Source of the DNA: an uncultured Verrucomicrobiota bacterium
GTDB lineage: Bacteria > Verrucomicrobiota > Kiritimatiellia > CAIVKH01
Length of the DNA: 64,000 bases
Reading direction: 5' to 3'
Assembly (NCBI GenBank): GCA_937873455.1
Contig: CALMYG010000160.1
Location: 1-64,000 of the forward strand
The notes under the pieces: generated by a model
Told to the model about the DNA's origin: nothing
The model's database searches: none
The model's input: only the letters and a program-made list of their open reading frames with translations
Translations under genes and position numbers: made by a program
Shown: positions 1-64,000 of the stretch, piece by piece
Layout of the letters: each line of letters starts with the position of its first letter
Numbering within the stretch: the first letter of the stretch is position 1

Positions 1-296
1 CCAGCGCCCCCCGCTCCGCCTTGCTGGCCGCCGGTCGTTGACGACCGGCTCGGCCTGCTGGATCAACCGACTCCCCGGACCCCACGAAGCGCGGGGTCTG
101 CCCGACGGCTTCCCGCGGTATCGCATGCGCCTGCGGCGCATAAAGAGGACTGGCTCGTGCACGCTCGCTTTATAATCCTGATGAAATGAATGATGAACGA
201 AAAGGCATCCGCAAGAAATCAGGGATGCCCCCGGTGTGTGGGGTGGGATACACTTCCGCGCTGGAATGTCGCGGCGTGTGCGCGTATAGTGGCGGC
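1..296. other. Intergenic leader with hairpins, no gene assigned
   Basis: No recognisable gene. A frame on the plus strand is open from the left edge to about 189 but its proline/arginine-rich translation matches nothing I know. There is a perfect 8-bp hairpin (CCGGTCGT, 31-38, and ACGACCGG, 41-48) and a GC-rich inverted repeat near 78-98, so this may be a terminator or transcript end of a gene to the left. A TATAAT hexamer at 171-176 could be a -10 element for the following gene, but I see no convincing -35. Confidence 0.4.
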
Positions 297-1190
297 ATGA
301 AAGTTTTGGTAACAGGTTCCAGCGGTTTGATTGGCGGTGCGTTGATTACCCGGCTGACGGGCGCCGGGCATTATGTGGTCCGCCTGGTACGCGGTACGCC
401 GGACCGGAGCCGTGGCGATGTGGTCTGGGACCCGGTAACCGGCCATATTGAACGCTCCCAATTGAAGGGGATTGAAGGGGTGGTTCACCTTGCCGGGGAA
501 AACATCTTGGGCCTATGGACGAAGTCCAAAAAAGAGCGGATTCATAAAAGCCGGGTCGTGGCCACGGAATACCTCGCCGAAGCACTGGCCGGCATGGTGG
601 TACGGCCCGAGGTTATGATTTCCGCATCGGCGGTTGGTTTCTATGGCGATCGGGGCGACGAATGGTTGCCGGAACATGCGCCGGCTGGTCGTGGTTTCCT
701 GCCGCAGCTTTGCCGCGAATGGGAAGATGCCAGCGCCATTGCCCGCAATGCCGGCATTCGCGTGGTGCATCCGCGCATTGGCATCGTGCTGACTCCTCGG
801 GGCGGGGCGCTCGGTCAAATGCTCGGTCCCTTTAAAATGGGGCTGGGAGGACCGATCGGTCGCGGCCGGCAGTACATGAGTTGGATTACGCTCGATGACT
901 TGCTGGATGCGTTTCTTTTCATGTTGGAAAATCCCGAATTGTCGGGTCCGGTGAACGCGGTTTCCCCTGATCCGGTCACCAACCGTGACTTCACCAAAAC
1001 CCTGGCCCGCACGTTGCATCGGCCGGCTTTCTTGCCGGTACCTTCGTTTCTCTTGAATGCGCTGCCGGGCGGCATGGCCCGGGAAACCTTGCTGGCCAGC
1101 GCACGCGTCCAGCCGGCCAAATTGCAACGGGCTGGCTTTACCTACCAACATTCCGACCTCGAATCCGCCTTGACCCACCTGGTCGGCTAA
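297..1190 (+). CDS. TIGR01777-family NAD(P)-dependent epimerase (YfcH-like)
   Basis: The 297-residue product has the length of E. coli YfcH and the layout of the family: an extended-SDR Rossmann domain opening with GSSGLIGGAL at residues 7-16, the family motif GDRGDEWLPE in the middle, and a C-terminal DUF1731-like segment (PVTNRDFTKTLARTLHRP onward). The frame is open further upstream to 186, but that leader is not conserved-looking, and the family starts right at the beta-strand before the glycine motif, so ATG 297 is preferred. No good Shine-Dalgarno is seen. The substrate of the family is not established; a sugar-nucleotide or related epimerase/reductase role is inference. The last 29 bp recur in degraded form at 2376-2404. 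Confidence 0.9.
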   Translation: MKVLVTGSSGLIGGALITRLTGAGHYVVRLVRGTPDRSRGDVVWDPVTGHIERSQLKGIEGVVHLAGENILGLWTKSKKERIHKSRVVATEYLAEALAGMVVRPEVMISASAVGFYGDRGDEWLPEHAPAGRGFLPQLCREWEDASAIARNAGIRVVHPRIGIVLTPRGGALGQMLGPFKMGLGGPIGRGRQYMSWITLDDLLDAFLFMLENPELSGPVNAVSPDPVTNRDFTKTLARTLHRPAFLPVPSFLLNALPGGMARETLLASARVQPAKLQRAGFTYQHSDLESALTHLVG

Positions 1191-1197
1191 ACCCGCG
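1169..1197 (+). repeat. Direct repeat copy 1 (tail of the epimerase gene)
   Basis: The last 22 bases of the epimerase gene plus 7 downstream bases match 2376-2404 at 26 of 29 positions in the same orientation. The repeat brackets the membrane-protein gene in between. Confidence 0.75.
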
Positions 1198-1325
1198 TTT
1201 TCCGGGATAAGGCGTGGATGAGGGCGGGGAAAAAATAAAGGCGACCAGGAAGGTCGCGAAGCCGCCGGACCGCCTCGATTCGCTCTCCGCGAAAAGACGC
1301 TGGATCAACTGGGCCATGGACAGGT

Positions 1326-2096
1326 TTAACCCCGTTTAATTTGATCCCGATCCGCCTTCAGGAACACGTGCCAAGGGAAAAAATATACGGCGTAGACAAG
1401 GGTAAATATCCAGAATGAATGGCTGTTCACATAGTGTACTACCGCAAACACAAATATTAACAGATGCATGCGTATGACGTTGCGATAAGGGCCGATCAGT
1501 GCGTCTTTGAAAAGGGGAACGTCTTCTATGTGCGCTTCTTCCACCTCCACGGGTTCGCTGACGGCCTGTCGCACATTGCCGATAAACGTGCAGGCATCCA
1601 GAAAAAGGCGTCGGCGATCCGACAGGATGCTGGCGATAAGGAAAAACCCGTATAGGGGGAGAAGATTCCAAGCCAGAGCGACCAGCGCTTTGGGGGAAAT
1701 CGTAACGCGAGGCAAAGCGGCTTGTACGTCATCGTTCAATGGGAAAAAGTGAGCCAGTAAGGAGGCGTGAACCAGATGAAACAGGCCAAAATGAAAACTA
1801 AAGAAGGCCAAAAAGACACAGGCAACCAGGATGGCGCCCGCGATGAACGAAGCGCGTTTGTGCCGTTCAAAATCCGGATGTGTGACCATGACATATAAAA
1901 AGTAACCGCCTGCTCCCATTACCACAAAAACGGTTAGATACCCGGTTACCAGGCTGGACAACCACAAGCTCCAGACCAGGTCATCCGTGTTCCACGATAA
2001 CCACCATGCTGAACCCAGTCCGATAAAAAAAGCCAGTATGTCGGGCCAGAAGCTTGCCGCATGACCGGTACCTGCGCTCTTGAGTTGTGGTTTCAC
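1326..2096 (-). CDS. Polytopic membrane protein, DUF6498-like
   Basis: Hydrophobic protein of about 256 residues with roughly six predicted membrane helices, separated by a charged cytosolic loop (VEVEEAHIEDVPLFKDALIG) in the second half. The order of helices and the final RMHLLIFVFAVVHY segment resemble DUF6498 membrane proteins, but this is a weak resemblance. I chose GTG at 2094-2096 because GAGGGA sits six bases upstream; a TTG at 2130-2132 in the same frame would add 12 residues but has no ribosome-binding site. The gene is reversed relative to its neighbours and lies inside the 29-bp duplication of the epimerase tail, so it may have arrived by insertion. Function unknown. Confidence 0.7.
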   Translation of the reverse strand: MKPQLKSAGTGHAASFWPDILAFFIGLGSAWWLSWNTDDLVWSLWLSSLVTGYLTVFVVMGAGGYFLYVMVTHPDFERHKRASFIAGAILVACVFLAFFSFHFGLFHLVHASLLAHFFPLNDDVQAALPRVTISPKALVALAWNLLPLYGFFLIASILSDRRRLFLDACTFIGNVRQAVSEPVEVEEAHIEDVPLFKDALIGPYRNVIRMHLLIFVFAVVHYVNSHSFWIFTLVYAVYFFPWHVFLKADRDQIKRG

Positions 2097-2496
2097 CTTT
2101 AATCCCTCTATCTTGGTGCCGTTATGTGTCAACGCATGAAAGTTTTTGCCGTAATACTACCCGGATATTTTTCGTATCCGCAATCTGCGAATGTAGAAAA
2201 GGCGTTCTTGGAACGTTTAAGGATGGTCCGCGCATAATTCGCGGTTCGGCAGGCTTCTCTTGCCGACGGCCTTGCATACGGAGAGGCCTAGCATGGTTAC
2301 ATGCCGCGATGGGCGGGAGAGCCGGAGTCAATCACTCAAAATCTGGCTAAATTGTTTCTGTGTCCCGGAATTTGACTTGACCCATTTGGTCGGCTAAACC
2401 TGCGCCCTGTTAAAGCGGTTTACTTCCTGGGGCGACTGGGGTAATATTCCCAAACATGTGGAGGTTTAGGTCTCGGTTACGATTGGTGATTTAAGT
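2097..2496. other. Gene-free gap with a remnant of the epimerase tail
   Basis: About 400 bp without a credible gene. It holds the second copy of the epimerase tail (2376-2404) and the upstream region of the large exported protein. No terminator with a T-run and no clear promoter were recognised. Confidence 0.5.
2376..2404 (+). repeat. Direct repeat copy 2 (orphan epimerase tail)
   Basis: 26 of 29 bases match 1169-1197, including the stop codon context CGGCTAAACC. No other part of the epimerase gene is recognisable upstream, so this is an orphan 3' end. Confidence 0.7.
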
Positions 2497-5400
2497 ATGG
2501 GACAGTTGCATAACAAGGGATTCGGGAGCATCACGCCAACCCGATGGCGGCTCAACGGTTGGCTGACCGCCCTTACGGCTGCGCTGTGCTTCCTTGTTCT
2601 TGTTGCGCAGGTATCCGCCCGCCAAGTGCGCGTGGCGACGTTTAATGTGGAAGTCGGTGTCGCCTCGCCCGGCAGCGCCAGTTACGAGGCGGCCAAAGCC
2701 ATCCTGGCCCGCATCGATGCCGATATCATTGGTTTTCAGGAGTTGAACCTCTCTTCCGAAGCGAACTGGCGGCAACTGGCTTCGGAGTTGGGCTACGATC
2801 ACGTGTTGCTGGGCGCCAGCACGCCGTCGTTGTCCGGAGGTTACCGGGTTGGGTATTTCAGCCGTTATCCCATTACCGATTCTCATGCCATTCTATCCCC
2901 GCCGGGGGCGAACGAGCTGACCCGCTCGCCGTTGCGCATGGCGGTGAATGTCGCCGGAGCAGCCAAGCCTCTGGTCCTTTGGAACATGCACCAGAAGGCG
3001 ATGGGGGGTAGCGACAACCAGTTTCGGCGCGCGGTGGAAGCGTTGCGCATTGTCCAGGATATCGATGCGTACCGTCAGCAAAACCCGGATCACGATGAAT
3101 TCGTCATGCTCGGCGATCTGAATGCTGATGTGTTTGCCGAGTCGCAAGTGTCTTTGTTCAACAGCATACCCTCGGGCATGCCGGCCAGTTATGTTTTGGG
3201 GTCGGACATAACGTTTCCCGTGGCCTACCGGTTGTTTCCGGATCAACGCTATGCGAACGCAGGCGGTGGGATGCATCGCGTGGACGCTTTCCAACAGGGT
3301 AATACTTCCCGGGCCACCTATGTCGGCCGGGACGTCATTTACAACAGCGTGTTGGATTATATTCTGGTGAGCACGGCGCTGCGCGACAACCCGCTCGGTC
3401 CGCCGGCCGGCGAGGTGTATCATTCCGCCCGCGATGTTGCCACCGGCGGCGCAGGTTTGCCGAAGGCCGGCGCGATCCCTGCCGCGACCGCCAGTTTGAC
3501 CGCCTCCGATCATTTGGCGGTGTTTGTGGACTTCAACATGACCGATGACGGAGGGCAGGTGTTATCGGTATGGCCGGATACCGCAATTTCCGTGGTGGGC
3601 GATCCCGGCGGGCCTTTCGTCCCGGATCGGTGGTTTTACACGATCCAACACGAAAACCCCGAGCCGCTGGCCTGGTCGGCCTCAACCGATGCGCCCTGGC
3701 TAACACTGGTCACCACCAATGGCGTCTTGCCCGCCAATGAACCGTTTGAGTTGGATGCCCTATTGGATGAAGCGACGATGCCGACCCTGCCCGGAACCTA
3801 TTTTGCCAACCTTCGGATTCGCGATGTTTCCGGACTTCAGTCGATCACCCGCCGGGTTATTCTCAGCGTTCGTCAACCGGCGCGGTTGGCGGTTACGCCC
3901 TCGACGGATTTCCATTCCGGCGGAATTCCAGGCGGGCCGTTTTCGCCGGCCTCGCGGATCTACACCCTCGCGAACACCGGCCAGCGCCCGCTGGATTGGG
4001 CCGTCTCAAACGCCTACCCATGGCTGATGGTGTCGCCTTCGGCGGGAACCCTGGGCGTCGGGGCCGTCATTGCCGTCACGGCCGTCGTGACCTCCGCGGC
4101 CACCGACCTTGATGAAGGTGTTTTCACCGACACCCTGACGTTCGAAAACCTTAACAACGGCGACGGAAACGCCGTCCGCGCGGTGTCCTTGAATATTGGC
4201 TACCGGGATTACTACACGCAGGCATTTCCGTTTGGCGCTCCGTTTGCATTGACGAATCGAACCATCACCTTCACCCCGGTCGGCGATGGCTCGGCCTACG
4301 ACGTTTGTTCGATTCCGGCCGAAACCCTGCCGACCGATCCGTCAATAGGTACCGATCTTTTACTGAAGGATGACTCGTTTGCCTCTCTGACCCTGGGCTC
4401 CGGTAGCCGTGTACCTTTCTTCGGCGCCTCCTACGACCGCCTGTTCATCGGTAGTAACGGGTATATTACGTTTGATCAGGGCGATACCAGGCTGACCGAA
4501 ACCATGAGCAATCATTTTGCCCGGATACGGATCGCTGCGTTACTCACCGATCTGAATCCCGGGACTGGCGGGGTGGTTCGACTGCTGGTGTCGGCTGATC
4601 GCGTCTCGGTTAGTTACCTCGACGTTCCCCGGTTTCCGAATTATGGCGCCAACACGTTTCAGATCGAGCTGTTTTTCGATGGCATGATCCGGATCACCTA
4701 TTTGGGTATAGATGCCTATTCAAGTGTTGTCGGATTATCAGCCGGACAGGGTATTCCGCCGGGCTTCACGCCCAGCGATTTTACCGTCTATCCGGGATGT
4801 CTGCCGCCCATCTTTGGCGTTCCGTTCGTTTGGGATGTCACCGCGCGGGGAGCTACCGTTATCGTGCCGGTCGTGGCGGAGGATCGGTCGCGTTTTGACG
4901 GTTATGGCGTAGTGATTGCGCCGTCCGAAACCGCCTTCCTGCCTTCGCTTGAGGACGCCTCGGCGCTGATCGTATCTGCTACCGGAGCGCTGCCGGAAAT
5001 GATGGAATTCGTAGTTACCGGCTTGGTGGCTGAAACCACGTACGCCGTGCGCGCGTATGTGTTGGAGGAGGGGACGCCCCGCTATTCCGGTCGTGGAGTG
5101 TTCACTACCGACGTACTGAATCCCGGCAACCTTATCCCGGTCATCACCGGGCCGGGCTTCTATGCGCAGAACTTTAATTCCCTGCCTAGCGCGGGGACCA
5201 TAACCTGGAGAGATAACATGACGCTTCCCGGATGGTATGCCCAGCGCACCGGTTCGGGGACGACCCTCGTTGCCAACGCGGGCACCAGCACAACCGGAAA
5301 CTTGTATAACTACGGTACGGCAAATACCACCGACCGCGCATTGGGCTCCCTTGGCTCCGGTACCGCCGGCAGTTTTGCCTGGGGCGTGGCGGTACACAAC

Positions 5401-6396
5401 GCCACCGACCTTCCGGTTACGTTGAACACCTTGTCCTATGTCGGCGAGCAATGGCGGAACAGCGCGGCCGCCGCGCAAAACGTTACCTTCTCGTATCGCA
5501 CCGGACCCGTCGCCATCACCAACCTCTCGCCCGGGTCCGATGCGGGCTGGTCCGCCTACCCCGCGCTGGATTTCGTCTCTCCAGTCACCGGTGGTTCTTC
5601 TGGCGCGCTCAACGGCAATGATGCGTCCAACCGGTCGCCCCGGTCCGCCGCATTGGGCCTTGTACTTCCGCCCGGTCACTGGATCACCTTCCGGTGGCGG
5701 GATGTTGATCATAGCGGTAGTGATCATGGCTTCGCCATCGACGACTTCCTGCTCACGTGGACCCTGCCGGATCTGTCTCCGGTCATCACCAGCGAACTCT
5801 TCGCCCAAGGTCAGGTTGGCCAACCCTTTGCTTATACAATCACGGCGTCCGGTAACCCCGCATACTTCGATGCCGAAGGACTTCCCGAAGGGTTGTTCAT
5901 CAACGATCAGACCGGATGGATCAACGGCACCCCGTTGAGCACCGGCAGCTACGACGTCGTCATCTCGGCGGAAAATACCGCCGGGCGGGATGCCGCCGTG
6001 CTGGTGGTGCGGATTGATCCGCCGGCGGAACCTGATCCGTTTCTGGCGTGGAGCGGGGGACAACCTCCCAGCGATGAGTTGTTGTTGCGATACGCCTTGG
6101 GCGGCGCCGCTGGTATGCTGAGCGAGGGACAACCCTTACAAATGGTCGTTGAAGACGGACAGGTGAAAGTCATCGCGCTGGTGCGTGTCAACGATTCCGC
6201 CTTGTCGGTGATCGGCGAAACCGCGACGGAGGTGGAGGCCTTATCCATGCCGGAATGGATTGACGTACATCCCGGCGTGCCCGGCCCCGACCAATCGGAT
6301 ACGCCGTCCGGCATCCAGCGACGTGAATACCCCGTCGCCTCCGATGTCGAAGACACCGGCTTCCTGCGGTTCCGGATATTCTGGGACGCGCCCTGA
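2497..6396 (+). CDS. Large exported protein: endonuclease/exonuclease/phosphatase domain plus beta-rich modules
   Basis: 1299 residues. A basic N-terminus with a hydrophobic stretch (about residues 20-42) is a signal peptide. Residues ~45-350 form an endonuclease/exonuclease/phosphatase fold: RVATFNVE, IIGFQELN, VMLGDLNAD and TASDHLAVFV supply the expected Asn, metal-binding Glu, Asp/Asn and Asp-His residues. Then follow two BACON-like modules (each with PLAWS/PLDWA and APWLTL/YPWLMV), a nidogen-like beta region around 570-760, a fibronectin-III-like region, a jelly-roll-like region opening with YAQNFNSLP, and a putative-Ig module (GLPEGLFIND, GTPLSTGSYDV). The C-terminus GFLRFRIFW resembles the ends of secreted PVC proteins. 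The likely role is extracellular nuclease or phosphodiesterase; the substrate cannot be told from sequence. It is a single gene with its own leader. Confidence 0.85.
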   Translation: MGQLHNKGFGSITPTRWRLNGWLTALTAALCFLVLVAQVSARQVRVATFNVEVGVASPGSASYEAAKAILARIDADIIGFQELNLSSEANWRQLASELGYDHVLLGASTPSLSGGYRVGYFSRYPITDSHAILSPPGANELTRSPLRMAVNVAGAAKPLVLWNMHQKAMGGSDNQFRRAVEALRIVQDIDAYRQQNPDHDEFVMLGDLNADVFAESQVSLFNSIPSGMPASYVLGSDITFPVAYRLFPDQRYANAGGGMHRVDAFQQGNTSRATYVGRDVIYNSVLDYILVSTALRDNPLGPPAGEVYHSARDVATGGAGLPKAGAIPAATASLTASDHLAVFVDFNMTDDGGQVLSVWPDTAISVVGDPGGPFVPDRWFYTIQHENPEPLAWSASTDAPWLTLVTTNGVLPANEPFELDALLDEATMPTLPGTYFANLRIRDVSGLQSITRRVILSVRQPARLAVTPSTDFHSGGIPGGPFSPASRIYTLANTGQRPLDWAVSNAYPWLMVSPSAGTLGVGAVIAVTAVVTSAATDLDEGVFTDTLTFENLNNGDGNAVRAVSLNIGYRDYYTQAFPFGAPFALTNRTITFTPVGDGSAYDVCSIPAETLPTDPSIGTDLLLKDDSFASLTLGSGSRVPFFGASYDRLFIGSNGYITFDQGDTRLTETMSNHFARIRIAALLTDLNPGTGGVVRLLVSADRVSVSYLDVPRFPNYGANTFQIELFFDGMIRITYLGIDAYSSVVGLSAGQGIPPGFTPSDFTVYPGCLPPIFGVPFVWDVTARGATVIVPVVAEDRSRFDGYGVVIAPSETAFLPSLEDASALIVSATGALPEMMEFVVTGLVAETTYAVRAYVLEEGTPRYSGRGVFTTDVLNPGNLIPVITGPGFYAQNFNSLPSAGTITWRDNMTLPGWYAQRTGSGTTLVANAGTSTTGNLYNYGTANTTDRALGSLGSGTAGSFAWGVAVHNATDLPVTLNTLSYVGEQWRNSAAAAQNVTFSYRTGPVAITNLSPGSDAGWSAYPALDFVSPVTGGSSGALNGNDASNRSPRSAALGLVLPPGHWITFRWRDVDHSGSDHGFAIDDFLLTWTLPDLSPVITSELFAQGQVGQPFAYTITASGNPAYFDAEGLPEGLFINDQTGWINGTPLSTGSYDVVISAENTAGRDAAVLVVRIDPPAEPDPFLAWSGGQPPSDELLLRYALGGAAGMLSEGQPLQMVVEDGQVKVIALVRVNDSALSVIGETATEVEALSMPEWIDVHPGVPGPDQSDTPSGIQRREYPVASDVEDTGFLRFRIFWDAP

Positions 6397-6664
6397 TCTT
6401 CAACCTGCGCGGTGATGACATCCTTTTTATCGGTACTAGTATGAAGACGGGTTGACAACGATTCGCTGTCCCCGGTTGTCACCGATATTTTATGGATGAC
6501 GGCGCTTTGAGCTGTGCGCCGTGGTGGGGAGGGAATAGCTGTACCCTGAGTCTTCGGAGGGATCGGCGCGGCCTATGCTCAGCATGGAGCATGATAAAAG
6601 CTTTTCCGGTTGGATAAGTTGTGTTTTCATAAGCTAGTGGCAGTAATTAGAATGTATAAATCGT
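6397..6664. other. Intergenic region between two exported-protein genes
   Basis: 268 bp, progressively A/T-richer toward the next start. A small hairpin ATGCTC/GAGCAT lies near 6574-6592. No terminator or clear promoter could be assigned. Confidence 0.4.
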
Positions 6665-7858
6665 ATGAAGCCACAAATCTGTATCTTGATTGTTTGCTTC
6701 TGCCGGTTGGCTTTTCCGGTAAGCGCTGGCGACATATCCTTGTGGCGCGTTTTGGGTGTTGAAACATCGGTAATAACGGATGTTACCACAGACGGATACC
6801 TTGTTTGGATAAACGAATCGGAGGGGCAAATAGACCGAATTCAAGTGGCTACGTCGCTTGATCCAACAAACTGGATCCATTTCACCTCGGTGTTGGTGAC
6901 GGGTTCTTTTGTCTCGTACAGGGTGTTGACACCGGAATCGCCGGATTATCTGGTTATCGATTTATCGGAAGGGCCATCGGCGACGAATTATCCCGTGACT
7001 TGGCTGGCTGCCGCTCCATACGGTGGTTGGCCGGAAGAATATAGATCATCAAAGATAGTGTGCCGCCGCATTCCACCGGGAACATTCATGATGGGAGCAC
7101 CTACCAACGAGTTGGGGCGAGATTCCGATGAACGGCAACATCTGGTAACGATATACCAGACGTATTACATCGGGGTTTTTGAGGTCACTCAAAAGCAGTG
7201 GGAGCGGGTGATGGGGACGTGGCCCAGTTATTTTACAAACTCCACATATCGCGACACGCGGCCGGTGGAGCAGGTAAGCTACTATGATATCCGAGAGTGC
7301 GCGGTAAATAAGGGTGATCCAGCGGTGTACTGGCCAAGTAACAACGTGGTGAACGCGAATTCATTTATGGGAAAGCTGCGCGAAAAAACCGGGTTGATGA
7401 CGCTGGATTTACCTACCGAGACACAGTGGGAGTATGCATGCAGGGCGGGAACAGCCACTGCTTTAAACTCAGGACAGAACCTGACCAACAGGATTCGGGA
7501 CGAAGCTATGAATCTCGTAGGACGCTATATAGACAATCATCCTGGAGGATATTCATGGGATGAGGGAGTGAATACAGGAGGTGGTACGGCGAAGGTTGGA
7601 AGCTATCAGGCGAATGCTTGGGGGTTGTATGACATGCACGGAAACGTGTCGGAATGGTGTTTAGATGGGTACGGAGCTTATCCGGGTACCGTTACAAACC
7701 AGAACTGGGAAGTATTGGGTACAAACCGGATCATACGTGGTGGAGGCTGGAATAGCGAAGCGCGGACGTGCCGGTCTGCAAATCGGAATTTCTACCTTAA
7801 CGGACCGAGCCATCGAAGTCCCAGTGGCGGTTTCCGCATTGTCATTACATTCCAGTGA
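6665..7858 (+). CDS. Exported formylglycine-generating-enzyme-like (SUMF1/FGE-sulfatase fold) protein
   Basis: 397 residues with a signal peptide (residues 1-21, ending FPVSA). Residues ~22-110 are a beta-rich N-terminal region. From ~130 on comes the FGE fold: IPPGTFMMGAPTNE, the acidic/His segment, YYIGVFEVTQKQWERVMG, LPTETQWEYACRAG, NAWGLYDMHGNVSEWCLDG and RGGGWNSEARTCRSANR. In true formylglycine-generating enzymes the segment after the Gly-Gly motif carries the paired catalytic cysteines; here it reads WNSEARTC with only one cysteine, so sulfatase-activating chemistry is unlikely. The fold is widely reused in PVC exported proteins, often of unknown role. Codon use looks more A/T-rich than in the neighbouring genes, which hints at a different history. 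Confidence 0.85.
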   Translation: MKPQICILIVCFCRLAFPVSAGDISLWRVLGVETSVITDVTTDGYLVWINESEGQIDRIQVATSLDPTNWIHFTSVLVTGSFVSYRVLTPESPDYLVIDLSEGPSATNYPVTWLAAAPYGGWPEEYRSSKIVCRRIPPGTFMMGAPTNELGRDSDERQHLVTIYQTYYIGVFEVTQKQWERVMGTWPSYFTNSTYRDTRPVEQVSYYDIRECAVNKGDPAVYWPSNNVVNANSFMGKLREKTGLMTLDLPTETQWEYACRAGTATALNSGQNLTNRIRDEAMNLVGRYIDNHPGGYSWDEGVNTGGGTAKVGSYQANAWGLYDMHGNVSEWCLDGYGAYPGTVTNQNWEVLGTNRIIRGGGWNSEARTCRSANRNFYLNGPSHRSPSGGFRIVITFQ

Positions 7859-7967
7859 AGGCTTTTGATGAAGTATATGACTTGACGGCGGCAACAACGG
7901 TCATCAGCGCATGGGTGGCCTGCGCCAAGGTGGAGGGACCGGGAGGATCGTCCGGAAGGACGCTGAA

Positions 7968-8076
7968 GGCGGAGGCAGGCGCCCCGCCTCCCAATCACGC
8001 CTTCTTCCCGCCATGCCGGTATGCCCGGCTTTTGTTGTGCTCATGCTTGAGCATGACGGATCATTCGATGTCCACG
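7968..8076. repeat. 109-bp direct repeat, copy A
   Basis: Matches 8833-8941 at 105 of 109 positions, same orientation. Read on the minus strand it contains the last codons and stop of a MazG-like gene (…VDIE stop) followed by a hairpin TCATGC/GCATGA and a GC-rich inverted repeat (GGAGGC…GCCTCC). The DUF433/DUF5615 pair lies between the two copies. Confidence 0.85.
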
Positions 8077-8120
8077 TTCAGTCGCCCATAGGCATTAAGG
8101 GTGCGTATCATAATCGTCAG
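8061..8120 (-). pseudogene. 3' remnant of a MazG-like nucleotide pyrophosphohydrolase gene, copy A
   Basis: The minus strand reads IMIRTLNAYGRLNVDIE followed by TGA at 8061-8063. This is the C-terminal helix signature of MazG-like NTP pyrophosphohydrolases (xDIxIRxLDxxGRLGxDI). The reading frame runs directly into the 3' end of the DUF5615 toxin gene, so the rest of the gene is missing. Confidence 0.6.
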
Positions 8121-8434
8121 ATGTTGACTTCCGAGTAGCCACCGGGCCGAAGGGCGTCTAGCGCCTCGCGAACAGCCGATATTCTTTTGCTAATACGCGG
8201 CCATGATGTGGTGGTGAGCACCAGTATGCTGATCTTTCGCGCACTCAGGTTCTGCTGATACTTCAGATTCTTGTCGGTGGTAATGAGGACATCATAGCGA
8301 TCGGTTTCAGCCTGCAAAATCAACTCGCCATTCAGCAGTCCGGACCATCCTCGCTCTGCCGCGGTGTCCACCACATGGGGATGCAGGTGGCGACGAAGAG
8401 GAACCGGCGTGCCCTAGTCAAAAAGGATTTTCAT
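8117..8434 (-). pseudogene. DUF5615 PIN-like toxin, interrupted by an amber codon
   Basis: Read from ATG at 8432-8434, the frame gives MKILFD, then TAG (8414-8416), then GTPVPLRRHLHPHVVDTA and on to a stop at 8117-8119 (105 codons in all). The intact family begins MKILFDxGTPxPLR, so a single C-to-T change of a Gln codon CAG would explain the stop. The rest (GWSGLLNGELI, YDVLITTDKNLKYQQNL) is well preserved and open. The start overlaps the antitoxin stop as ATGA, the usual coupling for this DUF433/DUF5615 toxin-antitoxin pair. DUF5615 proteins have a PIN-like nuclease fold; loss of the start would inactivate it unless the stop is read through or translation restarts at GTG near 8374. Confidence 0.85.
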
Positions 8435-8661
8435 ACTGGCGCATCAGCGGTAAGACCGGCAGACGCATGTTCCAAAACAGCTTCCACCTGTTTACGGGTA
8501 ACGCCCGGAAACCATTCCAGAAAATCATCCACCGAGGCGCCGTCCTCAATATTGTCAAACAAGGCGCGCACCGGAACCCTGGTTCCTTTGAAAACCCACG
8601 AGCCGCTCATTTTCCCGTTAACCTGTTCGACATCCGGGCACCTGTCCCAATTGCTTTTCAT
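8431..8661 (-). CDS. DUF433 antitoxin
   Basis: 76 residues with the DUF433 pattern: an N-terminal segment ending SGSWVFKGTRVPVRALFDNIEDGASVDDFLEWFPGV, then TRKQVEAVLEHA, a homeodomain-like DNA-binding fold. The stop overlaps the start of the DUF5615 toxin frame (ATGA), giving translational coupling in a two-gene operon. Antitoxins of this class neutralise the PIN-like partner and probably repress their own promoter. The antitoxin is intact while the partner carries a nonsense codon. Confidence 0.85.
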   Translation of the reverse strand: MKSNWDRCPDVEQVNGKMSGSWVFKGTRVPVRALFDNIEDGASVDDFLEWFPGVTRKQVEAVLEHASAGLTADAPV

Positions 8662-8832
8662 GATGCAAGGTTACCTTCAATCCTTTGGCAACTCAAACCA
8701 ATTTCCGGATATCCGGGGCCCATGGCGGTTGGCAGCGTGGAGTTTCTGGTGAAATAGGGGAAATGGGCTTTTGCATAGGTGGAGTCATAGGGGGCATCCA
8801 TCGATGCGGCGATGCCTTCCGGGGAAGCTCAC
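8662..8832. other. Upstream region of the DUF433 gene
   Basis: Gene-free stretch between the antitoxin start and repeat copy B. No palindromic operator or convincing promoter hexamers were recognised. Confidence 0.35.
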
Positions 8833-8941
8833 GGCGGAGGCAGGCGCCCCGCCTCCCAATCACGCCTTCTTGTTGCCATTCCGGTATGCCCGGCTTTTGT
8901 TGTGCTCATGCTTGAGCATGACGGATCATTCGATGTCCACG
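8833..8941. repeat. 109-bp direct repeat, copy B
   Basis: Same orientation as 7968-8076 with four mismatches clustered around 8872-8881. It again covers the last codons of a MazG-like frame and its downstream hairpins. Confidence 0.85.
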
Positions 8942-9120
8942 CCCAGCCTGCCGCAGGCATCCAGCGTACAGATGATGATGTCCGCCATTTCTTCTTCGAG
9001 ATAGGTCAGTCCGGCATCCTTGTCGCCGGGCTGTTGAAGAAATCCCTTACGGCGGGCTTCCCAAAGCTCGAAAAGTTCGCCGTGGGTATTGGCCACTAAG
9101 CGGGCGACCGAGCGGGGGAA
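8926..9120 (-). pseudogene. 3' remnant of a MazG-like nucleotide pyrophosphohydrolase gene, copy B
   Basis: From about 9120 the minus strand reads SVARLVANTHGELFELWEA, then RRKGF, DKDAGLTYLEEEMADIII and CTLDACGRLGVDIE with a stop at 8926-8928. The E-x-x-E and EExxD helix pairs are the metal-binding signature of MazG-like enzymes, which hydrolyse NTPs to NMP and pyrophosphate. The N-terminal helix is missing: the frame meets a stop about 40 codons before VANTHGEL. A GTG at 9096 would give a 56-residue product, too short for the fold. Confidence 0.65.
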
Positions 9121-9205
9121 GCGACTTCCCGCAACACGGCCTCAAGGACCAGCACATCAATTTCGACATGCGGCGCCCACAGCTTGACCAGGTCGTCGTT
9201 GATGT

Positions 9206-9343
9206 TTAGTCGCCATGGTGAAACGTGTCCTTGCGGGCCGTCGGGAAGGTGCTGTTCCGGATTTCGGTCAGCGATGTCTGGCGATTCAAAAGTTCGGGAG
9301 GATAAAGCCGGGGTTCGATTGTGGCCAGGTGCTCGGCCGTCAT
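9206..9343 (-). pseudogene. Possible remnant reading frame, 45 codons, function unknown
   Basis: ATG at 9341-9343 opens a frame beginning MTAEHLATIEPRLYPPELLN and ending DTFHHGD. Its G/C-rich third positions and protein-like composition look coding, and in-frame codons without a stop precede the ATG (RPVFAGS). I do not recognise the family. It lies just upstream of the MazG-like remnant, on the same strand, in a patch full of gene debris. Confidence 0.3.
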
Positions 9344-9422
9344 GGAGCCCGCAAACACAGGTCTGCGGGTCGGGAGTTCCCGGCAGTAAGTCCTTCCTCG
9401 CTAAAGGCTTCGGAGGACGTCG

Positions 9423-9446
9423 CCATCCTTCGCGAGCGAAGGATGG
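9423..9446. terminator. Hairpin at the 3' end of tRNA-Leu
   Basis: Perfect 10-bp inverted repeat CCATCCTTCG/CGAAGGATGG with a 4-base loop. One arm overlaps the encoded CCA end of the minus-strand tRNA-Leu. No T-run follows, so it may be a processing or termination structure. Confidence 0.5.
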
Positions 9447-9529
9447 TGCCGGAGGAGGGACTTGAACCCACACGCCCGTGAAGGCGGCAGATTTTGAGTC
9501 TGCTGCGTCTGCCATTTCGCCACTCCGGC
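9444..9529 (-). tRNA. tRNA-Leu (anticodon CAA)
   Basis: The minus strand folds as an 86-nt class II tRNA: acceptor GCCGGAG/CTCCGGC, long variable arm, anticodon loop CTCAAAA giving CAA, T-loop TTCAAGT, discriminator A and encoded CCA. The T-stem has one U-U mismatch (GTGGG against CCCTC), which is slightly unusual. It reads leucine codon UUG. Confidence 0.92.
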
Positions 9530-9585
9530 TACGGGAGCGTGTAGATAACCACGCGGACCCGAATTTGGCAACGATTTTCTACCAT

Positions 9586-10215
9586 TTAATTCATCTTGGA
9601 GCCTTCGGTATCGAACCGGTAGGGATCGAAGGCGCGTGGAGGACCGAGCAGGGTTTTGCCGACGAGCAGACGGCGCAAATTTTCTTTTTCCGTGAGCTGT
9701 TCGCGGGTGAGGACCGGCACCACCGGTCGCGGACGGGAGGTGGAAAACGCATATTTGAAGGAGGGCAGGGTGATGCCCGTTGTCTTGAAGATCGAACCCG
9801 TGCTGCTGAGCGTGGTGGAAAATGATCCAGCCATGGACGGAGCGCCAGCGCGCATTTCACGGGCTACTTCCTCCAGATCAACCGGCGGGGCGGACGGGGT
9901 TTCAAACCGAAGCGGAGGCGGCGTCGCGACGCGTGCGGCCGTACGCGGACGTTCGCGCATCCGCGCGGCGCGCGGGGCGGGACGTACCGGCGGCGGGGGC
10001 GCTGTCTCCACTTCAGCCGGTTGGCCGCCGATCGTCTCCAGAAACTCCCGCAATTCCTGTTCGGCGCTGGATTCCCCGGCTCGTGGAACCGGCGTCCCGC
10101 GTTTCTTCTTCTTGCGTGACTTTGCGAATACATTGCTGATGACCCAGAGGAAGACGACGATGATGTAAATCAACGTCCCCAAGTCGGAGTCAGCCATGAT
10201 TTCGGTCAGGCGCAT
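9586..10215 (-). CDS. Single-pass membrane protein with proline-rich linker, function unknown
   Basis: 209 residues. A hydrophobic segment (LGTLIYIIVVFLWVISNVF, about residues 12-30) is followed by a lysine cluster (KSRKKKKRG), suggesting an N-out or signal-anchor topology with the rest in the cytoplasm. The middle is rich in proline, alanine and arginine and likely disordered; the C-terminal part (TREQLTEKENLRRLLVGKTLLGPPRAFDPYRF) looks like a short ordered helix plus motif. Two ATG starts (10215 and 10197) are possible and neither has a clear ribosome-binding site. No family recognised. It lies downstream of floA on the same strand after a 119-bp gap. Confidence 0.65.
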   Translation of the reverse strand: MRLTEIMADSDLGTLIYIIVVFLWVISNVFAKSRKKKKRGTPVPRAGESSAEQELREFLETIGGQPAEVETAPPPPVRPAPRAARMRERPRTAARVATPPPLRFETPSAPPVDLEEVAREMRAGAPSMAGSFSTTLSSTGSIFKTTGITLPSFKYAFSTSRPRPVVPVLTREQLTEKENLRRLLVGKTLLGPPRAFDPYRFDTEGSKMN

Positions 10216-10334
10216 ATTCGTATGAGCGGGTTACGTCTTGCGGAGTTTTGGTTCGAAATGAGGTTGCCGTGTCGGGGGGGGGCGACGTTTTTTATGCGGC
10301 TCGCCCCTGATCCCGAACACGGAAACCCTCCGGG

Positions 10335-11366
10335 TTATTTATCCGTCTTTTGAGTTTTGTCGCCTTCGGCGAGCGATTCGCGCATGGATGTGTCAGCCAT
10401 AATGTTCTGGAGGCGATAGAAATCCATGACGCCGAGTTTGCCTTCCCGCAGGGCCTGGGAAATGGCGAGGGGAACCTCGGCTTGAGCTTCGATGACCTTG
10501 GCTTGCATTTCCTGCACCTTGGCGCGCATTTCCTGCTCGGCGGCGATGGCCATGGCGCGGCGCCCTTCGGCTTCGGCCTGGCGCAACTTCTTGTCGGCTT
10601 CGGCGCGCTCGGTTTCGAGCAACGCACCGACGTTGGCGACTTCGCGGGCGCCGCTGACGCCGGCGACGCTGACGTCGGCGATATCGATCGAAACAATTTC
10701 AAAGGCGGTTTGGGCGTCGAGGCCGCTATTCAGCACTTTCTGGCTGATGTGATCAGGGTTCTCGAGCACGTTCTTGTAGGTGGGCGAGGAGCCGATGGCG
10801 CTGACAATACCTTGGCCGACGCGGGCGATGATGGTGTCCTCGGTGGCGCCACCGACCAAGCGATCGAGGTTGGCGCGAACGGTGACGCGGGCTTTGACAA
10901 GGAGTCGGATGCCGTCGCGGGCCACGGCATCGAGCATGGTCGTTCCCTTGGCCGGATCGGGACAGTCAATCACTTTGGGATTCACGCTGGTGCGCACGGC
11001 GTCATTGACATCGCGCCCGGCAAGGTCGATGGCGGCGGCGCGCTTGAACGTGAGCGGGATATTGGCTTTATCAGCGGCAATGAGGGCGTTTACGACCTGA
11101 ATGACATTGCCACCGGCGAGAAAATGGGCCTCGAGATCGTTGGTGCTCATTTCCAGGCCGGCCTTGACCATCCGGATGCGCGCGTCGACGATGATCCGCG
11201 GCGGTACGGCACGCAGTTTCATGGCGATCAACGATCGGAAGCTGATGTAAGCGTTGGAGGTCCAGGCCCGTATCCAGACGTTCAGGAACGAAAAGACCAC
11301 GGCGAGGAGGATGAAGACGACAATCGCGGCCATAACCGCGAAAACCGAGATGAAGGTATTGCCCAT
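10335..11366 (-). CDS. floA: Flotillin-like protein FloA
   Basis: 343 residues from ATG 11364-11366, which has AAGGAA seven bases upstream; an in-frame ATG further upstream adds an unconserved tail. An N-terminal membrane segment (residues ~4-28) is followed by the SPFH/FloA body ([60 protein letters not shown]) and a long Ala/Glu-rich coiled coil ([20 protein letters not shown]). FloA proteins form membrane microdomains that organise signalling and secretion complexes. The gene is last in a minus-strand operon with two NfeD proteins, the usual partners, 16 bp after a bactofilin-like membrane protein. Confidence 0.95.
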
Positions 11367-11382
11367 GATAATTTCCTTGTGT

Positions 11383-12561
11383 TTACGGTTGTTCCGTTTT
11401 TTCGGTTGCGACGATTCCCACCCGGCCACGCCCGGCAGCCAAGCCTAAAATCAAACTGCCGGTTCCAAACGCCGTAGCCGCCGTTTGCAGCGAAGAGCCG
11501 AGATAAGGAACCAAAGACATACCATAAAACAAAAAGAGACCGACGACAAGGGCAACCAGCGCGGTGGTCAGCGAAATCGCCCCGCGACGTTGCAACAATG
11601 CCGACCCCAAGGCCAGGGCGAGAGGGATTTTTCCGAGATACAGCAGCAAACCGTAGGAAGCGCCAAGGACCAGGGCCAGCGGAATGCCGACTACGGTAAA
11701 AACGATGAGAAATAACACGAAAGGGAGGCCAAATACCGATGCCAGCCCGATAAGACCGCATTTTACCATGCTGCCGCGCAGCGATTGAACCGAACGCCCG
11801 GTGATACCGGGAAAAAGCAGCATAAACAGGGCTCCGACCAACAGAGACGCGGCAAACCAATAAATTTCCAGCCAGATCGATGTCCCCGGCGACCAGGTGA
11901 AGTCCGTGCTTGCCGCCGGCGGTTCCATGCGGCGCATTGTGCCTTCGACCCGGCTGTTGGCGTCCAGCACCAGTGTTTGGTTGGTGGTGATGTAACGGAA
12001 GTCACCGCGGATGATGGTGCCGGGGCGAACAATGATATCCTGGCCGCTTACCAGAACATCGCCGTTGATCTCCCCGCCCAACGTGACCTGACGCCCGCGG
12101 GCAAAGACATCGCCGTCGATGTGTCCGAGCAGGGTGAGGGTGTCGCCGGCGATAAGTTGGGTGCCGCGAAGCTGGCTGTTGGTGGTGGTGGCGACGGATA
12201 AGCCGGCCGCCCACAAGCCGTTGCTGACGATGCCATCGAGGTGAACGGTGCGGGCGATCACCCGGGCATGATCGGCGAAAACGCCGGATAACCGCACGGT
12301 GGAAGCGAATGCCCATACATCGTTATCAAACTTCCCGCCGAGTGCGATTTCATCAGAGGCCATCCAGAAGCTGTCGTCGCGGGCGGCGCCGTCTGCGGTT
12401 ATCGTGGGGGCGGCGACGAAGCTGAGTCGTTCCAGAACCGCCTCCGGTTCGAGCACCCAATGATTGGTCGCGCTTTGAAAAAGGGGGGAGCGACCGGCCA
12501 CACACGGTGTGTTCAATCCGATGGCCAACACGGTCCCGATAACCGCGCGGATCGGTATCAC
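11383..12561 (-). CDS. Exported polymer-forming (bactofilin-like) domain protein with C-terminal membrane helices
   Basis: 392 residues from GTG 12559-12561, overlapping the stop of the short nfeD as GTGA. Signal peptide at 1-22. Residues ~60-215 form a right-handed beta-helix of bactofilin type, with short repeats such as [39 protein letters not shown] and [15 protein letters not shown]. The C-terminal half has about four membrane helices ([39 protein letters not shown] and onward). The polymerising domain is predicted to be outside the cytoplasmic membrane. It sits between nfeD and floA, so it may scaffold FloA/NfeD membrane domains; that is inference. Confidence 0.8.
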
Positions 12562-13046
12562 GAAGCGTCCACCTGGCGCACGACGACGCGATTGCCGACG
12601 GCTTCGATAACCTTGATCTCCGCGCCGTGGGGGATGAAACCTGCTTCAGATACAACGTCCACTTTTTTGCCGTCGATGAGCGCGATGCCGGCCGGCCGCA
12701 GGTCGGTTTGGGCGGTGCCGGAATGGCCGATCAATTGGTGTTTGGAGTCGTCAAACGACTTGAATTCCTTGCCGTCGGTTTCCAGCGTGAACCATTTGCC
12801 GAATCCGGAGCGGGGAAGGTACTTGACCCATATCGAAATGAAGACCGCGCCACCGATGAGCAGTCCGAGTGCGCTGAAGAATCCGCCTTTAACGCCGAAG
12901 ACGCTGAACCCGAGCAAGCCGGCGCCGATAAGGGCGAACACCCCGATGACGCCGAGAATGCCGCCGGGAATGAAGACTTCCGCCGCGATCAGGACGAAGC
13001 CCGCCGCGATCAGAATCCAGTACAGGTTAAAGAGTTCGCCGCTCAT
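12558..13046 (-). CDS. Short NfeD-family membrane protein
   Basis: 162 residues: two to three membrane helices (LYWILIAAGFVLIAAEVFIPGG; VFALIGAGLLGFSVFG; FFSALGLLIGGAVFISIWV) and a C-terminal OB-fold NfeD domain (IGHSGTAQTDLRPAGIALID, GNRVVVRQV). It lacks the protease domain of the long form. Start and stop both overlap neighbours by four bases, so it is translated within the nfeD-nfeD-bactofilin-floA operon. NfeD OB domains are thought to bind flotillins. Confidence 0.92.
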   Translation of the reverse strand: MSGELFNLYWILIAAGFVLIAAEVFIPGGILGVIGVFALIGAGLLGFSVFGVKGGFFSALGLLIGGAVFISIWVKYLPRSGFGKWFTLETDGKEFKSFDDSKHQLIGHSGTAQTDLRPAGIALIDGKKVDVVSEAGFIPHGAEIKVIEAVGNRVVVRQVDAS

Positions 13047-14563
13047 GCCGAGGCCTCCGAGGGGGCGGGTTCCACCACAATCCGGTTGCCGTGAACCTCC
13101 ACCACTTTGACCGCCATGCGCGGTTCGAGGTATTCGCCCTGGGTCACGACATCCATGCGCTTTTCCCCGAACAGTGCGGCGCCAGCCGGACGGAGCGGGG
13201 TGACCGTGCGCCCGATCTGACCGAGCAGCTCCTGGTGGGACTCGGAGGATTGATAACCATCTTGAGCCGAGGTCGATTCCTTGAGAACCAGCCAGCTTGT
13301 TTTTTTTGATTTCGGGAGGTAGCGGCTAAGCAGCAGCATGCCGATGCCGCTCATCAACATGGAAATGACCAGGTTCCGTATCGGAATTTTAAGGTCGGGG
13401 AGCGAGGGGATCATCGGACCACCCGGAATGGTTGGCGCCATGGAGGTCAGCAGGCTCCATACCATGAGGAAGATGCCGGTCAACCCGATCAGGCCGAATC
13501 CAGGGAACGCGAAGATCTCCACCAGCAATAAAATGAGACCGAGCAGGAATAACAGGATTTCCTCGTGTCCGGCCAGTCCGGCAATGTGGTGCCCGAAGAA
13601 AAACAGACCAAGGCAAATTACCCCGACCAGGGCGCCATAACCGATACCGGGGGTCTGAAACTCGACCCATAACGCGAGCATGCCGATGGTCAACAAAAGC
13701 GGGGCCATCATGGCGATGAAGCGGGCGATGCGTTCAACGTCGGTTATTTCGAGTTCCTTGATCGTGGCGTGGCCGAGCCCGATTTTTTCCAGCATGGCCT
13801 CCACACTATCCACCGTGCCTTCCGAGAGCAACGGGCGTTCAACGCCGTCGATCTCAAAACGCCGCTCCGCTTCGATGTGGGTCATGGTTAAAATTTCGCC
13901 TTCTTTGGAGATGACCACGTCGCCGATTTTGTACTCCACGGAACGGCGCACCATGGCCGAGGCCATTTCCTCGGAGCGCCCTTTGCGCTGGGCGATGCCC
14001 CGAATGAGGCTGTCCACATACGATTCAATTTTTTCACGTTCGGCATCGCCCAGGGCCTGCATCCCGCCTTGCGGCGAGGCGATGACCGGCATGGCGTCGC
14101 CGATTTTACTGCCGGGCGCCATATAAATGGTATCGGAGGCGAGGGCAATGATCGCGCCAGCGGAAATGGCGTTATGTTCAACAAAGGTGTAGGTCGGCAC
14201 GTTCATGCCTTCGATCAGTCGAATAATCTGCTCGGTGGTGTCCACGCGCCCGCCCGGCGTATCCATGACAAAAACCACGGCTTTGGCGTTGGCGGCGTTG
14301 GCTTCCCGCATGCCCCGCCGGATGATATACACCAGCGAAGGTTCGATCATGTCCTTGATCGGGATGAGGTAGACAACATCGGATTGATCCGACGCTTGCT
14401 TGTCGATTGCCGTGATCGCCGGCGCGGTTTCCGCCTCGACCGCGATCGCGTTGGTTTCGTCGGCTCGCACCGCCCCCGTCATGGTGAAAAACCCAAGCAA
14501 AACGGCGAGGAGGCAAAAAAAGATGCGGCTACTGTTTGGCATTTCTCTCATAATTGTGTTCAC
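13043..14563 (-). CDS. Long NfeD: membrane-bound ClpP-class serine protease
   Basis: 506 residues from GTG 14561-14563; ATG codons 5 and 8 are alternative starts. A signal peptide (to ~34) leads into a SppA/ClpP-type protease domain: VVFVMDTPGGRVDTT, then HNAISAGAIIALAS with catalytic Ser134 and APGSKIGDAMPV with Lys153, forming the Ser-Lys dyad. Four to five membrane helices (residues ~270-395) and a C-terminal OB-fold NfeD domain follow. This matches long NfeD proteins that cleave stomatin/flotillin-like partners. It is the first gene of the operon and starts 36 bp from the divergent folM-like gene. Confidence 0.93.
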   Translation of the reverse strand: MNTIMREMPNSSRIFFCLLAVLLGFFTMTGAVRADETNAIAVEAETAPAITAIDKQASDQSDVVYLIPIKDMIEPSLVYIIRRGMREANAANAKAVVFVMDTPGGRVDTTEQIIRLIEGMNVPTYTFVEHNAISAGAIIALASDTIYMAPGSKIGDAMPVIASPQGGMQALGDAEREKIESYVDSLIRGIAQRKGRSEEMASAMVRRSVEYKIGDVVISKEGEILTMTHIEAERRFEIDGVERPLLSEGTVDSVEAMLEKIGLGHATIKELEITDVERIARFIAMMAPLLLTIGMLALWVEFQTPGIGYGALVGVICLGLFFFGHHIAGLAGHEEILLFLLGLILLLVEIFAFPGFGLIGLTGIFLMVWSLLTSMAPTIPGGPMIPSLPDLKIPIRNLVISMLMSGIGMLLLSRYLPKSKKTSWLVLKESTSAQDGYQSSESHQELLGQIGRTVTPLRPAGAALFGEKRMDVVTQGEYLEPRMAVKVVEVHGNRIVVEPAPSEASA

Positions 14564-14599
14564 TATAGCATGTATGAATCAAAAGACCAGAGCGGGCTT

Positions 14600-15352
14600 A
14601 TGAGGCCGGAGCAATTATCCCTGGCCGGTCAACGGGCCTTGGTAACCGGGGGCGCGACCCGTATTGGACGGGAAATCTGCCTGACCCTTGCCCGGGCCGG
14701 CGCGTCAGTGGCGGTGCATTACCGTTCCTCGGCGCGAGAGGCCGCGGAGGTCGTCGCCGATATCGACCGTATGGGCGGCCAAGCGGTGATGCTGCCGGCG
14801 GACCTTAATGGAGAATCGGCGTGCCGGGACCTGATACGCGCGGCGGCTGATCATCTCGACGGATTGTCGATCCTGGTCAACAATGCTTCCGTGTTCACCC
14901 GCGAAACCCTCGGCGAGTTGACCGAAGCGTCCATGGCCCGGGAGTTTTGGCCGAATCTGTTCGCGCCGATGTTGCTTAGTCGCTATTTCGCTGATGAGAA
15001 GCCGGAATCCGGCGTCATTATCAACTTGTTGGACCGCCGCATCCTGGCCAACGACGCCCGATTTTTTGCCTATTCTCTGGCAAAAAAAGGGCTGGCCGAC
15101 TTTACGCGGCTAGCTGCGGTGGCGCTGGCCCCGTCCATCAAAGTACATGGCATCGCTCCCGGTCCCATCTTGCCTCCGCCGGGCGAGGACGAAGCGTATT
15201 TAAAGGTCAAGGGCGGAAAGCGGCTGCTGGAGGATCGGCTCGATCCGGCGGCCATTGCCGGCGCGCTTATGGCCCTGCTCGGGTTGCGTGGCGCGACCGG
15301 GCAAATCCTATACATCGATGCCGGTCAACATCTCTTGGGGAATGACGTATGA
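14600..15352 (+). CDS. folM: Short-chain dehydrogenase, FolM/pteridine-reductase type
   Basis: 250 residues. ATG 14600 is chosen because the SDR fold starts there (LAGQRALVTGGATRIGREI); the upstream open frame overlaps nfeD. Classical SDR features are the TGGxxRIG nucleotide site with Arg as in pteridine reductases, NNASVF, and the catalytic YSLAKKGL (Tyr-x3-Lys). The C-terminus GQILYIDAGQHL is typical of FolM/PTR1. The stop overlaps the start of a FolB/FolX-type gene (ATGA). FolM reduces dihydromonapterin or dihydrofolate, and FolX acts just upstream in tetrahydromonapterin synthesis, so the pair probably makes a reduced pterin. The exact substrate is inferred from this context. Confidence 0.8.
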   Translation: MRPEQLSLAGQRALVTGGATRIGREICLTLARAGASVAVHYRSSAREAAEVVADIDRMGGQAVMLPADLNGESACRDLIRAAADHLDGLSILVNNASVFTRETLGELTEASMAREFWPNLFAPMLLSRYFADEKPESGVIINLLDRRILANDARFFAYSLAKKGLADFTRLAAVALAPSIKVHGIAPGPILPPPGEDEAYLKVKGGKRLLEDRLDPAAIAGALMALLGLRGATGQILYIDAGQHLLGNDV

Positions 15353-15714
15353 AAATCAGCGACAAAATCTATGTGCGGGACCTGAGCCTGCGGTGCATCA
15401 TCGGTATCTTTCCCGAGGAGCGTAAAAACCGTCAGGATGTGGTGGTTAATCTGGTGCTGGAAGGCTGTTTCTCCGAAGCCGCCAAGACCGACAACATTGA
15501 GTACACCGCCAATTACAAAACCATTACCAAGCGCATCATTCAACTGGTGGAGGAAAGTGCGTTTTTCCTGATCGAAACGCTGGCCGAGCAAATAGCCGGG
15601 GTATGTCTGGACGATCCCCGGGTGCATCGTGCGACGGTGACCTTGGACAAGCCGGGCGCGTTACGCTTCGCCCGCAGCGTGGCGGTGGAAGTCACCCGCG
15701 AAAAAACGACCTAA
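15349..15714 (+). CDS. Dihydroneopterin aldolase/epimerase (FolB/FolX family)
   Basis: 121 residues, the usual family length. It starts DKIYVRDLSLRCIIGIFPEERKNRQDVVVNLVLE, the family N-terminus with the conserved Glu of the substrate pocket, and carries ESAFFLIETLAEQIA plus the C-terminal VTLDKPGALRFARSVAVEV. FolB cleaves dihydroneopterin; FolX epimerises the triphosphate. Overlap with the folM-type gene favours FolX or a dual role. Confidence 0.9.
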   Translation: MKISDKIYVRDLSLRCIIGIFPEERKNRQDVVVNLVLEGCFSEAAKTDNIEYTANYKTITKRIIQLVEESAFFLIETLAEQIAGVCLDDPRVHRATVTLDKPGALRFARSVAVEVTREKTT

Positions 15715-15753
15715 TGTTGCGCGGATAAGAATGCGCTCTGCCGCGGATGCGGA

Positions 15754-16716
15754 TTATTCTTCGAGGTTCGCTTCCGGTTCAACAGATTCTTCCGCGGCGG
15801 GTTCTGTGTCCGAATCGGTCTCGCTTGCTTGGTCGAGGGTATCACCGGCTTCCGGGGCCTCTTCACTTTCCATGACTTCGGTCTGCGCTTCGGCAATTTT
15901 CGCTTCGACCGCTTCGACCTCGGTAATCAGGTCGTCAATTTCCGCGTCGGTGGGGGCTCCGGCATCGTCTTCCGCGATGCTTAAGGCGGCGGTCATGGCG
16001 TTCAGGCGTTCGATGGTTTGTTCGATGAGCGCCTTTTGTTCTTCCTTGGACCGTTGCTTGGCTTCCTTGATGGCTTCGCGTTCGGCCCGCAGGGCGATTT
16101 CCCGTTCCGTGAACTGCCGGGTTTTTTCTTCCAGAACGGAGCGCACTTCGCCCCGCACATGATCGCGCTCTTCCCGCACCGCGCCGAGTTGTTCTTCGAC
16201 TTTTTGAATCACCACGGTCTGCGATTCGCGGGCTGCCTGCATTTCCTGCACGATGCCGCCGGACAGGCGGACCTGCTCTTCGCGAGCGCCGGCCACTTCG
16301 CTGCGAACCTGTTCCAATCCCCCGGCTTGGCGTTGCGACTCCTGGGCGATGGTCTGGGTGGCGACGGAAAGACGCTCATCCACCTGCGAAAGCGTTTCCG
16401 CGGTAACCGCTTCTTGTTTGGCGGATTGGCGAACCAGATAGGCGATTCCTACACATATCAGCACGGCCAGCGTGCAGGTGAGAATGACATAGCGGCTCAA
16501 CAAGCCCTGCCGCTTGATCGCGGTGTGCATTTGGGCCATGGCCCGTTCCTGGCGCTCGGATTCCCGCTGGCGCAGTTCGGTTAATTTTCGCAATTGGGTA
16601 ACCGCTTCGTTGAGCAAGTCCGCGGATACTTCCACGCGCCCGCCCCCGGTTTTCACGATTTCAGGGGTTTCGGCGTTGTCGGATGAAGGCGCTGCGTTGT
16701 TTTGATCTTCGCTCAC
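15754..16716 (-). CDS. Coiled-coil membrane protein with acidic tail, function unknown
   Basis: 320 residues. Residues ~1-72 are cytosolic (GGGRVEVSADLLNEAVTQLRKLTELRQRESERQE), followed by one membrane helix (YVILTCTLAVLICVGIAYLV, ~76-95). A long Glu/Gln/Arg-rich coiled coil (~100-235, e.g. QVDERLSVATQTIAQESQRQ) and a very acidic tail (EAPEAGDTLDQASETDSDTE) follow. No catalytic motif is visible. A charged coiled coil outside a single helix suggests a structural or spacing role at the envelope. The gene is convergent with folX and divergent from dprA. Confidence 0.7.
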   Translation of the reverse strand: MSEDQNNAAPSSDNAETPEIVKTGGGRVEVSADLLNEAVTQLRKLTELRQRESERQERAMAQMHTAIKRQGLLSRYVILTCTLAVLICVGIAYLVRQSAKQEAVTAETLSQVDERLSVATQTIAQESQRQAGGLEQVRSEVAGAREEQVRLSGGIVQEMQAARESQTVVIQKVEEQLGAVREERDHVRGEVRSVLEEKTRQFTEREIALRAEREAIKEAKQRSKEEQKALIEQTIERLNAMTAALSIAEDDAGAPTDAEIDDLITEVEAVEAKIAEAQTEVMESEEAPEAGDTLDQASETDSDTEPAAEESVEPEANLEE

Positions 16717-16860
16717 GTTAGTTCTCCCTAAAAAGTGGTGGTCAGTGAATGCAACTTGAAAATACCGCCGAACCGTCGCGCCAACAAGTTAAAATTACCC
16801 GAGAACTTTTTCGCTTGTCGATTCAGGGGCGAACCGCCCATAGTCCGCCCGTCTTCCACC

Positions 16861-17994
16861 ATGCCACACGCGTTTACCAGCCGAGAAGCCTATATAGCCC
16901 TGAACATGCTGGAACAGGTCGGGCCGGTGCGCACCCGTAAGTTGATTGCCGCGCTCGGTTCGCCGGAGGCTATTTTCTCCGCCGGGGAGGACGACCTGAT
17001 TCATGTGCCGGGCATCGGGCGGGATCTTGCCCGCACCATCCGGGTCGGCGCCGAAGCGGTCGATCCAGCCGCCGAGGAGGCAAAAGCCAAGCGCCTTGGC
17101 CTACGGGTGGTGACCTTTTTGGATGCGGACTACCCGGAAGCCTTGAAGGAAATTCACGACCCTCCGCTGGTGTTGTACTGCCAGGGTGAGTTGGCCAAGG
17201 CCGACCGGCACGGCCTGGCGATCGTCGGCACCCGGCACGCGACGCACTATGGTTCCTCCGTGGCTGATCGTTTGGCGTACGGATTGTCCAAAGCCGGTTT
17301 CACCATTATCAGCGGGCTGGCGCGTGGTATTGATACCGTGGCCCATCAAGCCGCCCTCAAGGCGGGCGGGCGCACCCTGGCCGTGCTCGGTGGAGCCATC
17401 GACAAGTTTTATCCGCCGGAAAATCGCGAGCTGGGCGCCCAAATCGCCCGTCAGGGCGCGGTGTTGAGCGAATATCCCCTGGGCCGTTCACCGGATCGCC
17501 AGACTTTCCCCTATCGGAACAGGATCGTCGCCGGCATGGCAACCGGCCTCATCGTGGTCGAGGCCGGCGAAAAAAGCGGTGCGGTCATCACCGCAAACGA
17601 GGCGCTGGAGCAGGGGCGTCATGTGTACGCAGTGCCGGGTCGCATTGATAATCCATCCGCCCGGGGCTGCCATGCGCTGATCAAAACCGGCGCTAAACTG
17701 GTCGAAACGCTGGACGATATCATCGATGATCTCCAGTGGCTGATACCGAAAAAGATTGACCAAAACACCTCGGAACTTAAAAAGACGCCCGACATTGCAT
17801 TGGGCGCCGACGAGGTCGCGGTGGTGAAGGCGCTTGGCGGCGGCGGGTTGCAGGTCGACGAATTGGCCCGGGCGTGCGGCTTGGCCGCCGGCAAATTAAA
17901 TGCCTTGTTGCTCGGGTTGGAAATGAAACGCGTTCTCAAGGTGCTGCCCGGGCGCCTGGTGGAATTGCGGGAAGGTTTGTTGAACGGAAAATAA
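16861..17994 (+). CDS. dprA: DNA-processing protein DprA
   Basis: 377 residues from ATG 16861; the frame is open upstream but conserved sequence begins at SREAYIALNMLEQVGPVRTR. An N-terminal helix-hairpin-helix region (~15-75, HVPGIGRDLARTI) precedes the Rossmann-like DprA/Smf core with VGTRHATHYG, SGLARGIDTVAHQAAL, LGGAIDKFYPPENREL, PYRNRIVAGM and VIVEAGEKSGAVITA-type motifs, then a C-terminal winged helix (~315-377). DprA binds single-stranded DNA and loads RecA during natural transformation. It heads the dprA-topA-xerC-waaA-DUF2007 run; topA begins 8 bp downstream, the common dprA-topA pairing. Confidence 0.96.
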   Translation: MPHAFTSREAYIALNMLEQVGPVRTRKLIAALGSPEAIFSAGEDDLIHVPGIGRDLARTIRVGAEAVDPAAEEAKAKRLGLRVVTFLDADYPEALKEIHDPPLVLYCQGELAKADRHGLAIVGTRHATHYGSSVADRLAYGLSKAGFTIISGLARGIDTVAHQAALKAGGRTLAVLGGAIDKFYPPENRELGAQIARQGAVLSEYPLGRSPDRQTFPYRNRIVAGMATGLIVVEAGEKSGAVITANEALEQGRHVYAVPGRIDNPSARGCHALIKTGAKLVETLDDIIDDLQWLIPKKIDQNTSELKKTPDIALGADEVAVVKALGGGGLQVDELARACGLAAGKLNALLLGLEMKRVLKVLPGRLVELREGLLNGK

Positions 17995-18002
17995 GGGACG
18001 GT

Positions 18003-20570
18003 ATGGCTAAAAATCTTGTCATTGTGGAATCACCGGCGAAAGCCAAGACCATCAACAAAATCCTGGGGCGCGATTATGTCGTGAAAGCCTCCATGGGGCA
18101 TGTTCGCGATCTGCCGGAGAAAGAAATCGGTGTTGATCTCGAAAAAGGATTCAAACCCAAGTATGTGGCCATCAAGTCGCGCGAGAAAGTCGTAAAGGAT
18201 TTGAAGGAGGCGGCCCGCGCCGCTGAAACCATTGTGCTCGCGCCCGACCCGGATCGCGAGGGAGAAGCGATTGCCTGGCATCTGATGGCCGCGCTCAAGG
18301 GCGCCGTGCCGCCCGAACAATTTCAGCGGGTTACCTATAACGAGATCACCGCTCCGGCCATTCGCGAGGCCTTTGCCCATCCGCGCCGGATTAACCAACA
18401 CAAGGTTGATGCTCAACAGGCGCGCCGCGTGCTTGACCGAATTGTCGGCTACAAAGTCAGTCCGCTGCTCTGGCGGCGCATTCGCGGTGCTTCCAGCGCC
18501 GGACGGGTGCAGTCCGCCGCGTTGCGCCTGGTGTGCGATCGCGAAAAGGAAATTCTCGCCTTCATCCCCGAGGCGTACTGGCTGATTGGCGCTCGCGTCC
18601 GCAAGTTGGTCTCTCCGGTTGAGCCGTTTGCGGTCAAGCTGGCCAAAATCGACGGCGAAAAAGCGGATATTTCATCCGCCGATGATGCCGCGCGGATCCG
18701 CCGCGAGCTGGAGGGCCGCCGCATGCGGGTGGCCGCTCTTTCCCAACGCGAGATTTCCAAGCGTCCGCAACCCGCGTATATCACCAGCACACTCCAGCAA
18801 GCCGGCAACCGGTTCTTCGGTTTCCCGCCTACGCGCACCATGCGCATCGCCCAAAAGCTGTACGAAGGCGTCGATGTCGGGCAGGGCGTCGTCGGTTTGA
18901 TTACCTATATGCGAACCGACTCCGTTAATATTTCCCCGGTCGCCCAGCAGGCCTGCCGGGAATTTATCGGATCGCAGTTTGGCGCCGACTACCTGCCAGA
19001 ACGTCCGCCGGTCTACAAAAGCAAGAGCGGCGCCCAGGAGGCGCATGAGGCGATCCGTCCGACCGATGTCACCCTCACCCCGGAAAAAATCGCCGGCTTC
19101 CTCGACCCGGAAGCGCAGAAGTTGTACCGGATTATCTGGCAGCGCTTTGTCGCCAGTCAAATGGCCCCGGCCCGTATCGCCCAGCGCACCGCGGAATTTG
19201 ACGCCATCGACGGCGCTCCCGGCGGGCGCGCCTATCTCTTCCGGGCTTCCGCGTCCGAAGTGGTGTTCCCCGGATACATGAAAGTCACCGGGCTGGAAAA
19301 AGAGCGGAAAAATGACGCCGAAGATGTAAACGGCGAGGAGGAGGATATCGCCCTTCCTCCGTTGGTTGAGGGAGAGATGCTCGAACACCTCGAATGGCTG
19401 GAAGAACGCAAGGAAACCACCCCGCCGCCGCGTTATACCGAATCATCCCTGGTCAAGGCCCTGGAAGACAACGGGGTGGGGCGCCCCAGCACCTACGCCC
19501 AAACCGTATCCACCATCGTGGATCGCGACTACGTTGAAAAAGACAAACGCACCCTGAAGCCCACCACCAAGGGCATGCAGGTCAACGATTTCCTGGCGCA
19601 ACACCTTCCGGAGCTGTTTGACATCGGCTTCACCGCCGCGATGGAAAAACAACTCGATGAAATCGACGAGGGCCAGGTTGTCTGGACCGACATGCTCACC
19701 CAGTTTTACGGTAACTTTCTCGGGTGGGTCGAAAAAGCCAAAGCCCCCCCGGCCGATCTCAAGGTGGTGACCGGTCTGCTCGATCTGTTGCGGGGTGTTT
19801 CCACCTGGGCGCCGGAAACCAAGCGCGGCAAGAAAACCTACAGCGATGAAAAATTCGTGCAGTCGGTTCGCGAACAATTGGAAAAAGGTGATCCGCCCTT
19901 GACCGATCGCCAGCAGGAAGCGCTGGTAAAAATGGCCATGCGCTACAAGGACCAATTGCCCACGCTGGAAACGATCTTCCACGAACTCGGTCTCGCCGAC
20001 GAATTGATCCGCCATCATGAAAAGAGTTTGCCGCCGCGGCCGGAAACATTCATCAAACTGGAAATGCTCAAGGGGGTTGCGTACAACCCGCCCCGGCAGG
20101 TCGGTAAACGCACCTACGACGACAAGGAATTTGTCGCCTCTCTGGAGTCGCAAGTCACCGGCGGGAAACGGCTCAGCGAAAATCAAGTGAAGTATCTGGA
20201 CCGCCTGGTCCTTAAGTATGCCGACCAGATTCCGGACTTTGAGGCCCGCAAGGGCGAGCTCGGCATCGAGGAAGGGCCTGCCGCCGAAGCGGATCCCAAC
20301 ACCGGTGAAATTCTTGATCTGCTCGGCAAAATTTCCGAATGGAAACCCCCGGTGCAGCGGGGCAACCGCACGTGGGATGACCGCGAGTTCTTCCAGTCGC
20401 TTGACCGCCAGTTCCGCCAGAAGAAAAGCCTGTCGCCGCGCCAGGTCGCGGCCATGCGCAAAATGGCGGGTCGCTATGCTTCGGCGATTCCCGGTTTCAG
20501 CGACCACGCTGACCGCTTGGGATTAAAAGCGCCCTCGGGCAAGCGCCGGGGCGCTTCTGCCGACGACTAA
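18003..20570 (+). CDS. topA: DNA topoisomerase I with a triplicated non-zinc C-terminal domain
   Basis: 855 residues from ATG 18003 (AAGGGA seven bases upstream). Residues 1-~575 are a complete type IA topoisomerase: TOPRIM domain (LVIVESPAKAKTI, Glu; APDPDREGEAIAWH, DxD), SSAGRVQSAALRLV, catalytic Tyr302 in ITYMRTDSVNIS, and GRPSTYA. It relaxes negative supercoils. Instead of the usual C-terminal zinc ribbons there are three tandem copies of an ~72-residue module at about 591-664, 685-755 and 769-841, each with G-(K/N)-(K/R)-T-(Y/W)-x-D-(D/E)-x-(F/E)-F/V followed by L-(T/S)-x-x-Q and (R/K)-Y. No cysteine pairs are seen there, so DNA binding by the tail must work differently. Confidence 0.96.
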   Translation: MAKNLVIVESPAKAKTINKILGRDYVVKASMGHVRDLPEKEIGVDLEKGFKPKYVAIKSREKVVKDLKEAARAAETIVLAPDPDREGEAIAWHLMAALKGAVPPEQFQRVTYNEITAPAIREAFAHPRRINQHKVDAQQARRVLDRIVGYKVSPLLWRRIRGASSAGRVQSAALRLVCDREKEILAFIPEAYWLIGARVRKLVSPVEPFAVKLAKIDGEKADISSADDAARIRRELEGRRMRVAALSQREISKRPQPAYITSTLQQAGNRFFGFPPTRTMRIAQKLYEGVDVGQGVVGLITYMRTDSVNISPVAQQACREFIGSQFGADYLPERPPVYKSKSGAQEAHEAIRPTDVTLTPEKIAGFLDPEAQKLYRIIWQRFVASQMAPARIAQRTAEFDAIDGAPGGRAYLFRASASEVVFPGYMKVTGLEKERKNDAEDVNGEEEDIALPPLVEGEMLEHLEWLEERKETTPPPRYTESSLVKALEDNGVGRPSTYAQTVSTIVDRDYVEKDKRTLKPTTKGMQVNDFLAQHLPELFDIGFTAAMEKQLDEIDEGQVVWTDMLTQFYGNFLGWVEKAKAPPADLKVVTGLLDLLRGVSTWAPETKRGKKTYSDEKFVQSVREQLEKGDPPLTDRQQEALVKMAMRYKDQLPTLETIFHELGLADELIRHHEKSLPPRPETFIKLEMLKGVAYNPPRQVGKRTYDDKEFVASLESQVTGGKRLSENQVKYLDRLVLKYADQIPDFEARKGELGIEEGPAAEADPNTGEILDLLGKISEWKPPVQRGNRTWDDREFFQSLDRQFRQKKSLSPRQVAAMRKMAGRYASAIPGFSDHADRLGLKAPSGKRRGASADD

Positions 20571-20605
20571 ACCTGTCGGTAGCGAAACCCGGGAAACGAT
20601 GCGTT

Positions 20606-21574
20606 ATGCCTGCCGCGGATAAACCGAAACCGGATTCCGGCATGGAGGCCTTCGTCGCTTACCTCCGGGCCGAGCGTGATGCCTCGAACCACACCATCAC
20701 CAATTACGTGATGGATATACGGCAATTCATCGCCCTCACCTGGGGCGATAACACCGCGCCACCATTTCCCTGGCGGGAAATCGACCGGTTTGCCGCCCGG
20801 CGCTTCCTCGTGCATCAACAAAAAGCGGAAAAAGAAGCCACGACATCCCGGCGCAAGCTTTCCAGTCTGCGGTCCTTTTACAAATTCATGGTGCGGGAAG
20901 GTTGGGTCGATAAAAATCCGTTCAGCGGCTTGGTCTTGCCCAAGTTGACCAAGCGGTTGCCGAAGGTCCTCAGCGTGGAGGAAATCGGTCGGTTGCTCGA
21001 CGCCCCCTGGAAAGAAGAGACGAATCCCGACGGACCACGGCGGGAGGTATGGCTGGACTACGCTCGTGCCCGCGACGCCGCGATTCTGGAAATGCTCTAC
21101 AGCACCGGCGCCCGGCTCAACGAACTTGCCGCGTTGCAGGAAAAACAGATCGATATTCTATCCGGGGTGATGACCGTGCGGGGAAAGGGAAAAAAGGAGC
21201 GCATGTGCCCGCTTGGCGGACCTGCCATCAAAGCGCTGCGCCGCGCCCTCGAAGCCCGTGAATCGGTCTGGATGGTCTTGGGCAAGGGCGGGCGCCCGCC
21301 CGCATTGTTTCTCAACAAACACGGCGGGCGCCTCACGCCGAGGTCCATCGAGCGGATGATGAAAAAGTATTTAAAGGCGGCCGGACTGAATCCGGACTTG
21401 TCACCGCACGCGCTCCGCCATAGTTTTGCCACTCATCTGCTTGATGCGGGGGCGGATTTGCGCAGCGTGCAGGAATTGCTCGGCCACGCCAATCTGTCCA
21501 CCACGCAGATTTACACGCATGTAACCGTGGAACGTTTGCGCGAGGTCTATGACCGCGCGCATCCGAAAGCCTGA
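20606..21574 (+). CDS. xerC: XerC/XerD-type tyrosine recombinase
   Basis: 322 residues. The N-terminal SAM-like DNA-binding domain (~10-105, NYVMDIRQFIALTWG) is followed by a catalytic domain with the full set Arg170 (STGARLNEL), Lys194 (RGKGKKER), His268 and Arg271 (SPHALRHSFATHLL), His294 (LLGHANLSTTQ) and nucleophile Tyr303 (IYTHV). XerC and XerD resolve chromosome dimers at dif. Position after topA in a housekeeping operon argues for a chromosomal Xer and not a phage integrase. An insertion around residues 133-150 (APWKEETNPDGPRREV) is typical of some Xer proteins. C versus D cannot be settled from one copy. Confidence 0.9.
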   Translation: MPAADKPKPDSGMEAFVAYLRAERDASNHTITNYVMDIRQFIALTWGDNTAPPFPWREIDRFAARRFLVHQQKAEKEATTSRRKLSSLRSFYKFMVREGWVDKNPFSGLVLPKLTKRLPKVLSVEEIGRLLDAPWKEETNPDGPRREVWLDYARARDAAILEMLYSTGARLNELAALQEKQIDILSGVMTVRGKGKKERMCPLGGPAIKALRRALEARESVWMVLGKGGRPPALFLNKHGGRLTPRSIERMMKKYLKAAGLNPDLSPHALRHSFATHLLDAGADLRSVQELLGHANLSTTQIYTHVTVERLREVYDRAHPKA

Positions 21575-21575
21575 T

Positions 21576-22892
21576 ATGATTTGGAAAATCTATAACCTGC
21601 TGTTTGCGCTCATCTTTCCCTTGCTCTTGCCGCATTTTTTCTGGCGGATGAAACGCCGTGGCGGCTACTCCCGTAACTTCGGACAAAGGCTGGGCTTTTA
21701 CTCCGACGAGGTGTTGCGTGCCCTGGGCGGTGAGCCGCGCGTCTGGTTGCATGCCGTAAGCGTCGGAGAGCTGTATGTCGCGTTGTGCCTGATCCGCGAA
21801 TGGCGGGAACGTGAACCGGATGTGCGTTTTGCCCTCACCGTCACCACTTCCACCGCCTACGCCATCGCCGAGCGGGAACTCTCCGCCGCGGATGTGGTCT
21901 TGTATTTTCCGGTGGATTTTCCTCCGGTGATGCGGCGCGCCTTTGCCGTCATCAATCCCCGGGCGCTGGTTTTGGTGGAAGTCGAACTGTGGCCCAACCT
22001 GATTCGCATGGCCCGTCGGCGTTCCCTGCCGGTTTTTCTGGTAAACGGGCGGATGAGCGACCGGTCGTTCCGCGGCTATTCCCGGCTCAAAGCCCTGACC
22101 CGACCCTTGTTGGCCGAGTTTGATGTCATTAGCGTGCAGTCCGAGGAGGATCGCAAGCGATTTATCGCCCTCGGCGCCGATCCGGCGCGGACGGTCCATC
22201 TCGGCAGCGCCAAATACGATGTCGCCCTGACCACGCCGCTCGCCGGCGGGGAGAAAGCGCTTGAAGTCATGCGGGCCGCCGGAATACGACCCGACCATCT
22301 GGTTCTGCTTGGCGGATCCACCTGGGATGGCGAAGAAGAGGCGATGGTCGATTTGTACCGGGGACTCAAAACCCGTTACCGCAACCTGGTCTTGATGATT
22401 GCTCCCCGGCATGTCGAGCGGTTGCCCGCCTTGTTGGAAATTTTGAAGCCCAAGGTCGGGAAATTGGTCCGGCGCTCCACGATCACGGAAACCGCCGCCG
22501 TGGCGCCGGCCCAGCCGCCGGACGTATTGCTGATCGATACCACCGGCGAGCTCAAGCATTTCTACGCTCATGCTGATGTCATCTTCGTGGGCAAAAGCCT
22601 CACTCAGCACGGGGGACAAAACATCATCGAGCCCGCCTTGTACGGCAAGCCGGTTATTGTCGGCCCCAACATGGAAAATTTTATCGCTATTCTCGCCGAC
22701 TTTTTGGCGGAAGACGCGGTGGTTCAGGTCAAGGATTTGCAGGGTTTGCGGCGGGCCGTGGATGACCTGTTGTGCGATCCCGGCAAACGGGATGAAATTG
22801 GTCAAGCAGCGCGTCGTGTAGTCGAGTCGCAAAGCGGATCGCTTGGCCAGTTTCTCGATTGTTTGTTCGACGCCGGTTTTTCGTCGCGATGA
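21576..22892 (+). CDS. waaA: 3-deoxy-D-manno-octulosonic acid (Kdo) transferase
   Basis: 438 residues. ATG 21576 follows the xerC stop by one base. An N-terminal membrane anchor (IYNLLFALIFPLLLPHFFW) leads to the WaaA signature KRRGGYSRNFGQRLGFY, then VWLHAVSVGELYVA, LTVTTSTAYAIA, LVLVEVELWPNLIRMARRRSLP and the C-terminal GT-B domain with LGGSTWDGEEEAMVDLY, KSLTQHGGQNIIEPALYGKPVIVGPNM. It transfers Kdo from CMP-Kdo to lipid A precursors on the inner membrane, so the cell probably makes lipopolysaccharide. The stop overlaps the next start. Confidence 0.95.
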   Translation: MIWKIYNLLFALIFPLLLPHFFWRMKRRGGYSRNFGQRLGFYSDEVLRALGGEPRVWLHAVSVGELYVALCLIREWREREPDVRFALTVTTSTAYAIAERELSAADVVLYFPVDFPPVMRRAFAVINPRALVLVEVELWPNLIRMARRRSLPVFLVNGRMSDRSFRGYSRLKALTRPLLAEFDVISVQSEEDRKRFIALGADPARTVHLGSAKYDVALTTPLAGGEKALEVMRAAGIRPDHLVLLGGSTWDGEEEAMVDLYRGLKTRYRNLVLMIAPRHVERLPALLEILKPKVGKLVRRSTITETAAVAPAQPPDVLLIDTTGELKHFYAHADVIFVGKSLTQHGGQNIIEPALYGKPVIVGPNMENFIAILADFLAEDAVVQVKDLQGLRRAVDDLLCDPGKRDEIGQAARRVVESQSGSLGQFLDCLFDAGFSSR

Positions 22893-23107
22893 AAACCATC
22901 GCCCGCGTATCCTGGATTCACCAGGCTGATATGATCCGAATGCGCTTGGACGGCGCGGGCATCGACGCCTGGATTCCTGACGAAAACACCGTGGCGGTCA
23001 ATCCGTGGTACGGCGGCTTGATTGGGGGAATACGGGTACAGGTTTGCGACGAAGACGAAGAGGAGGCCCTTCGTATCCTCGCCCTCGACCCGGAAGTTTC
23101 CGATTGA
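22889..23107 (+). CDS. DUF2007 small protein
   Basis: 72 residues beginning MKTIARVSWIHQADMIRMRLDGAGIDAWIPDE, the DUF2007 ferredoxin-like pattern in which a residue pair after the first helix selects between two loop forms; GGIRVQVCDEDEEEALRIL closes the domain. The family is annotated only as putative signal-transducing. It overlaps the waaA stop by four bases and is the last gene of the operon. Confidence 0.85.
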   Translation: MKTIARVSWIHQADMIRMRLDGAGIDAWIPDENTVAVNPWYGGLIGGIRVQVCDEDEEEALRILALDPEVSD

Positions 23108-23153
23108 TGGCTTGCCAAGGCCCGCCGGTGGTTATAGTTTACCGATTCTTTCT

Positions 23154-23229
23154 GCCCCCATCGTCTAGAGGCCCAGGACGCTAGGTTCTCATCCTAGTAA
23201 CACCGGTTCGAATCCGGTTGGGGGTGCCA
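23154..23229 (+). tRNA. tRNA-Glu (anticodon CTC)
   Basis: 76-nt cloverleaf: acceptor GCCCCCA/TGGGGGT with a G1-U72 wobble, D-arm TCGTCTAGAGGCCCAGGA, anticodon loop TTCTCAT giving CTC, T-loop TTCGAAT, discriminator G and encoded CCA. Reads GAG. Confidence 0.95.
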
Positions 23230-23292
23230 GTCACCAGAGCCGCTCACGTTGTTCGCGCCACGGTGACTGGCCTGCCGTCTCTGGTGACTGGC
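23226..23292 (+). promoter_or_regulatory. Alternative hairpins at the tRNA-Glu 3' end
   Basis: The arm at 23226-23239 (GCCAGTCACCAGAG, which includes the tRNA CCA) can pair with 14 bases at 23279-23292 (CTCTGGTGACTGGC) or with 10 bases at 23262-23271 (GGTGACTGGC). The two pairings exclude each other and both would sequester the CCA end. No T-run follows the second arm. Confidence 0.55.
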
Positions 23293-23384
23293 AAAACGGT
23301 TTGTATGATTGTTTTCCATCCCGTTATTGCCACGCAGTGACGGCGTTCGGGTTGGGTTGGTGAAGTTGGGCTGCAAAAAACGGG

Positions 23385-23413
23385 TTGAAGTGTCGAGGCA
23401 TGCGGGCGATACT
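23385..23413 (+). promoter_or_regulatory. Predicted promoter of katG
   Basis: TTGAAG at 23385-23390 and GATACT at 23408-23413 are separated by 17 bases and lie about 40 bp before the katG start. No OxyR or Fur-type site was recognised. Confidence 0.45.
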
Positions 23414-23426
23414 AGATGCTCCATAA

Positions 23427-25664
<2,238 letters not shown>

Positions 25665-25781
25665 GCCCGAAATAGGGCCGATTCCGCTTTACAAACGAAT
25701 CAGGGTAACGTTTATTACTATGCGTTCAGGCTGATTGGCCTGTTTCACTGTGTTAACAGCAAACGCACGAAAGGAACTAAT

Positions 25782-26036
25782 ATGAAGAACGTATTGTGGA
25801 TCGTAGCTCTTGTAATTGGTCTGGTGGCGGTGAATGCTTCTTTTGCCTATTATGGTGAAGAGGCCGTTGAAGCGGTGAAAGAAGCGGCTGTCGAGGTGGA
25901 AGATGCCGTGAAAGACATGTTCGGAACCGCTGAAGAAGCGACCGAAGAAGCCGTCGATGAAGCATCCGAAGCGGTCGAGGAAGCCGCTGAAGAAGTGGAA
26001 GAAGCCGTCGAGGAAGACCGCGGCGAAGACCAGTAG
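25782..26036 (+). CDS. Small exported acidic helical protein
   Basis: 84 residues. Signal peptide MKNVLWIVALVIGLVAVNASFA (cleavage near 22), then a mature chain of about 62 residues made almost only of Glu, Ala and Val with sparse Asp/Lys (EEAVEAVKEAAVEVEDAV, EEATEEAVDEASEAVEEA). The Val/Ala positions recur about every three to four residues, giving one long amphipathic helix. No family recognised; a periplasmic or envelope-associated role is inference. A good ribosome-binding site (AAAGGAAC) precedes ATG 25782 and a strong terminator follows, so it is a stand-alone and probably well-expressed gene. Confidence 0.8.
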   Translation: MKNVLWIVALVIGLVAVNASFAYYGEEAVEAVKEAAVEVEDAVKDMFGTAEEATEEAVDEASEAVEEAAEEVEEAVEEDRGEDQ

Positions 26037-26060
26037 TCGTTAACAAGGGATTACGAATGA

Positions 26061-26100
26061 AAGGCCGTTCGGTTTTCATGCCGGACGGCCTTTTCTTATT
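26061..26100 (+). terminator. Rho-independent terminator
   Basis: Stem GGCCGTTCGG/CCGGACGGCC with one wobble or mismatch, loop TTTTCATG, followed by TTTTCTTATTT. Ends the small acidic protein transcript. Confidence 0.85.
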
Positions 26101-26154
26101 TAGGCGCCATTAACTCCTGATTGTATTTTTTCACCTGTTGAGTAGGGTGTTGGC

Positions 26155-27384
26155 ATGACTACGTCATCATCTGCTCCTGTTTTTCTGCTGGGTGTCTCCG
26201 GCGGCATTGCCGCGTACAAGGCCGCCGATATCGTGAGCCGCCTGAAAAAGACCGGCGCGGATGTTCATGTAGCGATGACCGAAGCGGCGACCCGGTTTGT
26301 AGCGCCGCTGACCTTTGCCGCGCTTTCCGGTAACCGGGTGGTCTGCGGGATTTTTCCCGCCGAGGCTTCCTCAACCGAAGAGGCCTACCCGCATTTATAT
26401 CCAGCCACCCGGGCCGAGGTGTTTGTCGTGGCTCCGGCGACGGCGGATGTGATTGCCCGCCTGGCTCAGGGGCTGGGAAATGATGCCGTCACGGTGGCCG
26501 CCTTGTCGTTGTCACCAACCTGCCGCCGGTATTTTGCGCCGACGATGAATGTGGAGATGTGGCGGCAAGCGGTGGTTCAGGAAAATATCCGTCGTCTGGA
26601 GGAACGGGGATGGATACGGATCGGGCCGGAAAGCGGCGCTCTGGCTTGCGGCATGACCGGGGAAGGGCGCATGTCGGAACCGGCGGATATTGTGGCCGCA
26701 GTCATGGGCGCGGGCGCGCTTCAACCGCTTCAGGGTCGCAAGGTGTTGGTGTTGTCCGGCCCGACGCGTGAATACCTTGATCCGGTTCGTTACATCAGCA
26801 ATGCCAGTTCGGGGAAAATGGGCAAAGCGCTGGCCGAGACGGCGGCGCAAATGGGCGCGCGGGTGGTCATGATTACCGGGCCGGTGGACGATGCCCAGCT
26901 TCCGCGTGCGTCCGGTGTCGTGTGCCGCATGGTGACTTCAGCGGATGACTTGTTATCCGAGGGCAGGAACCATTACCCGGACAGCGATATCGTGGTGTAT
27001 GCCGCCGCGGTGGCCGATTACCGTCCGGCGACCTTTCAACCTGAAAAATTGCCGAAAACGCCGGGCGGTTTGTCGCTCCCGCTGGAAGCAACTCCGGATG
27101 TCGCGGCGACGCTGAACCAAGCCAAGCGTGATGGGCAAATCACGCTGGGCTTCGCCCTGCAAACGCATGACGGGGAGGCCCGGGCTAAAGAGAAGCTGGC
27201 GGCCAAACACTTGGACGGTATCGTTCTAAACGCGCCTGATGCACTGGGCGCGGAAAGCGCGACCTATCGCTTTTTTTCCGCGGATGGCGTCCGCCAGGAA
27301 TGGGGCGTGCTGTCCAAGTCAACCTGCGCGCGGCGGCTTCTGGATTACGCCGCGTCGCGATTGACGGTCAGCGGCACTACCTGA
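26155..27384 (+). CDS. coaBC: Phosphopantothenoylcysteine synthetase/decarboxylase
   Basis: 409 residues, fused form. The N-terminal flavoprotein CoaC (1-~190) has [36 protein letters not shown] and the APTMNVEMW substrate-recognition segment. C-terminal CoaB (~195-409) has [26 protein letters not shown] and [12 protein letters not shown]. It ligates cysteine to 4'-phosphopantothenate and decarboxylates the product, two steps of coenzyme A synthesis. Its stop codon abuts the stop of convergent gltD with no gap and no terminator between them. Confidence 0.97.
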
Positions 27385-28845
27385 TCAAGCCCGCGGAAGA
27401 TCGTGCCCAACTTTGGTGGGAAGGTCGGACGCGCCCATCAGGTGCAGATCCACGCAGCGCGCGGCTTCCCGCCCCTCGGAGATTGCCCATACGATCAAGG
27501 ATTGCCCGCGCCGCGCATCCCCGGCGACAAATACGCCCGGAACGCTGGTCATGTAGTTTTCGTCCGCCTGGATGTTGCCGAACTTGTCGAGTTGGCAACC
27601 GAGCTGATGGACAAAACTGTCAGCTTCCGGTCCTACGAAGCCCATGGCCAAGAGAACCAAATCCGCTTTCCATACCTTTTCCGAGCCCGGTACTTCCTCA
27701 AGTTTAGGGGGACCGCCCGGATTGGGCGCGAACCGCACGTCCACAGTTTTCAGTTGTTCCAGCTTGCCGTTTTTGCCGGAAAACTCCTTGGTCAATACGC
27801 TGAACACGCGCTCGCAGCCTTCTTCGTGAGAGGTGCTGGTACGCAACCGCATGGGCCAGTATGGCCATGGCTGATTTTCCGGGCGGTCCTTGGACGGCAT
27901 TGGAAGCAACTCAAAGTTGGTGACCGAGGCGGCCCCGTGACGGCGCGAGGTGCCGATGCAATCGCTTCCGGTATCGCCGCCGCCGATCACGATCACGTGT
28001 TTGTCTTTTGCGGAAATCGGTTCGGAAAGTTTGTCTCCGGCCACCCACCGGTTTTGCATGGGCAAAAATTCCATCGCGAAATGAATGCCCTTGAGGTCGC
28101 GGCCGGGCGCCGGCAAGTCACGGGGCTTGGTCGATCCGACACAGATGACGATGCCGTCGAATTCTTTGCGTAGCTGCTCGACGGGCATGCCTTTACCAAT
28201 CTCTACGCCGGTTTTGAAGGCGATGCCCTCCGCCTCCATGATGGCAAGGCGGCGATCGATGACCCATTTTTCCATTTTAAAATCAGGAATGCCGTAGCGC
28301 AGCAATCCACCGATTCGGTCGTCGCGTTCGAATACAGTAACCGTGTGTCCGGCCCGGTTTAGTTGCTGGGCGGCAGCCAAGCCCGCCGGCCCGGAGCCGA
28401 TGACGGCGATTTTCTTGCCGGTACGGGTTTTGGGCGGCTCGGGAACGACCCATCCGTTCTCGAAAGCGTTCTCGATGATTTCTTTTTCGATTTGCTCAAT
28501 GGTGACCGGTGGTTCATTGATGCCGAGCACGCAGGCTTCTTCGCAGGGGGCGGGGCAAAGCCGTCCGGTAAATTCCGGAAAGTTGTTGGTGGCGTGCAGG
28601 CGGTCGATGGCTTCGCGCCAGTTGTCGCGGTATACCAGGTCATTCCAGTCGGGGATGATGTTGCCGAGGGGGCAACCGGTGTGGCAAAACGGAACGCCGC
28701 AATCCATACAACGGGCCGCCTGTTCCTTGACCTTTTCTTTCGGGAACGGGGTATAAAATTCCCGGTAATCCTTGATGCGGTCATCGACCGGACGTTTTTT
28801 CGGCAACTCGCGAACGTATTCTTTAAAGCCTGTTATCTTTCCCAT
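27385..28845 (-). CDS. gltD: Glutamate synthase (NADPH) small subunit
   Basis: 486 residues. N-terminal Fe-S region with [20 protein letters not shown] and [17 protein letters not shown]-binding [17 protein letters not shown] and NADPH-binding [22 protein letters not shown]. It feeds electrons from NADPH to the GltB subunit. ATG 28843-28845 has AAGG eight bases upstream. It lies 40 bp downstream of gltB on the same strand, forming the gltBD operon. Confidence 0.97.
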
Positions 28846-28885
28846 TTCTTGTACCTTATATCCGCGGCATCTGCGTGATCTGTGG

Positions 28886-31800
28886 TTAATTTAATGCGGT
28901 GGCGAGTTCCCCGGCCGCGCTTCCGGCTTCCACGGTGACTTTTTCCTTGGCTAGGCGTTCCAACGCTTTTTTATAATCGTGGGGCATTACCTTGACGAAC
29001 TTGGGCAAAGTGGCTTCCCACTGCTCAAGCACCCGTCTCGCCACCGTGCTTCCCGTGAAAGCCGCATGATTTTCGATCAGGCCCTTCAGCAGATCGCGAT
29101 CGGCTTTCGATTCGACCGGTTCGAGGCCGACCAATTCGTGGTTGCACCGGTATTGCGAGAAGTCGCCTTCTTCATCGAGGACGAACGCTATGCCGCCGCT
29201 CATGCCGGCGGCGAAGTTTCGTCCGGTGCGGCCCAGAACCACGACAATACCGCCGGTCATGTATTCGCATCCATGATCGCCCACGCCTTCCACCACGGCT
29301 TTGACCCCGCTGTTGCGCACGCAGAAACGCTCGCCGGCGAGTCCGCGTATATACGCATCACCTTTGATCGCGCCGTAGAAGGCGACGTTTCCGATGAGGA
29401 TATTTTCTTCCGGCGTATAGGTAACACCCTTCGGCGGACGAATAATCAAGCGCGATCCGGAGAGGCCTTTGCCGAAGTAGTCGTTGGCGTCGCCTTCAAT
29501 GTTGAAGGTAATGCCATGAGCACCGAATGCGGCAAAGCTTTGTCCGCAGGACCCGGTGGCGTTAATGGTGATGGTGTCGGCGGGGAGGCCGGCTTCACCG
29601 TAACGCCGGGATACCTGATAGCTGAGCATGGTGCCGACGGTGCGGTTGATATTGCGCACCGGTTGGTTGATCACGACGTTCTCGCCGCGTTCCAGGGCGG
29701 GACGGGCTTTCTCAATCAATTCGTTGTCCAGGGCGCGATCAATTCCGTGATCCTGCTTTTGCGTGCAATAAAGCCCAACCGTTTCGGGAACGCGGGGTTT
29801 ATGAAGGATCGACGAGAAGTCGAGTCCTTGCGCTTTCCAATGATCCACCGCTTGTGCGACATCGAGCCGATCGACCTGGCCGACCATTTCGTTCAGAGTA
29901 CGGTAGCCCAGTTGCGCCATGATGCGGCGAAGCTCTTCGGCGACGAACCGGAAGTAATTCACCACATATTCCGGTTTTCCGGTGTATTTTTTCCGCAGCT
30001 CCGGATCTTGGGTGGCGATGCCGACCGGGCAGGTGTTGAGGTGGCAAACCCGCATCATGATGCAGCCCACGGTGACCAGGGGTGCGGTGGAGAAGCCGAA
30101 CTCTTCGGCCCCGAGCAGGCAGGCAATAGCAACGTCGCGGCCGGTCAGCAGTTTGCCGTCACACTCGACGACAATGCGGCTTCGGAGGTCGTTCATGACC
30201 AAGGTTTGGTGGGTTTCGGCGAGGCCGAGTTCCCACGGCAAGCCCGCGTGCTTCAAGGAGGTTTCGGGCGAGGCTCCGGTTCCGCCGTCGTATCCGCTGA
30301 TCAGGACGACGTCGGCTTTGCCTTTGGATACCCCGGCGGCAACGGTGCCCACGCCCACTTCGGAGACGAGTTTGACGTTAACCCGGGCTTCCGGATTGGC
30401 GTTTTTGAGGTCGTGAATCAACTGGGCCAAGTCCTCGATCGAGTAGATATCGTGATGCGGAGGCGGCGATATCAATTGCACATAAGGCGTGGAGTGCCGG
30501 GTCTTGGCGATAGGTGGATAGACTTTCTCCGCGGGCAACTGACCGCCTTCGCCGGGTTTGGCGCCCTGGGCCATTTTAATCTGCAATTCAGAAGCATTGG
30601 CCAGGTAGTGGCTCGTTACGCCGAAGCGTCCCGAGGCGACCTGCTTGATCGCGCTGTTACGCCAATTGCCGTCGGCGTCCGGGGTGAACCGGTCGGGATC
30701 CTCGCCGCCTTCGCCGCTGTTGCTTTTTCCGCCGATGCGGTTCATGGCGATGGCGAGGGTTTCGTGGGCTTCTTTGCTGATGGATCCGTAGGACATCGCC
30801 CCGGTTTTGAAGCGTTTCACGATTGCGGTCCACGGTTCAACTTCGTCCAACGGGACGGGGTCGCGCCCGTCGCTCTTGAATTCGAATAAACCGCGCAGGG
30901 TGTACAATTCGCGGGCCTGATCGTTGACCAGTCGGGCGAATTGATCATACGCGGCTTGTTTGTCAAAGCGGGCGGCTTCCTGCAATTTGGCGATGACGAT
31001 CGGATTCATCAGGTGGCGTTCACCGGCGCGGCGCCACTGATACACCCCGCCCATGTCCAGCTCGAGTTTTTCCGGGATGTCCCGGCTGGGATAGGCGCGT
31101 TCATGCCGCATTTGGACTTCCTTGGCCAGGATGTCGATGCCGACGCCCTGGATGCGGCTGGGTGTACCGGTGAAGTAATTATCGACTACGCTGGCGTTGA
31201 GACCCACGCATTCGAAAATCTGGGCGCCCCGGTAGCTGTGCAAGGTCGATATCCCCATTTTGGACATAACCTTGAGCAGTCCTTTGTTGACCGCCTTGAT
31301 GTAATTGTAGGTTGCCTTCTCCAGCGGGAGGGTCAGTTGTTTTTGCTCAATCAGGTCCTGAAGAACCTCGTACACCATGTAGGGATTGATCGCGCCGGCG
31401 CCGTAACCGAAAAGTACCGCAAAGTGATGGACTTCCCGCACCTCTCCGGACTCTACGACCAAGCCGCACTGGGTTCGGCGGTGATTGCGAATCAAGTAGT
31501 GGTGCACGCCGGCCAGTGCGAGGGCGGCGGGAATCGGCGCCCAACCTTTGTCGCTGCCGCGATCCGACAGGATCAGGATCGAGTAGCCGTCGTCCACCGC
31601 CTTGACCGCGGCGTGGCAAAGATCGGCTATGGCTTTTTCCAGTCCGGCCCCGCCATCGGCGACCCGGTAGAGCATCGACAAGGTCTTGGATTGGATATCG
31701 CCTTCCTTGAACGAACGGATGCGCTCCAAGGCATCGTTGGTAAGGATCGGCTGTTCGATCCGCAATTGGTGGGCGTGGTAATCCGACTCCTCAAACAGGT

Positions 31801-33481
31801 TTAGTTCGTTGCCGATATTGGCCTGGAGCGAGGTCACCAATTCTTCGCGAATTGCGTCCAGGGGCGGGTTGGTAACCTGAGCGAACAGTTGTTTAAAGTA
31901 ATTGTAGATGAGTTGGGGGCGGTCGGATAAGACCGCCAATGGCACATCGACGCCCATGGAACCGGTGGGTTCCACGCCGCTGGCCGCCATGGGGGAGACA
32001 ATGACCTTCAAGTCCTCCAAGGTGTAACCAAAAATCTGTTCGCGCTGCCGCCGGGTGGTTGTTTCGACCGGGGGGCGGGTGGACGGCGCCGGCAAATCCT
32101 TAAGGCTGTAGAGGTTTTTGATCAGCCAGGTTCGGTAGGGTTGACGCGAGGCGACTTCGCTTTTGATTTCCTCGTCGTCAATGATGCGACCCTTTTCGGT
32201 ATCGACGAGAAACATCCGGCCCGGTTGCAGTCGGCCTTTCATGGCGACATTGGCCGGATCAATGTCCAATACCCCGGTTTCCGAACCCATGATCACGAAA
32301 CCGTCTTTGGTAACGGTGTAACGGGAGGGGCGCAGTCCATTGCGGTCGAGCACGGCGCCGACGCACTGACCGTCGGTGAACGGGATGGACGCCGGACCGT
32401 CCCACGGCTCCATGAAGGTGGAATGAAATTCGTAAAACGCCTTCTTTTCGTCGCTCATGGTTTCGTGGTTCTGCCATGCCTCGGGAATCAACATCATCAT
32501 GGCATGGGGGAGCGAGCGGCCGGTGTGGTAGAGCAGTTCCACCGCGTTGTCGAGGGCGGCGGAGTCGCTGGCTCCGGGCGCGATGATCGGGAGAATCTTG
32601 TGCATGTCGTTCCCGAACAGCGGAGAACTGAAGATGGTTTCGCGGGCGTTCATGAAATTCGTATTGCCGCGAACGGTATTAATTTCCCCGTTGTGGCAGA
32701 GGAAGCGGAACGGGTGGGCGAGGTCCCAGGTAGGGAAGGTGTTGGTGCTGTAGCGCTGATGAACCAGGGCGAGTCCGCTGATCAGGTCGGGATCGCTCAA
32801 GTCGGGCATGAAGGCCCGTATTTGGTCGGCCAACATGAGACCTTTGTATACAAAAGTCTGGCAGGAAAGGGTGCAGACGTAGAAGTAATCTTTTTCCGGG
32901 AGATTGGAGGAGCGGACTGCTTTTTCCATCTGCTTGCGAATGATGTAGAGCTTCCGGTCAAAGGTCCGGTTGTCGCGAATGCCCGCGCCGCGTCCGATAA
33001 AGACCTGGGCAATGTGGGGCTCGACATTGCGCGCGATGTCGCCGAGAACCTCGTTGTGTACCGGAACATCACGCCAGCCGAGGAACGTCTGGCCCTCCGC
33101 TTTGATGCAATCGGCAAACATCTGTTTGATTTCCTCGCGCTGCACGGCATTGCGGGGCAGGAAAACAAGTCCGGCGGCGAACTCGTGCGGTCCGGCTGGT
33201 AGATTGATGCTGAGCTCGGCGCATTTTTTGCGGAAAAAACGCTCGGGAAACTGCATCATGATTCCAGCGCCGTCACCGGTCTTTTCGTCGCACCCGCACG
33301 CGCCCCGGTGGGAGAGGTTCACCAGAATGTCCAAGGCCATCTCAATGACCTCATGAGATTTCCAACCTTTGAGATGCACCACGGCGCCAACGCCGCAGGC
33401 GTCGTGTTCAAAACGCGGATCGTAAAGGCCCTGGGCTCCGGGTAATCCCGGGCGGGCGATGGAGTGGTCGGGTGTCATCAT
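28886..33481 (-). CDS. gltB: Glutamate synthase (NADPH) large subunit
   Basis: 1531 residues. An N-terminal class II amidotransferase has Cys29 in [14 protein letters not shown] as nucleophile after removal of a short leader, [17 protein letters not shown], and [12 protein letters not shown]. The central and FMN-binding domains follow ([29 protein letters not shown]), then the 3Fe-4S cluster site [19 protein letters not shown] and a C-terminal GXGXG beta-helix ([38 protein letters not shown]). With GltD it makes two glutamates from glutamine and 2-oxoglutarate. An AGGA eight bases before ATG 33481 supports the start. Together with glutamine synthetase III at 44 kb it provides the GS-GOGAT route. 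Confidence 0.98.
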
Positions 33482-33547
33482 GTCGTTATCCTGGTTTTTG
33501 ACTCAAAAGGTTAAACAGCATAAGCGATTGCGCCGGATTTAGCAACA

Positions 33548-34960
33548 TCAGGCTGTGGTTTCCGCCATAACTTCCAAGGCGTTTTTCGTGTGTTCACCGG
33601 ACACCGGATAGGGATAAACGCCGGTAAAGCAACCGTTGCAGAAATCCGCGGGGTGTTCCACCGAGGCCCGCAGGCCTTCCAGGCTCAGGTAGGCGAGGGA
33701 ATCGGCGCCGATGAATTTACGAATATCGTCGATGCTGTTTTCGGCAGCCACCAACTCGGAACGTGAGGGAAAGTCGATGCCAAAAAAGCAGGGGTGCCGG
33801 GTGGGGGGGCAGGAAATGCGCAGGTGGATTTCCTTGGCGCCAGCTTCGCGCAAGGACTGGACGCGTCGACGTGATGTGGTTCCCCGGATCAGGGAGTCGT
33901 CCACCACGACAATTTTTTTGCCCCGAACGACGCCGGGAACCACCGCCAGTTTCATATCCGCGCTATCGGTGCGTTGGCCGGCCGTGGGCATGATAAAGGT
34001 CCGTCCAATGTAGTGGTTCCGGATAAAGCCATAGTCCAGGGGAATCCCGCTCGCTTGCGAATAACCCAAGGCGGCCACGTTGCCGCTATCGGGAATCGGA
34101 ATGACGATGTCGGCGAGCGCCGGGGCTTCTTTGGCCAGGTTTTTACCAAGATTGAAGCGAACCTCATGGACATTCTGCCCGAACAACATGCTGTCGGGGC
34201 GGGCGAAGTAGACGTGTTCAAAGATGCATTGGCCCAGCGAGCCGGTAATCGGTTCGCAAAACGTGGTGCTGCGTATGCCTTTTTCGTCGACGGTTACCAG
34301 TTCGCCGGGCAGCACATCCCGGACATAATCAGCGCCAACTTGCTCCAAGGCGCACGATTCGCTGGCGAATACATAGCCGGAGCCGAGTTTTCCGATGGAA
34401 AGCGGGCGAAAGCCGTAAGGATCTCGGGCCGCCATGACGCAGTCCTTGGTCATCAGCAGAAACGAAAAGGCGCCTTGAAGCTCGGCCAGCGCGCGTTCCA
34501 CCCGCCGCGGGCGGGTGCGGAACATCGGATCGGCAATAAGGTGAAGCAACACTTCGCTATCGGTGCTGGTCTGGAAAATGGCGCCGGCCTCTTGATAGCT
34601 CCGCCGCAACTGTTGCGCATTGGTCAGGTTGCCATTATGGGCGATGGCCCAAATGCCGTCCAGGCATTCTACCACCAACGGTTGGATGTTTTGCGGACGA
34701 GGAGACCCGGTGGTGGAGTAGCGAACATGGCCAATTCCCAAATGGCCATGCAGGTCATGAAACTCGCGGCGGTTAGCGGTATCCTGGACCAGCCCCATCA
34801 CCTTCACGGAGCGGACCTTCTGGCCGTCGCTGACCGCAATGCCGGTGCCTTCCTGACCCCGGTGTTGCAACGCAAACAGGCCGTTATAGATCACCCGAGC
34901 CGGATCAGCTACGCCAAAAACCCCAAAAATGCCACAATAATGTCGCGGTTTATCGTTCAT
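33548..34960 (-). CDS. purF: Amidophosphoribosyltransferase
   Basis: 470 residues from ATG 34958-34960 (an in-frame TTG two codons upstream is less likely). The N-terminal glutaminase has Cys9 in HYCGIFGVFG, LQHRGQEGTGIAV and the phosphoribosyl transferase domain has VVVDDSLIRGTTSRR. CPPTRHPCFFGID and FCNGCFTGVYPYP carry cysteines in the positions of the 4Fe-4S cluster of the Bacillus-type enzyme. It makes 5-phosphoribosylamine, the first step of purine synthesis. It stands alone on the minus strand, 66 bp upstream of gltB in transcription order, and could be cotranscribed with it. Confidence 0.97.
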   Translation of the reverse strand: MNDKPRHYCGIFGVFGVADPARVIYNGLFALQHRGQEGTGIAVSDGQKVRSVKVMGLVQDTANRREFHDLHGHLGIGHVRYSTTGSPRPQNIQPLVVECLDGIWAIAHNGNLTNAQQLRRSYQEAGAIFQTSTDSEVLLHLIADPMFRTRPRRVERALAELQGAFSFLLMTKDCVMAARDPYGFRPLSIGKLGSGYVFASESCALEQVGADYVRDVLPGELVTVDEKGIRSTTFCEPITGSLGQCIFEHVYFARPDSMLFGQNVHEVRFNLGKNLAKEAPALADIVIPIPDSGNVAALGYSQASGIPLDYGFIRNHYIGRTFIMPTAGQRTDSADMKLAVVPGVVRGKKIVVVDDSLIRGTTSRRRVQSLREAGAKEIHLRISCPPTRHPCFFGIDFPSRSELVAAENSIDDIRKFIGADSLAYLSLEGLRASVEHPADFCNGCFTGVYPYPVSGEHTKNALEVMAETTA

Positions 34961-35231
34961 AGACAAAAAATCTCATTCTCGCCCGAATTCGTTATGAAAA
35001 CCGACAAGTTTCAATAAAATAAATGATTGTAAGTATTATGTGAAGCTAGAATTGTGCCCAAAATACATAATCTCATAATACATTGACAGTAAATGAATAG
35101 TGAATAAAAATTACACGGGCGTGCTCTGTCAATTAATACATAATTGTATTATAGTGCCGGGTTGAGCTGACAATATTGTTGTTGCAAGGTCTTGTAGCGA
35201 CCAGGAAGCTAGCTATGCCATCCGGCAAACT
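34961..35231. other. A/T-rich upstream region of purF with inverted repeats
   Basis: No gene. Contains an 8-bp inverted repeat ATTGACAG (35082-35089) / CTGTCAAT (35126-35133), each arm carrying a TTGACA hexamer pointing inward. The minus-strand TTGACA is followed after 18 bases by TTTTAT and could be the purF promoter. A short palindrome AATACA/TGTATT lies at 35136-35151. The base composition is far below the surrounding G+C. Confidence 0.4.
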
Positions 35232-35240
35232 ATGTTCCGG

Positions 35241-35363
35241 GGGCGCATCTCCGAGTTTGTGCAAAGGTTCCTTGTAGGCCGGGGCTCTGTCCCCGGCGCC
35301 TCTCCGCCGACCGCAGAGGGTCGGCCTACACCAAGGCACTTGTCAAAACTCGGAGATGCGCCC
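35241..35363. mobile_element. MITE-like element, copy 1 (123 bp)
   Basis: Identical to 39789-39911. Terminal inverted repeats of 18 bp (GGGCGCATCTCCGAGTTT at the left, its complement at the right) and an inner inverted pair TGTAGGCCG/CGGCCTACA. Flanking 9-mers ATGTTCCGG and CTGTGCCGG match at 7 of 9 positions, consistent with an aged 9-bp target duplication. No coding capacity, so movement would need a transposase supplied elsewhere. Confidence 0.8.
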
Positions 35364-35390
35364 CTGTGCCGGTAACTATCCAGAAATGAT

Positions 35391-35419
35391 TTGACATGAA
35401 CAAGGTGGGTCTATATGAA
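35391..35419 (+). promoter_or_regulatory. Predicted promoter of the tRNA/GIY-YIG array
   Basis: TTGACA (35391-35396) and TATGAA (35414-35419) with a 17-base spacer, 25 bases before the first tRNA-like sequence. Confidence 0.55.
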
Positions 35420-35443
35420 TGCCAACCTTCGTCAATAAAAGAT

Positions 35444-35505
35444 GGGGGGTTAGCTCAGTTGGGAGAGCGTCCCGACATGGTCATGTCGGGAAGGTCGAGG
35501 GTTCA
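35444..35505 (+). pseudogene. Broken tRNA-like gene with expanded anticodon arm
   Basis: The 5' half equals the intact tRNA-Ala 91 bp downstream (GGGGGGTTAGCTCAGTTGGG, then AGAGCG), but the anticodon arm is 22 bases instead of 17: TCCCGACATG and CATGTCGGGA around a central GT, almost perfectly self-complementary. It breaks off inside the T-loop after GAGGGTTCA; the 3' T-stem, acceptor strand and CCA are missing. It cannot make a normal tRNA. Confidence 0.75.
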
Positions 35506-35534
35506 TCGCCTTGATCGTTGATAATTTAAAAGAT

Positions 35535-35610
35535 GGGGGGTTAGCTCAGTTGGGAGAGCGTCTGAATGGCATTCAGAAGGTCGAGGGTTCAACTCCCTTA
35601 CCCTCCACCA
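35535..35610 (+). tRNA. tRNA-Ala (anticodon GGC)
   Basis: 76 nt. Acceptor GGGGGGT/ACCCTCC contains the alanine identity pair G3-U70; anticodon stem TCTGA/TCAGA with loop ATGGCAT gives GGC; T-loop TTCAACT; discriminator A; CCA encoded. Reads GCC and GCU. Its CCA end is followed directly by the GIY-YIG reading frame. Confidence 0.93.
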
Positions 35611-35876
35611 TCTTTTTCGTTTATGTCCTCCAAAGTTTATCGACCGGCAAGTTCTACATTGGTCAGTGCGACCATTTGATTGAGCGTTTCCGCGAACATC
35701 AGGCCGGATATACTACTTCTACGCGAGGTAGGGGACCCTGGTGGGTGCCCTATTTTGAATGGTATCCAACACGCTCGGCGGCCATGCGTCGGGAGCGACA
35801 GTTAAAACGTCTAAAAAGTCATACGCGGATTCGCTCGTTGATTTCAACGTTGTACCCCAATGTCGATTTACGCTAG
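35610..35876 (+). CDS. Small GIY-YIG nuclease-domain protein, copy 1
   Basis: Conserved sequence runs from FFVYVLQSLSTGKFYIGQ through DHLIERFREHQAGYTTSTRG, GPWWVPYFEWYPTRSAAMRR and ERQLKRLKSH to a TAG at 35874-35876. This is a stand-alone GIY-YIG domain of the UPF0213/UvrC-N type: the VYV…YIG strand pair, catalytic Arg in ERFREH and the metal-binding Glu in AMRRERQLK are present. About 88 residues. No ATG, GTG or TTG lies between the tRNA and the domain: the possible starts are a non-standard ATC formed by the last base of the tRNA CCA plus TC (35610-35612) or a TTG inside the tRNA D-loop (35550). The frame stays open through the whole tRNA. Coordinates given assume the ATC. Confidence 0.65.
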   Translation: MFFVYVLQSLSTGKFYIGQCDHLIERFREHQAGYTTSTRGRGPWWVPYFEWYPTRSAAMRRERQLKRLKSHTRIRSLISTLYPNVDLR

Positions 35877-35939
35877 GGAGAGCGTCCCGACATGGTCATG
35901 TCGGGAAGGTCGAGGGTTCAACTCCCTTACCCTCCACCA
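35876..35939 (+). pseudogene. 3' tRNA fragment with expanded anticodon arm, copy 1
   Basis: Starts in the D-loop (GGGAGAGCG) and runs through the 22-base self-complementary anticodon arm to an intact T-arm, acceptor 3' strand and CCA. It lacks the 5' acceptor strand and the D-stem 5' half. The first G overlaps the stop codon of GIY-YIG copy 1. Confidence 0.8.
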
Positions 35940-36205
35940 TCTTTTTCGTTTATGTCCTCCAAAGTTTATCGACCGGCAAGTTCTACATTGGTCAGTGCGA
36001 CCATTTGATTGAGCGTTTCCGCGAACATCAGGCCGGATATACTACTTCTACGCGAGGTAGGGGACCCTGGTGGGTGCCCTATTTTGAATGGTATCCAACA
36101 CGCTCGGCGGCCATGCGTCGGGAGCGACAGTTAAAACGTCTAAAAAGTCATACGCGGATTCGCTCGTTGATTTCAACGTTGTACCCCAATGTCGATTTAC
36201 GCTAG
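35939..36205 (+). CDS. Small GIY-YIG nuclease-domain protein, copy 2
   Basis: Identical to copy 1, beginning at the CCA of the tRNA 3' fragment and ending with TAG at 36203-36205. No standard start codon lies between the tRNA fragment and the domain; the only upstream in-frame ATG (35759) is inside copy 1. Translation is therefore doubtful unless a non-standard start is used. Confidence 0.5.
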   Translation: MFFVYVLQSLSTGKFYIGQCDHLIERFREHQAGYTTSTRGRGPWWVPYFEWYPTRSAAMRRERQLKRLKSHTRIRSLISTLYPNVDLR

Positions 36206-36268
36206 GGAGAGCGTCCCGACATGGTCATGTCGGGAAGGTCGAGGGTTCAACTCCCTTACCCTCCACCA
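36205..36268 (+). pseudogene. 3' tRNA fragment with expanded anticodon arm, copy 2
   Basis: Identical to 35876-35939, exactly 329 bp downstream; again overlaps the preceding GIY-YIG stop codon by one base and ends in CCA. Confidence 0.8.
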
Positions 36269-36447
36269 TCTTTTTCGTTTATGTCCTCCAAAGTTTATCG
36301 ACCGGCAAGTTCTACATTGGTCAGTGCGACCATTTGATTGAGCGTTTCCGCGAACATCAGGCCGGATATACTACTTCTACGCGAGGTAGGGGACCCTGGT
36401 GGGTGCCCTATTTTGAATGGTATCCAACACGCTCGGCGGCCATCTGA
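36268..36447 (+). pseudogene. GIY-YIG nuclease-domain frame, copy 3, truncated
   Basis: Matches the other copies up to PTRSAA, then ends at TGA 36445-36447. The helix with the catalytic-site Glu (MRRERQLK) and the C-terminal 28 residues are lost, so the product could not be an active nuclease. Confidence 0.8.
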
Positions 36448-36507
36448 TTGAGCTTCCACCGGTAACGCGAATTGCATTCAGTGTTCCGGAGTGTTAAGGA
36501 AACGTTG

Positions 36508-38472
36508 ATGAAAACGTATGGCGTTTGGAATAGATGTTCGCTGGGTTGTATCCATCCGTCCGGTTGGCTGAAGGACTTTCTGCTGGCGCAACGTCAGGGA
36601 TTGACCGGTCACCTGGAGCATGCCGGTTATCCCTTTAATACCCGAGGCTGGCGGAGCGAGCGCCTTAAACTGGGGGAGCGGGGCGGCGCGGATTGGTGGC
36701 CGTATGAACAAACCGCATATTGGATCGACGGGATGATCCGCTGCGGCATTCTTATCGAAGACGAGGCTCTTAAAGCCAAGGCCCGGCGACAGATTGACCA
36801 TGTTATGAGGCATCCGGATACCGACGGTTACCTGGGACCCGACTCCCTCAAGCAGTTGAAGGGCGAGCGGGGGTCGGAGCGCTGGCCGCACGCCGTCTTC
36901 TTTCGGGCGGTGCTTGCCGACCACGATGAACGTTCTGTTTCCGCCACTGTTCGCAAGTTGGTCCGGCATTACCTCTCGGGTACCGCCAAGCACGAAACTA
37001 CCCGTAACGTATGTAATATCGAAATTATGGCGTGGTTGTACGAACAGACCGGCGACCGACGCTTGCTGGATCTGGCCGAGGCATCCTATCGCGCATTTCA
37101 AGTTCACGAAGCGAAAAGCGGGGCCACCCTTGCCAACATGCTGGACGATGCCAAATCCGGTGATCACGGGCCCACCTATATGGAATTGTTCAAGCTGGGC
37201 GCGGTGATGTATCGGATCACCGGAAAGCGTCGGTATCTCACGGCGTCGGAAAATGCCCAGCGCAAACTGGAACGCGACCATGTCTTGATCGATGGCGTGC
37301 CCAGTGCGACGGAGCATCTCCGAGGCATTTATAGCAACGCTGGCCACGAAACCTGTGTGATTACGGACTATTTATGGAGCCTGGGCTGGTTGCTGCAAAC
37401 CACGGGAAAAGTCCGGTACGCCGATGCCATGGAACGTATTGCATTCAATGCGTTGCCGGGCGCGGTAACTTCCGATTTCAAGGCGCTGCAGTATTTTTCC
37501 GGTCCCAACCAGGTGATCGCCGGGCCCCGAACCAACCATCATCCGCACGGCATCGGCAGCTCTCACGTAAGTTACCGCCCGAACCCGGCGACGGAGTGTT
37601 GTCCCGGTAATGTGCATCGGGCCATGCCGACCTTTGTGGGGGCCATGTGGATGACCGATCGCCGGGGCGGCTTGGTGGCGGCGCTATACGGTCCGGGCAG
37701 CATTACCCGGGGGCGCGGGCGCAGCACGATGACCGTGGTTCAAGAAACCGACTATCCGTTTTCGCACCGCATTGCTTTTCGCTTTTGCGGGGGCGACGCA
37801 TCATCGTTTGCTTTTTCATTTCGCGTTCCCGGATGGAGTCGTCGCCCGTTGGTTCGGCTGAACGGACGTCGTTTAACGCGTGCGTTTGTACCGGAAACCT
37901 TTGCCACCATTACGCGGGCGTGGAGGGACGGTGATGTGTTGGAAGTGGTGTTGCGCCCCTCGGTGCGGATGGTTCGCGGACCGGAAGACAGCGTGGCGTT
38001 TACCTGGGGGCCGCTGGTCTTTTCTCATGGCGTGGAATACCATGCATCGAGGGAAAGCTCGGATGCCCGTTCCAGCGACGCGTTTCCCGCCTGGACTTTG
38101 TTGCCCGCTCAGTCGTGGAATTACGGGATCACCCGGTCTGATGGTAAACACGCCGTTCTCGGGCATAAACCGCATCCGGTACCGGCCAACCCATGGACCC
38201 TTGATTCCGCACCGGTTTATCTCGACGTGTCCGCCCGGAAAATTCCCGGCTGGCGGCTTCGGCGCATGAAACGATTGGTGGTCGGGCATGGCGATCGCAA
38301 GCGGGTGATTGAGGGTGAATTGGCGTTCATGCCGACTATGCCGTCTGCGGCGGCTCGGGGTAAGGCGTCGCGTAAAGCCACAATCGTGCGTCTGGCGCCA
38401 TACGGGTCAACCCGGTTGCGGGTTACCTGGTTTCCCGCCCTCAAACCACTATCGGGGCGGGGAAAATTGTAA
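36508..38472 (+). CDS. Glycoside hydrolase family 127-like (DUF1680) protein
   Basis: 654 residues from ATG 36508, which has AAGGA eight bases upstream. An (alpha/alpha)6 barrel in the first two thirds carries the GH127 zinc and catalytic-site pattern: Glu281 and Cys283 in SNAGHETCVITDYLW, and Cys364-Cys365 in ATECCPGNVHRAMP. Family members such as bifidobacterial HypBA1 are beta-L-arabinofuranosidases using a cysteine nucleophile on zinc. C-terminal beta domains follow (FRVPGWSRRPLVRLNGR). No signal peptide, so it would act on imported sugars. The substrate is not certain, as the family is broad. It ends 32 bp inside the convergent methyltransferase gene. Confidence 0.88.
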   Translation: MKTYGVWNRCSLGCIHPSGWLKDFLLAQRQGLTGHLEHAGYPFNTRGWRSERLKLGERGGADWWPYEQTAYWIDGMIRCGILIEDEALKAKARRQIDHVMRHPDTDGYLGPDSLKQLKGERGSERWPHAVFFRAVLADHDERSVSATVRKLVRHYLSGTAKHETTRNVCNIEIMAWLYEQTGDRRLLDLAEASYRAFQVHEAKSGATLANMLDDAKSGDHGPTYMELFKLGAVMYRITGKRRYLTASENAQRKLERDHVLIDGVPSATEHLRGIYSNAGHETCVITDYLWSLGWLLQTTGKVRYADAMERIAFNALPGAVTSDFKALQYFSGPNQVIAGPRTNHHPHGIGSSHVSYRPNPATECCPGNVHRAMPTFVGAMWMTDRRGGLVAALYGPGSITRGRGRSTMTVVQETDYPFSHRIAFRFCGGDASSFAFSFRVPGWSRRPLVRLNGRRLTRAFVPETFATITRAWRDGDVLEVVLRPSVRMVRGPEDSVAFTWGPLVFSHGVEYHASRESSDARSSDAFPAWTLLPAQSWNYGITRSDGKHAVLGHKPHPVPANPWTLDSAPVYLDVSARKIPGWRLRRMKRLVVGHGDRKRVIEGELAFMPTMPSAAARGKASRKATIVRLAPYGSTRLRVTWFPALKPLSGRGKL

Positions 38473-39685
38473 CGCACTTTCCACCGGCTTTGCGGTAAGG
38501 ATCCAATTGCTTCACCAAGCGGTTGGCATGATGGTGGGCAAAGAGCAGGACCACGCCGGGTTTTCGCTCACTCAGCGCTTTGGCCGAAACAATGGGAATG
38601 TCAGTTCCTGCGAGGCGGCATCCGTGTTTGGCTGGATCATCATCGATGATAAAGTCCAAGGTGTCCTGATTCCAGCCGCATTCGTGAACCAACGTGGTGG
38701 TCCGGCTGGATGCTCCGTAACCGGCGACTTTTTGTCCCTTGCCTTTGAAGTCGGATACGAGGTGGTTGAGCTTGGTCTTGAGGGTCTCCACCCGAAGGGC
38801 GAATGCGTTGTAGGGTTCCGCGAGGTGAAGGTTTGCCGCTTTTTCCTGGGCGAGAAAGGCGGGCAGGCCAGGTGCGACGACATGGGGCCCGTCGCTGCGT
38901 TGCACGGTCAGTCGTAGCGTTCCGCTGCGGAAAGGAATGCGTTGGGCATCCAGGAGATGCAGGAGCGTAGATCGGAAAAAGGAATCCATGGTGCTTGCGG
39001 TCAGGAACGAAAGGCGTTCGTGGTGAATCCGGTCGAATTCATTTTGGGTCAACAGATCGAGGAGGTGGGGTTCCTCGATAAACATAACGCCTTCTTGCTT
39101 GAGCAAAAAGCGCACACCGGCGGATACGGCATGAAGATTATCCACCGCGCCCAAGGTGTAGTTGGCCGTGATGAGTGCGGCCATGCCGTGATCGTTCTTG
39201 ATGTCGTTGGCCAGATTGGGCGAGAAAAAGTCCCGGTAATGGAGGGCGCCCAGTCGTTTTGACGCTTCTTGAGCCGCCGCCGCCGGGTCCACGCCGATGG
39301 CTTTCATCCCCAACTTCAGAAAGGCTTTGAGCAGAAGACCGTTTCCGCTGCCGATATCGATGACCACATCGCCGGATTTTAACCTGGCGCGTTCGGCGGC
39401 CTCGTGCGCATACGCCTCATAATGCGATTCCGATTCCGGCGTCGGGGGGCCGATGTGGGGGTAGGTCTGGTACAACAGCCCGGGATCAACGACATCCTGC
39501 ATTTGAACCAGGTGGCATTTTTCGCAGAGGGAAACAATGAGCGGAATCTTTTCACCGACCAAAGCCGAACCATCGGGTTGAATCAACGAAGTTCCGGGGG
39601 GGGTGAAGGCGAATTTCAACAGCGGGATTACTTTCCGGCTGCTGCAAAGGCGGCATGGCTTTCGATGCGTCCAGATTTTCGACAT
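38441..39685 (-). CDS. Class I SAM-dependent methyltransferase, sugar C-methyltransferase type
   Basis: 414 residues with the three-part layout of NovU/TylCIII-like C-methyltransferases: a zinc-binding N-terminus (CRLCSS and LCEKC), a SAM-binding domain with DVVIDIGSGNGLLLKAFLKLGMKAIGVD, and a C-terminal domain (KVAGYGASSRTTTLVHECGW, FIIDDDPAKHG). Such enzymes methylate nucleotide-activated deoxysugars, but related proteins act on other small molecules, and no other sugar-nucleotide genes are adjacent. It converges on the GH127-like gene with overlapping 3' ends and its start lies 104 bp from the second MITE. Confidence 0.88.
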   Translation of the reverse strand: MSKIWTHRKPCRLCSSRKVIPLLKFAFTPPGTSLIQPDGSALVGEKIPLIVSLCEKCHLVQMQDVVDPGLLYQTYPHIGPPTPESESHYEAYAHEAAERARLKSGDVVIDIGSGNGLLLKAFLKLGMKAIGVDPAAAAQEASKRLGALHYRDFFSPNLANDIKNDHGMAALITANYTLGAVDNLHAVSAGVRFLLKQEGVMFIEEPHLLDLLTQNEFDRIHHERLSFLTASTMDSFFRSTLLHLLDAQRIPFRSGTLRLTVQRSDGPHVVAPGLPAFLAQEKAANLHLAEPYNAFALRVETLKTKLNHLVSDFKGKGQKVAGYGASSRTTTLVHECGWNQDTLDFIIDDDPAKHGCRLAGTDIPIVSAKALSERKPGVVLLFAHHHANRLVKQLDPYRKAGGKCVTIFPAPIVV

Positions 39686-39788
39686 GAGCCTCTTCTCTAT
39701 ACGGTAAACCGGAATCTTACATTACGATCCCTAATTTCACCTTATGCTACCCATCTCCGGTTGTAAAGCCGGGAAGCAAGTTTTAAGG

Positions 39789-39911
39789 GGGCGCATCTCC
39801 GAGTTTGTGCAAAGGTTCCTTGTAGGCCGGGGCTCTGTCCCCGGCGCCTCTCCGCCGACCGCAGAGGGTCGGCCTACACCAAGGCACTTGTCAAAACTCG
39901 GAGATGCGCCC
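39789..39911. mobile_element. MITE-like element, copy 2 (123 bp)
   Basis: Identical to 35241-35363. Flanked by perfect 9-bp direct repeats GTTTTAAGG (39780-39788 and 39912-39920), a clear target-site duplication. The right-hand duplication contains the stop codon of the downstream histidinol-phosphatase gene, so the element landed at that gene's 3' end. Confidence 0.9.
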
Positions 39912-39914
39912 GTT

Positions 39915-40730
39915 TTAAGGAAGCGGATACTCCGTCCACGTGCGTTTTCGATAACGACGGGCACGGGTAAAGCCGGCCAGGCGGGCGAGCGCCAGCGCTT
40001 CGCCGAAGCCGTGTCCAACGCGTTCCGGTTGGTGGGCATCCGACCCGAACGTCAGGCCGATTCCCCGTTCGGCCGCCCACGAAAGGACATGAAGCGCAGG
40101 GTACATTTCCGCGACATCGTGGGTTAATCCCGACGTGTTGATTTCAATCGCCATTCCGGCCTCGGCGATACGATCCAGCGCGGGAAGGGCAAAATCCCGA
40201 ATCGCCTCCGGATGGTGCGGACTTCCGAACCGTTTGGGCAGGTCGATGTGCGTGACGATGTCGTAGAGCCGGGTATCCGCTAATTTCCCGGTCAAATAAA
40301 AGTAGTCGCGCCAGGCGCCCTCCGGATCGGTGGCATCGGAGACACCGCGGCGGCGTGGATCGGCATGGAAATAATCGCGAAAATGAATGGAACCCAATAC
40401 AACATCAAATTCCTCGTGATCGAGAAATGGGGCCAGAAAGGTCTCACATTCCGGATAATAATCTGCTTCCACGCCAAACAGCAGGGTGATTTCCGGCACG
40501 TCACGGCGCGCGAACTCGACATCCCGCCGGTATTGGGGAAATTCGTCGAGCGTCATGCGGTGTTCTTTGCCGAACCCGATGTCGGTGGGGCAGTGATCGG
40601 TGGCGGCGATCTCGGTCAGTCCGGCGGCCCGTGCGGCGCGAGCGTAGTCAACGGTTTTTCCGGTTGCGTGCCGGCACAATTCGTGGTGGGTGTGGTAATC
40701 GGGCAACGGTTGATGGGTTGAATTCGTCAT
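39915..40730 (-). CDS. hisK: Histidinol-phosphatase, PHP family
   Basis: 271 residues from ATG 40728-40730. PHP-type metal ligands are PDYHTHHELCRHA, AATDHCPTDIG, GVEADYYPECE, GSIHF, VTHIDLPKRFG, EINTSG and FGSDAHQPERVG. The enzyme removes phosphate from histidinol phosphate in histidine synthesis. The symbol is the family name; no other his genes are nearby. The stop codon lies in the target duplication of the adjacent MITE, so the original C-terminus may have been altered by a residue or two. The gene is divergent from the oxidoreductase gene with 49 bp between starts. Confidence 0.88.
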   Translation of the reverse strand: MTNSTHQPLPDYHTHHELCRHATGKTVDYARAARAAGLTEIAATDHCPTDIGFGKEHRMTLDEFPQYRRDVEFARRDVPEITLLFGVEADYYPECETFLAPFLDHEEFDVVLGSIHFRDYFHADPRRRGVSDATDPEGAWRDYFYLTGKLADTRLYDIVTHIDLPKRFGSPHHPEAIRDFALPALDRIAEAGMAIEINTSGLTHDVAEMYPALHVLSWAAERGIGLTFGSDAHQPERVGHGFGEALALARLAGFTRARRYRKRTWTEYPLP

Positions 40731-40779
40731 GCCGCGAACGTAAAGTCTTGGAGAGTTGCATGTCAATGGAGGGCTTTCG

Positions 40780-41730
40780 ATGAAGACAATCTTGTTTCGA
40801 GCATATGGGGGACCGGAAGTATTGGAGATGGCCGAGGTGTCTGATCCGCATCCGGGACCGAACGAAGTGCGTATCCGAGTGCGGGCGGCCGGCGTCAATC
40901 CGGTGGACAGCAAAATCCGGCGCGGATTACTACAACAACGACTGCCGCATGTATTGCCGATTATTCCCGGGTGGGATGTCGCGGGTGAGGTGGATGCGGT
41001 AGGTGATGGTGTCACCCGGTTTCGCGTTGGTGATGCGGTATTCGCCTATGCCCGGAAACCGGTGGTACAATTCGGCGCGTATGCCGAGTACATCGTGCTG
41101 CCGGAAAATCAGGCGGCGAACAAGCCGGTGCGGGCTTCGCATGTGGAGGCGGCATCGATTCCGCTGGCGGCATTGACGGCTTGGCAATCGTTGTTTGATG
41201 CCGCGGGTTTGCGTGCCGGACAGTCGGTGTTGATTCATGCCGGAGCCGGTGGCGTGGGCGGTTTTGCCATTCAACTGGCCAAACAAGCCGGCGCCACGGT
41301 GATAACAACCGCCGGGCCGGAAAATCATGCCTATGTTCGTTCGTTGGGGGCGGATGAGGTCATTGATTATCGCGCACTGGATTTCCGGGCGGCCGTATCT
41401 GAGCATTTTCCCGGCGGCGTGGATGTCGCGTACGATACCGTGGGGGGCGATGTGCAGACCCGGTCCGCGGACGTGGTGAAGCCGGGAGGCGTTTTGGTTT
41501 CCATTCTGGCCTATGCCGATGAAGCGGCGCTGCGGGCGCGGGGCATTGAAACCCGGTATGTTTTTGTCGCACCGAATCGCGAACAATTGGCCGAACTGGC
41601 GGCTCGTTTTGACGCGGGTACCTTGACCACGCGGATCGCCGGCGTTCTTCCGTTATCCGAGGCCGCGACGGCCCACCGGCAAATCGAAACCGGACATACC
41701 GCGGGAAAACTGGTACTGCGCTTGGATTGA
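40780..41730 (+). CDS. NADP-dependent quinone-oxidoreductase-like protein (zinc-free MDR)
   Basis: 316 residues. ATG 40780 has GGAGG eight bases upstream. It has a GroES-like N-terminal domain (AAGVNPVDSKIRRG, PGWDVAGEVDAVGDGVTRF) and a Rossmann domain with VLIHAGAGGVGGFAIQLAKQAGATVI, ending HTAGKLVLRLD. Zinc ligands of alcohol dehydrogenases are absent. Members reduce quinones or alkenals with NADPH; the substrate here is unknown. Confidence 0.9.
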   Translation: MKTILFRAYGGPEVLEMAEVSDPHPGPNEVRIRVRAAGVNPVDSKIRRGLLQQRLPHVLPIIPGWDVAGEVDAVGDGVTRFRVGDAVFAYARKPVVQFGAYAEYIVLPENQAANKPVRASHVEAASIPLAALTAWQSLFDAAGLRAGQSVLIHAGAGGVGGFAIQLAKQAGATVITTAGPENHAYVRSLGADEVIDYRALDFRAAVSEHFPGGVDVAYDTVGGDVQTRSADVVKPGGVLVSILAYADEAALRARGIETRYVFVAPNREQLAELAARFDAGTLTTRIAGVLPLSEAATAHRQIETGHTAGKLVLRLD

Positions 41731-41757
41731 TGCGTAGTGTTCGCGTCGGAAGCACGC

Positions 41758-42660
41758 TTAACGCACCAGATGGTCGTCGCGTAACGTGGCTTCCCCGAAC
41801 CATCGGTACGCGCCGATGGTTTTTCCGTGGGCGCCGGTGAAGTCCACGCAGGTATAGTTGGCGCCTAACCGTCCCGGGCATTCGGCGAATCCGAAATGAC
41901 CGAAAAACAGCGGCGCTTCATCAGGCGCGGGCGGGCCGAATGCACGGGCATAGTCCGGGATTGGCAGACCGGATAGGGCCGGGGTGTCCGGTTTAACCAG
42001 TTCGCGCAGGTCGCTTGCGCGATGAATGAGCCACCAGTACATACGCGCATGGCGATGGGCGATGTTTTGCCGGTCGACGACAACGTACCCATCGGGCAAG
42101 GCTACCTCCGGACCCTTTACCAGCAAGTCCACGAGGCGTTTGATGTCGTTTGGAAAAGTCGGTTCGCGCCAACCGATGTCGTTTAAACCGGCGCCGGGCG
42201 GTATAACCCGCAGCGCGGCGGTATCCCAATACGCATGAACGAAGCGCGCCCCGCCGATTTCCAGCGCCAACGGCAAGGTGGCGAACCATTCCAAATACAC
42301 CTGATGTTCTTCGGGAAAATGATCAAACAAGGCCACGGACGGGCCCATGAACTTCAGGTATTTTTTCCGGCGATTGCGCCGGTATGCGCCATCGGCGTTT
42401 TGCGTGTACCACCCGAGCAGTCCGTATTCATGATTGCCTAAAACCACCCATGCCTCGCCGGCATCAACCATGGCCTTGACCAGGGCCAGAACCTCGGATA
42501 TGTCCGGACCCCGATCCACCAAGTCGCCGAGAAACACGGCCTTGCGTCCGCCGGGGTGACGCCATATGCCGGCCAACGGGGCATAGCCCAAGTGCGTCAG
42601 TAGTTCCTCCAGCGGTCTCAACCGCCCGTGTACATCGCCAATAACATCGAGTTGATTCAT
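41758..42660 (-). CDS. Calcineurin-like metallophosphoesterase
   Basis: 300 residues from ATG 42658-42660 (GGA eight bases upstream; an ATG six codons earlier is possible). Motifs DVIGDVHG, FLGDLVDRGP, VVLGNHEYG, the His in FVHAYWD and GHFG supply the two-metal site. Similar to bis(5'-nucleosyl)-tetraphosphatase/PrpE-type phosphatases, but longer (C-terminal region with WREPTFPNDIKRLVDLLVKG). Substrate not determinable. A tiny membrane-protein gene ends 4 bp upstream. Confidence 0.88.
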   Translation of the reverse strand: MNQLDVIGDVHGRLRPLEELLTHLGYAPLAGIWRHPGGRKAVFLGDLVDRGPDISEVLALVKAMVDAGEAWVVLGNHEYGLLGWYTQNADGAYRRNRRKKYLKFMGPSVALFDHFPEEHQVYLEWFATLPLALEIGGARFVHAYWDTAALRVIPPGAGLNDIGWREPTFPNDIKRLVDLLVKGPEVALPDGYVVVDRQNIAHRHARMYWWLIHRASDLRELVKPDTPALSGLPIPDYARAFGPPAPDEAPLFFGHFGFAECPGRLGANYTCVDFTGAHGKTIGAYRWFGEATLRDDHLVR

Positions 42661-42664
42661 TGCG

Positions 42665-42844
42665 TCATCCAGGGGCATGAAGTCGGTTCACCATATGCCA
42701 CATCAACAAAATGGCGGCGACCACGGCCTCGGTCAGCGCCAGGCGGCGGACCGGCCAGCGGGGAAACGTGCGCCTGATCCGGTCCTCAAACCACAAGCAG
42801 AGCGCTGAATCCACCCACAATAAAATAGATAGCCATACCAACAT
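42665..42844 (-). CDS. Very small membrane protein upstream of the metallophosphoesterase
   Basis: 59 residues. Starts MLVWLSILLWVDSALCLWFE, then a basic loop (DRIRRTFPRWPVRRLALT), then a second hydrophobic segment (EAVVAAILLMWHMVNRL). The frame ends 4 bp before the metallophosphoesterase start. The helix-basic loop-helix pattern and operon-like spacing support a real gene; no family recognised and no clear ribosome-binding site. Confidence 0.55.
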   Translation of the reverse strand: MLVWLSILLWVDSALCLWFEDRIRRTFPRWPVRRLALTEAVVAAILLMWHMVNRLHAPG

Positions 42845-42884
42845 TTTGCGTTGCGCGAATTTACCATGTCTTCATCATGGCGGC

Positions 42885-43946
42885 ATGAGCTTATTAGAAA
42901 AAATTTCCGCTTTCGATCCGAATGCGCCCGCGATGCATGACGCCAACCTCTTCGGCTTGCCCTTTACCCCGGAGGAGGCCCGGTGCGTGGTGGTTCCGGT
43001 TCCCTGGGAGGTGACGGTATCCTATGGCGGCGGAACTGCCGGCGGACCCGCGGCGATTCTCGAAGCATCCCGGCAGGTTGACTTATACGATCCGGATTAT
43101 CCCGAGGCATGGAAACTGGGGGTGGCCATGGACGCTCTGCCGGTCCGCCTGGCCCGGGAGAGCCGTCGGCTGCGTAAAAAAACGGAAACCGTCCTGTCGG
43201 TCTTGTCGGGCAAACCGGCGCGGGTGTCGGCCCGCGAGATCGCACGCATGCGCGCGGACATTGATGCCGGTTGCCGCGCCATGATTCAAGAAGTCCGGAC
43301 CACCACGCAACGCTGGCTGGATGCCGGAAAATTGGTTGCGCTGGTGGGAGGCGACCATTCCACGCCCTTGGGGTTTTTGCAGGCATTGGCGGAGCGTCAT
43401 CCCCGTTTTGGCGTTTTGCAGTTGGATGCCCATGCCGATCTCCGTAACGCCTACGAAGGTTTTGCCTTCTCCCATGCCTCGATCATGTTTAATGCCCTGC
43501 GTATCCCCCAGATCAAGCGGCTGGTTCAGGTGGGCATTCGTGATTATTGCCGGGAGGAGCAGGAGGTGATCGCCCGGTCGCGCGGGCGGGTGATTACGCA
43601 CGTTGACCGGGATATCCGCCGGGCGCTTTATCGCGGGCGAAACATGGCGGCCTTGCATCGTGACATCGTCAAGCAGTTACCCCGGGAGGTTTATATCAGT
43701 TTTGACATCGATGGGCTTGACCCGAAGTTATGTCCGCATACCGGAACGCCGGTGCCCGGCGGCCTGGAATTTGAAGAAGCCTTGCACCTCATCTATACGG
43801 TGGTGGAGTCCGGACGAAGGATCATCGGCTTCGACCTCAACGAAGTATGTCCGGGAGACGACGAATGGGATGCCAACGTCGGGGCCCGCCTGTTATTTCG
43901 CATGATCAACCTGATGGCCGCTTCCCGCGGGAACAGCACGGAGTGA
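42885..43946 (+). CDS. Agmatinase/arginase (ureohydrolase) family protein
   Basis: 353 residues from ATG 42885. Manganese-site motifs ALVGGDHSTPLG, LQLDAHADLRNAYEG and SFDIDGLDPKLCPHTGTPVPGG are all complete, giving a hydrolase that removes urea or a similar group from a guanidino compound; the HTGTPVPGG form points to agmatinase. It is about 50 residues longer than typical SpeB because of a basic helical insert around residues 80-125 (RESRRLRKKTETVL). No arginine decarboxylase is adjacent, so agmatine as substrate is inference. It ends at a terminator shared with the convergent glutamine synthetase gene. Confidence 0.88.
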   Translation: MSLLEKISAFDPNAPAMHDANLFGLPFTPEEARCVVVPVPWEVTVSYGGGTAGGPAAILEASRQVDLYDPDYPEAWKLGVAMDALPVRLARESRRLRKKTETVLSVLSGKPARVSAREIARMRADIDAGCRAMIQEVRTTTQRWLDAGKLVALVGGDHSTPLGFLQALAERHPRFGVLQLDAHADLRNAYEGFAFSHASIMFNALRIPQIKRLVQVGIRDYCREEQEVIARSRGRVITHVDRDIRRALYRGRNMAALHRDIVKQLPREVYISFDIDGLDPKLCPHTGTPVPGGLEFEEALHLIYTVVESGRRIIGFDLNEVCPGDDEWDANVGARLLFRMINLMAASRGNSTE

Positions 43947-43967
43947 CGGGGGAAGTCCGTATTTGGT

Positions 43968-44003
43968 AAAAAAAAGCCCCGCCAGACGGCGGGGCTTTTT
44001 TAT
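43968..44003. terminator. Bidirectional rho-independent terminator
   Basis: AAAAAAAGCCCCGCC, loop AGAC, GGCGGGGCTTTTTT. A-run and T-run on both sides let it serve the agmatinase-family gene and the convergent glutamine synthetase gene. Confidence 0.92.
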
Positions 44004-44019
44004 GAACCCTGAATGCTGC

Positions 44020-46200
44020 TTACTTGATGAACAGCATTTCCTGGTAGGTCGGCAGCGGCCACAGATCATCGGAGATGATCGTTTCCATCTGGTCGGCGAT
44101 CTTGCGGACCGCGAGCATCGCCGGGATCACCGTATCACGGAAGAATTCGGCATGTTTGAGCACGCTGCCGGAGGCTTCGTGTCCGATGGCCTTCTCCAAG
44201 GCATCCGCTGCTTCTTCCATTTCGCTGACCAACGCGGAGATGCGGGCGAGGGTGGCGTTGTCCGCATCCACGCCGGCCGCCTTGACCGCCGAGGCGGTGG
44301 AGGCCAGTTCGCTTTGGTAACGGTAAGCGGCGGGCAGGATATACTTGCGGGCCAAGCTCAGGGTCAGCTTGCTTTCCGTGCCGATATCCTTGCAGTAGCG
44401 CTCCAGGTAAATTTCCTGGCGGCTGTGCAATTCGCGTTTGGAGAGCACGCCGAACTTCTCGAACATCTTGGCGAATTGCGGTTCGGCCACGGCGGCGTGG
44501 GCGGAAACGGTATCGCGAAGGTTCGGCAGTCCGCGTTTTTCGGCTTCCTTGTGCCAGGCTTCCGAGTAGTTGTCGCCATTGAAGAGAATCGGATGGCATT
44601 CCTTCATGATCGATTGCAACAAGGACTGCACGGCCTTGTTCAACTTCTTGGCGTCGCCCTTGGTCGCTTTTTCCAATTCGGTGGCGATGTAGTCGAGGCT
44701 GTCGGATACGATGGTGTTCAAAATCACCAACGGGCCGGAGATCGACTGGCTGGAGCCGACGGCGCGGAATTCGAATTTGTTGCCGGTGAAGGCGAACGGG
44801 CTCGTCCGGTTGCGGTCGCCCGCATCCTTGGGCAGGGTGGGGAGGGTGTCCACGCCCACGTTCAGGAAGCCGGCCTTCTTGGATTTCTTGGCCTGGCCAG
44901 CCTTGATCTGCTCGAAGACGTCGGCGAGTTGTTCGCCAAGGAAGATCGAGATGATGGCCGGAGGCGCTTCGTTGGCGCCGAGGCGGTGATCGTTGCCGGC
45001 ATGGGCCACGGCGGCGCGCAGCAACTTGGCGTTCTTGTAAACGGCGCGGATGACCGCGGCGCAGAAGACCAGGAACTGGGCGTTGTCGTGCGGGGTTTCG
45101 CCGGGTTCGAGCAGGTTCATGCTGTCGTTACCGAGCGACCAGTTCAGGTGCTTGCCGGATCCGTTGATCCCGGCGAACGGCTTTTCGGCGAGCAGACAGG
45201 CCAGGCCGTGTTTCTGGGCAACGCGTTGCAGGGTGAGCATCACCAATTGTTGATGATCAGCGGCCACGTTGGCATTTTCATACATCGGGGCGATTTCGTA
45301 CTGGCTCGGGGCCACTTCGTTGTGGCGGGTCTTTACCGGCACGCCGAGTTTGTACAGTTCGCGTTCAGTTTCAAGCATGCAGGCGAGTACGCGCTCGGGA
45401 ATGGCTCCGAAGTATTGATCTTCAAACTCCTGCCCCTTGGCGGGCTTGGCCCCGACCAACGTGCGACCGGCGAGCAAGAGATCCGGGCGGGCGAAGTAAA
45501 AGTTGCGATCGATCAGGAAGTATTCCTGCTCGGGGCCGGCGGTGGCGAAGATCAGGCCGGGGTTGGCGTGGCCGAACAGCTTCAGGACGCGTTGCGCCTG
45601 TTTGTTCAGCGCCTGCATGGAGCGGAGAAGCGGAGTCTTCTTGTCGAGCGCGTCGCCGGTCCAGGAGCAGTACGCCGTCGGAATGCAGAGGGTGGTGCCG
45701 TTGGGATTTTCCAGGATGTAGGCCGGGCTGGTTACATCCCAAGCGGTATAGCCGCGGGCTTCAAAGGTGGCGCGGAGGCCGCCCGAGGGAAAACTCGAAG
45801 CGTCGGGTTCGCCCTGGATCAGTTGCTTGCCGCTGAATTCGGCAATGGCGCCGCCCTGACCGTCGGGGGAGAGGAAGCTGTCATGCTTCTCCGCGGTTTG
45901 GCCGGTCAGCGGATAAAACACGTGCGCATAGTGGGTGGCGCCTTTTTCAATTGCCCAATCCTTCATGGCGGTGGCCACGGCATCGGCGACTACCGAATCC
46001 AGCTTCTCACCCTGCTTGATGGTCTTGCGGATTGACTTGTAAATGTGCTTCGGCAGGCGGTCCCGCATCACTTCGTCGTTGAACGTATTGCACCCGAAGA
46101 TGGCCTTGGCCGGGGTGTCGAGGAAGTTCAGGGGGGTTGTTTTAGGGGTGTAGTTGGTGACCGCGGAAATCGCGGCTTGTCGGGCGGTATTTGATTTCAT
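44020..46200 (-). CDS. glnN: Glutamine synthetase type III
   Basis: 726 residues, the GSIII length. The N-terminal GSIII domain ([41 protein letters not shown]) precedes the catalytic region with [45 protein letters not shown] and [24 protein letters not shown]. It condenses ammonia and glutamate using ATP. It has no adenylylation-type motif that I recognise. A ribosome-binding site AAAGGA precedes ATG 46200. Works with GltBD. The symbol glnN is that of type III enzymes. Confidence 0.96.
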
Positions 46201-46720
46201 GGTTCGTATTCCTTTCTTCGTCTAGGTTCTTTAATCTGCAATTTAATACAGGACATGCTTGCTGTGTCATACTACGACGCACGCGTCATATCGGCGCCAC
46301 ACGACAAGCACCCCGAGGGTCACGGAGCAGAAATTTTCGAACTCCACGACTCTAGAGGCTATTCTTAAAAACGAGCCGAAACAATCGACTTGCGCTTCGG
46401 TACGCCGCTAACAAAAAAGCAATACTCATGCCAAGTTATCTTGAATCGAATTCGGTTTCTGTAATGTGTTGATAAGCATAGGCATGCAAATTCTCGCTGG
46501 TTGCTTCGGGTTGGCGTGCTAGATCGAAAAAGGATACAATATTGTATGCTTGTGGTTGGTTTAGTGACACAAATGTTGTCGAGCGTGCTTGGTTACACAG
46601 CTTGTCCGTGCGTCAAGGCTTCCGTAATTTCACGGATGCAAGTAGGTAGCCCCGCGAGGTTCATGCCGCGGTTTACGTGATGGAATTATGAAGGTTCTTG
46701 TCGTTGACTTTTAAGTATGC
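46201..46720. other. Long regulatory gap upstream of glutamine synthetase III
   Basis: About 520 bp with no gene, A/T-richer in 46380-46560. I looked for a sigma-54 promoter upstream of glnN: TTGCA occurs near 46236-46240 on the minus strand but without the -24 GG element. No riboswitch or terminator was recognised. Confidence 0.4.
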
Positions 46721-46739
46721 TGGTGGGATGATCCCACCA
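46721..46739. promoter_or_regulatory. Perfect palindrome overlapping the antitoxin start codon
   Basis: TGGTGGGA/TCCCACCA with TGA between the arms; the last base is the A of the ATG at 46739. It is well placed as an operator for autorepression or as an mRNA hairpin masking the start. A TTGACT at 46704-46709 could be a -35 element. Confidence 0.6.
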
Positions 46740-46969
46740 TGATTGCGAAAGTTGATGCCAAAAAACGTATTGTTCTGCCATCCGCTCGATCAGGCGATGT
46801 TTATGAAATCCAGCGGCATGGTGACAAGGGTTATGAGTTAATCCGGCTCGAACGCCCAAGTCGGCCGGTGCGTCTTTCCAAAAAAGCCTGTGAGCGGGCG
46901 ATGGTGGCTGCGCCGTTAAGCCCGAAAATGTCTTGGGAACAACTCCGGGCCTTGACGAGGGATGCATGA
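46739..46969 (+). CDS. AbrB-type antitoxin of a PIN-domain toxin pair
   Basis: 76 residues. The N-terminal half, MIAKVDAKKRIVLPSARSGD then VYEIQRHGDKGYELIRLE, is a SpoVT/AbrB swapped-hairpin DNA-binding domain; the C-terminal half (LSKKACERAMVAAPLSPKMSWEQLRAL) is the usual toxin-wrapping tail. The stop overlaps the PIN gene start as ATGA, as in VapBC operons. It should neutralise the downstream nuclease and repress the operon through the palindrome at its start. Confidence 0.85.
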   Translation: MIAKVDAKKRIVLPSARSGDVYEIQRHGDKGYELIRLERPSRPVRLSKKACERAMVAAPLSPKMSWEQLRALTRDA

Positions 46970-47382
46970 TCCTTCTGGACACCAATGTCCTGATTTACGC
47001 TTCAGACGAAACCTCATCATTTTTTTCTTGGGCTAGAACCATCATTGCCGAGGGTGTTTCCGGAAGTGGCGTGGCCATTAATGCCATTACGCTCGCGGAG
47101 TTATGCGTTGGCGATGTTGAGCCGACGACCGTAGCCGATCGTATTCGTAGTTGGGGTGTTGTGATTCTGGATATTCCTGCCGTGGCCTCGGTTTCTTGTG
47201 CCGCAGCTTACTCCACATATCGAAAACGGAAAATGGCGCAATCAGGAAATGAATCGCCGGTGATTCCACTGCCGGATTTCTTCATCGGCGCCCATGCCAG
47301 CATCATGGGATGGAGTATCGCGACCGCGGATGAGGGCCGTTTTAAGACCTATTTTCCGAGCGTGACGCTCATCATGCCGTAA
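46966..47382 (+). CDS. PIN-domain toxin (VapC-like)
   Basis: 138 residues from ATG 46966, overlapping the antitoxin stop. PIN nuclease features are the first Asp in MILLDTNVLIYASDE, Glu in INAITLAELCVGD, and the C-terminal acidic residues in PLPDFFIGAHASIMGWSIATADEGRF. All expected acidic metal ligands are present, so the toxin looks active, probably as a site-specific RNase. It is tightly coupled to the AbrB-type antitoxin. Confidence 0.87.
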   Translation: MILLDTNVLIYASDETSSFFSWARTIIAEGVSGSGVAINAITLAELCVGDVEPTTVADRIRSWGVVILDIPAVASVSCAAAYSTYRKRKMAQSGNESPVIPLPDFFIGAHASIMGWSIATADEGRFKTYFPSVTLIMP

Positions 47383-47449
47383 GCCGACATTCATCCGCCA
47401 ATTTTTATTGAACCCCGATTCGGCTTTTGACTACCCTGATGCTCAGGAT

Positions 47450-47749
47450 ATGAATCTTTTTCCCGCACTTGTCGTTGAAATTGAACGAAACCCCGGGCTG
47501 CTTCTTCAGGCGAGGGATACCCTTGGCTACTGGGAAAAGAATCAATTGGCGCCAAAGAATCGCATGGAGGAATGGCGGACGATTCTGGACAAGGCCATTC
47601 AGAGCGAGGCGGGCCGCCGGGCGTTGAACGCGCTTCTACTGGACGAAAGCGAAGCGGCCAAGCGGATTAAGGATTTCGCCCCCTTTGCCGGGTTGCTACC
47701 CCGGGAAACGCGACGGAAAGTTTTTTCCACATGCGTTTACGATCATTGA
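47450..47749 (+). CDS. Putative antitoxin-like partner of a nucleotidyltransferase
   Basis: 99 residues from ATG 47450 (an in-frame TTG at 47408 would add 14). The sequence ALVVEIERNPGLLLQARDTL then WEKNQ, EEWRTILDKA and LLLDESEAAKRIKDFAPFAG resembles small helical proteins I recall being encoded directly before DUF6036/AbiEii-type nucleotidyltransferases, ending with a (S/A)PFAGLL motif. The frame overlaps the nucleotidyltransferase gene by 19 bp, implying coupled translation. The antitoxin role is inference from this gene order. Confidence 0.6.
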   Translation: MNLFPALVVEIERNPGLLLQARDTLGYWEKNQLAPKNRMEEWRTILDKAIQSEAGRRALNALLLDESEAAKRIKDFAPFAGLLPRETRRKVFSTCVYDH

Positions 47750-48270
47750 TCCATTTGTTGGAGGCGGTTAAGGCCTTGGTTCGGCCCGATGCGGTCACGG
47801 TTCTTGGTTCCTCCTCGTTGCTGGCCGTGGATGGCTCGCTGGGAGATGAGGGGCAGCCATTGGAAATCAGTATGGATGCTGATTTGTTGATGGTGCCATG
47901 TGATGCTCGTATGGCGAATGTGCTTCACGAAGCGGTAGGAGAAAATAGTCTATTTCACCGGGAATATGGAGTGTATGCCGACATTCTACGTCCGGATATT
48001 GACGAAGCCTTGCCGCCGGGATGGCAGCAACGAACAATCCCGCTTGCCGAAGTGCCAGGCGTATGGTGCCTTGAAAAAATCGACTTGGCCCTGGTGAAGC
48101 TCGGGTTGGGTCGCGAGAAGGATATGGCCTTGGTCCAAGCGCTGATTTCCAAAGGGTTGGTGTCCTTGGATGCCATCCGCGAACGCTACCAGATATTGCC
48201 CTTGGATGAAGCCCGTCTCGTTGCCATAGGTAAGCGATTGAACGAACTTAAGAAAACAGCACTCCGGTAG
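47731..48270 (+). CDS. DUF6036-type nucleotidyltransferase, putative toxin
   Basis: 179 residues. VLGSSSLLAVDGSLGDEG and LEISMDADLLMV form the nucleotidyltransferase core (Gly-Ser and a D-x-D pattern), followed by the C-terminal helical part LEKIDLALVKLGLGREKDMALVQALI, as in DUF6036/AbiEii-like proteins. Several such proteins act as toxins by nucleotidylating tRNA or other targets. It overlaps the small upstream gene and directly follows the AbrB/PIN pair, making a two-module stability or defence island beside glnN. Confidence 0.68.
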   Translation: MRLRSLIHLLEAVKALVRPDAVTVLGSSSLLAVDGSLGDEGQPLEISMDADLLMVPCDARMANVLHEAVGENSLFHREYGVYADILRPDIDEALPPGWQQRTIPLAEVPGVWCLEKIDLALVKLGLGREKDMALVQALISKGLVSLDAIRERYQILPLDEARLVAIGKRLNELKKTALR

Positions 48271-48357
48271 CCGTCTTCGCTCCCGTTCATTGTGCCGCGC
48301 CAGTGTCGGCACCCCATCTACCCCGGAACCGCCCGGCTTCCCGTGCTGTTTAAGCGG

Positions 48358-49869
48358 TTAGCGCACGGCCACAACGACCGCCGAGAAGGCGGGCAAGACA
48401 TCGCCGTGGAGTTTTCCGTAAACGGCTTCGCCTTGCCGCAGCGCTTCGGCGTTTTCCAGGCGGCGGTCCTCCGGGCCGAGGTTGACCGCGCAGAGGAGCG
48501 TGGTTTGCCGATGGGTCCGGGTGAAGGCGATGACCGCGCGCTGGTCGGGCGGGCAAATTTCTCCGGCGTTCCACAGGGCAAAGGCGCCTTTGGTCAAGGC
48601 CGGGTGTTTATGGCGTAGCCGGATCAAGTCCTGGAAAAATTTGTACAAATCCTGCCGCGCGGCGAAGTCGCGCAGGCCGACGTTGCCTTCAAATTCCACC
48701 GATTCCTGGCCGCGTACGTTTCCATCGGCGTTGATCAATCGGCGACGTTTGCCTATGGGGTTCATGCGGTCATGGATGGGCGGGCGATTGAGATAACCAA
48801 ATTCCTCGCCGGTCAGCAAAAAGGGCAGGGTGTGGGGGGCGAGAAAAATGAGGGCATTGACCGCCCGCACCGCGCCTTCGCCGAAAAGATACATTCCGCG
48901 GCCTTCGTCGTGGTTGTCGGTGTAGCGGGCGACATAGGGGGCATTTTCGCCGCTGATCCGCGATTCGTAGTTCATCAGCGCGGTTTCAAAGGCAGCGGCG
49001 ATGCCGCCGGTCTTGAATGCCTCGTAACGGTCGCGGTAGTCATGGTTGTTTTCGAGACCATCCTCGGGAACAATGCGTGAGGCGTAGGTGTCTTCGGTAA
49101 CACCGTATAAGTACTGGCAGTTTTTATAAAAGTCGTCGTCGTAGGCGGCGTTGATGCCCCGGTCGAACAGGTCGAGGTTGTTGTGTAATCCATAACACTC
49201 GGCGAGGAAAAGCAGTTGCCGTGAGGCGTGTTTCTGCTTGAGGACGGGCATGGCGTCATTCCAGAAGCTTTTGTCGTTTATGAAATGCGCCATATCGAGG
49301 CGGAAGCCGTCCACGCCGTCGGGCTGGCCCTGATCATCCGTGCCCAGAAAACTCAGCCAGTAATCGTAGATATCCTGCATGGCTTGGCGGAGGCCCGGTT
49401 GGGTGTAATCCAGCTTGGCGGTATCCGACCAGTCGCAATCGTAGAACACCTCGCCGTTTTCCCGTTTGACGTAGTATTCCGGATGCTCGGTGATCCAGAC
49501 ATGATCACGGCTGGTATGGTTGGGGGTGATGTCGAAAATTACCTTAAAGCCGAGTTTGTGGGCGCGACGGACGAGGTCCTTCATTTCCTCCAGCGTGCCG
49601 TACTCCGGTTCTATGGCTTTGAAGTTGCGTATCGAGTAGGGCGAACCGATCCCTTTACGGAAGGCGTGGCCGATCGGGTAGGGCGGCATAAAGTAGAGGA
49701 CGTTGGCCCCAAGCCGCCTAATAATGGGCAAATTGCGGGTCAGATAGGCGAGGGGCGACTCGGTCAGCGGTTTTTCGCGGGCGGCTTCAAATGCGTTGCG
49801 CGGCTCGCGGCAGGCCAAAGATCGCAAGTTGATTTGGTAAGTGATTGCAGAGGGAATCCATGTTTTCAT
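48358..49869 (-). CDS. Cytoplasmic alpha-amylase-family (GH13) enzyme
   Basis: 503 residues with no signal peptide. TIM-barrel GH13 motifs are VIFDITPNHTS, DGFRLDMAHF with nucleophile Asp192, LFLAECYG with acid/base Glu224, and YTDNHDEGR with Asp321. It acts on alpha-glucosidic bonds, probably maltodextrins, inside the cell. The final ~75 residues are the beta domain. It is divergent from the very large exported GH13 gene at 50.2 kb, suggesting a pair: extracellular polymer breakdown and intracellular processing. Confidence 0.9.
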   Translation of the reverse strand: MKTWIPSAITYQINLRSLACREPRNAFEAAREKPLTESPLAYLTRNLPIIRRLGANVLYFMPPYPIGHAFRKGIGSPYSIRNFKAIEPEYGTLEEMKDLVRRAHKLGFKVIFDITPNHTSRDHVWITEHPEYYVKRENGEVFYDCDWSDTAKLDYTQPGLRQAMQDIYDYWLSFLGTDDQGQPDGVDGFRLDMAHFINDKSFWNDAMPVLKQKHASRQLLFLAECYGLHNNLDLFDRGINAAYDDDFYKNCQYLYGVTEDTYASRIVPEDGLENNHDYRDRYEAFKTGGIAAAFETALMNYESRISGENAPYVARYTDNHDEGRGMYLFGEGAVRAVNALIFLAPHTLPFLLTGEEFGYLNRPPIHDRMNPIGKRRRLINADGNVRGQESVEFEGNVGLRDFAARQDLYKFFQDLIRLRHKHPALTKGAFALWNAGEICPPDQRAVIAFTRTHRQTTLLCAVNLGPEDRRLENAEALRQGEAVYGKLHGDVLPAFSAVVVAVR

Positions 49870-50211
49870 GGCCCAGCACTGTGCCGGGTTGGCTCGGGGG
49901 AATCAATCTTGAAAGAACCGGAACGGCAATAAATGATTCGCACGAATCGGTCCGGGTACCCTGGAGCGGTTAAAGCGCATGAACGATCCGGTCGTGCGTT
50001 AAACCTTCATAAGCCTCCGTGGTGGTGTTGGTCGGCTTCGACCCGGATTTTCATGAATCATAAGTCGTTTATAATAAAGTGGATGCGGTTAATGTGATTT
50101 TGATCAATAAAACCGCTTAACAAAAACACAACATGCCGCTATCTATTAAAACGTTTTTTTAGGTGAAGTATCGCCTTGGTTACGAAGTCTGAATTCTCAC
50201 GGGAAAAGCAT
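49870..50211. other. Divergent upstream region of the two GH13 genes
   Basis: 342 bp with no gene. A TATAAT hexamer at 50070-50075 faces the large GH13 gene, without a good -35. The segment 50080-50165 is A/T-rich with a T-run (CGTTTTTTT). No clear operator palindrome was found. Confidence 0.4.
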
Positions 50212-53200
50212 ATGAGTACATACCTGTCGCGTTGGTTGAAGAAATGCATGTTGTTTATGGCCCTTTCGCTGGTGGCGTTTGCCGTTTCGGCACAATCGCC
50301 CTACTTGGCGGTAAATGGCGCCAATCACGATTATCTCACCTTGAACTATTATATCAACGAGCCATCCGACTTCGAAATGGTCTACCTCGACTTCTACCCG
50401 AATGAAGGGAATGTCGAGATGGCGCAAATCTGGGCGAACGTCAACCGCCGCGACCGCGCGACGCTCGGCGATCAGGATTTTGCCAGTATTCCCGGCCCTG
50501 GCCCCGGCAGTACGAACTACTTCGTTGGTTATCCGATGACCAACGCCGGCGGCGGCAAGTGGGTGCTTGCCCTTCCCGTAAACAAGACCGGGGCATATCG
50601 CCTAACCGCACGCTACAAGCTCAATGGTCAGAACTCCTGGAAATGGGTCGGCGGGCGCGACACCGCCGTTATGGTTTCGCCGAAAAAATCCCGCGACGTC
50701 ATTTTGTACGAAACGCAAGTTAACGTGATCAACGCCACCGGCGACTCTTTTGGCACCCGCTCGACCTTTGAAGACATGATGAATCCGGCGAAGCCCGGCA
50801 ATTTGCAGCACTTCAAAAACCTTGGCATCAATACCCTGTGGATTCAGCCGATTCATCCGATCGGCAGCCACTACTGCGTGACCGTGGACGGCCCTGGCAG
50901 CCCGTACTCGATTCAGAATATGTGGGAAGTGGCGCCGTTTCATAGTCAAGGCAACACCCGCGAATCCTCCATGATCGCGTTCTCCAATTTCGCCGCCGCC
51001 GCGAAAGCCGAAGGCATCGACTTCTTCTTCGACATCATCTTCAACCACACATCGTGGGATGCGGAAATCGGGCGCAACCCTGACAATCCGGAGCAACCGG
51101 CGGCTAACCCGCTCGCCAAGATCAAAGATATCCTGCCGCAGTGGTATTCGCGGTACAATTCCACCGATTTGCCCTGCGGCGAGTATTCCTATAATCAGGC
51201 CAATTTTGCCTTTACCTTGCCGGCCCAAAACGCCAACCAGATCGGCCCCGCTCCGGCCGAGCGCAACGATTTCGGCAAGTGGCCCGACGTGGCCGACTTG
51301 TTCTGGGGCGTCTACCCCTCCCTGCTCAACCCGCAAACCGATACCGACGCCTACTGGGATGTCTCCCAAACCGGCGCGGACGTTAAGCGCATGACCGAAT
51401 ACTTCGCCTATTTCGGCAAGTACTGGATTGAAAAATCCGGCGGTACGCTCGGCGGTTTCCGTTGCGACTATGCCCAGGGCCTGCCTCCGCAAGCCTGGGA
51501 ATTTCTGGTGAATAAAATCCGCCAGACCAAATGGGACTTTATCTTCATGGCCGAGTCGCTGGATGGCGGCAATGTTTCCAAGCGTGCCGGTCGCCATATG
51601 GACATCATCAACCAGAACTGGGTCTGGCAGGTGTTGGAGAACGGCGGCAACACCACCGGCTTCCGCGGCATCATCGACGCCAACAAGACCGATTACGGCT
51701 ACGCCGGCATCATGCGCGGTCTTATCAACCATGACCAGAACGCCCCGGAAGATGTCTGGTACAGCTTCTCCCGCTATGCGGTGGGCGCGGTCATCGACGG
51801 CGCTCCTCAGCTTTATCAAGGCCAGGAGCTCGGCTACCGCAACAATTACGGTTTCTCCCAGTTCCGCAACCAGTTCGACCGCTGGATTCCCCACATCTTC
51901 AAGTGGCATAACATGCAAACGCTCTGGAACAACCGGATCGGCATCCTGGAAGACGCCTACCGCCGGGTAAATAAAGGGCGCATGGCCAACATCGCCACCC
52001 GCCTGCACGATCAGTGGTACCTCGACCAGATGAACAATGCGCCGCACCAGCAAATTTTTGCGGTGATGAAGTACGAACGTTTCGGCTGGGATCCCGCCCA
52101 CCAGAACGTCGTGCTCAACTTCGTCAACCTTACCCCGTGGACGCAGCGCCAAGGCACCTTCAAGTTGAACCTTGTCGATGGCGGTGGCAACAGCCCGTGG
52201 TACCTCAATCCGACGCGCCTTTATAACGTTCGCAACCTGACCTCCGACAATCCCAACCAGCAGGTTTGGGCGCAGGGCCGCACCGGGCAGGACTTGATCG
52301 ATAATGGTATCTTTATTGATATGCCCGCCGACGGCAATGCCCATCCCGACCGCGCTTTTGTGCAGATGCTGAAGCTCGAAGAACACGGTGGCGTTCCTCC
52401 GGAACCCTATGTCAGCATCAACCCGACCAATCCGGTGGGTTGCGGCACCATTGCGATTCGCTACAAAAAGACCGGCAGCCCGCTCGGCGCCGGACCGGTC
52501 TACATTCACATCGGTCGAAACGGCTGGCAGGATGTCATCATGCCGAATCCTCAATTGGCCAACGATGGCGATTACTGGGTGTATTACGCCAACCCGCTCC
52601 CCGGAACCACCAACCTGAACTTTGTCTTCAACAACGGTTCCGGTTCGTGGGACAACAACTCGGGCCAGGATTGGAATGTGACCGTAACCGGTTGCACCGG
52701 CTCCGTTCCGGTGGCGGTCTGGACCGTACCGGAAACGGTGGCCAACTGCGAGCCGGTCACCATTTACTACGATGCCGCCGGGCGCGTGCTGGCATCGGCC
52801 AACCCCGTCTATATTCACATCGGTCGCAACGGCTGGACGAATATGATCACGCCGACTCCGGCGATGACCTTGGCCAGCAATTCCGTCTGGATGTACACCT
52901 ACACCCCCACCACCGGCACGGAGACCATCAATTTCGTCTTTAATGACGGAAATCCCAACACGACGAACCGGGTCTGGGACAACAACGGCGGCAACGACTG
53001 GAGCAAGGCGGTTGCCGGTTGCGGCAGCGAACAGCCCCAACCCGACTTTGCCATCACCGTTCCGGCCGCGAATATAACCGTGGCTAACAACATCTCGAAT
53101 TACACCATACAAGGCGTGGCCAATAATATGTCCGGCACCTTGGCTTGGACGAACGCCTTGACCGGCGGATCCGGCACCCTGCCCGTGGCCAATCCGTGGT

Positions 53201-55860
53201 TGATTCCGTTGATGCCGTTGAATGTCGGCACCAACGTCATCACCGTCCGCGGGACGACCAGCGGCGGCGGTGGCGGTGTGGTCACCAACGCGCAGGACAA
53301 TGCCGGCAATTACGGCGGCGGATGGACCACCGGCTCCAACCAAGGAACCGGTTTCAGCCCGTGGACGTTGGAGTCCGGCGGTCAGGGCGGTCACTTTGTG
53401 GGCGCCAACGGCTGGGGCTTCTGGTCGCATGAAGGCGGCGGATATTCCGCGGCGGTGCGTCCTTTCCCGGCCGCAATGGCGGCTGGCCAGACATTCCGCG
53501 TCCGCATGCAGAACGGCTGGATTTGGGAAGCGGGCGGCTCGGTTGGCGTAGCGTTGCGCGATACGGAAGGCGATGAAAAATGGCTGTTATATTTTAACGG
53601 CGGCGCCACCAATTACACCGGAACCAATCCAACCGATATTCCCTGGACCGATCAGGGGCTCGATATCGCCTTCACGTTGACCGCGGCCAACAGCTACAGC
53701 GTGACCATTACCCCGGTGGCCGGCGGATCCGCCCGCACCTACACCGGTTCGTTCACCGGCTCGATCAACAATTTCCGCGCCTGGTCGGCCAACAACGGAA
53801 CCGGCGACGAATTCAATTCCAATCGTGATTACTTCGTCAACAATCTGATGATCACCTCGGCCGGAGGCGGCGGTGGTGGGGCTACTACCAGCGATACCGT
53901 GATCATCGTGCGTCAAGCATCCGGCGGCGCCGATTCCAACGGCGATGGCGTGCCCGATAGCTGGTACATCCAATACGGCATGGATCCTACGGTGCCGAAT
54001 CAAGCGAGCATGATGGCGGTGAACGGCATGACCTACGGTCAATCGTTCCTGGCTGGACTCAACCCGACCAATCCGGATGACTTTTTCGGGTTCAACCTGG
54101 TCATGGCGAGCACCTCCACGCCTGGTCGTGCGGCCATGCGCTGGAATGCCAAGCCTGAACGTTCCTATCGGGCCTGGGCTTCGCGCGACGGCGTCGACGG
54201 ACCGTATACGAATGAAGTTGCCACCCGTACCACGGTGGGCGGCACTTCGTATAACATCGTCATCGAAGACGCGGCCAGCGGCCAATACCCGCATAGCTTC
54301 TACCGTCTCGAACTCATTGAGTCCGGCAGCGGCGGTGGCGGCGGTGGTGGCGGCGGCGATCCGGTCATCGTCAACGCTACACCCGGCAGCACGGTGTTCA
54401 CCAATGTGGGGGGCATTTCGGTTACCTTGAGCGTCAGCGGCGGGGTGATCACCAATGCGCGCTACACGATTCAAGGCGATGCGCCGGTAACGTTCACCAA
54501 CGGTCAAGTTGTGGTCATCGGAGCTGACTTCACCAACGGCCAGTCCAAGACCCTGACCTTGCTCGGTCAGAATTCCGCCGGGAATAGCGATCAGAAGGTT
54601 TATACCTATTCCCGTGCCAGCGGCATCACCCTGACGACGGTGGAGTGGACCAGCCACTGGCCGGAAAACGGCAGCATTACCACCAACAGCGAGATTTGGG
54701 TTAACACCTCTTCGTTGCCTCCGGGCGCGGGTGTCAGCGCTGATATTGTTTATTGCGCCGGCACCTGCGAAGGCGCCTGGCCGCTGGTGCCCATGAACCG
54801 GAACGAAGCTTGGGATCCCGGCGTACGCGATTGGTGGAACGCCAACCTCGGTACGTATCCGGCGGGCACGATTATTCAATACGCGGTCGTGGTACGCGAC
54901 GCCCAGGGCAATGAAGTCTGGGATAGCAATAACGGACAAAACTACACCGCGATCGTAAACGGCGGCGGGGGCGGCGGCGGCGGTGAGCAGGGTGGCTTCC
55001 TGCCTCCTTCCACCAACCCGACGTTTGGCCAGTTCGGCACCAAGACGGTGGACGGCGTGAACAATGGCGAATGGACCACCAACAACTTGATCGCGCTGGA
55101 TCTCGCCAATGACGACCCGCGTTCGCTCGGCAGCAACTGGACCATGCACGAAACGCCGGCTGATTTGACCCACCTCTGGGCGGCTTGGGACAACGATAAC
55201 TTGTATCTGGCCTTCCAGTTTGTGGACATCACCTCCATCATTGATCCCTCCAACTGGAACTCAGGTGATGCGATCGGCAACAACCAGGGTATTCTGCACT
55301 TCATCTCCATTGATACCGGACCGGGTGGTGCGGTCAGCAATATGTGGGCGAAGAACGATAAGTTCACCGGCGCCACGCTGCCCAACTACCAGTTGGCCAT
55401 GCGTGCGGATCTGTGGGCGGGAGCCTCCTTCATCTCCAAGGCGGTGAACGGAGTGTTCCCGGTCGACGATGGCGGCGTTAATTACAAAAGCTTTGCCGCC
55501 GCCGGCATTCAGGTGGCCAGAACCGCCGTCTTTGCGGCTGATTCGCTTTGGGGCGTTCCGGATGTGGACGACTTCCTGAACAATCCCAATGTACCGCTGA
55601 CCAACTACACCTCGCGTAACACCACACGTGACGCGTTCTACGAAATCTCGATTCCGCTGTCGGAACTGGGCTTGACCCGGGCCACGCTGGAAGCCAATGG
55701 TGTTGGCGTGTTCATCAACACCGGTTCTCAATCGTCGCTGGATACGATTCCGCATGACAACGCGACGATCAACACGCCCGGCGTTGAGGTTTGGAATTCC
55801 TCTCTGGAATGGTCGGATACCGATCTTTTCACCTCGCCGTTTGCGCGCGTGGTTAAATAA
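50212..55860 (+). CDS. Very large exported alpha-amylase-family enzyme with starch-binding modules
   Basis: 1882 residues from ATG 50212 (GGGAA seven bases upstream). Signal peptide to about residue 29 (LSLVAFAVSA). An N-terminal beta module, then a GH13 barrel with IIFNHTS, Asp419 (GGFRCDYAQ), Glu448 (FIFMAESLDG) and Asp508 (LINHDQNA). Two CBM25-like modules follow (each with VYIHIGRNGW and WDNN(S/G)G(Q/N)DW), then a jelly-roll region, a calcium-type DSNGDGVPDSWYIQYGMDP segment, Gly-rich linkers, a chitobiase-like C-terminal fold, a third CBM25-like module and a CBM9/DOMON-like C-terminal domain (TVDGVNNGEWTTNNLIALD, LTHLWAAWDNDNLYLAFQF). It probably degrades starch or glycogen outside the cell. 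A terminator follows. Confidence 0.9.
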   Translation: MSTYLSRWLKKCMLFMALSLVAFAVSAQSPYLAVNGANHDYLTLNYYINEPSDFEMVYLDFYPNEGNVEMAQIWANVNRRDRATLGDQDFASIPGPGPGSTNYFVGYPMTNAGGGKWVLALPVNKTGAYRLTARYKLNGQNSWKWVGGRDTAVMVSPKKSRDVILYETQVNVINATGDSFGTRSTFEDMMNPAKPGNLQHFKNLGINTLWIQPIHPIGSHYCVTVDGPGSPYSIQNMWEVAPFHSQGNTRESSMIAFSNFAAAAKAEGIDFFFDIIFNHTSWDAEIGRNPDNPEQPAANPLAKIKDILPQWYSRYNSTDLPCGEYSYNQANFAFTLPAQNANQIGPAPAERNDFGKWPDVADLFWGVYPSLLNPQTDTDAYWDVSQTGADVKRMTEYFAYFGKYWIEKSGGTLGGFRCDYAQGLPPQAWEFLVNKIRQTKWDFIFMAESLDGGNVSKRAGRHMDIINQNWVWQVLENGGNTTGFRGIIDANKTDYGYAGIMRGLINHDQNAPEDVWYSFSRYAVGAVIDGAPQLYQGQELGYRNNYGFSQFRNQFDRWIPHIFKWHNMQTLWNNRIGILEDAYRRVNKGRMANIATRLHDQWYLDQMNNAPHQQIFAVMKYERFGWDPAHQNVVLNFVNLTPWTQRQGTFKLNLVDGGGNSPWYLNPTRLYNVRNLTSDNPNQQVWAQGRTGQDLIDNGIFIDMPADGNAHPDRAFVQMLKLEEHGGVPPEPYVSINPTNPVGCGTIAIRYKKTGSPLGAGPVYIHIGRNGWQDVIMPNPQLANDGDYWVYYANPLPGTTNLNFVFNNGSGSWDNNSGQDWNVTVTGCTGSVPVAVWTVPETVANCEPVTIYYDAAGRVLASANPVYIHIGRNGWTNMITPTPAMTLASNSVWMYTYTPTTGTETINFVFNDGNPNTTNRVWDNNGGNDWSKAVAGCGSEQPQPDFAITVPAANITVANNISNYTIQGVANNMSGTLAWTNALTGGSGTLPVANPWLIPLMPLNVGTNVITVRGTTSGGGGGVVTNAQDNAGNYGGGWTTGSNQGTGFSPWTLESGGQGGHFVGANGWGFWSHEGGGYSAAVRPFPAAMAAGQTFRVRMQNGWIWEAGGSVGVALRDTEGDEKWLLYFNGGATNYTGTNPTDIPWTDQGLDIAFTLTAANSYSVTITPVAGGSARTYTGSFTGSINNFRAWSANNGTGDEFNSNRDYFVNNLMITSAGGGGGGATTSDTVIIVRQASGGADSNGDGVPDSWYIQYGMDPTVPNQASMMAVNGMTYGQSFLAGLNPTNPDDFFGFNLVMASTSTPGRAAMRWNAKPERSYRAWASRDGVDGPYTNEVATRTTVGGTSYNIVIEDAASGQYPHSFYRLELIESGSGGGGGGGGGDPVIVNATPGSTVFTNVGGISVTLSVSGGVITNARYTIQGDAPVTFTNGQVVVIGADFTNGQSKTLTLLGQNSAGNSDQKVYTYSRASGITLTTVEWTSHWPENGSITTNSEIWVNTSSLPPGAGVSADIVYCAGTCEGAWPLVPMNRNEAWDPGVRDWWNANLGTYPAGTIIQYAVVVRDAQGNEVWDSNNGQNYTAIVNGGGGGGGGEQGGFLPPSTNPTFGQFGTKTVDGVNNGEWTTNNLIALDLANDDPRSLGSNWTMHETPADLTHLWAAWDNDNLYLAFQFVDITSIIDPSNWNSGDAIGNNQGILHFISIDTGPGGAVSNMWAKNDKFTGATLPNYQLAMRADLWAGASFISKAVNGVFPVDDGGVNYKSFAAAGIQVARTAVFAADSLWGVPDVDDFLNNPNVPLTNYTSRNTTRDAFYEISIPLSELGLTRATLEANGVGVFINTGSQSSLDTIPHDNATINTPGVEVWNSSLEWSDTDLFTSPFARVVK

Positions 55861-55891
55861 CCAACGAACCGATCATAATACTGGACCGGTC

Positions 55892-55927
55892 AACCGGCGG
55901 CTTCGAACGAGGCCGCCGGTTTTTTTA
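55892..55927 (+). terminator. Rho-independent terminator of the large GH13 gene
   Basis: ACCGGCGGC and GCCGCCGGT stem with a loop of about 10 bases, followed by seven T. Confidence 0.92.
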
Positions 55928-56021
55928 TTGAGCGGGGCGACTCCGGTGTTGGTGGGTCCCGGGGTTTCGGCGGTTGTAAAATTCTTTTTCGTCATATCCG
56001 GGTGTGTGTTATGGTGCCGAG

Positions 56022-56381
56022 ATGCACGCAATCATGTGGCAGATGGCTTTTCCGGTGGCATTTATCGGCGGCTCAATGAGCGGCGGCGAGATTCTCATCA
56101 TTCTTGTCGCGCTGTTGATGCTGTTCGGCTCGAAGAATTTGCCGGGCATCGCCCGGCAGATTGGCAAGTCGATGGAGGCTTTTCGCCGGGCCAGCCGGGA
56201 AGTGACCGATGAAATCATGCGGGCGGATATTGAACGCGAAACGCGCCCGGCCAAGCCGCTTTCTCCGCCCAAGTCCCCGGCGTCCAACGGCGAAAACGTC
56301 GCGGAGCATCCGGACGATGCGACGCCCGCCGTCAAGCCCAGCGAACAAAGCGTAGGTCGTCATGAATCGCCATCCGCCTGA
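56022..56381 (+). CDS. tatA: Tat translocase subunit TatA/TatB
   Basis: 119 residues from ATG 56022 (ATG 56034 is possible). A short N-terminal extension, one membrane helix (SGGEILIILVALLMLFGSKN), the family FG hinge with LPGIARQIGKSMEAF, an amphipathic helix, then a polar proline-rich tail. TatA/B subunits form the twin-arginine export pore with TatC. The gene overlaps tatC by 20 bp. The missing second family member may be elsewhere. Confidence 0.9.
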   Translation: MHAIMWQMAFPVAFIGGSMSGGEILIILVALLMLFGSKNLPGIARQIGKSMEAFRRASREVTDEIMRADIERETRPAKPLSPPKSPASNGENVAEHPDDATPAVKPSEQSVGRHESPSA

Positions 56382-57195
56382 TACCGGCGATGACACCGGG
56401 CTGGTCAAGCCGTTCCTCGATCATCTGGAGGATCTGCGGCAAACCCTCATCCGTGCGGCCATCGCGTTGGTGGGCGGAATGGTTATCGCCTTTCCCTTGA
56501 CGCCATGGATGCTCGGGCTGCTTAAGCGACCGTTGCATTTGGTCAGCGAGGATCCGGACCGCATGTTGCAGTCCATGGAAGTGGCCGGGGCGTTTGTCGC
56601 GGCGATGCGGATGTCGTTTTGGGGCGGGCTGTTGTTGAGCGCTCCGGTGCTGGTTTTCCTGGTCGGGGCGTTTATCCTGCCCGCGCTGCGCGAACACGAA
56701 AAGCGTCTCGCCGCGCGTGCCGGCGCGCTTGGCGTGGTGCTGTTTTTTGTTGGCGTGCTGACCGGTTATTTTTACACCCTGCCGTTTGCGTTATCGGCAA
56801 TGTTTCTTTTTCACGGCTGGCTGGGCGTGGTGCCGCTCTGGACCATCAGCAGTTACGTCGCATTTTCCACGCAACTGTTGATTGCATTCGGCCTTGCGTT
56901 TGAAATTCCGGTGGTGTTGCTGATTCTGGGACGCTTGGGGATCGTCAGCGGCGAGTGGTTGCGCGCGCATCGCCGCCATGCGGTTGTCGTCGCCTTGATC
57001 CTGGCCTGCGTGTTGACCCCGCCGGATGTGGTATCCCAGATCGCGATGACCATCCCGCTGATGCTGATGTACGAGGGCTGTATCTGGCTGGTGCTGGCGT
57101 GGGATCGCCGCAAGAAGGAGGCGGACGCAGCCCTTCCGCTGGATGTGCTGGCCGACGAGCCGCCGCGACCTGCGCCGGACGAGGAGTCGGCATGA
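56362..57195 (+). CDS. tatC: Twin-arginine translocase subunit TatC
   Basis: 277 residues, about six membrane helices. Conserved N-terminal FLDHLEDLRQTLIR with the signal-binding Glu, LPFALSAMFLF, FGLAFEIPVVLLILGRLGIV and TPPDVVSQIAMTIPLMLMYE. TatC recognises the twin-arginine signal. The stop overlaps the next gene start (ATGA), so tatA-tatC-phosphohexomutase genes are translationally coupled. Confidence 0.95.
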   Translation: MNRHPPDTGDDTGLVKPFLDHLEDLRQTLIRAAIALVGGMVIAFPLTPWMLGLLKRPLHLVSEDPDRMLQSMEVAGAFVAAMRMSFWGGLLLSAPVLVFLVGAFILPALREHEKRLAARAGALGVVLFFVGVLTGYFYTLPFALSAMFLFHGWLGVVPLWTISSYVAFSTQLLIAFGLAFEIPVVLLILGRLGIVSGEWLRAHRRHAVVVALILACVLTPPDVVSQIAMTIPLMLMYEGCIWLVLAWDRRKKEADAALPLDVLADEPPRPAPDEESA

Positions 57196-58547
57196 CGCTG
57201 CGATTGGCCAATTTCGGTATGCGGGGCTTTGTGGGTGAGTCCTTGACCATCCGCGCGGTGATGGATTTTGCTTCCGCTTTCGGCACCTTTGTGGAGGGCG
57301 GCCGCGTGGTGTTGGCCCGCGATACCCGTTATTCCAGCCCGATGTTGCATGCCGCGGTCAGCGCAAGTTTGATCGGGTGCGGTTGCGATGTGCTTGATCT
57401 CGGCGTCTGTCCGACCCCGATGTTGCAATTTTCCGTGAAACGTCTCGGCGCGACCGGCGGGGTTTCCATAACCGGTGGTCACCACGGCATGGGTTGGAAT
57501 TCCATCAGTTTGATCGGCTCGGATGGCGCGCTTATTGAACCGGTCGGGGGGGAGGCCGTGCTGGATATTTACCACGCCGGCGATTTCCTCCGGCGGCGGA
57601 CCGGTGAGTTGGGACGTACCGTTGACGTTGAGGACTTCGCCGACAATTATTTCGCCGCGTTGCGGTCGCGTCCGGCGGTGGACGCGATCCGTCGGGCCAA
57701 TTTCACCGTGCTGATCGATCCGCTGGGCGGCGCGGGTTGTCCGTACTTGCCGACCTTCGCCCATGAACTGGGTTTCCGGTTGATCGGCATCAACGATCAA
57801 CCTTCCGGCTACTTGCCGCGGGAAGCCGAGCCACGTCCGCGTAGCGCCCTGCAAATGGCCTCCTTTATCCGGCATGTCGGGGGGCACGCCGGCTTCGTGC
57901 TGAGCAGTGATATGTCCCGCATGTCCATGGTGACCGAAACCGGCGAGCCGGTGAGCGAGGAGTATACCTTTGCGGTTATCGCCGACTACATTCTGCACCG
58001 CCAACCCGGCGTGGTCGTGACGAATTGCTGTACCACCCGCACCATTGATGACATCGCCGCCCGTCAGGGTTGCCGGCTGGTCAAGACGGCGGTAGGACAA
58101 GCCTATATTGTCTCCGCCCTGGCCGATGAGTCCGGGGTGGTTGGCGGGGAAGGCAGCGGCAGCGCAATCTTGCCTGCGTTTAACCGCGCCGCTGACGGCT
58201 TTCTGATGATGGCTCTGGTGCTGGAAGCGATGGCGGTAAGGCAATTGACGTTGTCCGAGTTGATCCGCTCGTTACCCCGGTATGCGATTCTCAAGCGCAG
58301 TGTCGCCTGCGGTTCGCGAACCGGATACGGGGCCATTGAGTCGATCAAGGAACGGCTGGATGAATTTCCCGAAACGAATGACGTCGATTTGACCGATGGC
58401 TTGCGGCTGAACTGGCCGGATGGATGGTTGCATGCCCGCGCCTCCCATACCGAACAGGTGATCCGGGTGATTTCCGAAGCGCAAGACCGGGAGATCGCCG
58501 ACCAGCGGGCGGAAACCATGTTGCGGATGATTGGAGCGCTGATTTGA
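57192..58547 (+). CDS. Phosphohexomutase-family pseudoenzyme
   Basis: 451 residues with the four-domain alpha-D-phosphohexomutase layout, starting LRLANFGMRGFVGESLT. Key catalytic parts are changed: the TASHNP loop that carries the phosphoserine reads TGGHHG (Ser to Gly96), and the DPDGDR magnesium loop is replaced by SSDMSRMSM. The GGExSG loop (VGGEGSGSA) and the C-terminal phosphate-binding loop (RASHTEQVIRV) are kept. It should bind sugar phosphate but not transfer phosphate. The very next gene encodes a complete enzyme of the same family with which it overlaps, so a regulatory or heteromeric partner role is likely. Overlaps tatC by four bases. Confidence 0.85.
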   Translation: MTLRLANFGMRGFVGESLTIRAVMDFASAFGTFVEGGRVVLARDTRYSSPMLHAAVSASLIGCGCDVLDLGVCPTPMLQFSVKRLGATGGVSITGGHHGMGWNSISLIGSDGALIEPVGGEAVLDIYHAGDFLRRRTGELGRTVDVEDFADNYFAALRSRPAVDAIRRANFTVLIDPLGGAGCPYLPTFAHELGFRLIGINDQPSGYLPREAEPRPRSALQMASFIRHVGGHAGFVLSSDMSRMSMVTETGEPVSEEYTFAVIADYILHRQPGVVVTNCCTTRTIDDIAARQGCRLVKTAVGQAYIVSALADESGVVGGEGSGSAILPAFNRAADGFLMMALVLEAMAVRQLTLSELIRSLPRYAILKRSVACGSRTGYGAIESIKERLDEFPETNDVDLTDGLRLNWPDGWLHARASHTEQVIRVISEAQDREIADQRAETMLRMIGALI

Positions 58548-59965
58548 AACGGATGGAACAGCGCCAGGCTTCGGTCAAGGAAACCCTCAAGGTCGCGGTA
58601 TCCGGCGTGCGGGGCGTGGTCGGGGCGACCTTTACCCCGCAATTGGCGGCGACGTTCGCCCAGGCATTTGGGACGTACATCGGCGCCGGTCCGGTGGTGG
58701 TGGGTCGCGATACCCGGCCCTCCGGCCTCATGATTGAGCAGGCCGTGGTGGCGGGTTTGCAGTCCGTCGGGGGTACGCCGGTGCTGGCCGGCATCACGCC
58801 GACTCCGAGCTTGCTGATGATTTCCGCCCGCCTCGGCATACGGGGCGGAATCGCCATTACCGCCAGCCATAATCCCGCCGATTGGAATGCCCTGAAATTT
58901 ATCGGGCCGGATGGTTTGTTTCTCTCCGAAATTCGCGCCCAGGAACTGTTTGACATCTACCACCAGCAGGATTTCCCGTTGGTGGCCGAGCATGAAATAC
59001 GGACGGTGCGCGAGGAAAAATATCCGACCGAAGATCATTTCAAGCGCATCCTCGATTACGTCGATGTGGCGGCGATTCGTAATCGCAAGCTGAAGATTGC
59101 GGTCGATTGCGGCAACGGGGTGGGGGCGTTGTATTCGCCATTTTTGCTTGGGACCCTCCTGGGCTGCGAGGTGGTTCCAGTGTTTGATACGCCTTCCGGC
59201 TTGTTCGAGCGGGAACCCGAGCCGCTACCCCAGCATCTGGACGTCCTGCGCCGCGTGGTGGTGGACCAAAAGTGCGATATCGGATTCGCCCAGGATCCGG
59301 ATGGCGACCGCTTGGCCGTGGTCGATGAAACCGGGGCACCGCTGGGTGAGGATATGACGTTGGCCTTGGCGGTATGGCAGGGGCTTGCTGAACACGAGCG
59401 TGGTCCGGTGTGCGTCAATGTGCCGACCAGCCGGGTGGTCGAAGTGATTGCCGGGTATCATGCCTGCCCGGTGATTCGTACGCGCATCGGGGAAATCAAT
59501 GTCGCCGAGGCCATGATCAAACACAAAGCGGTGATCGGCGGCGAGAATATCGGCGGCGTCATGATCAGCCGCATTCATCCGTGCCGCGACAGCTTCGCTG
59601 GCATGGCCGTTATTGCCGAGTTGCTGGCCCGGAAGGGGCGCCCGGTTTCCGCCCTGATCGCGGAATGGCCCCGCTTTGCGATAGCCCGGGGCAAACGGGC
59701 GATCCGCCCGGACGCCGCGCCGGCCATACTGCGTCAACTGCGCCAGGCCCATGATCCCGCGACGATCAACTTACTGGATGGCTTGTTTATCGATGAAGGC
59801 GATCACTGGGTTCACGTCCGCCGCTCGAATACCGAATCGGTCATGCGGGTTACCGCGGAAGCGGCGACGCCGGAGATGGCGCGCGCTTTGGTTGACCGGT
59901 ATCTACAAGAAGTGGAACGCCTGATGGATGAACCGACTCCAACGGTTCCGGGAGAATACACATGA
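58544..59965 (+). CDS. Phosphoglucosamine mutase/phosphomannomutase-type enzyme
   Basis: 473 residues from TTG 58544, which overlaps the previous stop (TTGA) and has GGAG seven bases upstream; ATG 58553 is the alternative. All catalytic elements are intact: Ser108 in AITASHNPADWN, Asp251-Asp253-Asp255 in DPDGDRLAVVDE, GGENIGGVM and the phosphate loop RRSNTESVMRV. It interconverts hexose 1- and 6-phosphates; GlmM-like (glucosamine phosphate) or PMM/PGM activity cannot be told apart here. The stop overlaps the next gene. Confidence 0.9.
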   Translation: MKRMEQRQASVKETLKVAVSGVRGVVGATFTPQLAATFAQAFGTYIGAGPVVVGRDTRPSGLMIEQAVVAGLQSVGGTPVLAGITPTPSLLMISARLGIRGGIAITASHNPADWNALKFIGPDGLFLSEIRAQELFDIYHQQDFPLVAEHEIRTVREEKYPTEDHFKRILDYVDVAAIRNRKLKIAVDCGNGVGALYSPFLLGTLLGCEVVPVFDTPSGLFEREPEPLPQHLDVLRRVVVDQKCDIGFAQDPDGDRLAVVDETGAPLGEDMTLALAVWQGLAEHERGPVCVNVPTSRVVEVIAGYHACPVIRTRIGEINVAEAMIKHKAVIGGENIGGVMISRIHPCRDSFAGMAVIAELLARKGRPVSALIAEWPRFAIARGKRAIRPDAAPAILRQLRQAHDPATINLLDGLFIDEGDHWVHVRRSNTESVMRVTAEAATPEMARALVDRYLQEVERLMDEPTPTVPGEYT

Positions 59966-60798
59966 AACTGATTTTGGCTTTGGCAACGGGTATGGTGGTC
60001 GGCGCGGCTTCCGCAACGTGGTGGGTTCAACGCACGGACACCACGGTCGAGCCTCCGGTTTCGACCCTCGGATTGATTGAGGAAAACCGCGCTACCCCGA
60101 CCATCCGGGATGTCGATGTTGCTGTCGAATGGTCTGAGCGCGTAGAACCCGCCTCTGAAGGGACGGAAGATTGGCCGGAACGCGTTCGGGACTTGGAGCG
60201 TAAACTCGCTGCGAAAGACGGCGAATTGCTTATGCTGCGGCAATCGATGACCGCTGCGCCGGTGCTTCCGGTAGTCAACCAAACGGTGGAACCCGATGAG
60301 CGCCTTTCCTGGCTTGAAAACTTGCGCACCCAGGATCCGCAACAGTATCAGGAACTGATGGAACGCCGCGAGGCCGCCCGCCAGGAGGCCCGTTATGCTT
60401 TGGCCAAAAAAGCCGCGCATTTTCTTTTCCGCGATGAAGCGGCCATGAGCGAGCAGGAGGCGGAGCACCATCAGCGCATGATGTCGCTGTTGCATGAATC
60501 GCTTAAGCTCACGGAATCCCTTCAGGTGGATATGTCCGGGGAGGAGCGTAGGGATATCGCCCGTTCGCTGCGGCGGAATATCCGGGATTTGGCCCCGCTG
60601 CTTGAAACCGAACGGGATAAGGAGCTTTACCGCATTGGAAAAGATATCGGGTATTCCGATGAAGACGCCGCCGGCTTCGCCTTGTATGTGCGCGAGGTCA
60701 TCGATCTGACTTCGGTGCAAAGCATTTTTCGCGGCGCGATGCGGTCCATGGGCGGCTGGGGCGGTTGGGGGGACGGTGAGCGCCCGCGGAATCCGTAA
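59962..60798 (+). CDS. Membrane-anchored coiled-coil protein, function unknown
   Basis: 278 residues. A signal anchor (LILALATGMVVGAASATWWV, residues 3-22) is followed by a short acidic linker, a coiled coil (RVRDLERKLAAKDGELLMLRQ, ~74-95) and a helical region rich in Glu, Arg and Gln, ending with Gly-Trp repeats (GGWGGWGDG). Parts such as WLENLRTQDPQQYQELMERR resemble proteins in PVC genomes annotated only as hypothetical. ATG 59962 overlaps the mutase stop (ATGA), so it belongs to the tat/phosphohexomutase operon. Confidence 0.72.
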   Translation: MKLILALATGMVVGAASATWWVQRTDTTVEPPVSTLGLIEENRATPTIRDVDVAVEWSERVEPASEGTEDWPERVRDLERKLAAKDGELLMLRQSMTAAPVLPVVNQTVEPDERLSWLENLRTQDPQQYQELMERREAARQEARYALAKKAAHFLFRDEAAMSEQEAEHHQRMMSLLHESLKLTESLQVDMSGEERRDIARSLRRNIRDLAPLLETERDKELYRIGKDIGYSDEDAAGFALYVREVIDLTSVQSIFRGAMRSMGGWGGWGDGERPRNP

Positions 60799-60850
60799 AA
60801 GCACGCTTGCCCTTTATCGAACCCTTTGCTAGCTTTTCGGCACTTTGGTT

Positions 60851-60926
60851 GGGGCGGTAGCTCAGTTGGGAGAGCGACGCGTTCGCAATGCGTAGGTCGA
60901 GGGTTCAACTCCCTTCCGCTCCACCA
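60851..60926 (+). tRNA. tRNA-Ala (anticodon CGC)
   Basis: 76 nt. Acceptor GGGGCGG/CCGCTCC carries the G3-U70 alanine identity pair; anticodon stem ACGCG/TGCGT with loop TTCGCAA gives CGC; T-loop TTCAACT; discriminator A; CCA encoded. Reads GCG. Confidence 0.93.
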
Positions 60927-60940
60927 GCCTTCGCTCCCTC

Positions 60941-61046
60941 GCGGGGCTCGGGAGCTACGGCTGGCAAGCCAGCAAGACCGGACGCGGGGCTCGGGAGCTA
61001 CGGCTGGCAATCCAGCAAGACCGGAGTGCGGAACTCGGGAGCTGCC
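60941..61046 (+). repeat. 43-bp tandem repeat, about 2.5 copies
   Basis: Unit starting GCGGGGCTCGGGAGCTACGG at 60941 recurs at 60984 with one difference and partly at about 61028. Each unit contains CTGGC and GCCAG-like inverted pieces. Lies between tRNA-Ala(CGC) and the outer-membrane protein gene; no coding potential. Confidence 0.8.
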
Positions 61047-61071
61047 AAGCATTTCAGACAAGGAGAATGCC

Positions 61072-61572
61072 ATGAAGAAGCTATGGATTGTGATGGCCGG
61101 ACTGATGATTGCCGCCAGCGGCGCTTGGGCGGAAGATCACCCTCACCGCATCGGGGCGGGAATTAATTACTGGGTTGCTTTGGACGATATCGATGTGGAT
61201 AACGTCGATGATGACGGCTTCAGCTACCTCCTGACCTACCAGTACCGCACCGGATTGCTGGGGTTGCAGCTTGATCTGGAAATGTTGCCCGACCGGTTTG
61301 GGGAAGATGCTTACGCCCCGGCCGCCTATCTGCTGCTCGGAAAGGCACTATATGCCGCGGTCGGCGTCGGTATGGTTTATCAGGACAGCGAATGGGCCGA
61401 TGATCCGTTCATCGCGTTCAAGGCCGGAGTCGATCTCAATCTGGTCGCCAACCTGTATCTCGACATCTCCGCCAGTTACCGGTTCGACAGCAAGACCAAG
61501 CTCAGTGACGCTACCGAGGACATCGACACGGATACGGTTTTCCTTGGCGCCGCGTTGCGTTTCGGTTTCTAA
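61072..61572 (+). CDS. Small outer-membrane beta-barrel protein
   Basis: 166 residues. Signal peptide MKKLWIVMAGLMIAASGAWA, then alternating beta-strand sequence (RIGAGINYWVALDDI, FSYLLTYQYRTGLLGLQLDLE, ALYAAVGVGMVYQ, LYLDISASYRF) ending in a C-terminal Phe (ALRFGF), the recognition signature for barrel insertion. Eight strands are likely. No enzymatic residues visible. AAGGAG before ATG 61072 is an excellent ribosome-binding site. Function unknown; a porin-like or structural role is inference. Confidence 0.82.
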   Translation: MKKLWIVMAGLMIAASGAWAEDHPHRIGAGINYWVALDDIDVDNVDDDGFSYLLTYQYRTGLLGLQLDLEMLPDRFGEDAYAPAAYLLLGKALYAAVGVGMVYQDSEWADDPFIAFKAGVDLNLVANLYLDISASYRFDSKTKLSDATEDIDTDTVFLGAALRFGF

Positions 61573-61639
61573 ACGCGATGCGAAAATGCCGATCGTCCCG
61601 AAAGTTCCAAACATTGGAACTTTTGGACGTACGATTTTC

Positions 61640-61736
61640 CAAGGTTTGCCTGCCCGCCCTCCTGACATGCAGGAGGGAGCCAGCCTGCCCCACGCAGGCG
61701 TGCGGGGCTGGCAGGCAGGCGGGGAGCTTTTTTATC
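61640..61736 (+). terminator. Nested hairpin terminator
   Basis: Outer arms GCCTGCC…GGCAGGC enclose two hairpins (CCTCCTG/CAGGAGG and CCAGCC/GGCTGG with GC-rich stems), then a run of six T after GGGGAGC. Downstream of the outer-membrane protein gene. Confidence 0.75.
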
Positions 61737-61850
61737 AGCAGCCGCACCAGATGAAGCGCCGTTCCGGTTGGGTGTTGGTTGTAGCGATGTTGACCGGCTT
61801 GTCGTGACTGATGTGTTCGCGCCCTTGGATTGACGCGGATCGCTGACGGC

Positions 61851-62462
61851 CTAGGAGGGTGGATGGTTGCCGGCGAGACGCGCAATGACGAGCCGGATGG
61901 CTTCCGGGTAGGCGATGCGCTCCTGTTCCTGAATGCGAGCGTGCAGGCTTTCCGGGGTGTCGTCCGGGAGGACAGGCACAGCCCGCTGGACGAGAATCGG
62001 CCCGGTGTCCATGCCTTCATCAACCAGATGCACGGTGCATCCGGATACCTTCACCCCATGGCGCAGGGCTTGCTCCCAGGCCCGCAACCCCGGGAAGGCG
62101 GGAAGTAACGAGGGATGAATGTTGATGACGCGTCCGGGAAATGCGGCGAGCAGACCTGGTTTTACCATGCGCATGAAGCCGGCGAGGCAGACCACATCGA
62201 CGCGGTGCTCGCGCAGCATATGAATGACCCGCTCTTCGGCCGGGCCATCCATTTTGGTTTTGAAGGGGGCCATGTCGACGGCGCAAGCGGAGTGGCCCCA
62301 GGAGGCCGCCCGTTCCAGGATGAAGGCGTCGGGGACATCGGAAATGACCCACCCGATTCGCGCGGCAAGTGAACCGCCGGCAATCGCTTCGGCCAGGGCC
62401 TGGTAATTGCTTCCGCCGCCGGAACCGAGAATCCCCAAGGTAATGACTGGTGGTGCGTTCAT
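61851..62462 (-). CDS. purN: Phosphoribosylglycinamide formyltransferase
   Basis: 203 residues, standard length. GILGSGGGSNYQALAEAI binds the phosphate, and the catalytic Asn-His-Asp set is in VINIHPSLLPAFPG and HLVDEGMDTGPIL. It transfers a formyl group from 10-formyltetrahydrofolate to glycinamide ribonucleotide, step three of purine synthesis; purF is at 34 kb. No other pur gene is adjacent. Confidence 0.95.
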   Translation of the reverse strand: MNAPPVITLGILGSGGGSNYQALAEAIAGGSLAARIGWVISDVPDAFILERAASWGHSACAVDMAPFKTKMDGPAEERVIHMLREHRVDVVCLAGFMRMVKPGLLAAFPGRVINIHPSLLPAFPGLRAWEQALRHGVKVSGCTVHLVDEGMDTGPILVQRAVPVLPDDTPESLHARIQEQERIAYPEAIRLVIARLAGNHPPS

Positions 62463-62511
62463 CGCTTGACCTTGGAGTAAAACCGATTACTCTACCTCCG
62501 CCAACTCAAAA

Positions 62512-62588
62512 AGGCGGTTAGCTCAGTTGGTTAGAGCGTCACGTTTACACCGTGAATGTCGGGGGTTCGAGTCCCTCACCGCCTACCA
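62512..62588 (+). tRNA. tRNA-Val (anticodon TAC)
   Basis: 77 nt. Acceptor AGGCGGT/ACCGCCT, D-loop AGTTGGTTAGA, anticodon stem TCACG/CGTGA with loop TTTACAC giving TAC, T-loop TTCGAGT, discriminator A and encoded CCA. Confidence 0.93.
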
Positions 62589-62593
62589 GTACG

Positions 62594-63742
62594 TTAATCA
62601 ACCCGCAGGCCGAACTTCTGAAATTCTTCCAGGGCGTAGCGGTCGGTCATTCCGGAAACATAATCGCAGGCGGTTCGCCAGATGCCGTCCCGGGCCAAGC
62701 GGGCTTGGGCTTTTCGGCCCATGACCCCGGGGTGGCCTACGTAATAAAGGAATAGTTTGCGCATCATGGCCACCGCCTCTTCGTTGGCGCGGTGTACCGA
62801 AGGGTGCCAATAGACGTGTTCAAATAAAAACTTCCGGAGGGGAACAAGCTGGTTCCACAATGCGGGGGTGTAGGCGACCATCCGGGACGGGGCGTTCATG
62901 ACCTCCCCGGGACTTTTGGGCCGACAGGCGGAAAGATTTTCTTCACTGTAGCGCAAGACATCCCGTACTTGGAGGTCGAGCAGGCAACGCACGGTCATGC
63001 CGAGGCGGTGACGTTCGCCGAGGCCGGGGTATTCCCGGGCCGCTTGTTCTCCAGCCATCCGCCAGATTTCCAGGCTTTCCAATTGCTCCGGCGTGAGCAG
63101 GCCGGCGTCGAGCCCGTCGTCAATGTCGTGGGCGTAGTAGGTCATGTCGTCGGCGACATCGGCGATTTGCGCTTCGAGAAATTGGAAGGGTCCGATTGGG
63201 TGATCATCGAGTCGTGCGCCCGGAACCTTTGACAGGTGTTTGCACAGCCCGGCCCGAACTTCCCAGGTGAGGTTGAGGCCGTCGAAGCCGGGATAACGCG
63301 GCTCCAGGATCTCCACCCAGCGGAGGCTCTGTGCGTTGTGATCAAAGCCGCCTTCGTCTTTCATCAGCTCATCGAGGGCCCGTTCGCCCATGTGGCCAAA
63401 GGGGCTATGGCCGATGTCATGGGCGAGGGCGATGGTTTCCGCGAGGTCTTCGTTGGCCCCGAGGGCGCGGGCGAGGGTGCGGCTGACCGCCGCGACTTCG
63501 ATGGTGTGGGTGAGCCGGGTACGGTAATGATCGGCGGTTCCGTTTACGAATACCTGGGTCTTGTATTCGAGGCGCCGGAAGCAGCGGCTATGCACGATGC
63601 GGTCGCGGTCGCGTTGAAATTCGGTCCGGATATCGTGGCGCGGTTCCGGATGAAGACGCCCGCGCGAGGCGCCGCCGGCCATCGCATACGGCGCGAGGTT
63701 CCGGCTTTCCCATTCCTCCTGTTGATCGCGGGTGCGCAGCAT
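62594..63742 (-). CDS. dgt: dGTPase-like HD-domain dNTP triphosphohydrolase
   Basis: 382 residues from ATG 63740-63742 (ATG 63757, overlapping the thioesterase stop, is possible). RTEFQRDRDRIVHSRCFRRLEYKTQVF is the family N-terminus; HD metal site RLTHTIEVAAVSRTLA and AETIALAHDIGHSPFGHMGE; later ADDMTYYAHDIDDGLDAG. Hydrolyses dNTPs to deoxynucleosides and triphosphate, acting in nucleotide-pool control. Downstream of the thioesterase gene on the same strand. Confidence 0.92.
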   Translation of the reverse strand: MLRTRDQQEEWESRNLAPYAMAGGASRGRLHPEPRHDIRTEFQRDRDRIVHSRCFRRLEYKTQVFVNGTADHYRTRLTHTIEVAAVSRTLARALGANEDLAETIALAHDIGHSPFGHMGERALDELMKDEGGFDHNAQSLRWVEILEPRYPGFDGLNLTWEVRAGLCKHLSKVPGARLDDHPIGPFQFLEAQIADVADDMTYYAHDIDDGLDAGLLTPEQLESLEIWRMAGEQAAREYPGLGERHRLGMTVRCLLDLQVRDVLRYSEENLSACRPKSPGEVMNAPSRMVAYTPALWNQLVPLRKFLFEHVYWHPSVHRANEEAVAMMRKLFLYYVGHPGVMGRKAQARLARDGIWRTACDYVSGMTDRYALEEFQKFGLRVD

Positions 63743-63749
63743 GTTCGGC

Positions 63750-64000
63750 TCAGGCATCCGGGGTAATGCGCTCGAAGGCCTGACGCAAGGGAAGCGGAAG
63801 CGGCATTGCGCACCCATCGGCGCCGGATACCGCGACATGGGTGATCCCGACCGACACCGCAGTGGCGCCGTCCGCCCGGATGATGTCATGCCGGAAGGTT
63901 ACCGACTTTTCGCCGATTACGTCGGGGCGGGAGCGCACGGTGATCGCATCGCCGACGTTCAGGGGGAGGGGGAAATCCAGGTCGGCGTGCACGACCGGCA
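63750..64000 (-). CDS. Acyl-CoA thioesterase (4HBT hotdog) protein, cut by the window end
   Basis: The visible C-terminal ~83 residues (VVHADLDFPLPLNVGDAITV, FRHDIIRADGATAVSVGITH) fit the second half of a YbgC/FadM-like 4-hydroxybenzoyl-CoA thioesterase domain. The catalytic Asp region lies beyond the right edge. Ends with TGA 63750-63752, a few bases from or overlapping the dgt start. Confidence 0.75.
   Translation of the reverse strand, partial: PVVHADLDFPLPLNVGDAITVRSRPDVIGEKSVTFRHDIIRADGATAVSVGITHVAVSGADGCAMPLPLPLRQAFERITPDA

Follow-up and report, generated by a model that had tools for sequence, protein, structure and literature searches.

In classical homing, insertion destroys the site. 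In the REP/RAYT and IS200/IS605 systems, short hairpins are tied to a small HUH transposase, and nuclease-free derivatives occur. Among the systems associated with tRNA genes, SegB is a free-standing GIY-YIG homing endonuclease of the tRNA cluster of phages T4 and T6 (PMC2988022; PMC13096335) and is reported to cut in the tRNA region, to spread by homing and to drive tandem amplification of the tRNA-segB segment in phage T6. Integrative elements and prophages at tRNA genes carry tyrosine recombinases and have a partial tRNA at one end, with examples spanning 9-23 kb (PMC9897764).

The array analyzed here lies at 35444-36447 of the window (the whole 64,000-nucleotide stretch, from an uncultured Verrucomicrobiota bacterium), and its layout was verified by sequence, ARAGORN, and repeat tools. 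On the + strand, a broken tRNA-Ala, a linker, and an intact tRNA-Ala(GGC) are followed by GIY-YIG frame 1, a tRNA 3' part, frame 2, another 3' part, and frame 3 (Table 1). The three frames are identical over 868 bp with a period of 329 bp, and their stops are TAG codons, each overlapping or abutting the following tRNA fragment. The original prediction of an array whose frames begin at CCA ends and whose stops touch the next tRNA piece was borne out by these analyses. Its layout and period also stand, but it had missed the 22-nt hairpin TCCCGACATGGTCATGTCGGGA, which replaces the anticodon arm in the broken copy (35444-35505) and in both 3' parts; these parts, at 35876-35939 and 36205-36268 with D-arm piece and hairpin included, start inside the D-arm (GGGAGAGCG), and frame 3 is truncated. 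The intact tRNA-Ala keeps its normal anticodon arm, TCTGAATGGCATTCAGA. In frames 1 to 3, ATC stands at the position of the ATG of relatives, its A being the final base of the CCA, and since all three copies therefore have no canonical start codon, they may be translationally crippled or inactive. The array is a tRNA-Ala member of the family described below, in which units on the 3' side are repeated in tandem and a single fragment lies on the 5' side. The number of copies is unsure because the assembly is of the metagenome type, with 197 contigs, and identical 329-bp repeats are hard to resolve.

Table 1. Coordinates of the tRNA-Ala/GIY-YIG array and of a probable relic in the window
Feature	Position	Strand	Evidence
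Displaced tRNA-Ala copy, 5' part (tRNA positions 1 to ~26-28)	35444..35469	+	100% match to intact tRNA over 28 nt
Hairpin TCCCGACATGGTCATGTCGGGA replacing anticodon arm, upstream broken copy	35470..35491	+	10-bp perfect stem; motif only at tRNA loci in window genome
Variable loop and T-arm start of upstream broken copy, ending in T-loop	35492..35505	+	Match to tRNA positions 42-57 from 35490
Linker; its end TAAAAGATG repeats sequence preceding first copy	35506..35534	+	Direct repeat 35436-35471 / 35527-35562
Intact tRNA-Ala(GGC), CCA encoded	35535..35610	+	ARAGORN; Rfam RF00005, 64.9 bits
GIY-YIG frame 1, ATC start position, TAG stop	35610..35876	+	PF01541, E=2.1e-11, 44 bits
D-arm piece GGGAGAGCG of displaced copy 2	35876..35884	+	Repeat family D2
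Hairpin TCCCGACATGGTCATGTCGGGA replacing anticodon arm, displaced copy 2	35885..35906	+	Motif and stem analysis
tRNA-Ala 3' half (from ~position 44) and CCA, copy 2	35907..35939	+	100% match to intact tRNA over 35905-35939
GIY-YIG frame 2	35939..36205	+	Identical to frame 1 (repeat comparison)
D-arm piece GGGAGAGCG of displaced copy 3	36205..36213	+	Repeat comparison
Hairpin TCCCGACATGGTCATGTCGGGA of displaced copy 3	36214..36235	+	Motif and stem analysis
Second tRNA-Ala 3' half and CCA, copy 3	36236..36268	+	Match to intact tRNA
GIY-YIG frame 3, truncated	36268..36447	+	Identity to other frames ends ~36443
tRNA-Ala(CGC), then 43-bp repeated leader, no nuclease frame; probable second-subfamily relic	60851..61043	+	Resemblance by eye

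Like SegB, the array places a GIY-YIG gene beside tRNA genes, and the tandem amplification that we propose below parallels SegB-driven tRNA amplification. SegB, however, is a phage gene between tRNA genes, and the text consulted on it does not describe a half-tRNA, an anticodon hairpin, or a regenerated tRNA; among solved structures, the window-type protein is nearest to UPF0213/SLX1, and its close relative L113 had no match in the phage collection. Endonuclease-bearing introns are likewise selfish elements aimed at the tRNA anticodon region, but introns splice out whereas the tRNA in the present case is broken next to an intact copy, and an Rfam scan of the window at gathering thresholds found tRNAs alone and no group I intron ribozyme core. 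The likeness to integrative elements lies in the restored tRNA and in the partial tRNA left at the other end; the differences are a unit of 0.3-0.4 kb in which the GIY-YIG frame is the sole recognizable gene and no recombinase is found, the hairpin at the junction, and the tandem units. Hairpins combined with a small nuclease-type protein and nuclease-free derivatives recall REP/RAYT and IS200/IS605, but the nuclease is GIY-YIG and not HUH, the unit holds no TnpA_REP gene, and the hairpins sit in tRNA anticodon arms, with a motif restricted to tRNA loci rather than dispersed. None of the known kinds tested fits the element. The literature searched, largely outside subscription journals and preprints, contained no description of a tRNA-splitting GIY-YIG cassette, in agreement with the original prediction, which knew of no described system with this layout.

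The protein is a member of the GIY-YIG superfamily, with a match to PF01541 and with Y10, Y21, R31, H35, and E67 invariant in nine relatives, and its AF2 model is confident (pLDDT of 92). The nearest solved sequences and folds are those of UPF0213 (YhbQ-type; 1zg2) and SLX1 (4xlg and 7cq3), with I-TevI matched weakly, and the nuclease resembles UPF0213/SLX1 more than I-TevI. Since SLX1 cuts branched DNA (PMC6902002), recognition of a folded tRNA gene by the nuclease is plausible by analogy. Five between-genome pairs allowed dS to be computed and gave dN/dS values of 0.05-0.22; dS was near saturation in most of these five and saturated in the other pairs, and the nuclease genes of relatives look to be under purifying selection. 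A point against the mobile element proposed below is that the protein is a single domain of 75-100 amino acids with no obvious DNA-binding module. A phage or plasmid gene was rejected as a candidate, given that tblastn with L113 in the phage collection and with a close relative in the plasmid set gave no match, and so was a known anti-phage defense gene, with no PADLOC model matching.

In the 4.1-Mb window genome, a Pfam scan returned nine GIY-YIG matches, namely, UvrC, the three window frames, and five others. At L001, a tRNA-Met is followed by a nuclease and a tRNA-Met 3' part with a hairpin, while L002 shows a tRNA-Met 5' part with a hairpin, a nuclease, and then an intact tRNA-Met. L003 consists of two tRNA-Ser 5' parts with hairpins, an intact tRNA-Ser, a nuclease, a hairpin 3' part, and another nuclease; L005 begins near a contig end. 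Searching the same genome for the sealed-arm motif GTCCCG...CGGGAAGGTC revealed two further tRNA-Pro loci. One (C43) has four upstream half tRNA-Pro units of 99 bp each and no nuclease that we could see, and the other (C179/C89) has upstream half tRNA-Pro units of 88 bp and, by eye, a decayed-looking nuclease after the tRNA. Among these tRNA-Pro loci (L161, L164, and L171, comprising C43 and C179/C89), the D-arm at C179/C89 is also replaced, by a TCCCGC...GCGGGA hairpin. Because comparable arrangements are found with tRNA-Met (twice) and tRNA-Ser in the same genome and in dozens of relatives, the window arrangement is far beyond chance.

We surveyed the surroundings of small GIY-YIG genes from three sources: 37 further genomes; relatives of the window protein named in GTDB, which belong to Kiritimatiellae, Verrucomicrobia, and Lentisphaerota and include the isolate Dyadobacter jejuensis; and Bacteroidota loci. 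A locus was counted as linked if an intact tRNA lay on its strand no more than 300 bp away. In the combined set, 52 of 87 non-YhbQ loci were linked, another 11 were interrupted by the end of a contig within 400 bp, and the remaining 24 had no intact tRNA within 300 bp. Three of these 24 (L119, L229, and L231) have a tRNA at a longer distance or across an array, and L056, L063, and the borderline L070 have tRNA 3' parts on the + strand. YhbQ-type loci were mostly unlinked (2/9 in the combined set and 0/11 in a further set), and none of the 26 UvrC control loci had a tRNA within 300 bp. The tie between GIY-YIG and tRNA genes that the original prediction had proposed, together with a genome search, is supported by the survey. 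Same-strand proximity by chance would apply to ∼0.2% of random positions, a hand estimate from ∼50 tRNAs in 4 Mb. Within the window subfamily, a same-strand tRNA-Pro or tRNA-Ala lies upstream in 9 of 10 relatives, the tenth starting at a contig end. The recurrence spans about 14 tRNA isotypes and several bacterial phyla. The roughly two dozen small GIY-YIG loci with no intact tRNA within 300 bp count against a mobile element, as do the missing ATG of the window genes and the lack of a half-tRNA at some of the linked loci, often those of the Pro/Ala "FTGFTE" type; since several tRNA-linked nuclease clades have no visible halves, more than one architecture may be involved.

Partial tRNA copies were sought at the loci that have an intact tRNA. 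Upstream 5' parts end at tRNA positions 25-35 in 25 of 28 cases (18 of them at 25-28, with Ser and Tyr at 34-35), the remaining three ending at 21-22, and downstream 3' parts start at 35-48 in 19 of 22 cases (Leu at 35), the other three starting at 57-64, placing the breaks within the anticodon arm or next to it. In 43 of 45 junction windows, there was a perfect stem of 5 bp or more, and the mean was 7.1 bp versus 3.4 bp in shuffles. The frequent stem TCCCG...CGGGA would fill stem positions 27-31/39-43, and this core is common to the unrelated nuclease clades linked to Pro, Ala, and Met and lies inside longer hairpins for Ser and Tyr. The resulting cassette of ∼0.3-0.4 kb unites a single-domain GIY-YIG gene of about 90 codons with a GC-rich hairpin and half of the target tRNA gene. 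It occurs in two layouts: in one, an intact tRNA and a nuclease precede the hairpin and a displaced 3' half; in its mirror, a displaced 5' half and a hairpin precede the nuclease and the intact tRNA. Some loci show both sides, and the clearest mirror case is L231, where three units of 5' part, hairpin, and nuclease lead to an intact tRNA-Pro. Tandem arrays reach seven nuclease copies, and nuclease-free half-tRNA arrays also exist. Closed off by the hairpin, the displaced half lacks an anticodon. At L115, the upstream 5' part joined to the downstream 3' part folds as a cloverleaf with its anticodon hairpin closed, which would follow from an element lodged within a single former tRNA gene.

Motif scans for GTCCCG...CGGGAAGGTC in four genomes (G000, which is the window genome, G015, G023, and G038) found it only at tRNA loci, and a dispersed palindrome was rejected on that basis. 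In a scan of 289 genomes of the phylum, nearly all remaining matches were single and about as frequent as in the reversed control. The Leu/Tyr double-hairpin type is not exclusive to tRNAs and also occurs at sites without an ARAGORN tRNA in G001, G025, and G027 (L121, L123, L125, L127, L129, L131, L132, L134, and L135).

The tRNA isotype follows the nuclease clade, as a tree of 84 proteins suggests: 24 isotype changes were needed, whereas 500 shuffles required 36.2 on average and never fewer than 31. This is support rather than proof, as the tree was built from few columns, many of its forks are unresolved, and the shared ancestry of related genomes could contribute. Empty sites were found for two tRNAs. 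Genome G007 has seven nuclease units behind tRNA-Leu(TAA), and in G005, of the same genus, tRNA-Leu directly abuts the flank found after the G007 array. For tRNA-Pro(GGG), orthology was established by an upstream gene common to 18 Dyadobacter-group genomes, among which three carry the nuclease (three copies in G314 and one each in G305 and G309), two carry remnants (the nuclease 3' end in G306 and a 5' part with a damaged hairpin in G312), and 13 carry neither. In G307, nothing separates the tRNA from the upstream flank, which is 85% identical over 541 bp, and immediately behind the tRNA the sequence matches that of G314. These alleles show gain and/or loss and would be compatible with either direction, with or without horizontal transfer; as a point against mobility, vertical inheritance with losses could account for the patchy distribution. 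A search for an orthologous empty site for the window array found none: the tRNA-Ala(GGC) of six family relatives is single and intact with no halves nearby, but its surroundings differ, and purF of G001 had no adjoining tRNA.

We also scanned 396 Bacteroidota genomes with a pattern of a tRNA-Pro 5' part plus hairpin. Apart from G038, there were matches in seven genomes, six of them at tRNA loci, and the reversed control gave no match. A nuclease is present at L282 and L287; L285 and L288 have hairpin 3' parts behind tRNA-Pro with no nuclease found; L283 and L286, the "solo" form, look like complete tRNA-shaped genes whose anticodon arm is sealed, and a nuclease was not found near them; and L289 is unrelated.

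Taken as a whole, these sequences point, with a probability of about two in three, to a minimal mobile element, homing-like in character, that would enter tRNA genes at the anticodon arm, bring a half to replace the broken one, and multiply in tandem. The nuclease would cut within the anticodon arm, either in the tRNA gene as such or in a cruciform or branched form that the gene adopts, and repair from an element-bearing copy, with the tRNA halves as homology, would insert the cassette and regenerate a complete tRNA on one side, the intact tRNA thereby preserving host tRNA function. That tRNA could still be cut beside homologous halves, and further rounds of cutting and copying would add units, which is our proposed origin of the tandem arrays of up to seven copies and of the nuclease-free half-tRNA arrays. 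The hairpin might be the element end, a seal of the displaced copy against recutting, or the recognized structure. Present and absent alleles at one site in relatives are found here, as for homing endonuclease genes. At occupied loci, however, a complete tRNA remains and only the displaced copy is sealed, so that, unlike in classical homing, the kept tRNA would still be a target, which may tell against this reading. The original prediction fared well in that a half-tRNA is duplicated with the nuclease at many loci while an intact tRNA is kept and in that relatives with the tRNA alone could be found for tRNA-Leu (G005) and tRNA-Pro (Dyadobacter group). It had also called the locus a tRNA-targeting homing element that regenerates the tRNA 3' end: the tie to tRNA genes is supported, but the break is in or next to the anticodon arm and not at the 3' end, in the mirror form it is the 5' half that is duplicated, and "homing" is a conjecture about how the element would work. 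We lean, somewhat beyond an even chance, toward an undescribed class of cellular mobile element, defined by anticodon-arm invasion, a structure-specific minimal GIY-YIG nuclease, a TCCCG...CGGGA-type hairpin, a carried tRNA half, and tandem self-amplification. As part of the same claim, this class would be common in Kiritimatiellae, occur in other Verrucomicrobia and Lentisphaerota, be present in Bacteroidota, and have nuclease-bearing, nuclease-free, and solo forms.

The nuclease could instead act on the tRNA itself as an RNase in defense or stress, with the hairpin half-tRNAs as decoys or regulators and the linkage reflecting function. The tRNA shape of the hairpin copies, which have no anticodon, would fit such a role, as would cotranscription of the nuclease with the tRNA (inferred from the layout) and an isotype specificity expected of an enzyme that knows its own tRNA, and a TrmH-type tRNA methyltransferase domain fused to an Slx1-like GIY-YIG protein is on record (PMC1564403). 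Evidence against it comes from the occupied, relic, and empty states of one orthologous tRNA, from halves without a nuclease, and from solo sealed tRNAs, as well as from the absence of a PADLOC match and the fact that the nearest solved relatives of known activity are SLX1 DNA-structure nucleases; we regard this explanation as unlikely. The SLX1-like fold, of a structure-specific family, also suits a hairpin-driven single-strand transposition of the IS200/IS605 or REP-like kind, in which GIY-YIG would be the strand cutter, the hairpin the recognized DNA end, and tRNA genes would be targeted through their own hairpin folding. In its favor, the TCCCG...CGGGA hairpin keeps reappearing at junctions of unrelated nuclease clades and tRNAs, but the unit encodes neither TnpA nor a RAYT-like protein, the GTCCCG...CGGGAAGGTC motif occurs at tRNA loci instead of being dispersed, and the replacement tRNA half points to homology-based repair, leaving transposition of this kind improbable as well.

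Near-identical units within arrays might also come from ordinary tandem duplication, by unequal recombination, of a nuclease adjacent to a tRNA by chance. This would leave unexplained the recurrence at ∼14 isotypes and across phyla, the anticodon-arm breakpoints, and the hairpins, and we disfavor it as very improbable. An artifact of metagenome assembly is hardly credible even given the 197 contigs and identical repeats of the window assembly, as arrays occur at L088 in a 668-kb contig of a 5-contig genome and at L231 in a 252-kb contig, and the isolate Dyadobacter jejuensis has half-tRNA arrays. On the recurrence with other tRNAs, in an isolate, and in long contigs, chance or artifact was rejected.

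If a mobile element of this kind is indeed at work, it would be among the smallest to carry its own nuclease, attacking an essential gene while replacing it, and, should homing be proven, it would form a new class within homing-endonuclease elements. It may account for many of the truncated copies of tRNAs in these phyla and for contigs that break at tRNA genes, and it would give a function to small "GIY-YIG family" proteins otherwise annotated by domain alone. As isotype follows clade, the loci would offer natural nuclease-target pairs for studying site finding by a minimal GIY-YIG domain. The finding of nuclease-driven tandem tRNA amplification made with SegB would be extended to bacterial chromosomes.

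Two other features were observed in the window. At 35240-35364, ∼80 bp upstream of the array, lies a MITE-like sequence with a 19-bp perfect outer inverted repeat around a 26-bp inner arm pair. The 43-bp leader behind the tRNA-Ala(CGC) resembles, by eye, the leaders of Ala-linked GIY-YIG genes (L005, L061, and L077), and the segment is probably the relic of a second GIY-YIG subfamily within the same window. In IMG/VR, we found one weak relative, L110, a viral contig with a GIY-YIG match from 2001, 93 bp downstream of a tRNA-Ala(TGC) at 1835-1908, a pairing reminiscent of SegB-type linkage in phages.
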